DNA of 38,985 nt, from positions 1-38,985 of the forward strand of contig JABMQS010000032.1 in the NCBI GenBank assembly GCA_013202525.1. The letters are read 5' to 3'. Under the pieces are notes generated by a model, which saw only the letters and a list, made by a program, of their open reading frames with translations, did not search any database and was not told the DNA's origin. This document shows, one piece after another, positions 1-38,985 of this stretch. Each line of letters begins with the position of its first letter. Positions within the stretch are counted from its first letter, which is position 1. Made by a program: the position numbers and the translations under genes. The stretch is from Candidatus Omnitrophota bacterium. GTDB taxonomy: Bacteria > Omnitrophota > Gorgyraeia > JABMRG01.

Positions 1-2
1 GA

Positions 3-278
3 GATAAGCTATATGAGGGAATGATCGTTGGCGTGAGCAACAAAGGCAACGACCTTGTTGTGAACGCTCTGCGCGGAAAGAAATTAACCAATATGCGCGC
101 TTCAGGAAGTGATGACGCGATCGCACTTATACCTCCGCGGCAAATGACCCTTGAGTTTGCTCTTGAGTTTATCGAAGATGATGAATTGGTAGAGATAACC
201 CCCAAGCATATAAGGTTCAGAAAATTGCATCTAACAGAAGTAGATCGCAAGCGCGTAAGCCGCAGTAAGCAATCATAA
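3..278 (+). CDS. typA: TypA/BipA ribosome-associated GTPase, C-terminal fragment (5' truncated by window)
   Basis: Open frame from nt 3: [39 protein letters not shown]...[21 protein letters not shown], the classic BipA C-terminal motif. Confidence 0.93.
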
Positions 279-408
279 TAATATTATGTAGCCAGGGACA
301 GCGATTAGTCATATCTTGACATCATAATCAATATAAAATCAGGCAATAAGGAACAGGCATCCTGTTATCACTATGGCCCTGAGCTTGTCGAAGGACTGCT
401 AAAACATA

Positions 409-447
409 ACCCTATGCGAGTAAAATACTTGCGTAGGGTTTTATTTT
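409..447 (+). terminator. Rho-independent terminator
   Basis: ACCCTATGCGAGT-AAAAT-ACTTGCGTAGGGT, 13-bp stem with two G-U wobbles, followed by TTTATTTT. Confidence 0.8.
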
Positions 448-465
448 GGAGTAGAATGAATCAAT

Positions 466-1140
466 ATGAGGCAGGATGCGTTATTAAAAAATACTATTTT
501 GCCCTTTGTAAAGGCATTCGCAGCAACAGCGTTGCTGCTATTTTTGTCAGCAGGGACCATCTTCTATTGGCAGGGGTGGATTTTTTTGGTTTTATTTTTT
601 GTCCCGATGCTGCTTATAGCTATCTATCTCTCAAAGGGTGACCCCGAATTGCTGAAAAGAAGGCTAGAGGTCAAAGAGAAGAAGCCCAAGCAGGGCATTA
701 TCGCCAATATGTTCTATATATCCGTCGGTTTATTCTTTGTGATCTCCGGCCTTGACAGGCGTTTTGGCTGGTCGTCAGTGCCGTCTGCCATTATAATTGT
801 TTCGGACATCCTGTTTCTGGCCGGGTACCTCTTTCTTTTTCTTGTTTTCAAAGAAAATAAGTACCTAGCCCACACTATTGTAGTTGAAAAAGAGCAGGAT
901 GTGGTGGCGACCGGCCCCTATGCTATTGTGCGCCACCCCATGTATTTGTCAGAGCTGGTAATGTTTATTTTTGCTCCGCTGGCATTAGGATCTTATTGGG
1001 CCATTACTGTAAATATCTTATTGATCGCAGTATTGGCCGCCAGGATCCTTACCGAAGAACAGGTTTTATTATCGGAGCTTAAGGGATACCGCGGCTATAC
1101 CCAGAAAACTAAATATCACCTAATCCCGGGCATCTGGTAA
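466..1140 (+). CDS. Isoprenylcysteine carboxyl methyltransferase (ICMT/PEMT)-family membrane protein
   Basis: Multi-TM protein with VATGPYAIVRHPMYLSEL motif and C-terminal LxxEExxLxxLxGYxxYxxxxKYxLIPGIW. Confidence 0.85.
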   Translation: MRQDALLKNTILPFVKAFAATALLLFLSAGTIFYWQGWIFLVLFFVPMLLIAIYLSKGDPELLKRRLEVKEKKPKQGIIANMFYISVGLFFVISGLDRRFGWSSVPSAIIIVSDILFLAGYLFLFLVFKENKYLAHTIVVEKEQDVVATGPYAIVRHPMYLSELVMFIFAPLALGSYWAITVNILLIAVLAARILTEEQVLLSELKGYRGYTQKTKYHLIPGIW

Positions 1141-1164
1141 ACAAAAAAAGCATAAAGGCCTAAA

Positions 1165-3495
1165 ATGAATAAGCAGGTAAAACCTAAGACCGGTATCAGG
1201 CGCAAGCTGGCAATGATCGTTTGCGGGTCCGCCGGTATAATTTGGATTGTATGTATCTCTTTTGGATATTTCTGGGGATATAATCTGCTGAAGGATACCA
1301 TAGGCAAAAACTATGTAGAGATGGCGGGGTTGTTAAATGAAGCCATGCAGAGGATCCTTATCGAAGAGATATCGGATATGCAGCTGTATATTTCTCTTAT
1401 TTCACGGACTAATGAATTAGAAGCACGTAACCTGATTTATAAGGATATGGATAAGGACTCCATCCGGCAGTATCTTAGCGAAATGGATAAGAAATGGATT
1501 GAGCCTGCGGATGACTCCCCCTTTATAAAGGGGTATCTGGAGCTGGATGTAAGCCAGAGGTTAAGGGAATTGGTGAGGTTGGATGACGGCCTGAGTGAGG
1601 TATTCATTACCGATAAATTTGGAGGTTTGGTCGCTTTATCCGGCAGGACGAGCGATTTTTATCAGGCAGACGAGGAATGGTGGCAGGAGGCATTTGATGA
1701 TGGAAAAGGCGCTGTCTATTTTGGCGATGTCTCATTCGATGAATCAAGCAAGACATTGAGCCTGCCCTTGGCAGCGCCCATAAAAGATAGATCAGGCAAG
1801 GTAGTGGGGGTCGCCAAAACAATCCTGGATATCAAGCGCTTATTTGCGCCGCTAAAAGGTTTTAGAATCGGCAAGACGGGCCATGCCGTCCTGGTTAACA
1901 GTGATGGTTATGTCCTGTTTCATGATAAGATCGTACCGCTAAAGAGCAGGTTTGTCAAAAAAGAGGATTTTAAAGAACTGCTAAAAAGCGATAAACAGTG
2001 GATGGTGACAGACTCTGCCTGGCACCATAAGAAGGTGTTTATTGCCTTCACGTCGCTTGATTACCATGAGTTTGCAAAGAAAGGTATGGGTTGGAGTGTC
2101 TGCATAGAGCAGGATGCAAAAGAGGTCTTTGCGCCATTGCACGAGTTGTTTATCCAGCTGTTGCTGCTTACCTGTATCACGCTGCCTATATTGGTAATCA
2201 TAGGCTTTTTGGCCGGCGGCATCTTTTCAAGACCGATAAAGAAGTTCCGTGAGGCCACGGATCGTATAGCAGCGGGGAATCTGGATTGCAGAGCTGAGGT
2301 AAAGACAGGGGATGAGCTGGAAGGCCTTGCCGACTCCTTTAATATGATGGTTGATAGGTTGAAAAAGAATACCACCTCAATAGATAATCTAAATAGAGAG
2401 GTTGCCAATCGCAAAAAGGCAGAAGAGGAGATAGAGAGATTACAGAGGCGGATAGAATTTGTCCTCGGTGCCACAAGGACAGGTATCGATATAATAGATT
2501 CGGATTATAATTTGCTGTATGTAGACACGGAATGGCAGAAGATATACGGGGATTATAAGGGCAGGAAGTGTTATGAATATTTCGGCGGCCGAAAAGACAT
2601 ATGCCCTACGTGTGCTGTGCCCCAGGCGCTTAAAACGAAGAAACTGATTGTGAGCGAGGAGATCCTGCCTAAAGAGCAAAACCGCCCCATACAGGTCACA
2701 ACGGTGCCTTTCCAGAATGAAAAAGGAGAGTGGCTTGTTGCCGAGATCAATGCCGATATCACAGAACGCAAAAAAGCGGAAAAGGCCGTAATGGAGGCTG
2801 CCGAGATAAAATCAAAATTTGCCTCCATGGCTTCACATGAACTGAGAAACCCGGTTTTTTCGATCAAGCAGGGTATCAGCATGATACTGGAAGGACTTGC
2901 AGGCAACATCAATGAAAAGCAGAAAAAATTTCTTGAGATAGTTAATGATAATGCCGATACGCTGATGAATCTGGCCAATGACCTTCTCGATTTCCAGAAA
3001 CTGGAAGCAGGAAAGATGCTGTTTAAGATGCAGGAGGGCGATATAAATAAGGCTGTCAGGGAGAGCTATGATACGATACATCTCCTGGCAGAGCAGAAGG
3101 GGTTATACTGCGTCCTGGAGCTGGATAATAAATTGCCAAGTGTAAGTTTTGACCGGGATAAGATAAAACAGGTAATGGCCAACCTGATTACCAACGCCAT
3201 CAAATTTACCGGGAAGGGCGGCATAAAGATATATACTTATAAAGAGGGCAATATTGTGCATGTCAAGGTTCAGGATACAGGCCCCGGTATCAAAAAGGAG
3301 GATCTGCCGAAACTTTTCCAGACATTCTCTCAAGTAGCGACACCTACGAAGTCCAGAGAGAAGGGGACGGGCCTGGGACTGGCCATATGCAAAGAGATCA
3401 TTGAAGGCCACAGAGGTAAGATCTGGGTGGAATCAGAGCCTGACAAAGGAGCAACCTTTCATTTTATCCTGCCCGTAGAGGAGAGAAGGGCTTAA
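1165..3495 (+). CDS. Cache-HAMP-PAS sensor histidine kinase
   Basis: N-terminal TM, extracellular Cache-like domain, HAMP, PAS, HisKA (ASMASHELRNPVFSIKQ) and HATPase (NLITNAIKFT, DTGPGIKKED, GTGLGLAICKEII). Confidence 0.92.
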   Translation: MNKQVKPKTGIRRKLAMIVCGSAGIIWIVCISFGYFWGYNLLKDTIGKNYVEMAGLLNEAMQRILIEEISDMQLYISLISRTNELEARNLIYKDMDKDSIRQYLSEMDKKWIEPADDSPFIKGYLELDVSQRLRELVRLDDGLSEVFITDKFGGLVALSGRTSDFYQADEEWWQEAFDDGKGAVYFGDVSFDESSKTLSLPLAAPIKDRSGKVVGVAKTILDIKRLFAPLKGFRIGKTGHAVLVNSDGYVLFHDKIVPLKSRFVKKEDFKELLKSDKQWMVTDSAWHHKKVFIAFTSLDYHEFAKKGMGWSVCIEQDAKEVFAPLHELFIQLLLLTCITLPILVIIGFLAGGIFSRPIKKFREATDRIAAGNLDCRAEVKTGDELEGLADSFNMMVDRLKKNTTSIDNLNREVANRKKAEEEIERLQRRIEFVLGATRTGIDIIDSDYNLLYVDTEWQKIYGDYKGRKCYEYFGGRKDICPTCAVPQALKTKKLIVSEEILPKEQNRPIQVTTVPFQNEKGEWLVAEINADITERKKAEKAVMEAAEIKSKFASMASHELRNPVFSIKQGISMILEGLAGNINEKQKKFLEIVNDNADTLMNLANDLLDFQKLEAGKMLFKMQEGDINKAVRESYDTIHLLAEQKGLYCVLELDNKLPSVSFDRDKIKQVMANLITNAIKFTGKGGIKIYTYKEGNIVHVKVQDTGPGIKKEDLPKLFQTFSQVATPTKSREKGTGLGLAICKEIIEGHRGKIWVESEPDKGATFHFILPVEERRA

Positions 3496-3546
3496 GCAGG
3501 ATAGTTATTCATTTTTTAAATCTAGCGATTCCGGAATTATTTCATT

Positions 3547-4827
3547 ATGAAAATGAAAAAAAATCTTAAAGTGATCTTAATCCTGATAGCCCTACTCCCC
3601 ATATTTGTACACACGATATTACTGGGTATCTCCGTTGTAAAAAGTGACTATAGGCCATTTGGCAAATTCGATTTAATAATATTTGCTGTGGTGCTTGTTT
3701 ATCTATTTTGCGTAATTTTTGTTCGAAATAATAGAGAACACCTTATCCGTTTAATCCTTATAGCATATGCCTTTATTTTGGCAGTGCTGCTTTGCGAAGC
3801 TTTCCTTAATTTTGTGTATAACCCCGATTCTTATATGCCATTGCGGCCAAAGCATAGGGTAACTTCCGCGGAAGAAAATGTTATGCCGGGAATCAGCGGC
3901 AGAATCGAATATTCGGTTAACCGGTTTGGCGTAAGGGGGCCGGAGGTAAAGCTTGACGAAGCCGATATCAGGATCCTTGCGATAGGAGGCAGTACGGTTG
4001 AGTGTTTATATGTAACTGATAAATTAAGTTGGCCGTGGAGACTTCAGGATAAGCTTTCCGAACGGCTTGGGAAAAATGTCTTTGTCGGAAATGCGGGAAT
4101 AAGCGGCCATTTTACCTTAGACCATATATACCTGCTCCGTAATTACAGATATGTAGAAGAGTTTGATTATATTATTCTGATGAGCGGCATGAATGATATG
4201 GGCACGTTTCTAAGGAAAAATTACAATGATAGAGCTCAGGCGTTTTTAGGTAAGGGTGCTTCCGGCAGCAGTGTTTATTATCGAAATATGAAACTGTACA
4301 AGGTATGCAGAAAGATTTTTAACAGATATTTCATTCTTGAAACCGTTGTGCAGGATCCGTGGGGGCGTTGGCACGAGGCCAGAAGGCAAAAGCGCAGGAA
4401 GGCGCTGGAAAATCATACAATAAGACAAGTGCCCGCCGGGCTCAAAAAGGCTATTTGGATCTATAGGAATAATCTCAGGAAAATTATCAATATATGCAAA
4501 GACCGAAAACAGAATCTTTTAATGGTTACACAGCCCTCCATGTATCGGAAAGATTTACCTCCGGGGCTTGAGAAGCTGCTCTGGGAATACGTGAGTGAGG
4601 AGGAAGCCTACACCGCAGAAGTTCTTGAGAAAATTCTAGAGGCCTATAACACTGCAACTATAGGAGTTTGCGGTGAGGAGGAGATCCCGTGCATCGATCT
4701 TGCCTCGATGCTTCCCAAAGACACATCTGTCTTTTATGATGACTGCCATTTTAATATTTCCGGGTGTGAGATAATTTCAGAAATCCTGGCCGAAGAATTG
4801 GTCGAGCTCCGCAAAAAAAGCAGGTAA
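3547..4827 (+). CDS. SGNH/GDSL-like hydrolase family membrane-anchored protein
   Basis: N-terminal TM segments; ILAIGGSTVE, GNAGISGH, LMSGMNDMG, DDCHFNISGCEIIS blocks. Confidence 0.75.
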   Translation: MKMKKNLKVILILIALLPIFVHTILLGISVVKSDYRPFGKFDLIIFAVVLVYLFCVIFVRNNREHLIRLILIAYAFILAVLLCEAFLNFVYNPDSYMPLRPKHRVTSAEENVMPGISGRIEYSVNRFGVRGPEVKLDEADIRILAIGGSTVECLYVTDKLSWPWRLQDKLSERLGKNVFVGNAGISGHFTLDHIYLLRNYRYVEEFDYIILMSGMNDMGTFLRKNYNDRAQAFLGKGASGSSVYYRNMKLYKVCRKIFNRYFILETVVQDPWGRWHEARRQKRRKALENHTIRQVPAGLKKAIWIYRNNLRKIINICKDRKQNLLMVTQPSMYRKDLPPGLEKLLWEYVSEEEAYTAEVLEKILEAYNTATIGVCGEEEIPCIDLASMLPKDTSVFYDDCHFNISGCEIISEILAEELVELRKKSR

Positions 4828-4842
4828 AGCAGGTGATTTAGC

Positions 4843-4876
4843 GAACACTTGTATTTGAACGATTCCATGATATAAT
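4843..4876 (+). promoter_or_regulatory. Sigma70-like promoter; -10 TATAAT at 4871-4876
   Basis: TTGTAT-N16-TATAAT, with ATG only 6 nt after the -10 hexamer. Confidence 0.5.
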
Positions 4877-4882
4877 ATCAAT

Positions 4883-6400
4883 ATGAAAATAAGGTTAGTC
4901 TTAGCGGATTTGTGCGGCACAAGAGGCATTTCAGTCAGATATCTCTCATCTTACGCTAAGTCAAAAGGCATTGAAACAAAACTTCTCTTCCCCCTCATCC
5001 CTAAAGGTTCATTTAAAAAATTAGCCCGCTTAACGGATTTGCAGAAAGAACAGGTTCTTAGTTTTTTGCAGACATATCAAATAACCCACTTTGGGTGCTA
5101 CCTGATGACAGGGCAGTTTTTGGCATTCAAGGAGTTGGTTATTTATCTGCGCAAGGCAGGCTGGAAGGGCTGTATTATTGCCGGCGGCATACACGCATCT
5201 GTACGCCCTGAAGAAACCTTATTCGAAGGGGTTGATTATGCCGTGATAGGCCCGGGAGAGCAGTCGCTTGTGGATATTATACAAGGTAAGCAGGATAAAG
5301 AGATCAGAGGCCTTGTATACAGGTCCGCCGATTCTATCGAATTGAATAAAATCTCAAAAGAAGCATATATCCCCATGGATATATTACCTTTCCCGGATTA
5401 TGACCTTGAAGACCATTTCATTATTGACGCAGAATCTGTAAAACAGATGACCCCATCCCTGTACCAGCAGGTGTCGTTCTGGAGAGGCAGATATTACTAT
5501 CTGACAACCACGAGAGGCTGCGTGTATAGATGCAGTTATTGCTGTAATTTTGATAAAGACAAAGTTCGCCGGGCTTCGGTAGACAGGGTCATGGAAGAAT
5601 TACATTATGCCAAGAAGAAACTACCGTTTTTGTTCGGTGTAAATGTACAGGATGATTCATTTTTCATGGGATCTGATGAGTGGCTGAGAGAGTTTTCCGC
5701 CAGGTATAAAAAAGAATTTGGCTGGCCGTTTATAATTCGCATAACGCCTAAATTCGTTACTGAAGAACGCATCAAGATGCTTAAGGACTGCGGGCTAAAT
5801 TATGTATCCCTGGGCCTGCAGGGGTCTGACCGCATAAATGCGGACTTTTACAATAGGCATATAGCGGCAGGGGATTTTTTGAAAGCTTGCCGCATATTGT
5901 CAAAGATGAGGATGTTTTTTGTTGTGGATATAATTCTTGATGTTGTATATGAAACAGAAGACGACATCAGGGAGATCGCAAGGACCATCAACCAGCTGTC
6001 CAGGCCTTTTAAGGTTATGGCTTTCAGCATGACCCCTTTTCCCGGTACAGCTTTTTATGACCGTGTCGTAAAAGATGGATTGCTGGATAAGTTTGGCGCG
6101 GATGCCTATGAATCGATGTTTACGACTTCAAGGCCGGGCGCGTATAAGACGCCGTTATATTGGAGGAACCTGATATCCAAGATAATACCGCTTTGCGAGG
6201 GGCCCCACATAGATAAGCTTATTGAATCAAGCCCCAGTGATAAAGAATCTGCGGCACAGGTTGAAATGCTTTATAAAAAGTGCCAGACCAATCTGAAGCG
6301 CGCAAACTGGTTAAGGCAGACCTTCCCTGCGCTCTTTACACCCCTGCTTAAGATATACACATTTATCAAACATTTAGTACCCGCAAGAAGTTCAAAATGA
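4883..6400 (+). CDS. B12-binding-domain radical SAM protein
   Basis: N-terminal B12-binding-like region and radical SAM CxxxCxxC in TTTRGCVYRCSYCCNF. Confidence 0.88.
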   Translation: MKIRLVLADLCGTRGISVRYLSSYAKSKGIETKLLFPLIPKGSFKKLARLTDLQKEQVLSFLQTYQITHFGCYLMTGQFLAFKELVIYLRKAGWKGCIIAGGIHASVRPEETLFEGVDYAVIGPGEQSLVDIIQGKQDKEIRGLVYRSADSIELNKISKEAYIPMDILPFPDYDLEDHFIIDAESVKQMTPSLYQQVSFWRGRYYYLTTTRGCVYRCSYCCNFDKDKVRRASVDRVMEELHYAKKKLPFLFGVNVQDDSFFMGSDEWLREFSARYKKEFGWPFIIRITPKFVTEERIKMLKDCGLNYVSLGLQGSDRINADFYNRHIAAGDFLKACRILSKMRMFFVVDIILDVVYETEDDIREIARTINQLSRPFKVMAFSMTPFPGTAFYDRVVKDGLLDKFGADAYESMFTTSRPGAYKTPLYWRNLISKIIPLCEGPHIDKLIESSPSDKESAAQVEMLYKKCQTNLKRANWLRQTFPALFTPLLKIYTFIKHLVPARSSK

Positions 6401-6478
6401 TCACCCGGCCTTAATAAAAAAGGAGGGGGACCATGAAAAAACCGCAGATACTTTTATCACACTTACCATGACAGAAGC

Positions 6479-6589
6479 ATGCGCATGGTAGATTTAAATG
6501 AGCTTGATTTAAACGCCCCTGGCATCAAGAGCCTTAAAGATGTGCAGAAACAGGGCCAGATCGAGGATGTTTCGGATCAGTTAAAGTAA
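6479..6589 (+). CDS. Small hypothetical ORF; probably a 51-aa protein starting at 6433 if one A of the A6 run is skipped or spurious
   Basis: MRMVDLNELDLNAPGIKSLKDVQKQGQIEDVSDQLK; same frame is open upstream to nt 6437; strong SD AGGAGGGGG before ATG 6433. Confidence 0.4.
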   Translation: MRMVDLNELDLNAPGIKSLKDVQKQGQIEDVSDQLK

Positions 6590-6622
6590 GGCCCTTTTTA
6601 GGGTGCAATATACGGATTTTCA

Positions 6623-6651
6623 TTGACTTAGGGCAATATTTATAATATAAT
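6623..6651 (+). promoter_or_regulatory. Consensus sigma70 promoter
   Basis: TTGACT-N17-TATAAT. Confidence 0.75.
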
Positions 6652-6669
6652 ACTTACACTAATACAACT

Positions 6670-6705
6670 AAACCCCCTGGCATAATATGCAGGGGGTTTT
6701 TCTAT
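6670..6705 (+). terminator. Strong terminator-like hairpin in the 5' leader
   Basis: AAACCCCCTG-GCATAATATG-CAGGGGGTTT followed by TTTTTCTATTT. Confidence 0.75.
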
Positions 6706-6719
6706 TTATGGTAAACAAG

Positions 6720-8849
6720 ATGAGAAATATAAGCTTTAAGACAATCGTTGCGGTTTTTATGATACTGCTCTTATGCATACAGGATGCCTATGCCTTAAGG
6801 TCTATGGCATATCAGAATTGTGTGCAGGCAGGAAAGGCTTCTTCGCAAGGTAAAGCTATAGTCCGAGAGTTTATAGAAAGCGGAGAGACTGCGATTACCT
6901 CTGCAGACGGTATGAGATTTATCTTTAGGTTTTCTACTAAAGATACTGACTTATCGCAAAGGTGGGATTTTGTAGTGAGAGCATATGCTTGTACCAGAGC
7001 AAATAAGGAGACTTATATTTCAGAAGTAGGGGCAGATATGCGTGAAAGCACAGATGGTTCGCGGGAAATTGAGATAAAAAGACTTTATACTGCATGGAGA
7101 TTTCAGGAGAGAAAGATCCTGAGCTGCGGGATATCCTTACTTTTACAATTTGGGCAGCATAATGGTCTTCGACGCGCTATCTTTTCGAGACATAGCTCTG
7201 GTTTATATATTGCCGCATTATCGAGTATTGGATTCCGCAAGTGCCCAGATGAATATTACCTTGAATTTTTGCTTTTGCCTGATGATATGGAACGAGAGGG
7301 CTATAACTTACCGCCTCTTGAGGTAAGGGGTCCGACGAGACGCCAGATCATCGAACTTAAAGAAACATATGGCTGGGAGGTAGATGAGCAGCATGTATTG
7401 CCTTCAAGGGCTGAAAGGTTTGCCGCGCTAGGACTCGGCCTTACTAAGGCTGCCAGCGCAGGCTCAGATTTTGAAGATGAGAATATGCAGGAGGTTGAGA
7501 TTGTAGTTAGGGATGCCTTGGGTATAAGCGAGCTACTTCTTAAGTGGGGCTGGGTATACAATGATTCTGCTGATGGGGAAACAAGGCAATACAGCAGGGG
7601 TTTCCACCTTATCGGGCCAGGCGTTGATCAGTATTATAACAGCCGGCTTGCGGTTTATTCACAAATGTTTATAACGGGAGAGCCAGAGTGGGAAAATACC
7701 GCTAAAGAAGCAGTATCTATATTAGTTGCAGCAGGTGTCACGGTAGAAGGTTCACGTTTGCAGAGTGAAGAGGAATTAGTAGGACAGCTTAGTGTTGCAT
7801 ACAGAGAGAGAAAGGAGTTTTGGCAGAGGAGTCAGAATAATGCAATCGCAATGGCCAGGAAAGAGGAGCCTTTCGAGGATATTGATCTCGGCATGAGGGC
7901 AGATGCTATATTTAGTATCCACCAGACCAATTGGAGGCCTGTGAGGGATCTATTGCACGATGAGTCCGCGCTTGTAAGGATTGCAGCCGCAAGGTATTTT
8001 TTAAACGGCCTTTTGCTTATATACAGGGATTTTCAGCGTGAAGGGCCCTCTCGTTTACCGCCAGAGTTGACAGAGGAGGTGGCATGTGCCCTGGCATCGA
8101 CGATCAATATCAGGAGTCTTGAAAGAGGTGACAGGATCAAGGCAATATCTTCTCTGCGCGATATTACTGTATGTGATGGTGAAGAGTTCGTTAGAAGTAC
8201 TTCGCATCAGGCGGCGGATCGTTGGCCGCACAGGAGCAAGTATCTGGTTATTGCTGCGCTAGCTGAGGCATTAAGCAATGATGAGCCAGATATAGCAGAG
8301 CGGGCAGATAGGACATTGCAGGCCTTTGTAGCCGTATATAGCAGGTATATACGAGAGTGTATAGAGCTTGGAATATTCAATCCACTTTTTGAAAAAGGCA
8401 GGCAGGATGAGTTTTTGAGGACTTATATAGACGGGGGTATCAGTCCTGATATTGCGGCAGCTGCCAAGGAGGCGGACTCTGCGGCTGATCGTAGGGTGTT
8501 TCGCATTAGCGGCGACGAAGACATCCTTGATTTTTTCCGAAGGTTTGGCTGGGAGGGTATTGACTATGCCATAGAACATTATGACGAGTTCGAGTACTAT
8601 AATAGGTTTTATGGCATAATTATAAAGGCTATGCAGAGATATATTGAAGAGACACCTGACAGGGATGACGCAATCTTTGAAAGGGCATATCGCTTTATAG
8701 AAGCCATTCCGGAAAAGGCTCCGATCGTAGGCCGAGAAGAGTCAGCAGCCTATCTGTTTTTAAAGAGACATGCTGATGCGTTCAATGCAGGACCCGTTGG
8801 CCCAGCTGCTTCTGCAGGAGCCCTCTCTGCTGTAGATGTCTCTGCCTGA
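6720..8849 (+). CDS. Large secreted protein of unknown function with HEAT-like helical stretch
   Basis: Signal-peptide-like MRNISFKTIVAVFMILLLCIQDAYA; internal VRDLLHDESALVRIAAARYFLNG resembles a HEAT repeat. Listed ORF start (6687) lies inside the hairpin. Confidence 0.6.
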   Translation: MRNISFKTIVAVFMILLLCIQDAYALRSMAYQNCVQAGKASSQGKAIVREFIESGETAITSADGMRFIFRFSTKDTDLSQRWDFVVRAYACTRANKETYISEVGADMRESTDGSREIEIKRLYTAWRFQERKILSCGISLLLQFGQHNGLRRAIFSRHSSGLYIAALSSIGFRKCPDEYYLEFLLLPDDMEREGYNLPPLEVRGPTRRQIIELKETYGWEVDEQHVLPSRAERFAALGLGLTKAASAGSDFEDENMQEVEIVVRDALGISELLLKWGWVYNDSADGETRQYSRGFHLIGPGVDQYYNSRLAVYSQMFITGEPEWENTAKEAVSILVAAGVTVEGSRLQSEEELVGQLSVAYRERKEFWQRSQNNAIAMARKEEPFEDIDLGMRADAIFSIHQTNWRPVRDLLHDESALVRIAAARYFLNGLLLIYRDFQREGPSRLPPELTEEVACALASTINIRSLERGDRIKAISSLRDITVCDGEEFVRSTSHQAADRWPHRSKYLVIAALAEALSNDEPDIAERADRTLQAFVAVYSRYIRECIELGIFNPLFEKGRQDEFLRTYIDGGISPDIAAAAKEADSAADRRVFRISGDEDILDFFRRFGWEGIDYAIEHYDEFEYYNRFYGIIIKAMQRYIEETPDRDDAIFERAYRFIEAIPEKAPIVGREESAAYLFLKRHADAFNAGPVGPAASAGALSAVDVSA

Positions 8850-8903
8850 TATATATTAGCACATCCATACTCACCATTAAATCGAAAAAATCTTCAAAAA
8901 AAA

Positions 8904-8932
8904 CTTGACAAAGCAAGGTTCTTGGTGTATAC
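8904..8932 (+). promoter_or_regulatory. Consensus sigma70 promoter of the Rrf2 gene
   Basis: TTGACA-N17-TATACT. Confidence 0.75.
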
Positions 8933-8971
8933 TTGATATTGTCAATAGAGAATATAGAGAATAGAAAGGGC

Positions 8972-9430
8972 ATGATGAAGTTATCTAAAAAGACCGAATA
9001 TGCATTAAAGGCATTGATAGAACTGGCCATTAACCATGGTAAAGGCATAGATGTAACCTTGATAAGTGATATTGCCGAACGCGAAAACATACCGCCTAGA
9101 TACCTAGAGCAGATATTGCTCAGGCTTAAGAATTCCGGAATACTATTCAGTAAGCGCGGAGTAGGTGGGGGCTATGCTCTAAACAGGCCTCCTGAAGAGA
9201 TCAGCCTTGGGAGCATAATAAAGGAGGTTGAGGGCCCATTGTCATCTTTTAGTATAGGCCCAGGCAATAGCAACGCTTTAGACGATGCCTCTTCCGGTCT
9301 GAATAGTGTTATGTCAGAGGTATCCGAATCCGTAAGAGATATATTGAACAGCATATCATTAAAGGATATGGCAAAGAGGACACTTGATCTGATTGAAGAA
9401 AAGAAGAATGTCCTGAATTATGCTATATAG
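8972..9430 (+). CDS. Rrf2-family transcriptional regulator (CymR/IscR-like)
   Basis: MKLSKKTEYALKALIELA...ISDIAERENIPPRYLEQILLRLKNSGILFSKRGVGGGYAL. Confidence 0.92.
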   Translation: MMKLSKKTEYALKALIELAINHGKGIDVTLISDIAERENIPPRYLEQILLRLKNSGILFSKRGVGGGYALNRPPEEISLGSIIKEVEGPLSSFSIGPGNSNALDDASSGLNSVMSEVSESVRDILNSISLKDMAKRTLDLIEEKKNVLNYAI

Positions 9431-9442
9431 GAAGAAGAGATA

Positions 9443-9511
9443 ATGAGAGCAGCAATGTATTGTTATATGGGCATGTGTTGCCTTCTGGGTAGAGGGAGGT
9501 CGCCTATGTAA
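9443..9511 (+). CDS. Putative Cys/Met-rich leader peptide (attenuator uORF)
   Basis: ATG...TAA encodes MRAAMYCYMGMCCLLGRGRSPM (3 Cys, 5 Met in 22 aa); upstream AGGA; followed by intrinsic terminator before the sulfur operon. Confidence 0.5.
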   Translation: MRAAMYCYMGMCCLLGRGRSPM

Positions 9512-9543
9512 AGGTCAGTAAGAGGATATTTACGTAAGCAAAC

Positions 9544-9584
9544 AACCCACTACAAGCGGAAAGGTGAGTGGGTTTTTTATTTTT
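9544..9584 (+). terminator. Intrinsic terminator/attenuator upstream of DUF2061-cysH operon
   Basis: AACCCACT(9544-9551)...AGTGGGTT(9567-9574) then TTTTATTTTT. Confidence 0.7.
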
Positions 9585-9595
9585 GTGGAGGAGCA

Positions 9596-9817
9596 ATGGA
9601 GCAGCATAAGAGAACACTGGTAAAGACAGTAAGCTGGCGCATAATAGCGTTGTTCACTACCGTTGTAGTCGTATATATCTATAGCGGCGATGTGAAAGAG
9701 TCGCTTGTCGTTGGCGGAGTAGCAAACGCGCTTAAGATGCTTTTCTACTATGCCCACGAACGTGTCTGGAATAGGCTGGATTTCGGAAGAGGCAAGCCGC
9801 CGGAGTACCAGATATGA
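9596..9817 (+). CDS. DUF2061 small membrane protein
   Basis: KRTLVKTVSWRIIALFTTVVVVYIYSGDVKESLVVGGVANALKMLFYYAHERVWNRL. Confidence 0.88.
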   Translation: MEQHKRTLVKTVSWRIIALFTTVVVVYIYSGDVKESLVVGGVANALKMLFYYAHERVWNRLDFGRGKPPEYQI

Positions 9818-9852
9818 TACAATACTTACCAAAAATATAAGGAGGCACAGAC

Positions 9853-10569
9853 ATGTCTATTCAGGAGAAGAAAGAGGATCTGAAGACACTGGTTGAAAAA
9901 CTGAATTTCAAGGAGAAGGTCGAGCGTTCTAAAGCGATAATACAGCAGGCATATGAAAAATACGGTGATTCCCTGGTTGTTGCAAACAGCCTGGGCAAGG
10001 ATTCTGTTGTGGTTTGGGACCTGGCAAAACGCGTAGATCCAAAAATCAGGGGGTTTATCGTGACAACGCGCTACAAACCGGCAGAGACGATTAAGTTTAT
10101 GAAGAGTGAAGTAGAGAGGTATCCGGAACTAAAGGTATATAAAAACGACACAGAGATCCCGGAACGCCTTTACGAAACAGACCCTGATAAGTGCTGCGAT
10201 CTTCTGAAGGTTATTCCGGTCAGACAGGCTGTTGAGGAGATGGGTGTTAAATGCTGGGTTACCGGACTGCGCTGCACAGAGGGACGTACACGCACGGATT
10301 TTGAGGAGACCGAGGAGAGGGATGCCGGCCTGATCAAGCTCAATCCTATACTCATCTGGAAGGAGCGCGAGGTGTGGCAGTATCTCGCACTATGCGGGGT
10401 CAAGGTTAACCAATTGTATGCTGAGGGATACCGGTCATTGGGATGCGAACCCTGCACAAAGATCACAGTCGATGATAATGAGCGGGCCGGCCGGTGGATA
10501 GGGACGAGTAAATGCGGCGGTGAATGCGGTATACATACCAGGCCGCTTACAGATGGTGATGGAATATGA
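9853..10569 (+). CDS. cysH: Phosphoadenosine/adenosine phosphosulfate reductase family (APS-reductase type)
   Basis: NSLGKDSVVVWDL P-loop-like motif; KCCDLLKV and GCEPCT cysteine pairs as in [4Fe-4S] APS reductases; C-terminal KCGGECGIH. Confidence 0.9.
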   Translation: MSIQEKKEDLKTLVEKLNFKEKVERSKAIIQQAYEKYGDSLVVANSLGKDSVVVWDLAKRVDPKIRGFIVTTRYKPAETIKFMKSEVERYPELKVYKNDTEIPERLYETDPDKCCDLLKVIPVRQAVEEMGVKCWVTGLRCTEGRTRTDFEETEERDAGLIKLNPILIWKEREVWQYLALCGVKVNQLYAEGYRSLGCEPCTKITVDDNERAGRWIGTSKCGGECGIHTRPLTDGDGI

Positions 10570-11060
10570 GAAGAAGCCGAAAAGCACTAAGATATTATCC
10601 TCTTGCTGTGAAAGTCGCTGAAAGACTCATCCTGGTGGTAGGTGGCGGAGAGGTCGCAGAGCGTAAGGTAGCCACTTTAGGAGATTGCAAAGCAAAGATA
10701 CGCGTAATTTCTCCTATGGCAACAGATATGCTGAAGGACCTGGCGGGGCGGGGAAGAATAGAATGGATCCAGCGGCAGGTTCGAAGCAGCGATGCCAGGG
10801 GGGCGTATCTTATAATCGCGGCCACAGATGATAAGGTTGTCAATGAAAGAATCAGCCGATGGGCCCGCAAAAATAAGATATGGATCAATGTTGTGGATAA
10901 TGCGGCACTTAGTGATTTTATCTCACCTGCTATATTCCGCGCAGGCGAGGGAATAATAGCTGTATACACAGACGGCAGGGATCCGGTGCTTTCCAGGGAC
11001 CTGAAAAACTTCTTAAAGGAGCGATGGGATGATTTCTTATCTTATAGGGATAGATTATAA
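10566..11060 (+). CDS. Precorrin-2 dehydrogenase / sirohydrochlorin ferrochelatase N-domain (Met8/CysG-N-like)
   Basis: YYPLAVKVAERLILVVGGGEVAERKVATLGDCKAKIRVISP...LIIAATDDKVVNERIS. Confidence 0.9.
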   Translation: MRRSRKALRYYPLAVKVAERLILVVGGGEVAERKVATLGDCKAKIRVISPMATDMLKDLAGRGRIEWIQRQVRSSDARGAYLIIAATDDKVVNERISRWARKNKIWINVVDNAALSDFISPAIFRAGEGIIAVYTDGRDPVLSRDLKNFLKERWDDFLSYRDRL

Positions 11061-12084
11061 GAGGGCTTCTTTGGTTCAGCGCGAAGAGGCTTATCGCTTA
11101 CGCCATAAGATGGCAGAACATTGCCGGCAGGCCAATCCCGGTAAGTCTGCTGTATTGACTACCTGCAACAGGATCGAGGTATATGGTGTTGCTTCGAACC
11201 GGAGCGAGGCGGCAGTATTTGCAAAATCTTTTAAGGACACCTTTAAAGGCCCGCTTAAGAACGCCTATATTCTTTACGGTAACGACAGTGTCTTCAGGCA
11301 TGGCCTGCGTTTGACATGCGGCCTTGAGTCACAGGTCAGAGGAGAGCCTCAGATTATGCGGCAACTCGAGACCTGGTTTGGCCGCAGCGACTTTCCGATC
11401 CATCTTGAGGAGATGTGGAGCTTGATTATCCAGGCAGCGAAAGATATCAGGAAGAAGTCCGGCCTGGATAGAGGTGTTGTTGATATTGCGGACCTGGTAT
11501 TCGGCGACCTAAAGACACATCTTGCCTTTGGCAAGAGTGCAGAGGTTATTATCATAGGTACGGGTAAGGTCGCCGCTCTTATTGCTGATAAGAAACCCAA
11601 GTTTGCCCATACTGTTTTTGTTGCGCGCAAAAAACACTCCAGGGCCAAAGAGCTTGCCGGCCTGGCGGGAGGTGACCTGTTATCATATGAGGAGTTTCCC
11701 GGTCGTTTGATTTCAGCAGATGCAATCATAAGCGCCACCTATAGCCCCCATTATATTTTAACCGCGCACAGCTTTCTTGAGGTAGCAAAGGTGCGTAAAC
11801 GGCTGCTCTATATCTATGATGTGGCTGTGCCTCGTGACGTTGCGCCCGAGGTTGATGAAATTCCCTTTGCAGTAATAAAGGATATCGGTGATCTGACAGA
11901 TAGATTCTATAAAGGCAGCAGAGATATTGCCAGGCGCCTTGAGTCTGCATCAGAATTGGCGGAAGGAATAACATTTGCATATAAGGAGTCTAAAGATGTC
12001 AAAGACTATACGGCTTGGTACAAGGCCCAGCCGGCTTGCAATAATACAGGCCGAAGAGATCAGGCAGCGCTTGCCGCTGTTTAG
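11029..12084 (+). CDS. hemA: Glutamyl-tRNA reductase, shortened C-terminus
   Basis: TTCNRIEVYG catalytic Cys motif, GLESQVRGEPQI, DVAVPRDVAPEV; ends soon after the linker helix. Confidence 0.9.
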   Translation: MISYLIGIDYKRASLVQREEAYRLRHKMAEHCRQANPGKSAVLTTCNRIEVYGVASNRSEAAVFAKSFKDTFKGPLKNAYILYGNDSVFRHGLRLTCGLESQVRGEPQIMRQLETWFGRSDFPIHLEEMWSLIIQAAKDIRKKSGLDRGVVDIADLVFGDLKTHLAFGKSAEVIIIGTGKVAALIADKKPKFAHTVFVARKKHSRAKELAGLAGGDLLSYEEFPGRLISADAIISATYSPHYILTAHSFLEVAKVRKRLLYIYDVAVPRDVAPEVDEIPFAVIKDIGDLTDRFYKGSRDIARRLESASELAEGITFAYKESKDVKDYTAWYKAQPACNNTGRRDQAALAAV

Positions 12085-12652
12085 CTTTGAGGCAGTGCCC
12101 ATTAAAACAGCAGGGGACAGGGATAAGCTAACGCCTCTGTCAGTTTTTGAGAAGAGTGATTTCTTTACATACGAGATAGAGAAGGCACTGCTTAACGGTA
12201 CGATAGATGCTGCACTTCACAGCGCTAAGGATCTTGAAGAGATGCCCCCGGTAGGGCTTGTGGTTGCAGCCATGACGCGTTCTATAAGCGCATCTGAATG
12301 CCTGATTTCTAAAGAGGGCCTTGGGTTGGACAAGTTGCCTCTGAACTCGGTAATAGGAACGAGCAGCCGCGCGCGCCGGGCCTCGATCATACGTTTCAGG
12401 AGAGACCTTAAAGTAAAAGATATTCGCGGCAATGTAGACGAACGCATTGGACAGCTTGATGCAGGCGGATTTGACGCAATAATCGTAGCGCACGCTGCGC
12501 TGATAAGGCTTGGATATGAGGATAGGATCTCAGAGATCATTCCGCAAGATATCGTCAGACCGCACCCGCTTCAGGGAAGGTTATCTGTGCAGGTTAACAT
12601 TGACAGGCCGGATATGATAAGGCTATTCAGGAGTATCGATGAGAGAAGTTAG
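11996..12652 (+). CDS. hemC: Porphobilinogen deaminase (hydroxymethylbilane synthase) lacking domain 3
   Basis: LGTRPSRLAIIQAEEI, HSAKDLEEMP, IGTSSRARRASIIRF, DIRGNVDERIGQLDAGGFDAIIVAHAALIRLG; AAGGAG SD before ATG 11996; no EGGCQxPxG cofactor motif. Confidence 0.9.
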   Translation: MSKTIRLGTRPSRLAIIQAEEIRQRLPLFSFEAVPIKTAGDRDKLTPLSVFEKSDFFTYEIEKALLNGTIDAALHSAKDLEEMPPVGLVVAAMTRSISASECLISKEGLGLDKLPLNSVIGTSSRARRASIIRFRRDLKVKDIRGNVDERIGQLDAGGFDAIIVAHAALIRLGYEDRISEIIPQDIVRPHPLQGRLSVQVNIDRPDMIRLFRSIDERS

Positions 12653-13364
12653 GGGAAGGGTATATATAGTAGGGGCTGGTCCGGGAGACCCGGAGCTTAT
12701 TACTATTAAAGGATTAAAGGCCCTTAAAGAGGCAGACTGCGTCCTGTATGATTTTTTGAGTAATTCCCAACTGCTTGACCACGCAAAGGATGTGTGTGAG
12801 AAGATATGTGTGGGAAAGGCAGACGGCCTCCACTTAAGAGAGCAGGATGAGATCAACAGCCTTCTTTATGAGAAAAGCAGGGAGCATAAGATTACAGTAC
12901 GCCTTAAAGGCGGTGACCCGTTTATCTTCAGCCGAGGCCATGAAGAGGCAGTATACCTTAAAAGTAAAGGGGTCGCGGTAGATGTGATACCTGGTATTAC
13001 ATCAGCTATTGCAGGACCAGAGTATTATGGTATTCCCCTCACTATAAAGAACAGGATATCATCGGTTGCAATAATAACAGGCAGAAAGAAGGATATCAAC
13101 GCGCCGATAGAAGCACCCGGCTGCGGCACTCTTGTTTACCTTATGGCCGTTGCCAATATCTCGAATGTTGTAAAGGCGCTGTGGGAAAGTGGCAGGAGCG
13201 ATGAGACACCATGCGCCTTTATAGAACGTGCGACACGAAAAGATTCTCGCATTGTCTATGCTACTGTGGGTAGTGTAGAAGAAGAAGCAAAGAGGGCAGG
13301 GATAAAGCCGCCGGCTGTTCTGGTTGTCGGGGAGGTAGTCGATTATGGCAAAAGAAATGTATAA
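12639..13364 (+). CDS. cobA: Uroporphyrinogen-III C-methyltransferase
   Basis: VYIVGAGPGDPELITIKGLKALKEADCVLYDFL; RLKGGDPFIFSRGHEEA; VIPGITSAIAGPEYYGIPLT. Confidence 0.95.
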   Translation: MREVRGRVYIVGAGPGDPELITIKGLKALKEADCVLYDFLSNSQLLDHAKDVCEKICVGKADGLHLREQDEINSLLYEKSREHKITVRLKGGDPFIFSRGHEEAVYLKSKGVAVDVIPGITSAIAGPEYYGIPLTIKNRISSVAIITGRKKDINAPIEAPGCGTLVYLMAVANISNVVKALWESGRSDETPCAFIERATRKDSRIVYATVGSVEEEAKRAGIKPPAVLVVGEVVDYGKRNV

Positions 13365-14301
13365 TATCAAGATTGCAGATCTTATCTATCCGTTGTTTTT
13401 GCGGTCCGGCACGGGTATACGTGAAGAGATTCCGTCTATGCCCGGGGTCTTTAGATTATCGCCCGATATCCTACTTAAGGAAGTCGAGAGCCTTACAAAA
13501 GCAGGGATCAACAAACTTCTGCTCTTCGGCGTGGGCGAAGAGAAAGATGAATATGCTACTGCTGCGCATAAAGACGAAAATCTTATATCCAGCACTGTTA
13601 GACTTCTTAAGCAACACTTTCCGGCGTCGGTTATTATGACAGATGTCTGCCTGTGTGCCTATACTACGCACGGGCATTGCGGTATTCTGGAAAGGGAAGG
13701 CTCGATAGATAAGCAGCAAACATTGACTGCATTGAAAAGGATAGCAGTATCGCATGCCGCAGCAGGGGCTGACTATGTAGCGCCTTCGGCTATGGCAAAG
13801 GAGCAGGTGCGCAATATAAGAGGTGCATTGGATGAAAACGGATTTAGCGGTACTAAGATTATGGGATATTCTGCAAAATTTGCCTCCCAGTTCTATGGCC
13901 CATTCAGGGATGCTGCAGATTCAGCCCCGCGTTTTGGCGACCGCCGTTCATATCAGCTCGATTGGGCGGACAGGGAAAAGGCGCTCTCAGAGATCGAGGA
14001 TGATGTAAAGGAAAAGGCGGATATAATTATGGTAAAACCCGCTTTGGCCTATCTAGATATTATCCATGAGGCAAAGGTGAGGTTTCAGCGTACGCTTGCA
14101 GCATACAATGTAAGCGGGGAATATGCCATGATAAAGGCAGGCGCCCAAAGCGGTTATTGGGATGAGAGAGAGGCGGTCTTTGAGATTATAACAGCCATAA
14201 GAAGAGCAGGCGCTGATATTGTTATAACATATCATGCCCCGGATATAGCGAAGTGGTTGGACAGAGAGGAGCATTCCGGTGAAGAAAAACACAGGCCGTA
14301 A
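13345..14301 (+). CDS. hemB: Delta-aminolevulinic acid dehydratase (porphobilinogen synthase)
   Basis: DVCLCAYTTHGHCGIL metal site; GADYVAPSAM; IMGYSAKFASQFYGPFRDAA; MVKPALAYLDII. Confidence 0.96.
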   Translation: MAKEMYNIKIADLIYPLFLRSGTGIREEIPSMPGVFRLSPDILLKEVESLTKAGINKLLLFGVGEEKDEYATAAHKDENLISSTVRLLKQHFPASVIMTDVCLCAYTTHGHCGILEREGSIDKQQTLTALKRIAVSHAAAGADYVAPSAMAKEQVRNIRGALDENGFSGTKIMGYSAKFASQFYGPFRDAADSAPRFGDRRSYQLDWADREKALSEIEDDVKEKADIIMVKPALAYLDIIHEAKVRFQRTLAAYNVSGEYAMIKAGAQSGYWDEREAVFEIITAIRRAGADIVITYHAPDIAKWLDREEHSGEEKHRP

Positions 14302-15553
14302 AAGAAATAAGGATCTTATAAAGTCGGCAAGGCGTATTTTGGTAGGTGGCGTGAACAGCCCTGTGCGGGCGTTTTCATACGTCGGGGGTGATCCCATACC
14401 CATCTACTCAGGCAAGGGCCCTAAGGTTTCTGACTACGACGGAAATAGATACATAGATTATGTCCTTTCCTACGGCGCCCTTATTCTTGGGCATGCGAAA
14501 GGTGAGGTTGTGCAGGCAATAAAAGAGGCGGCAGGACTTGGAGTTGGCTTTGGCGCGACCAGCAACCCAGAGGTAGAGCTGGCAGAGAGGATCAGGGACG
14601 CAATACCTCTTTTGAAGAAGATTCGGTTTGTCTCATCCGGTACTGAAGCTGTGATGGGTGCTGTGAGGCTGGCCCGGGGTGTTACCGGAAGAGATAAGAT
14701 AGTGAAATTTGAAGGGGCCTATCATGGTCACGCAGATTACCTTCTGGCGAAAGCAGGATCAGGCCTTGCTACACTGGGGCTGCCTGTGAGCAAAGGCGTA
14801 CCAAGGGAATTTCTGCGCCACACAATCGTTGCTCAGCGCGGAGATATAGAGTATATAGACAGGATATTCTCAAGATTCGGTTCGGATATAGCGGCCGTTA
14901 TAGTTGAGCCTGTGGGCGGCAATGACGGCGTCGTCTATCCTGACCCGGGCTTTCTTAAGCACTTAAGGCGCATAACAAAAAAATACGGCGTGCTGCTCAT
15001 TTTTGATGAGGTAATAACAGGGTTTCGTTTTCACTTTGGTTCTGCAGCGCAATATCTTGGGATAAGGCCGGACATTATCTGCCTCGGCAAGATCATAGGA
15101 GGAGGCCTGCCCATAGGCGCCTATGGATCAGGAGAAAGAATAATGAAGCATCTCGCCCCGCTTGGCGGTGTTTATCAGGCATCTACTTTTTCCGGTAATC
15201 CGGTTGTCATGAGTGCAGGCATAGCTACCTTGAGGCTCCTGGCTTTATTAAGAGATGACTATGAACGATTGAACAGCCTTACGGCATATTTAGCCCATGC
15301 TATCTGCAAAAAGTCGCAAGATCATGGCGTCAGTATTTCGGTCCAGCAGTTTGGAGCCATGTTCAGCATCCGCTTTAAGAGGCGAAGCCACTTCAGGGTT
15401 TTTTATAGGTCATTGCTGGATGAGGGGATATATCTTGCTCCCTCGGAACACGAATCGAATTTTGTATCTTTTGCGCACACAAAGAAGGATATTGAAAAGA
15501 CAATAAGAGCTGCCAATAAGGCATTTCGTGTATTGGCACAAAGTGAGGAGTGA
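14279..15553 (+). CDS. hemL: Glutamate-1-semialdehyde 2,1-aminomutase
   Basis: GGVNSPVRAFSYVGGDP; RFVSSGTEAVMGAVRLARG; FDEVITGFRF; GKIIGGGLPIGAYG PLP-Lys motif. Confidence 0.96.
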   Translation: MKKNTGRKRNKDLIKSARRILVGGVNSPVRAFSYVGGDPIPIYSGKGPKVSDYDGNRYIDYVLSYGALILGHAKGEVVQAIKEAAGLGVGFGATSNPEVELAERIRDAIPLLKKIRFVSSGTEAVMGAVRLARGVTGRDKIVKFEGAYHGHADYLLAKAGSGLATLGLPVSKGVPREFLRHTIVAQRGDIEYIDRIFSRFGSDIAAVIVEPVGGNDGVVYPDPGFLKHLRRITKKYGVLLIFDEVITGFRFHFGSAAQYLGIRPDIICLGKIIGGGLPIGAYGSGERIMKHLAPLGGVYQASTFSGNPVVMSAGIATLRLLALLRDDYERLNSLTAYLAHAICKKSQDHGVSISVQQFGAMFSIRFKRRSHFRVFYRSLLDEGIYLAPSEHESNFVSFAHTKKDIEKTIRAANKAFRVLAQSEE

Positions 15554-16269
15554 TGATGAAAGATATAGATTATGATGCCTTGAATAGTGAAGGTTTTCTG
15601 CGGCAAAAGCAGGAGGGATTCTTCCTGCTAAGGGCAAGAGGTGAGGCAGGGAATTATACGAGGGAACAATTTTTGGCTTTCGCGGAAATATCGAAGAGAT
15701 ATGGACGTGGTATTATCCATCTTACCACGCGCCAGGGCCTTGAGATACCGTTTATCCGTTTTGAAGATATCGAAAACGTCAAGCGTGATATATTGAAAGC
15801 TGGAATACAGCCAGGAACATCAGGCCCACGTATGCGTACGACTACCGCATGCCCGGGCAGCAGCTGGTGCAAAAGAGGTCTCATAGATACTGTTTCATTA
15901 TATAAGAGGATAGAGGGGGAGTTGGGGATAAGATGTGGCACAGAACTGCCCCATAAGTTTAAGATAGCTTTATCCGGATGCCCTAATAAGTGCACGAGGG
16001 CAGATGCCTCAGAGATCGGTATCCACGCGGGCCTAGAAGCCTCGGGTCCTGCCAGGGAGATAAGATACACCGTTTATCTGGGGGGCTGTGGTGGCAAGGC
16101 GCCCCACATGGGATTTAAGCTGGATAAGACCTTTGCGGAGGATGAGGTTCTGGTCCTGGTCAAGAATGTAGTTGCATATTATAAGGAAAAGGCCAAACCA
16201 CGCCAGCGGCTCGCTTTGCTTATAAAAGAGACAGGCAGGGGCATCTTTCTTAAAGAGGTCGGTTTATAG
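15550..16269 (+). CDS. Half-size nitrite/sulfite reductase (siroheme and [4Fe-4S] protein)
   Basis: CPGSSWC (C-x5-C) and SGCPNKCTRA (C-x3-C) siroheme-[4Fe-4S] motifs; IIHLTTRQGLEIP. Confidence 0.87.
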   Translation: MMMKDIDYDALNSEGFLRQKQEGFFLLRARGEAGNYTREQFLAFAEISKRYGRGIIHLTTRQGLEIPFIRFEDIENVKRDILKAGIQPGTSGPRMRTTTACPGSSWCKRGLIDTVSLYKRIEGELGIRCGTELPHKFKIALSGCPNKCTRADASEIGIHAGLEASGPAREIRYTVYLGGCGGKAPHMGFKLDKTFAEDEVLVLVKNVVAYYKEKAKPRQRLALLIKETGRGIFLKEVGL

Positions 16270-16295
16270 ATTCCGCGTCATCATGCTTTTTTCGC

Positions 16296-16324
16296 TTGGA
16301 ATTTGTTGTGCATGGGAATATAAT
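16296..16324 (+). promoter_or_regulatory. Sigma70-like promoter
   Basis: TTGGAA-N17-TATAAT. Confidence 0.55.
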
Positions 16325-16349
16325 ACTAAGCAAAGAGAGAATTATACCT

Positions 16350-17423
16350 ATGCCAAATATGGAGCTTATCAAAGATGGGGTAAAGATAATAATAATATCT
16401 ATACCCCTGATCTATTTTCTGATCATCAGTAAAGACATTGTTTTAAAGCAGAAGAGGTTTCTCCTTCTGACCATCGGTTTTTCCATATTGATGTTAGGCG
16501 GCATTATGGATTTTGCCGATGAATTTGCAAGGCTGAATAACGTCTTTCTTTTAGGTGCGAACTTTTATTATCACGAGAGGATAGAAGATATCCTGGGGCT
16601 TATCGGGTTTGTGCTTTTTTTCCTGGGTATAGCGATAGAGATAGGCCGCATCAAAAAAGAGAATGTCGACAAGAAGGATATGATCCAGACGCTCCAGGAA
16701 CAGGCAGAGCAGCTTAAGAAGTATGATGAGCTAAAGTCTAAATTTGTCGAAGATGTATCGCACGAGTTCCGTTCTCCCATCGCAAGTATCAGCATGTCCA
16801 TTAGCAACATCATCGATGGGTTGATGGGAGATGTTTCTGAAGAGCAGAGGTCTGCCCTGGACGTAGGCAAGAGAAACCTGGACAGGTTGTCTCGTCTTGC
16901 CAGGGATATGCTTACACTCTCACAGATCAAGTCCGGCAAGATAGTCCTCTTGAGAAGGCCAAATGATATCTCTGCGCTGGTAGAAGAGGCTTGTCTCTCC
17001 TTAAAGCCCATATTCGAAGAAAAACATATCAAATTTAGCAATACGTCTTACCTGAAGGATCCAAAGGTCTGGTGCGACGGAGACAGATTGTTGCAGCTTT
17101 TTGTAAACCTGCTTAGCAATGGCCTGAAGTACAGCCCATCCGACACCCAGATCAGCGTCAGGATCTCTGAGGAAGGACGGAATATCAGGGTAGAAGTAGA
17201 GGATCAGGGCAGGGGCATGTCGCAGAAAGACGCGGATAAGCTCTTCAGCCGGTTTGAGAAATTAGATGCAAAGGAAGAGGATGCGGTAGGCTTGGGTCTG
17301 GCAATAGCTAAAGAGATAGTAACCATACATCATGGCAAGATCTGGGTAGAGAGTAAATTAAACGAAGGAACGCGCTTTATCTTTACCATACCGAAGGATC
17401 TGAGAAAAGAAGACAAGCGTTAG
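16350..17423 (+). CDS. Membrane sensor histidine kinase
   Basis: HisKA EDVSHEFRSPIASISM; HATPase NLLSNGLKYSP, VGLGLAIAKEI. Start moved to ATG 16350 because the promoter overlaps the TTG at 16296. Confidence 0.88.
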   Translation: MPNMELIKDGVKIIIISIPLIYFLIISKDIVLKQKRFLLLTIGFSILMLGGIMDFADEFARLNNVFLLGANFYYHERIEDILGLIGFVLFFLGIAIEIGRIKKENVDKKDMIQTLQEQAEQLKKYDELKSKFVEDVSHEFRSPIASISMSISNIIDGLMGDVSEEQRSALDVGKRNLDRLSRLARDMLTLSQIKSGKIVLLRRPNDISALVEEACLSLKPIFEEKHIKFSNTSYLKDPKVWCDGDRLLQLFVNLLSNGLKYSPSDTQISVRISEEGRNIRVEVEDQGRGMSQKDADKLFSRFEKLDAKEEDAVGLGLAIAKEIVTIHHGKIWVESKLNEGTRFIFTIPKDLRKEDKR

Positions 17424-17469
17424 ATATCTTATAATACAGACGGCCGCAGTAAGTTTCATACCCCGCCTT

Positions 17470-18288
17470 TTAGAGTTTTTTCCCTTTTACCGTGACCGTA
17501 TCCATAAGATGATCAAATGGCAGTATAGATTCAAGGCGTCTCTCCAGAAAAGTGCAGATCTTGAGGTAGGGCTTGATGACGGGCGTAAGCTTGTGCAGGA
17601 AGCTGCCTATATATGAGTAGTTCAGGGCCCATGCAAAAGCTAACGTACCGCCTTTTTTCTCTGCCACTTCAAGGCCGGCTTTCCTGAAGAGCCTGCATAG
17701 TTCAGGCAGTGAACAGTAATTATCATATGCAAAGGGCCACTTTGCGAAGATCTTCAATAGAAGAGATTTTTCGCCCAGAACCGATTTTAGGCAGCGGCTT
17801 ATCGCTTCACCCGCCTTTCCCATGCGGATGTCCTTATAGAGGCAATGGAGTGTCCAGGAGTTCAGGCAGAGCGCTATTATGTCCCCGCCCGTTTTACATA
17901 TTCGCGAAAACTCTTTTATGGCATGCTGCTGATCTGTTATGTGCTGAAGTGCCCGCACGCAGATTATCTCATCAAAGACATTATCCTTAAAGGGGAGTTC
18001 TTCCAGCTTGCCCACAACGAAAAAGCCCCTCTTTAATTCATCTCTTGCTGTCTTTAGCATTTCCAGGGATACATCCAGGCCTACAAACCTCTGACCGGGT
18101 ACTGTATTGGCCAGAAACCTTCCTGTGCCGCATCCGGCATCGAGCAAGAAACTATCTTTTTCTAAGCGCATAGATCTTACCACCGGATATTGCTCGGAGT
18201 AGTCTGTGTATTCGCCGACTATGGTCTTGCTGAAAAAGTCCCTGTATGAGGCGGCGCACTCTTTTGTCGTATCCTTATTCCATTCCAT
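17470..18288 (-). CDS. Class I SAM-dependent methyltransferase
   Basis: LLDAGCGTGRFLA, VGLDVSLEMLKTAR, DEIICVRALQHITD. Confidence 0.88.
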   Translation of the reverse strand: MEWNKDTTKECAASYRDFFSKTIVGEYTDYSEQYPVVRSMRLEKDSFLLDAGCGTGRFLANTVPGQRFVGLDVSLEMLKTARDELKRGFFVVGKLEELPFKDNVFDEIICVRALQHITDQQHAIKEFSRICKTGGDIIALCLNSWTLHCLYKDIRMGKAGEAISRCLKSVLGEKSLLLKIFAKWPFAYDNYCSLPELCRLFRKAGLEVAEKKGGTLAFAWALNYSYIGSFLHKLTPVIKPYLKICTFLERRLESILPFDHLMDTVTVKGKKL

Positions 18289-18364
18289 ATCTATCTCCTA
18301 CCATATTATAGGTAAACCTGAGTGACTTTTCAAGGAATAAAGTCATCCCATGCATTTAAGTCGG

Positions 18365-18393
18365 TTGATTTTAAAGCCAAAAGATACTATAAT
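18365..18393 (+). promoter_or_regulatory. Sigma70-like promoter
   Basis: TTGATT-N17-TATAAT. Confidence 0.6.
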
Positions 18394-18416
18394 ATATTGC
18401 TGTAGGAGCAGACTTT

Positions 18417-19595
18417 ATGATGAAGACAATGCCAAACCGGAAAGTAGATGATGGCCCTCTCGACCGCGGGCAGCTTACAGGCCCTTATAAGCGGGCATCT
18501 GAATGGCTCGTGCAGAGCTTTCGCGTTAATGGTTACAGGGGGTCTTCGGCCTGGCAATCCCGCTTTTTCCACCCGATCCGCGGGTGGTCGCATCCCTATC
18601 CTGAAACAACAGGATATATAATACCTACCCTGTACGATTATTTCAAATGGCTAAAGGATGAAAATGGTGAGATCAAAACCTGTATAGAGACTTCGATACC
18701 CTGGCTTCTGTCACTGCAGATGAGATCAGGGGCATTTCCGGGAGGCCATGCTGCGCAGAACGGGGCGTTCTATCTTGGTACTTTAGATTATATTCTTCAC
18801 AGGGCCCATGCTCCGAAAGAGTCTGTATTCAATACAGCCCAGATTATGCGCGGCTTGATTCGCTGCTATAATGAAACAGGAAACAGCGATTGCTTGAATG
18901 CGGTTAAAAAATCCGGCGAGTTCTTATCGAGTTCGATCAGGGAAGACGGGGGATGGGGGAATGATGCGTACGCAAAGGACCTTTCGCCGTCTTATTTTGC
19001 CTATATAATACCTGCGCTGCTTGCCGCGGCTGAACTGATCAACGATAAAGATTTAAAGGCAAAGGCACTGCTGCCCCTGGATAATCTACTGAAGCGTATC
19101 GACGGAGAGTCCCGCTTTATCAGGGATATGGGGTTTTCTGATAATGGTTTTGCCCATATGCATACCGTTGGTTATACGCTCCAGGGCCTTCTGGAATCTG
19201 CCATAATACTGAAGGATGAAGGGGGAAGATATATATCAGAGGCCGCAGGCGTAGCCGATAAGCTTTTGGCCAAATACGAAGAGTGGGGTAAGCTGCCTGG
19301 CGGCCTGTATAACGGCTGGAGGCCGGAGTGGAGCTATTCCTGTATAACCGGCAACTGCCAGATAGCGTTGTTTTTTCTTGAACTTTTCAAGGTGAACAAA
19401 GAAGTCCGTTATCTCGATGCAGCCCAGAGCATCTATTCAGACATGTTGACTGCTCAATCGCGAAACAATGCCTTTCCGGGCAGCAGGCCGGTATGGGGAA
19501 GGTATATGTGCCTGCGCTGGCCGAACTGGGCAGTTAAATTTTTTATGGACCTCTCATTTGGTCTCTATAACGCACTGCGGGATAAGCAGGGATAG
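18417..19595 (+). CDS. Alpha/alpha-toroid (prenyltransferase/glycosidase-like) domain protein
   Basis: Repeating helical/aromatic pattern, PWLLSLQMRSGAFPGG, REDGGWGNDAYA, QGLLESAIILKDEGGRYI. Confidence 0.55.
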   Translation: MMKTMPNRKVDDGPLDRGQLTGPYKRASEWLVQSFRVNGYRGSSAWQSRFFHPIRGWSHPYPETTGYIIPTLYDYFKWLKDENGEIKTCIETSIPWLLSLQMRSGAFPGGHAAQNGAFYLGTLDYILHRAHAPKESVFNTAQIMRGLIRCYNETGNSDCLNAVKKSGEFLSSSIREDGGWGNDAYAKDLSPSYFAYIIPALLAAAELINDKDLKAKALLPLDNLLKRIDGESRFIRDMGFSDNGFAHMHTVGYTLQGLLESAIILKDEGGRYISEAAGVADKLLAKYEEWGKLPGGLYNGWRPEWSYSCITGNCQIALFFLELFKVNKEVRYLDAAQSIYSDMLTAQSRNNAFPGSRPVWGRYMCLRWPNWAVKFFMDLSFGLYNALRDKQG

Positions 19596-19609
19596 GATAC
19601 AACAAGATC

Positions 19610-20767
19610 ATGATATTAAAGGGAGTTAACTTAGGCGGCTGGCTGCTTATGGAAGGCTATATCCTGGGAGGCAGAAATATAGCTGAGCAGGAATTCAAGG
19701 CCAAGTTTAAAAGGATACATGGAAACAGAGAACTGGCTGTATTGGAAAAAGAATTCAGAAAGCGTTTTATAAGGGAGGAGGACCTGAGGCTTATATCATC
19801 ATGGGGCGCAAACTGCGTGCGGCTGCCGGTGCATTATAAGATATTTGAAAAGAAACCCTATGTCTACAATAAAGAGTCTTTGACATTTTTACGCAGGATA
19901 TTAAGATGGGCAGATAAGTACAAGCTGAAGGTTATTCTTGATCTGCATGCAGCGTGCGGGGCGCAGAATTGCGATTGGCACGCGGACAGCACGGGCAAGG
20001 CCTTATTATGGAGGCACAAAAGAAACAGGGACAGGACATGTGCCCTGTGGAGATATCTTGCTGAGAACCTTGCATCTGAACGCGCACTCTATGGCTATGA
20101 TGTGTTGAATGAACCAGTGATAGCAAAAGGGAGGGTTGGTGAGCTCAAGACCTTCTATAAGGATGTGATAACCTCGATAAGGAGTGTTGACAAAAAGAGC
20201 GTTATCTTTCTCGAAGGAAACACCTGGGCGCAGGACATAGATTTTTTGAAGGACCTGATAGCCGAGAATATCGCAGTAAGTATACATTTCTATGAGCCCT
20301 TAGAATTTACATTTAATTTTAGAAGAGGATATACTTATCCGGGCGCGATCAACGGAGGTCCCTGGAATAAAGAGAGGATAAGAAGGCGCCTGAGCCGCTA
20401 TAAGGATTTTTCTTCTAAGTACGGGGTTTCTGTTTTTGTGGGTGAGTTTGGCGTAAACTATCGCGGCAACAGGTATGGGGAGTTGCGTTGGCTGGATGAT
20501 GCCTTAAGCGTGTTTCGCGAGTTTGGGTTCAGCTGGACTTATTGGACATATAAAGCGGTGAGCAGCGGTATATTTCCCGATGGGATTGTTCAGTATCTTG
20601 ATAATAGCCCTTGGGTAAAAAGAGAAGGCCCGGTCTACGGACTTGAAAACCTCTATACCGCGTGGCCGGCTTACAAGAACAAGATAGTGAGCTCCTGGAA
20701 TACAAAGCATTTCCAGGTAAATCATGATATCGTAAAAGGCCTGAAGAAACATTTTAAACATAGATAG
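19610..20767 (+). CDS. Glycoside hydrolase family 5-like (cellulase/exo-glucanase fold)
   Basis: GVNLGGWLLMEGYILGG; WGANCVRLPVHY; VILDLHAACGAQN; YDVLNEPV; VFVGEFGVNYRG; SWTYWTYK. Confidence 0.88.
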   Translation: MILKGVNLGGWLLMEGYILGGRNIAEQEFKAKFKRIHGNRELAVLEKEFRKRFIREEDLRLISSWGANCVRLPVHYKIFEKKPYVYNKESLTFLRRILRWADKYKLKVILDLHAACGAQNCDWHADSTGKALLWRHKRNRDRTCALWRYLAENLASERALYGYDVLNEPVIAKGRVGELKTFYKDVITSIRSVDKKSVIFLEGNTWAQDIDFLKDLIAENIAVSIHFYEPLEFTFNFRRGYTYPGAINGGPWNKERIRRRLSRYKDFSSKYGVSVFVGEFGVNYRGNRYGELRWLDDALSVFREFGFSWTYWTYKAVSSGIFPDGIVQYLDNSPWVKREGPVYGLENLYTAWPAYKNKIVSSWNTKHFQVNHDIVKGLKKHFKHR

Positions 20768-20788
20768 AGATAATCATTAAATCAGGAG

Positions 20789-20992
20789 GTGGAAGATATG
20801 TGGTGGAGATGGACTGTTCTTATTATCGGCAGTATCCTTATCCTTGCCTGTGTTATCAGCACCACGGTCGATTGGATAAAAGGAAAGACAGGCCCATTCG
20901 GGCCCAAGCCCATGGACTGGTGGGGCTGCGGTATCTTTACCATTCTTATCGCGCTTTTGGTCTACTGGGTTTCTAAAGGAATCTTCAGATAA
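20789..20992 (+). CDS. Small two-TM membrane protein, unknown function
   Basis: 67 aa with two hydrophobic segments; SD AGGAGGTGG just upstream. Confidence 0.55.
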   Translation: MEDMWWRWTVLIIGSILILACVISTTVDWIKGKTGPFGPKPMDWWGCGIFTILIALLVYWVSKGIFR

Positions 20993-21004
20993 TGCAATTT
21001 TCTT

Positions 21005-21034
21005 TTGACTAATACTTAAACTTAGAGTTATAAT
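21005..21034 (+). promoter_or_regulatory. Sigma70-like promoter
   Basis: TTGACT-N18-TATAAT; ATG 8 nt after the -10. Confidence 0.65.
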
Positions 21035-21042
21035 AAACCATT

Positions 21043-21510
21043 ATGAAATATAAGAAAAGCCAGGTGGTGATGTTCTGGTTTCTCCCGCTTATTACTATAG
21101 GCGGATTATTTTATCCTCTACTTGGATATCTTGTGGTAGCCATGATGGCCTTCTTTCTGGCGCTCTCTTTTTTTAGAGGCCGCTACTGGTGCTGGCACCT
21201 GTGTCCGAGAGGGGCATTCCTGGATATAGCCCTATCCAAGGTCAGCCGTAATAAGCCCGCGCCGGCGTTCTTTGCCCGCCAGTGGTTTCGTTGGTCAATA
21301 TTTGCGCTGTTTATAGGTTTTTTGATCTATCGTATCATAGGCACAGGCGGAAGCCTTATTGCAATAGCTTCGGTCTTTGTGGTGATGTGTATATTGACTA
21401 CAATAATATCCATTATCCTGGGCATACCTATGAGACATAGAAGCTGGTGTGTAATATGCCCCATGGGAACGCTGCAGGATAAGATAAACAGGTTATCCAA
21501 AAAAGGTTAA
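21043..21510 (+). CDS. Membrane 4Fe-4S protein, NapH/NosR-like half module
   Basis: TM segments with CWHLCPRG and WCVICPMG motifs. Confidence 0.78.
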   Translation: MKYKKSQVVMFWFLPLITIGGLFYPLLGYLVVAMMAFFLALSFFRGRYWCWHLCPRGAFLDIALSKVSRNKPAPAFFARQWFRWSIFALFIGFLIYRIIGTGGSLIAIASVFVVMCILTTIISIILGIPMRHRSWCVICPMGTLQDKINRLSKKG

Positions 21511-21513
21511 GGC

Positions 21514-22494
21514 ATGGTAAAGAAAAGTCTCACAATTTGCTTGCTTCTTTTTTTATCTATCCGGCTCATTGTGCCCGGTTCTGTTGCAGCCGTTGAGGAA
21601 AACCTGAAGAGGGCAACCTTTCTTCCACAGTGGGTTCCGCAGGCGCAGTTTGCGGGCTATTATGTTGCCTATGAAAAGGGATTTTATAAGAGAAATGGCA
21701 TCGACCTTACAATATTGACAGGTGGCCCTGACTGCCCGCCGTTTGGTTGCCTGAAAAACGGCGAGGCTGATTTTGTGACCATGTGGCTTGCTGCGGGTAT
21801 TGAGAAACGGGCCGAAGGATGCAAGCTGGTTAATATAGCCCAGATAGTGCAGAGGTCCGCGTTGATGCTTGTTACTAAGGCCTCAAGCGGCATAAAGACC
21901 CCGCAGGATATGAACGGCAAAAAGGTGGGCCTATGGGAAGAGATCTTTCAGATCCAGCCTCGCGCATTTTTTAAAAAATACGATCTTAACGTAGAAGTAG
22001 TCCCGCAGTCATATTCTGTGAATCTATTCCTGCGCGACGGGGTGGATGTTGCATCCGCTATGTGGTATAACGAGTATCACACTATATTGAATTCCGGGCT
22101 GGACTCCGATGAGCTTACACCATTCTTCTTTTACAAGCATGGACTGAATTTTCCCGAAGACGGTATCTATGCACTTGAGGAGACCTTTACGAGAGACCCC
22201 CAGCTCTGCCGCGCATTTGTAAAGGCCTCTGCAGAGGGTTGGCGTTATGCGTTTGAACATAGAGAAGAGGCCCTGGATATTGTTATGAGATATATGGAGA
22301 AGGCGCATGTCCCGGCGACCAGGGTACACCAGAAATGGATGCTTGACAAGATAGCCGACCTGATCATGCCCACGGATGTTGATGTACCCATGGGGAAGCT
22401 TTCTCGCGAAGACTATAACCGGACAGCGAAGGTATTAAAAAAAGACGGGTTTATAGACGATATACCGGCTTTCGACACCTTCCATAAGAGATGA
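21514..22494 (+). CDS. NMT1/THI5-like periplasmic substrate-binding protein
   Basis: Signal peptide; FLPQWVPQAQFAGYYVAYEKGFYKRNGIDLTILTGG; GIKTPQDMNGKKVGLW. Confidence 0.87.
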   Translation: MVKKSLTICLLLFLSIRLIVPGSVAAVEENLKRATFLPQWVPQAQFAGYYVAYEKGFYKRNGIDLTILTGGPDCPPFGCLKNGEADFVTMWLAAGIEKRAEGCKLVNIAQIVQRSALMLVTKASSGIKTPQDMNGKKVGLWEEIFQIQPRAFFKKYDLNVEVVPQSYSVNLFLRDGVDVASAMWYNEYHTILNSGLDSDELTPFFFYKHGLNFPEDGIYALEETFTRDPQLCRAFVKASAEGWRYAFEHREEALDIVMRYMEKAHVPATRVHQKWMLDKIADLIMPTDVDVPMGKLSREDYNRTAKVLKKDGFIDDIPAFDTFHKR

Positions 22495-22495
22495 T

Positions 22496-24430
22496 ATGTT
22501 TAGTTTAAAAAACAGAGGGATAACGTTTAAGCTTATACTGCTGATACTTACCAGCACCATATTTATATTTGTGGTTGTATTTGGCTACAATTATGTAATC
22601 TCCTTAAGGATACTTACCAAAAACATAGAGGAGAACGCCAAGAATCTGGCAGGCCTTAAGGTCCACAGCATCGATACGGTGCTTAATGCCACCGAAAAGG
22701 TCCCGGAAAACCTGGCGTATTTTCTGGAGGAGTCCCCCTATGGCAAAGAGGAGATAATAAATCTGCTTCGCGCAGTCATAGAAAATAATCCTGAGATTTA
22801 CGGGGCTACGATCGCCTTTAAGCCATACGGTTTTGATGACAAGTCTCTGTACTTTGCGCCGTATTTTTATAAGAGCGATGGCGAGGTAAAATTTACCTAT
22901 CTCGGCAGTGATACATACAGGTACTTCTACTGGGACTGGTACCAGATGCCAAGGGTTTTGAATCAACCCGCATGGAGTGAGCCTTATTATGATGAAGGCG
23001 GCGGCAATATTATCATGTCTACGTATTCAGTGCCTTTCTACAAGACTATCGATGGCAAGAGAGAATTTATGGGTGTGGTTACTGCGGATATCTCTTTATC
23101 ATGGCTCCAGGATATCGTCTCTGCCATCAAGGTATATAAGACAGGCTATGGTTTCCTGATATCCAAGAACGGTACTATTGTGACCCATCCCAAGGAACAG
23201 CTTATAATGAACGATACTATATTCAGCGTTGCCGAGGCGCTGGGGGATACAAACCTGCGTGAGATCGGGAAGCAGATGATCAAGGGGAAATCGGGATATG
23301 CGCCTACAGATAGTGCGTTGACAGGAAAAAAATGCATGATGGTCTATGAGCCTGTTCCTTCAAGCGGCTGGTCGCTCGGTGTTCTTTTTCCTGAAGATGA
23401 GTTTATGGCGGATATTGTGAACTTAAGCCGCACCGTACTGGCTCTCGGCCTGATCGGCTGTCTGTTGCTTCTGCTCGCTATAGTATATATCGCAAACTCC
23501 ATAACACGTCCTTTAAGAAAACTTGCCGCGGCAACGGAACGTATAGGAGGAGGAGATCTCAATATAGAGCTTGCCCCTGTGCATTCCAGGGATGAGGTCG
23601 GTAAGCTTACGGATTCTTTTAACTACATGAAGCGCTCGCTCAAGGATTATATAAGGCAATTGACAGAGACCACAAAGGCCAAGGAGAGGATAGAGAGTGA
23701 GCTCAAGATCGCCCATGATATCCAGATGGGCATTCTCCCCAAGAAGTTTCCCGCATTCCCTGACAGGCCCGAGTTTGATATATATGCGACGCTTAAGCCT
23801 GCAAGGGAGGTGGGCGGCGACTTCTATGATTTCTTCCTGACAGAAGATAAGTATTTATACTTTGCCATAGGTGATGTATCAGGCAAGGGCGTGCCGGCAG
23901 CTCTTTTTATGGCAGTGACAGATACGCTGATAAAGATGAGAGCCAAGACCTCTATCAAGCCGGGTGAGATCCTGACCGATGTGAACAAGGAGCTCTGCAA
24001 TGAGAATGAATCCTGCATGTTCGTAACCATCTTTTGCGGTGTTTTGAATATAGAGACAGGGGAGCTTGTTTATTCAAACGGAGGCCATACACTGCCCCTG
24101 GTCGTGCGCAAGGATAAGGATGTGGATTTTTTAGAGGGGACAGACAGCAGCCTTCTGGGAGTTATGGAAGATGCTGATTTTAAGACAAAAAAGCTGATCC
24201 TGCGGCCAGGTGATTATATATTGTGTTATACTGATGGCGTAACGGAGGCCATAAATAAGAATAAGGAGTTCTTTTCAGATGAGAGGCTAAAGAAGGATGC
24301 CGAGGCCTTAGGCGATAAGTCTATACAGGATGCAGCCGAGTTTATAAGCGATAAGGTGGATACTTTTTCAAAAGATGTGCCTCAGACAGATGATATAACT
24401 TTGTTGGCAGTAAAATATATCGGTTCATAG
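22496..24430 (+). CDS. Cache-HAMP-PP2C (SpoIIE/RsbU-type) serine phosphatase
   Basis: Cache domain, HAMP, AHDIQMGILPKKFPAFPD, AREVGGDFYDFF, GDVSGKGVPAALFMA, NGGHTLPLV, YTDGVTEA. Confidence 0.92.
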   Translation: MFSLKNRGITFKLILLILTSTIFIFVVVFGYNYVISLRILTKNIEENAKNLAGLKVHSIDTVLNATEKVPENLAYFLEESPYGKEEIINLLRAVIENNPEIYGATIAFKPYGFDDKSLYFAPYFYKSDGEVKFTYLGSDTYRYFYWDWYQMPRVLNQPAWSEPYYDEGGGNIIMSTYSVPFYKTIDGKREFMGVVTADISLSWLQDIVSAIKVYKTGYGFLISKNGTIVTHPKEQLIMNDTIFSVAEALGDTNLREIGKQMIKGKSGYAPTDSALTGKKCMMVYEPVPSSGWSLGVLFPEDEFMADIVNLSRTVLALGLIGCLLLLLAIVYIANSITRPLRKLAAATERIGGGDLNIELAPVHSRDEVGKLTDSFNYMKRSLKDYIRQLTETTKAKERIESELKIAHDIQMGILPKKFPAFPDRPEFDIYATLKPAREVGGDFYDFFLTEDKYLYFAIGDVSGKGVPAALFMAVTDTLIKMRAKTSIKPGEILTDVNKELCNENESCMFVTIFCGVLNIETGELVYSNGGHTLPLVVRKDKDVDFLEGTDSSLLGVMEDADFKTKKLILRPGDYILCYTDGVTEAINKNKEFFSDERLKKDAEALGDKSIQDAAEFISDKVDTFSKDVPQTDDITLLAVKYIGS

Positions 24431-24448
24431 CATGTTTAGAAATGGAGG

Positions 24449-24862
24449 TTGAATATGGTTAAAAAAAGTGACATAGAGAGAAGGAAATACGTAAGGCTTG
24501 ACCTTAAGACAAAGGTAAAATTTCAGGTCCTTAAAGGGCATCGTGGCAGCAAGCCTCTTTTGACCAAGACCCCCGGCATAAGCAGGAATACCAGTGTAGA
24601 GGGCATCTGCTTTGCGTCGGTGAAAAAGCTTGTACCAAAAACTAAGCTTAATCTGGAGGTATTTCTTCCACATAATCCAAAGCCCCTGCACCTGAAGGGC
24701 GAGGTAAAGTGGTCGCAGGCTATAGTGCGCCAACGAAAGGGTAAGCAGACATTTGATACAGGGGTCAAGCTTTTTAGCATCGATAAGAGAGATGAGAATA
24801 TGTTTATAGTGTTTGTCTGCGCAAAGATGTCGGAACGGTTAAGCCGTTTTCTTTATTATTGA
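24449..24862 (+). CDS. PilZ domain protein
   Basis: RRKYVRLDLKTKVKFQV...ISRNTSVEGICF...FLPHNPKPLHLKGEVKW. Confidence 0.82.
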   Translation: MNMVKKSDIERRKYVRLDLKTKVKFQVLKGHRGSKPLLTKTPGISRNTSVEGICFASVKKLVPKTKLNLEVFLPHNPKPLHLKGEVKWSQAIVRQRKGKQTFDTGVKLFSIDKRDENMFIVFVCAKMSERLSRFLYY

Positions 24863-24880
24863 CGTAAGGAGGAAAAACAA

Positions 24881-25612
24881 TTGGGTAAAGGTGCCGCGTA
24901 TATATATGGCAAGAATTCGCTCCTTGAGCGCCTGAAGGCAAATCCGGAGAGCATAAGAAAGATATTTCTGCAGGAGAATTTTAAGGATCCTTCCGTGTTG
25001 GATGCGATAAGGAAAAGCGGCGTGGCTGTAAAGCATGTCTCTGAAAGAGAGCTTGGCAGGATAAAGCGTGCTGAGCGCCTTCAGGGGATTGCCGCGGAAG
25101 TGGATAGATTTGAGTATGCGCCGTTTGAGGAACTGCTGGATGTTTCAGCGGGCAGCAGTAAGTCGCTTATATTTCTCGATAATATAAACGACCCCCATAA
25201 TCTGGGTTCTATGTTAAGGGTTGCGGCATGCTTCGGCGGTTTTGCCATTGTCCTGCCAAGGCATAGTTCCTGCGACGTCAACGATACCGTTATGCACGTC
25301 GCATCCGGCGGGGAAAATTTTGTTTCCGTCGCTGTGGTAGGCAATATATCGAATGCCCTGAGAAAGGCCAAGGACTGTGGCTATTGGATAGTAGGCACGG
25401 TAGTAGAAGGCGGGCAGGATCTTGACAGCGTTACCCTGCCTTTTCCTCTTTGCCTTGTCCTGGGATCCGAGGGCAAAGGCATCAGGCATGGGATAGATAA
25501 GCAGCTCGATTGTAAGGTGACCCTTCCGATGAGAGGCGCGGAGCTCTCTTTTAATGTTGCTATGGCCTGCGCTATCTTTTGCCATGAGATATCCAGGCAG
25601 AGGAAGGGATGA
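24881..25612 (+). CDS. rlmB: SpoU-family 23S rRNA (guanosine-2'-O)-methyltransferase
   Basis: IYGKNSLLERL; LDNINDPHNLGSMLRVAACFG; LGSEGKGIRHGID; LPMRGAELSFNVAMA; TTG start. Confidence 0.9.
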   Translation: MGKGAAYIYGKNSLLERLKANPESIRKIFLQENFKDPSVLDAIRKSGVAVKHVSERELGRIKRAERLQGIAAEVDRFEYAPFEELLDVSAGSSKSLIFLDNINDPHNLGSMLRVAACFGGFAIVLPRHSSCDVNDTVMHVASGGENFVSVAVVGNISNALRKAKDCGYWIVGTVVEGGQDLDSVTLPFPLCLVLGSEGKGIRHGIDKQLDCKVTLPMRGAELSFNVAMACAIFCHEISRQRKG

Positions 25613-26199
25613 TGAAAAAGATGAGCAAAGACACTAAATTGTTGCAATTTGTCTCTGAGGCAGGTATACTGAAGCGCATCAGTCGTTCCGGCTGGTGGGT
25701 CCTTGGCATAAAGGATGCGGAGACGGTCGCTGAACATAGCTTCAGGTGTGCTGTTATAGGTTATATAATAGCGCGCATGGAAGGCGTCCCGCCTTATGAG
25801 GTGTTGTTGATGTGCCTCTTCAATGATATACATGAGGCACGCATAAACGATCTTCACAAGATGGCACAGCGTTATATCAGGTATGAGAAGGCGGAGGATG
25901 AGGCCTTTAAGGAACAGATATCTTCCCTTCCTGGTGTTGTGAAGACGGAGCTCTCCGCTACGCGCAGTGAGTATAAAAAGCAGAGGACAAGGTCTAGCAT
26001 TATAGCAAGGGATGCCGATATTCTCGAATGCCTGATACAGGCAAAGGAGTATCATGAGTACGGTTTTAAAGAGGCGTCTAAATTTACTAAGAAGGCGCCC
26101 GGTTTCCTAAAAACAAAGACCGCCAAGAGGCTCTGGTCTCGTGCAAAGACCACCAGCCTCAATGAGTGGTGGGAAGAATTGAGCGAGTTTAAACGCTGA
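25609..26199 (+). CDS. HD-domain hydrolase (YfbR/HDDC2-like)
   Basis: ETVAEHSFRCAVIGYII...FNDIHEARINDLHKMAQRYI. Confidence 0.85.
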   Translation: MMKKMSKDTKLLQFVSEAGILKRISRSGWWVLGIKDAETVAEHSFRCAVIGYIIARMEGVPPYEVLLMCLFNDIHEARINDLHKMAQRYIRYEKAEDEAFKEQISSLPGVVKTELSATRSEYKKQRTRSSIIARDADILECLIQAKEYHEYGFKEASKFTKKAPGFLKTKTAKRLWSRAKTTSLNEWWEELSEFKR

Positions 26200-26225
26200 T
26201 ACAATAAAGAGAGGAGGAGATAGTT

Positions 26226-26459
26226 ATGCCGTATGATCGCAGCATGGATGAGTCATTATTTGCAAAGTCCATTGATACTGAAAATGGCCGCTTGACCGTA
26301 AGCATATATTCTTACAACAAAGGGCCAAAGAAACTTCAGATCACCAGAGAGAATAAGGATATGAATGGCGAATTACGCTTTGCCAAGATGGGTAGACTGG
26401 CAAAGGATGAGATAGAGTCGCTGCTTCCTTTAATCCAAGAAGCCGTAACCAATATGTAA
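26226..26459 (+). CDS. Small hypothetical protein (77 aa)
   Basis: ORF with SD GAGGAGG upstream. Confidence 0.55.
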   Translation: MPYDRSMDESLFAKSIDTENGRLTVSIYSYNKGPKKLQITRENKDMNGELRFAKMGRLAKDEIESLLPLIQEAVTNM

Positions 26460-26476
26460 CCACAGCAGCTTAGTAT

Positions 26477-26513
26477 AAAAAAAGGGTAACCTTTAAAAGG
26501 TTACCCTTTTTTT
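26477..26513. terminator. Bidirectional intrinsic terminator between convergent genes
   Basis: Near-perfect palindrome AAAAAAAGGGTAACCTTTTAAAAGGTTACCCTTTTTTT. Confidence 0.92.
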
Positions 26514-28440
26514 ATTGAACCCGTAGTTGTCTTTCGGCATCGATTATGCCGTGGTTTATAAGAGAGAGAGCCTTCTTAAGTCTGATTTTTAGTTTTGCTG
26601 AGACAGGGGCATCCAGGATTTCACGCAGCAGCTGGGTGCTCATCCTGAAGTAGCGTATTACCTCGCCCTCATCAGTATCGGTGTAGTTTAAAATATTTTC
26701 AAAACTCACACCCCGCATCCAGGCCTCAAGGCAAGGTGTAAGATCAAAGAAGCATTGTTTGCTGAGGGGCCTGATCCTGAACCTTTTTTCCATCCTTTGT
26801 ATGTCCGCTATTACAGAATCGGTAGTCCTGGCCAGGGTTTTTGTCTTTTTGTCCAGCCTGGGGCTTGTAATCCCTTTCTTTGGTTCAAAGACAAACCCGA
26901 GGCACAAGATGCCAAGCTCTGTTTCAGAGAGATGCTCAAGCATACCTTTTGAATAGAGCTCAGAGAGGCCGAGTTCATAGCCATATATCCTGCTTGCAAA
27001 GGCGCCTTTCTCTGTGATGCGGTTTTTCCTTATGCACCCCAGCTGCTTTAATATCGCGACCCTTGAGCGCAGGAGATCGAGGGCTCTTTTCTGGTGCTGC
27101 TTCTTCTCTTGGAAACAGTGGAAGGAGAGGGGGTATATATTATAGAGCTTTTCACCGTACTTTTCATAGAGGTTGAGCACTGTTGCATATGAAGCATTAA
27201 ATTTACTGCGCACCTCTTCGGGCCTGCCGTATATTATATTGTGCAGCTGCTGGTATGATATGCGATGGGGGTTTATGCGGCTTATGACAAAGCCCTCGGT
27301 GTCTATCCCACGCCTCCCCGATCTGCCCGCCATCTGGTAAAAGTCGCGCGTCTTTAGTATTTCAAAGCCGCGGCCGTAAAATTTCTTTAGTTCATCAAAT
27401 ATTACTGTGCGCGCCGGCATATTTATGCCCAGGGCAAATGTCTCGGTCGTAAAGATGACTTTTATCAGCCTGCTTGTGAAGAGCCTTTCGACGACCTCTT
27501 TCAGGGTAGGCAGCATGCCTGCATGATGATACGCTATGCCCCTTTCGATAAGGGGGGCGATCATTGCAGTGCTCTTTTCGCTCGCGAGTTCAAACCTGTT
27601 ACAGAGTTCGCCGTAGAGTTCTTTTATGCGGCGTTTCTCATCCGGGTTTAAGAGATCAAAGCCGTGCATCTCCTGAGCAAGGTACTCACAACGCCTTCTG
27701 CCGAATGAGAAATAGATGCAGGGAAGTTGATTGTTATCGTAAAGATATCTTACTAAGGATGTCGGCCGGTTTGGTTTTAGATGGTCGTATTTGTGATAGC
27801 TCCTGTCGTGGTAGGAGTGCGAGAGGTTGTTCTTATAGCCTATTCTTTTCAGATCGTTTAGGCTGTCGGCGATCTGGCCCTGGCACTGGTAGAAGAAATG
27901 CAGCGGCACGGGCCGCTCTTTCTCCTTTACTACCTTAAGCGGCATCTTGTGGATCGTGCTGAGCCATTTTGCAAACTCGTCTATGTTGGGTATGGTAGCG
28001 GAGAGCGCAAGCATCTTCATATGGCTCGGTAGGAATATCAGCGATTCCTCCCAAACGGTCCCGCGTTCGTAGTCGTCAAGATAGTGTATCTCGTCGAATA
28101 TGATCCAGGAGTAGTCTTTTAAGCTTTCCTTTTCCTCAAGCAGTTTGTTGCGGAATATCTCGGTTGTCATTATGAGTATCGGCGCGGATGGATTTATGCT
28201 TACGTCGCCGGTAAGTATGCCTATCTTTTTCTCATAGGAGCCCTGAAAATCGCGGAACTTCTGATTTGAAAGTGCCTTTATGGGGGCGGTGTAGACACAC
28301 CTGGTTCCTTTGGCGAGACAGTCTTCTATGACATACTCGGCTATTACGGTCTTCCCCGCGCCTGTAGGCGCAGAGACTATGACCGAATGCCCGTCCCTGA
28401 TATGCCCAATCGCCTTCTCCTGAAATCTATCGTATATCAT
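26512..28440 (-). CDS. Ski2-like DEAD/DEAH-box helicase
   Basis: SAPTGAGKTVIAEYV, DEIHYLDDYERGTVWEE, LSATIPN, FTTETFALGINMPART, QMAGRSGRRG; start at MIYDRF supported by SD. Confidence 0.92.
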   Translation of the reverse strand: MIYDRFQEKAIGHIRDGHSVIVSAPTGAGKTVIAEYVIEDCLAKGTRCVYTAPIKALSNQKFRDFQGSYEKKIGILTGDVSINPSAPILIMTTEIFRNKLLEEKESLKDYSWIIFDEIHYLDDYERGTVWEESLIFLPSHMKMLALSATIPNIDEFAKWLSTIHKMPLKVVKEKERPVPLHFFYQCQGQIADSLNDLKRIGYKNNLSHSYHDRSYHKYDHLKPNRPTSLVRYLYDNNQLPCIYFSFGRRRCEYLAQEMHGFDLLNPDEKRRIKELYGELCNRFELASEKSTAMIAPLIERGIAYHHAGMLPTLKEVVERLFTSRLIKVIFTTETFALGINMPARTVIFDELKKFYGRGFEILKTRDFYQMAGRSGRRGIDTEGFVISRINPHRISYQQLHNIIYGRPEEVRSKFNASYATVLNLYEKYGEKLYNIYPLSFHCFQEKKQHQKRALDLLRSRVAILKQLGCIRKNRITEKGAFASRIYGYELGLSELYSKGMLEHLSETELGILCLGFVFEPKKGITSPRLDKKTKTLARTTDSVIADIQRMEKRFRIRPLSKQCFFDLTPCLEAWMRGVSFENILNYTDTDEGEVIRYFRMSTQLLREILDAPVSAKLKIRLKKALSLINHGIIDAERQLRVQ

Positions 28441-28486
28441 CTCTTTAATCCCTCTGGGGTCTGACCCCAAGCCTATTCTACTATAA

Positions 28487-29917
28487 ATGGGAAGGAAGTC
28501 ACTATTTTTCTTGCTTTCCCCGCCCTATTATGTTATTTCTTATATCATGATGAGTAGATTCAATATGACAAATAGGATACCTGCGAAGTACCTGGAGGAG
28601 TTTCTGGATAAGCAGAGCTCACTCATAAAGTCGAGGGTGGCCCTTTTTTGCATCCTGACCATCGGGCTCTATTCGCTGGTGAGTATCCTGGGTCTTCTGA
28701 TGCAGCCTGAAACAATAAAGCCGCAGGAGCTGCCGCTCTGGGCATTTCTTGTTATCGGCGCTGTCATGATCCTTGTTTTAAACAAACGGGCAAAGAGGAT
28801 AGGCGCTGCCAAGCTCAATGCCTATCTTTTCTGCGCCTTTCTTTTATTTATCCTGACAAAGGTAAACGTCCTCTATTATGAATATGCCACTTATGCCTCC
28901 TCGATATACCTCTTTACGCTTTTTCTGGTGGCGTTTACAATACCATGGCTTCCGACAGAGGTAATAGCCGTTACGATTATGCACCTTTTAGCGTATACGT
29001 CCTATTACTTTTATATCCAGAGGTATATGCCGGAGGCGGCAGGAGCAAACTTCGGTATCCAGTCATATATCGATGGGGTCACTTTTTTGGCGCTGGCTTT
29101 TATACTCTGCATCGTTGTGCGACGGAAAGAGACGGCCCGTGATATAGAAAACTTCGTGCTCTATAAAGAGGTTGAAGAAAAGAACGCCCAGACAGAGAGG
29201 GAGCTTGAGCTCGCAACGCGGGTACACAGGACGCTCATACCAAAGTCTGTAAGTTCAGACCTGGTGGATATAGCCGTTATGTATCTGCCGGTCTATTGCA
29301 TAGGCGGGGATTACGCGAAGTTTCATTTTATTGGCAAGGACAAACTTATATTTATAATCTGCGATGTGACCGGCCATGGTGTCTCCGCCGCCCTCCTGGT
29401 CAACAGGTTCCACACGGAGTTTGAGCGCTCGGCCAGAGAAGGTAAGGAGCCGGGCGACCTGCTCGAGGAGCTCAATGATTTTATCGTGAAGGATTTTGAA
29501 GGGACGAATATGTTTCTTAGCGCCTTCTGCGGGCTTTTGGATTTCAAGAAGAAGGAACTCCTGTATTCAAATCACGGCCACCCGGCGCAGTACATATACC
29601 AGGTGAGGCGCTCGGATATCCAGTGCATGGATTCGCAGGCAGGGCTCTTGGGGATCTTCCCGGAAGAGAAGCAGAGCTACCAGAAGCGGGTAGATTTTGA
29701 AAAGGGTGACAAGATACTGCTCTTTACAGACGGTGTCACTGAGACGATGGATGATAAGCAGCAGCTCTACGGAAAGGAAAGGCTGGAGGCCTTTATAAGG
29801 AAGAACCACAAGATGCAGGTGGAATTATTTAGTCAGACATTACTGGATGAGTTGAATAGTTTTAAGGGCGGAGATTTTAACGATGATATATTTATGCTCA
29901 ATATAGCGATAAAGTAA
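28487..29917 (+). CDS. Multi-TM PP2C (SpoIIE/RsbU-type) serine phosphatase
   Basis: TM N-terminus; ATRVHRTLIP, CIGGDYAKFH, CDVTGHGVSAALL, SNHGHPAQ, FTDGVTET; start uncertain (28547 also possible). Confidence 0.88.
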   Translation: MGRKSLFFLLSPPYYVISYIMMSRFNMTNRIPAKYLEEFLDKQSSLIKSRVALFCILTIGLYSLVSILGLLMQPETIKPQELPLWAFLVIGAVMILVLNKRAKRIGAAKLNAYLFCAFLLFILTKVNVLYYEYATYASSIYLFTLFLVAFTIPWLPTEVIAVTIMHLLAYTSYYFYIQRYMPEAAGANFGIQSYIDGVTFLALAFILCIVVRRKETARDIENFVLYKEVEEKNAQTERELELATRVHRTLIPKSVSSDLVDIAVMYLPVYCIGGDYAKFHFIGKDKLIFIICDVTGHGVSAALLVNRFHTEFERSAREGKEPGDLLEELNDFIVKDFEGTNMFLSAFCGLLDFKKKELLYSNHGHPAQYIYQVRRSDIQCMDSQAGLLGIFPEEKQSYQKRVDFEKGDKILLFTDGVTETMDDKQQLYGKERLEAFIRKNHKMQVELFSQTLLDELNSFKGGDFNDDIFMLNIAIK

Positions 29918-29919
29918 CC

Positions 29920-30306
29920 CTATGCCTCGTCCCCTTCCAGCTCTTTTTTCTGTATGGCATCAAAGTATTTATCAGCTTCTTCTACGCTCGCAAAGATATC
30001 ATGCGACGGCAAGGCCTTGACTACATCAAAGACTTTTCTTACCTGCGGCTGGAGGTTTGTTAACGCGAAGGTGCCGTTATTCGCATCGATGGTTTTTTTG
30101 GTTTTAAATACCACACTGAGCCCGGCACTGCTTATATAGTCAACGCCGCTCATATTCAGGATGATGCCTTTTGGGCCTTGCGCGAGGATAGGCTCCAGTT
30201 CTTTTTCCAGTTCGGTGTATGTATCAGAATCTATGCGGCCTTGCGGCTTGATGAGAAATACGCCCTCTTGTTTTTTCTCCACAATAACATTTAACTGGTC
30301 AGACAT
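29920..30306 (-). CDS. STAS-domain anti-sigma factor antagonist
   Basis: GRIDSDTYTELEKELEP...KGIILNMSGVDYISSAGLSVVFKTKK. Confidence 0.93.
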   Translation of the reverse strand: MSDQLNVIVEKKQEGVFLIKPQGRIDSDTYTELEKELEPILAQGPKGIILNMSGVDYISSAGLSVVFKTKKTIDANNGTFALTNLQPQVRKVFDVVKALPSHDIFASVEEADKYFDAIQKKELEGDEA

Positions 30307-30403
30307 TGTAACCTCCTTTTTATTACGCAGCTCATTCTATCACTTTTCGCCGGCAGTTCAAAGAAAAATATGTTATAATAGCAAAATCGGAGGCAAGGCA
30401 TAT

Positions 30404-30829
30404 ATGGCAGAAAAGGAGTTTTCAGCAGGCGGTGTAATCATAAGAGGCAGTAGAAATGAGCCTATGGTCCTGCTTATAAAGGACTCGTATGGCCATTGGA
30501 CATGGCCAAAAGGAAAGCTAAAGAGCGGTGAGAGCCCTAAGGATGCGGCCATAAGAGAGATATGGGAGGAGACCGGCCTTAAGGATATAGAACTCATTGA
30601 GAGCCTGGGCAAGACGGAGTATTCTTGCCGCCGCCAGGGAAGGCAGATATTTAAGACGGTCCATCTTTACCTTTTCTGGCAAAGGAGTGGCGAAGAGCTG
30701 AAGATACAGCATGATGAGATACAGGAGGGTGCCTGGTTTACGCCGGATGAGGCACTTGATAAGATCGAATATGATGGTGCAGTAGAGCTTTTAAAAAAAG
30801 CCATAGCTATATTTTTACATTTTGTTTGA
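30404..30829 (+). CDS. NUDIX hydrolase
   Basis: GKLKSGESPKDAAIREIWEETGL Nudix box; SD CGGAGG. Confidence 0.92.
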   Translation: MAEKEFSAGGVIIRGSRNEPMVLLIKDSYGHWTWPKGKLKSGESPKDAAIREIWEETGLKDIELIESLGKTEYSCRRQGRQIFKTVHLYLFWQRSGEELKIQHDEIQEGAWFTPDEALDKIEYDGAVELLKKAIAIFLHFV

Positions 30830-30938
30830 TTTTCCCCCCAAAATATGATAGAATTTCACCCCATGTTTGGCTGTTTAAGGAATTGGCGTTCTTAGTTATA
30901 TTTAGAGTTTTAAACTTATACTATAAGGAGCTAAAAAT

Positions 30939-32516
30939 ATGGTAGCCATAAAGAGGGCATTGATAAGCGTGTCGAACAAGGATGGCCTTGAGTCACTTGC
31001 AAAAGTCTTAATCAGTATAGGTGTGGAGATAATATCGACAGGCGGAACAGCGCGTTTCATATCTTCTCTGGGCATAAAGGTCAGGCCGATAGGCGAGGTA
31101 ACCGGGTTTCCTGAGATGCTTGACGGCAGGGTAAAGACACTCCACCCCAAGATACACGGAGGGCTCCTTTACCTTAGGTCAAAGCCGGAACATATCGAGC
31201 AGGCGAGGCAGCACGGTATAGCACCCATAGATATGGTGGTGGTAAATCTATACCCTTTCCAAAAGACGGTTTCAAGAGAAGGCGTAAAATTAGAGGAGGC
31301 CGTTGAGAATATAGATATCGGCGGGCCGTCTATAGTCCGTTCTGCTGCCAAAAATTACGCCTCTGTTGCCGTATTGACAAACCCTTCTCAGTACGCGGAG
31401 GTCATGAAGGAGCTCCAGGCCAGCAGCGCCTCTCTTTCTATTGAGACGCTCAAGAGACTTGCCGTGGAGGCCTTTAAGTTGACATCCGAATACGACAGCT
31501 CCATATACGGTTATTTAAAAAATACACTTTCTCCCCAGCAGGAACAAAGAGCAGAATCGAGTTTTGCGCCGGAGATAGCCCTTGCCTTTGAGAAGGCCCA
31601 GGACCTTCGCTATGGTGAGAATCCTCACCAGAGGGCGGCATTCTACAGGTCTGCAAACAGGCGCGAGAGTTCTGTAGCAAGCGCAAAGCAGCTTCATGGC
31701 AAAGAGTTTTCCTATAACAACATAATGGACATGGATGCCGCGCTGGAAGCGGTAAAAGAGTTTTCTACTCCGGCAGCGTGCATCATAAAGCACTCAACAC
31801 CCTGCGGAGTGGCAACGGCAGATACGCTTGCAAGGGCGTACGCGGATGCTCTGGAATGCGACAAACTCTCGGCCTTTGGCGGTATAATCGGGTTTAACAT
31901 GAAGGTGGATATCAATACCGCAGAGGCTATTCTTTCGTCGGGTTTCATAGAGTGCATAATCGCCGCGGGGTATGAGCAGAATGCCCTTCAACGGCTCATG
32001 ACAAGAGAGAATTTGAGACTGGTTTCTATCGAGCCTTTCAAGCCTTTTAAAGACAAGGACGAACTCCATATCCGCAAGGTAGCTGGCGGCGCGCTTGTCC
32101 AGGAGAGGGACCTGCAGGACCTGGATCGTTCACAGCTGAAGATCGTGACTCAGCAGAAACCGACGGCAGAAGAGGTGGATGCGCTCCTGTTTGCCTGGAA
32201 GGTAGTCAAGCACGTAAAATCCAATGCGATAGTACTGACCCAGGGAACAAAGACCGTAGGCATAGGAGCCGGCCAGATGAGCAGGGTAGACTCTGTATAT
32301 ATGGCTCTGCACAAGGCAGGCGACAGGTCGAAGGGGGCAGTGCTTGCATCCGATGCATTCTTCCCGAAAGAGGATGCCGTCGAACTTGCCGTGAAGGCAG
32401 GGGTGACCTCGATCATACAGCCCGGCGGTTCAAAGGCAGACGAGAAGATAGTAGCCCTTGCAAACCACAAGAACATCTCGATGGTCTTCACCGGAATACG
32501 CCACTTCCGGCATTAG
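30939..32516 (+). CDS. purH: Bifunctional AICAR formyltransferase / IMP cyclohydrolase
   Basis: RALISVSNKDGLESLAKVL, STGGTARFI, GRVKTLHPKIHGGLL, LRYGENPHQRAAFY, KHSTPCGVA, DAFFPKEDAVELA. Confidence 0.97.
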   Translation: MVAIKRALISVSNKDGLESLAKVLISIGVEIISTGGTARFISSLGIKVRPIGEVTGFPEMLDGRVKTLHPKIHGGLLYLRSKPEHIEQARQHGIAPIDMVVVNLYPFQKTVSREGVKLEEAVENIDIGGPSIVRSAAKNYASVAVLTNPSQYAEVMKELQASSASLSIETLKRLAVEAFKLTSEYDSSIYGYLKNTLSPQQEQRAESSFAPEIALAFEKAQDLRYGENPHQRAAFYRSANRRESSVASAKQLHGKEFSYNNIMDMDAALEAVKEFSTPAACIIKHSTPCGVATADTLARAYADALECDKLSAFGGIIGFNMKVDINTAEAILSSGFIECIIAAGYEQNALQRLMTRENLRLVSIEPFKPFKDKDELHIRKVAGGALVQERDLQDLDRSQLKIVTQQKPTAEEVDALLFAWKVVKHVKSNAIVLTQGTKTVGIGAGQMSRVDSVYMALHKAGDRSKGAVLASDAFFPKEDAVELAVKAGVTSIIQPGGSKADEKIVALANHKNISMVFTGIRHFRH

Positions 32517-32530
32517 GATTTTTCTTGATA
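32515..32530 (+). repeat. 16-bp direct repeat, left copy
   Basis: AGGATTTTTCTTGATA, identical to 32699-32714. Confidence 0.85.
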
Positions 32531-32675
32531 GCATAGGAACTTATACACGTTTGACTTATGCTATCAAAAGGGGGTATTTTAAAGGGGGAAATGCTTTCCC
32601 CCTTTATCGGCGCAGTAAGCTTCCCTGCGGAAGGAATAGGAATATTAAGGGAAAACCATCAGGGTTTTCCCTTAA
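32525..32675 (+). repeat. Multi-hairpin intergenic element between purH and folC
   Basis: Perfect stems: TTGATAGCATA/TATGCTATCAA (32525-32567), AAAGGGGGAAA/TTTCCCCCTTT (32581-32605), TTAAGGGAAAACC/GGTTTTCCCTTAA (32645-32675); weak CTTCC/GGAAG (32620-32633). Confidence 0.75.
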
Positions 32676-32698
32676 AAGAAAATATCCAAAGCGAAGCG

Positions 32699-32714
32699 AG
32701 GATTTTTCTTGATA
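32699..32714 (+). repeat. 16-bp direct repeat, right copy
   Basis: AGGATTTTTCTTGATA; last base is the A of the folC ATG. Confidence 0.85.
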
Positions 32715-34012
32715 TGTATTTAGAGCGTCTCATAGATTACGAAAAGCTCACCCACTATAATTATAAGTCAGCCTATAGCCTGGAGAGGGTGGAGGAGCTT
32801 CTGGAGCTCCTCGGCAATCCTCATAAGAGATTTCCTTCTGTAGTCATATCGGGAACAAAAGGAAAGGGTTCAACAGCTGCTATACTTGCTTCGATATTGA
32901 CAGCCGCGGGCCGCAAGACAGGCCTCTTTACCTCGCCCCATCTTGTCTCACTCAGGGAAAGGATAAAGATAGGTACAAGCCCCATATCCGCAGGCCAGTT
33001 TAAAAAGAATCTCTCTCTCATAAAGAACGCAGTAGAAGCCTCCGGGCTGAAAGGCCTTACCTTTTTTGAAGTCTTGACAGGAGCTGCCTTTTTATATTTT
33101 GCTGACAGGAAAATAGACGTCGCTGTCCTGGAGGTAGGCCTGGGCGGCAGGCTGGATGCGGTCAATGTTGTTGATCAGATCCTCTCTGTCATGACTCCGA
33201 TAAGCTATGACCATACACAACTCCTCGGAAAGTCTATAAGAGCGATCGCAAAGGAAAAATGCGGTATTGTCAAAAGAGCCGTACCCCTTGTAAGCGCGCC
33301 GCAGACAGAAGAGGCAGAGCAGGTAATAAGAAGCGCCGCTGTGCGTAAAGGATCAGAGCTATTTTTTACAGGCGAAGATATAGATTATAAGAATCTGAAG
33401 ATTTCAGCCTCCGGCACATCATTTGATGCGCGCATAGGCCGCCGGCGTTATAAGGATCTTCACATGCCGCTTATCGGCAGGCATCAGGCCGAAAACGCGC
33501 TTGCCGCAATTACAGCAGCCGGTATAGCAGGGGAGCGGTCAGGCCTTAAGATCAGGGAGTCGGATGTAAGGAACGGCTTGTCGCGGGTCAAGCTCGCCGG
33601 CAGGTTTCAGATCTTTTCAAAAGGCCCGTATCTGATATTGGACGGTGCGCATAATAGGGCTTCGGCTCAAGCCTTAAGCGATACATTCAAAAGGCTTTTT
33701 GGCAAGGTTTCAGTTCTTGTGTTCGGGATATCCTCTGACAAGGATATCGAAGGTGTCGCAAGGATTCTATGCCCATTGGCAGATTCGGTTATATTTACAA
33801 ATGCAGACAGTCAGCGTGCCGAGCCAGGCGCGGCATTAGCCCGGAGACTTAAGGGTTTCTGCAGGGATTGTTATACAGCCCCTGATATCAAAGATGCCCT
33901 AACATTTGCAAAGGCAATATCCGGCATGAAAGATGTGATACTGGTTACAGGTTCGTTTTTTTTAGTGGGCGAGGCACTTAAACACTTAGGAGCAAAGACA
34001 GGGAAGCTATGA
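32714..34012 (+). CDS. folC: Bifunctional folylpolyglutamate synthase/dihydrofolate synthase
   Basis: HKRFPSVVISGTKGKGSTAAILASIL; TGLFTSPHLVSLRERI; VGLGGRLDAVNVV; LDGAHNRAS. Upstream in-frame extension to 32558 crosses hairpins and is probably not coding. Confidence 0.95.
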   Translation: MYLERLIDYEKLTHYNYKSAYSLERVEELLELLGNPHKRFPSVVISGTKGKGSTAAILASILTAAGRKTGLFTSPHLVSLRERIKIGTSPISAGQFKKNLSLIKNAVEASGLKGLTFFEVLTGAAFLYFADRKIDVAVLEVGLGGRLDAVNVVDQILSVMTPISYDHTQLLGKSIRAIAKEKCGIVKRAVPLVSAPQTEEAEQVIRSAAVRKGSELFFTGEDIDYKNLKISASGTSFDARIGRRRYKDLHMPLIGRHQAENALAAITAAGIAGERSGLKIRESDVRNGLSRVKLAGRFQIFSKGPYLILDGAHNRASAQALSDTFKRLFGKVSVLVFGISSDKDIEGVARILCPLADSVIFTNADSQRAEPGAALARRLKGFCRDCYTAPDIKDALTFAKAISGMKDVILVTGSFFLVGEALKHLGAKTGKL

Positions 34013-35403
34013 GAGTAAGAGACATTGCAGGTTCAAATGATACGATAGTTGCGCTATCCACGCCGCCCGGCGAAAACGGCATAGGGATTGTGCGCCTCAG
34101 CGGCCCGTCTACCCTCGAGATAGTGGATAAGGTCTTTCTCCCGCGAAACGGTGCCAGGCTGTCCGAGTTTAAGAGCCACACCATACATTACGGACATATT
34201 GCTGATAACGGCAGGGTGATAGATGAGGTCCTGCTTATGGTCATGCGCGCGCCAAAGACATACACGAGAGAGGATATAGTCGAGGTGAACTGCCATGGCG
34301 GTGTCGTGGCTGTAAAGGAGATACTCGATCTCTTTGTCTGTGCAGGGGCACGCATAGCAGAACCGGGCGAGTTTACCAAAAGGGCATTTATGAGCGGGCG
34401 TATAGACCTTGCTCAGGCAGAGGCGGTGCTCGATATAATAACCTCGCGCACAAGCGACGGTTTGAAGATGGCACAGCGGCAGCTAAACGGTGAGACTTCA
34501 CGCATGTTAAAGAAGATCAGGTCCGGGCTCCTTGATATAATCGCGGAGATCGAGGCATTTATAAATTTTCCGGATGAAGACCTGGACATAGACAAGACAT
34601 CGTCCTTCGAGGCGGCGCTGGAAGGCATAAAGAGAGATCTTTCCGGGATCATAGATTCTTCTGACAAGGGATTGATACTCAGGGAAGGCATAACCACAGT
34701 TATATGCGGCAAACCGAATGTCGGCAAGTCCAGCCTCATGAACAGTTTCTTAAGGCAAAAAAGGGCGATAGTGACTCCTGTGCCAGGCACTACGCGGGAT
34801 ACGATCGAAGAGGTGATAAACGTAGACGGTATACCGCTTAAGATAGTGGATACTGCCGGTATTATGCACGCAGAGGATGAACTTACCAGAGAGAGCGTTG
34901 ATAGAAGCAGGCATTATATGCAGGGCGCAGACCTTATACTGCTGGTCCTCGATTCCAGCGACAAATTGAACCAGCAGGATTTAGATATTATAGATATGGT
35001 AAAGGACAAGAAGACCCTGGTGGTGATCAATAAGACCGACCTGCCGGAGGTATTGCAGATAGATAAGATAAAGAGCCACCTCCATGACAGGAAGATCATC
35101 AGGGTCTCGGCCAAAGAGGGCATGGGCCTGGATGATCTAAAAAAGGCTATATATGATATCTTCTGGAGCGGGGAGGTCACCGCAGAAAATATACTACTTT
35201 CAAATTCAAGGCACATAGAGGCTGCAAGAAGGGCATTTGAATTTGTTGAGAAGGCCCGGAGGGCTGCTGCAGAGAGAACGCCCTGGGAGATACTGGCCGT
35301 CGATATAAAAGATGGGGCCCAGGCCCTGGGGACCATTACCGGTGAGGTCTTTGACGAGGACCTGCTCGATACGATATTCAGCAGATTCTGCATAGGCAAA
35401 TAG
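34009..35403 (+). CDS. mnmE: tRNA uridine-5-carboxymethylaminomethyl modification GTPase MnmE
   Basis: [46 protein letters not shown]-terminal FCIGK. Confidence 0.98.
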
Positions 35404-35410
35404 AGGAGAC

Positions 35411-36961
35411 GTGATGGACAAGAAAAAGATTCGAAAGGCAGTAAAGGATATTATGGCAGCCATAGGTGAAGACCCTAGCAGGGAAGACCTTCGCGCAACC
35501 CCGGAGCGGGTCGCCGATATGTATGAGGAGATCTTCAGCGGAATAAAAGAAGACCCCAGGAAAGAGCTGGAGGTGATTCTAGGCGAAAAACACAGCGAGA
35601 TAGTGCTGCTTAAAGGCATACCGCTCTATTCTGTCTGCGAGCACCATCTATTGCCTTTTGTCGGCAAGGCCCATGTCGCCTACATCCCAAAAGGCGGAAG
35701 GGTAACAGGCTTGAGCAAACTGGCAAGGGTGGTAGAGATCTTGTCAAAGAGGCTGCAGGTGCAGGAGCGCCTCACAACCCAGGTGGCGGATATCATAATG
35801 GCAAAGCTGAAGCCTCTGGGGGTGCTTGTGATAATTGAGGCAGAGCATCTTTGTTATGATAACAAAACAGAACTTTTAACGGAAGGCGGATGGAAATTTT
35901 TCAAAGATTTAACCAAAAAAGATAAAGTGGGGCAGGTTGATATATTGACTCGGGAACTATCTTTTACGAAGCCAAAACATATTATATCGTATAAGTATAA
36001 AGGAAAAATGATACACGCAAAGAGCCTGTCGGTGGACTTAATGATTACGCCAGACCATAGATTCTGTTATCTTTCTGAATGGGCTTTTTATCATAAAAAA
36101 AGTGAAGATTGGCAAATCGGCCCTGCGGCGACTCTAATCGATAAATACATTGTAATCCCAAGAGCATGTGTTTGGAAAGGAAAAAAACATAAGAATATAA
36201 AAATCGGCAAACATAGATTTACTTTTGATGTTTTTGTGAAACTGTTTGGCATCTGGGTTAGCGAAGGTTGTACTACGAGTGCGGGACGGAGAAAATTTTT
36301 TGTTGTTTCACAATCCCCCCATTCTGCGCATTATGATAGCATCAAAAAGTTATTTGATGCTTTAAAAATTAAATATATTATAGCCAGAAGTGGCAGAACA
36401 GTTCAATTTCGTATTGAAGGAAATGATTTTTATCGATATTTTAGTCAGTTCGGCAAGTCTAAGGATAAATACATTCCAAGTATTATAAAAAATGCTTCAC
36501 TAGACAGTTTAAAATTATTTTTAGATTGGTATGTAAAAGGGGATGGACATATTAAGAAAAATAAAGCTTTTCATTTTGTCTCTAAGTCAGAAAGATTGAT
36601 AGATGACCTGCAAGAGATATGCGTTAAGTTAGGAATAGGTTGCACAAAGCAGAATAACAAAACTTACTTTAGGATGGAGACTCATAGGACAAAAGATGGA
36701 CAAGACAAATGGTACTCTAAGCTGATGCCGCGTAACTTTTCGGTTAAAAATTATACGGGACAAGTCTATTGCGTTTCTGTGCCCAAGGGCTTACTTTTGG
36801 TCAGGAGAAATGGAAGACTGGCGGTATGCGGGAACTGCATGTCCATGCGCGGGGTAAAGAAGCCCGGAACGGTCACCGTCACAAGCGCTGTAAGGGGCGT
36901 CTTTAAGGAGAACGCCAAGACAAGGCAGGAGGCCCTCTCTCTTATAGGCGGCCACTTTTAA
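35411..36961 (+). CDS. folE: GTP cyclohydrolase I precursor containing an in-frame intein (exteins 35411-35851 and 36836-36961)
   Basis: N-extein [42 protein letters not shown]-extein [23 protein letters not shown]; spliced product ~188 aa. Confidence 0.95.
35852..36835 (+). mobile_element. Intein with LAGLIDADG-type homing endonuclease domain (328 aa)
   Basis: Block [21 protein letters not shown]; block [11 protein letters not shown] (TxxH); DOD-like LFGIWVSEG and [10 protein letters not shown]; block [30 protein letters not shown] followed by +1 Cys; visibly A/T-richer than flanking exteins. Confidence 0.95.
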
Positions 36962-36988
36962 GAGCACCTTTTGGGCTATGAAAAAGGG

Positions 36989-37017
36989 TTGACATTCTTA
37001 TACTTATTGTATATGAT
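36989..37017 (+). promoter_or_regulatory. Sigma70-like promoter (approximate coordinates)
   Basis: TTGACA-N17-TATGAT. Confidence 0.6.
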
Positions 37018-37044
37018 AGTTTAAATTATATAAAGGAGTAAGAT

Positions 37045-37395
37045 ATGGAAAGAAGGCTTTTTGAAAGGGTTTCCGTACCTATAAAACTGCAGTATGAGGT
37101 AAAGAACCGCCCCAAGCTTACAGAGGAATCGACGAGCAGGAATATAAGCGGTGGTGGTATATGCCTGGCCCTGAGCGAAAAATTGCTGCCCAAGACAGAA
37201 CTCATCATGAAGATAGATATAGGCAAGGACAAGAATACTATCAGTATAGACGGCAGGGTGTCTTGGAACAGAAGAGTAGAGATAGCAGGGGATTCAGGAC
37301 CAGTGGTCTATTATGATACAGGCATAGAGTTCAACAATACCGATCCTATCAATATAAACAAGATAATCACCCACTTTTACGGCAAGTCCTTCTAG
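37045..37395 (+). CDS. PilZ domain protein
   Basis: ERRLFERVSVPIKLQYEV...STSRNISGGGICLALSEKLLPKTELIMKIDIG...DGRVSWN. Confidence 0.88.
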   Translation: MERRLFERVSVPIKLQYEVKNRPKLTEESTSRNISGGGICLALSEKLLPKTELIMKIDIGKDKNTISIDGRVSWNRRVEIAGDSGPVVYYDTGIEFNNTDPININKIITHFYGKSF

Positions 37396-37413
37396 GAGCA
37401 CTCAGAAAACCTG

Positions 37414-37866
37414 ATGGATTTCTTTTTAGAATTAGGAAAAAACAGGATATTTATTGTCACTGCTACTACCTGGATAATCGCCCAGTTTATCAAGGTATTG
37501 ATAGGCGTTTTGGTGGAGAGGAAGTTTGATTTCAGATGGCTGGTCGGCACAGGCGGCATGCCCAGTTCTCATTGCGCCGGGGCAGCGGCGTTTGCAACAT
37601 CATTGGGGTTAGGATGCGGGTTTGATTCCCCATTTTTTGCTATAGGGGTGGTATTTGCCATAGTCACGATGTTTGATGCACAGGGAGCGAGAAGGGCTAT
37701 CGGCAAACAGGCCGAGTCGCTCAACATGATGTTTGAAGATATATATTTTAAGAAACCGATAAAAGAGGATAGATTGATAGAACTCATCGGTCATACACCG
37801 GTCCAGGTCTTGACCGGTGCTGCACTGGGCATAGTGCTCGGGTATTTTCTCTATATCTATATCTAA
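37414..37866 (+). CDS. Divergent PAP2/DUF212 family membrane protein
   Basis: GGMPSSHCAGAAAFATSLGL; MFDAQGARRAIGKQAESLN; LIGHTPVQVLTGAALGIVLG. Confidence 0.92.
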   Translation: MDFFLELGKNRIFIVTATTWIIAQFIKVLIGVLVERKFDFRWLVGTGGMPSSHCAGAAAFATSLGLGCGFDSPFFAIGVVFAIVTMFDAQGARRAIGKQAESLNMMFEDIYFKKPIKEDRLIELIGHTPVQVLTGAALGIVLGYFLYIYI

Positions 37867-37876
37867 CGGAGGCCAA

Positions 37877-38836
37877 GTGAACAGGAACATAATAAGGATA
37901 GCTATCGTCGCGGGTATTGTTCTGGTAGCTGCTATAGCGGTTAGATTATTGGTTACATCATCCAAGTCCCCTCTGGGCATACAGAAGGCAGCGGTTGCAG
38001 GATCATCCAGGGCACGCCTTAAGAACGCCGAGGGCCTTTTAAAGGAAGGCAGGCGCGCGGAGGCGGTAAAGGTATTGGAGGAGACGACTGGCCAGGATAA
38101 GGAAGGCGCCCCTACGCAGGAAGGTTACAAGGCCCTTCTTGCACTCGGTGAGATATATGAGTCTGACAATAATCTCTTAAAATCCAGGCAGGCCTACCGC
38201 AGCATAATAGAGCGGTATCCGTCCTATTGTGATTTTCCGGCCCTCCAGAAGAAGATGGCTGAACTGAATACCAGGATCCTCTTTTCGAAGATCGCAACGC
38301 CGGATAGCGAGGTCTACACAGTTCAGCCCGGCGATACGCTTTCGAAGATAGCAAAGCGCTATTCCACGACCGTTGAGCTTATAAAGAGGGCAAACGGTCT
38401 TGACTCGAACCTGATAAGGCCGGGCAAAAAACTCAAGGTTCAGACGCAGTCATTCTCTATTATCGTGGATAAATCACAGTCCACCCTTACGCTTATTTCA
38501 GGCGGCGAAGTGACGAAGACCTACATTGTTTCTACCGGCAAGAACAATTCAACGCCGGTAGGCACCTTCAAGATAAGCAACAAGCTCATAGATCCTGTCT
38601 GGTATTCCAAGATAGTCGGCAACGCGATTGTTCCCCCTGACAGCCCGGATAATGTTCTCGGTACGCGCTGGATGGGGATCACCGCTTCTGAGCCGGGCTA
38701 TGGCATACACGGCACAAATGACCCCAAGACCATAGGTTATCAATGCACCCAGGGGTGCGTAAGGCTGCGTAACCCTGATGTTGAGGAACTCTTCGGCATC
38801 GTCCCGGTAGGCACAGAAGTAACCATAATGGATTGA
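37877..38836 (+). CDS. LysM-domain L,D-transpeptidase (YkuD)
   Basis: YTVQPGDTLSKIAKRYSTTVELIKRANGL LysM; GIHGTNDPKTIGYQCTQGCVRLRNPDVEEL catalytic motif; GTG start. Confidence 0.92.
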   Translation: MNRNIIRIAIVAGIVLVAAIAVRLLVTSSKSPLGIQKAAVAGSSRARLKNAEGLLKEGRRAEAVKVLEETTGQDKEGAPTQEGYKALLALGEIYESDNNLLKSRQAYRSIIERYPSYCDFPALQKKMAELNTRILFSKIATPDSEVYTVQPGDTLSKIAKRYSTTVELIKRANGLDSNLIRPGKKLKVQTQSFSIIVDKSQSTLTLISGGEVTKTYIVSTGKNNSTPVGTFKISNKLIDPVWYSKIVGNAIVPPDSPDNVLGTRWMGITASEPGYGIHGTNDPKTIGYQCTQGCVRLRNPDVEELFGIVPVGTEVTIMD

Positions 38837-38848
38837 TGAGGCCATATG

Positions 38849-38985
38849 AACCCCGACAGACTCCAGATTATATGGCACCGAAAGGAGTCTTTACGGGGTA
38901 AACCCTGACAGACTCCAGATTATATGGCACCGAAAGGAGTCTTTACGGGGTAAACCCTGACAGACTCCAGATTATATGGCACCGA
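38849..38985 (+). repeat. 52-bp tandem repeat, ~2.6 copies, each a nested hairpin, cut by the window end
   Basis: Copies begin at 38849, 38901, 38953: AACCC(C/T)GACAGACTCCAGATTATATGGCACCGAAAGGAGTCTTTACGGGGTA. Confidence 0.92.

Follow-up and report, generated by a model that had tools for sequence, protein, structure and literature searches.

The window, by which we mean the whole 38,985-nucleotide stretch analysed here (Candidatus Omnitrophota bacterium, contig JABMQS010000032.1), carries a gene for GTP cyclohydrolase I (FolE, GCH-I) interrupted by an intein directly before a zinc-ligand cysteine. It is preceded on the same strand by a folC-like gene (32558-34012) and by mnmE (34009-35403). 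The folE start codon is GTG, and an in-frame alternative ATG lies one codon further on, at 35414. The features are as follows.

32558-35403, forward strand: folC-like Mur ligase family gene and mnmE, upstream neighbours close to folE (Pfam)
35411-36961, forward strand: gene for the FolE precursor, a GTP cyclohydrolase I with the intein inside it (516-aa open reading frame with GTG start; FolE models match in two pieces)
35411-35851, forward strand: N-extein, FolE residues 1-147, ending in EAEHL (PF01227 profile positions 1-144)
35636-35659, forward strand: CEHHLLPF, motif with the second zinc-ligand cysteine (window Cys76, E. coli Cys110); no intein here, though Rubrobacterales have one at this site
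35852-36835, forward strand: intein, 328 aa, residues 148-475 (same-site homologues, GC, predicted fold)
35852-35881, forward strand: splicing block A with the Cys1 nucleophile (conserved in all FolE inteins)
36035-36064, forward strand: splicing block B, TPDH (TxxH; T, P, H and R invariant in the alignment)
36239-36271, forward strand: LAGLIDADG motif 1, LFGIWVSEG, acidic residue intact (alignment)
36509-36553, forward strand: LAGLIDADG motif 2, acidic residue intact (PF14528, E = 9e-7)
36758-36784, forward strand: splicing block F, including VYCVSVP (alignment)
36806-36835, forward strand: splicing block G, with the terminal Asn and a penultimate Gly, not the usual His (alignment)
36836-36961, forward strand: C-extein, 41 aa and stop, first residue the +1 Cys (PF01227 profile positions 141-178; alignment to E. 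coli GCH-I)

The Pfam and NCBIfam models of FolE are split by the insert, PF01227 matching with its profile positions 1-144 and then with about 141-178. When joined, the exteins form a gapless GCH-I at the sequence level and match solved structures from end to end (Listeria 4uqf, E = 8e-71), which bears out the proposal of a sequence-only reading of this DNA that the first 147 and last 41 residues of the 516-aa frame make up a complete enzyme. GCH-I coordinates zinc through Cys-Cys-His (PMC10882993), and the two canonical cysteines have been named in the Listeria enzyme (PMC6718149). We assigned the ligands in E. coli numbering from these two papers and from an alignment to the E. coli GCH-I sequence, itself checked against PDB 1fbx. 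All three are present: Cys110 and His113 correspond to Cys76 and His79 of the window, and Cys181 to the +1 residue, Cys476. The same reading had put the intein directly before this last cysteine and equated it with Cys181; the split models, the same-site homologues and the alignment agree with it to the base.

The insert is an intein of class 1 type, with Cys1 in block A, TxxH in block B, and N475 followed by C476. Blocks A, B, F and G, as listed in the earlier reading, all lie within nucleotides 35852-36835, and Cys1, TxxH, the terminal Asn and the +1 Cys are kept in all complete FolE intein copies. A class 3 intein is ruled out by the presence of Cys1. The penultimate His is common in class 1 inteins without being defining. 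It is replaced by Gly in every complete relative at this FolE site and in phage terminase (TerL), which lowers our certainty about splicing efficiency, not about class membership. Absent from the earlier description was a LAGLIDADG homing endonuclease nested in the intein, intact by motif: both motifs retain their acidic residues (VSEG and KGDG) and PF14528 scores above its cut-off. A match to intein profiles, proposed as a check, was obtained in part. The insert matches LAGLIDADG_3 (PF14528, 9e-7) and the solved AceL NrdHF intein (5e-4), but the score of the Pfam intein-splicing model falls under its cut-off. AlphaFold2 models the precursor with a mean pLDDT of 82, most intein blocks reaching 85-96, and Foldseek relates the extein part of the model to GCH-I and the remainder to endonuclease-bearing VMA inteins. 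The intein has a GC content of 35.5%, against 51.5-57.7% in the exteins.

Bacteria of at least three phyla carry the same FolE intein in the same position; most of the genomes are metagenome-assembled (MAGs). Among 384 genomes searched across the class, five other genera have it in folE, at the same codon and 65-70% identical, and related inteins occur in other proteins. When about 85,000 species genomes were scanned, FolE inteins turned up in seven Omnitrophota records, in Rubrobacter, in another actinobacterial MAG and in Ktedonobacteria; the Cys181 site is thus occupied in these seven records besides the window, in Rubrobacterales and in Ktedonobacteria. One ktedonobacterial intein (L071) is full-length and four others (L053, L058, L060, L061) are mini-inteins of 157-159 aa that lack the endonuclease. 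In the cultured Rubrobacter taiwanensis the endonuclease has decayed, both acidic residues being changed (E to G and D to E). Three Rubrobacterales sequences (L049, L072, L073) have an intein at a second site, before the Cys110 ligand of CEHH, and the 864-aa open frame of one of them (L049, 3552-6143) is interrupted at both zinc cysteines. The intein at the Cys110 site ends in HN and belongs to a different lineage from the one at the Cys181 site. Either zinc-ligand cysteine can thus be the +1 residue of an intein. The contig of L060 (JAJPKG010000226.1) is titled Proteobacteria bacterium, probably wrongly, since the genome collection groups it with the class Ktedonobacteria. Viruses were considered as a source of the FolE inteins and rejected: no FolE intein was found in IMG/VR, with either alignment, and the listed tblastn matches in named phages were 23-27% identical, none being annotated as FolE. 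A plasmid search returned nothing relevant to FolE inteins.

The histories of intein and host disagree. The exteins of the window are 85-86% identical to two intein-free FolE of the same family and 81% to a third, and 69-76% identical to the other intein-bearing FolE of Omnitrophota. In the extein tree (189 columns) the window groups with its intein-free relatives (95/87), and an AU test rejects a single clade of the eight intein-bearing Omnitrophota exteins (p = 4e-34). Yet the inteins of the same eight rows form one clade (100/99). Similarly, the intein of L071 groups with those of Rubrobacter (99/99), in conflict with the position of its extein. Contig ends cut short three rows of these trees (L045, L048, L051). 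Since the two trees disagree and the window intein is AT-rich, we conclude that the FolE intein spread horizontally, and the sequences indicate that the lineage of the window acquired it in this way, although both signs of mobility are indirect. Among Omnitrophota hosts intein GC is 30-35% against 40-58% in the exteins, whereas in Rubrobacter and Ktedonobacteria it mostly equals that of the host (L051 being lower), which suggests more recent movement in Omnitrophota. In the pair L043/L046 the endonuclease part evolves with a dN/dS of about 0.03, a ratio that is saturated in several of our comparisons. The silent divergence of their inteins is below that of their exteins (pS 0.56 against 0.90), which is suggestive only, as composition differs. 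The exteins are under purifying selection.

One might ask whether the 516-aa protein splices at all, or is instead a pseudogene, a stable unspliced fusion or an artefact of assembly. The window does come from a draft assembly and its penultimate intein residue is Gly. But the same arrangement recurs in many independent assemblies, that of cultured R. taiwanensis included, with open frames, conserved splice residues and exteins under purifying selection, and the window genome has no second FolE that we could detect. A non-splicing insertion is therefore extremely improbable. A splicing-competent intein, as predicted here, would carry consequences for the cell. Family searches of the window genome (93% complete) found a single FolE, found HPPK, and detected no FolE2 (GCYH-IB) that might act as a backup enzyme; tetrahydrofolate synthesis thus probably depends on splicing. 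That dependence had been proposed from the sequence together with the inactivity of the unspliced protein for want of a zinc ligand. The former seems likely; the reason given for the latter is too simple, because the intein's own Cys1 holds the same position in the precursor. The precursor should be inactive mainly because its last 41 residues (among them MRG and the C-terminal helix) are detached and the decamer interface is disturbed. In the same genome HPPK (FolK) is itself matched in two pieces, separated by a 69-nt gap within one open frame (G000:C17:30543-31046), possibly a small domain insertion. Among 14 intein-bearing genomes checked, only the actinobacterial MAG G393 has a complete second FolE: its L075 and L051 lie on different contigs and one of them is intein-free, reflecting a paralogue or contamination.

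The position of Cys1 raises another possibility, namely that the intein is kept as a regulator, zinc acting as a gate on its splicing. Before splicing, Cys76, His79 and Cys1 could bind Zn2+ and so block the first splicing step, or the metal could be needed for folding. Cys1 sits exactly where the Cys181 ligand should be, and there is a precedent in the mycobacterial DnaB intein, which Zn2+ inhibits by binding its first cysteine (PMC7360933). The ktedonobacterial copies keep their splicing domain after losing the endonuclease, and in Rubrobacterales each of the two zinc cysteines is an insertion site. Yet homing alone accounts for the sporadic distribution and the repeated horizontal transfer, and a mini-intein would persist anyway, precise loss being rare. 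We find it improbable that the metal required by the enzyme also controls its maturation. If it did, folate synthesis would be tied to zinc status and inteins would have been recruited independently at both zinc-ligand cysteines. A single small, soluble enzyme now allows metal gating of splicing to be tested directly.

The closest non-FolE relatives of the FolE inteins are found in phage terminases (L116-L118, L123-L125, L171-L172). These are the nearest viral matches in IMG/VR, and their hosts correspond to PHROG 38 (E down to 6e-73). The whole TerL precursors gave no match to Pfam, their domain probably being cut in two by the intein, and were identified with PHROGs. In a tree with 23 other inteins, FolE and TerL inteins form one clade (99/96). 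This clade stays when long branches and mini-inteins are removed (100/99), the TerL inteins then standing beside the Rubrobacter-type FolE inteins (92/87). The insertion sites are also alike: TerL inteins lie in (E/T/W)xL^C-x-P-M, including (E/T)HL^C-x-P-M, and share HL^C-x-x-M with FolE. The positions of each gene were ranked by how closely their DNA resembles the folE site, ignoring the +1 codon. Four TerL insertion sites come within the first 0.07-0.7% of their gene and L171, the fifth, at 3.6%; the sites of 11 control inteins come at 25-93%. These similarities would be best explained by one change of target gene, from folE to terminase or the other way, at DNA sites that resemble each other. 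Unexpected similarity between inteins of different genes has been described for mycobacteriophage RecB and TerL (PMC5050341). Alternatively, FolE and TerL inteins might have converged on similar sites independently, without any jump between genes. Inteins do favour conserved Cys, Ser or Thr sites, and a clade made up of the FolE inteins alone is not rejected (p = 0.46). This is nevertheless an unlikely account, for trees with 18-23 other inteins unite the two families with good support, and the DNA match to the folE site is confined to TerL, the 11 controls having none.

Related inteins in other proteins lie mostly, when the host is a metabolic enzyme, at active-site motifs. Three are in the beta subunit of a TPP enzyme, at GDGG^S, one is in a class-III aminotransferase, two in an SQD1-like epimerase and two in an RmlB-like dehydratase, at its TDE motif. 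In a genome of the Omnitrophota class an intein interrupts a papain-like C1 peptidase, apparently at the residue preceding its catalytic Cys (GDEGT^CVAF). A PHP-domain protein carries a related intein in several genera of this class (TGLS^SDP; four sequences); we take the protein to be EndoQ-like, and Pfam recognises in it only the endonuclease domain. Six dCTP-deaminase-like proteins, from Caldisericota and others, contain a conserved intein of 418-422 aa (EP^CWEG).

Our best reading is that the window carries a recently mobile homing intein, predicted to be splicing-competent, and that the one GTP cyclohydrolase I detected in the cell would depend on it. The intein would be a selfish element homing into the folE codons for EAEHL^CMSMRG. 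Excision would proceed from a Cys1 thioester through transfer to the +1 Cys to cyclisation of the Asn, joining the exteins and leaving the zinc site of GCH-I intact, while the endonuclease would cut intein-free copies of folE. The catalytic site tolerates little change, so that the homing target would persist and imprecise loss of the intein would be lethal. The FolE intein family shares an ancestor with the TerL inteins, for which a single jump between genes at a similar DNA site would be the simplest account. Taken as a whole, a class-1-type homing intein in folE, gained horizontally and sharing ancestry with TerL inteins, is in our judgement very probable from the sequences.

The sequence-only reading did not count FolE among the commonly listed intein hosts. 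A full-text search confined to PMC found no paper on an intein in GTP cyclohydrolase I, nor relevant literature on FolE, Omnitrophota or Rubrobacter inteins. The element is an ordinary kind of intein in an apparently unreported host, with an unusually informative natural history. Of the inteins of bacteria and archaea, about two thirds reside in replication, recombination and repair proteins (PMC5874633). The FolE family has its host in vitamin biosynthesis, spans three phyla and uses two insertion sites placed exactly at the two zinc-ligand cysteines. It offers a natural series from an active-looking endonuclease through a decayed one to mini-inteins, and illustrates, as is rarely seen at the level of sequence, a way in which inteins may pass from one host gene to another. 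The compact ktedonobacterial mini-inteins are candidate splicing tools.

Compared with known systems, the joined exteins align from end to end with GCH-I (GCYH-IA; 4uqf, 1fbx) and share both Cys ligands and CEHH. Known FolE proteins are not reported in the PMC full-text literature to need protein splicing. TliVMA (7qss, 7qsu), PhoVMA (7qst) and PI-SceI (1vde) have the same two-domain layout of Hint and LAGLIDADG, but are only 11-14% identical to the window intein and interrupt a V-ATPase at another site. The AceL NrdHF-1 intein (6zgq) matches it across the N-terminal splicing region, but is shorter (a chain of 165 aa) and has another host. The phage TerL inteins of IMG/VR are full-length homologues, 29-35% identical, with the same GN^C end and a LAGLIDADG domain; they differ in their host, a DNA-packaging ATPase of phages where the window has a biosynthetic enzyme.
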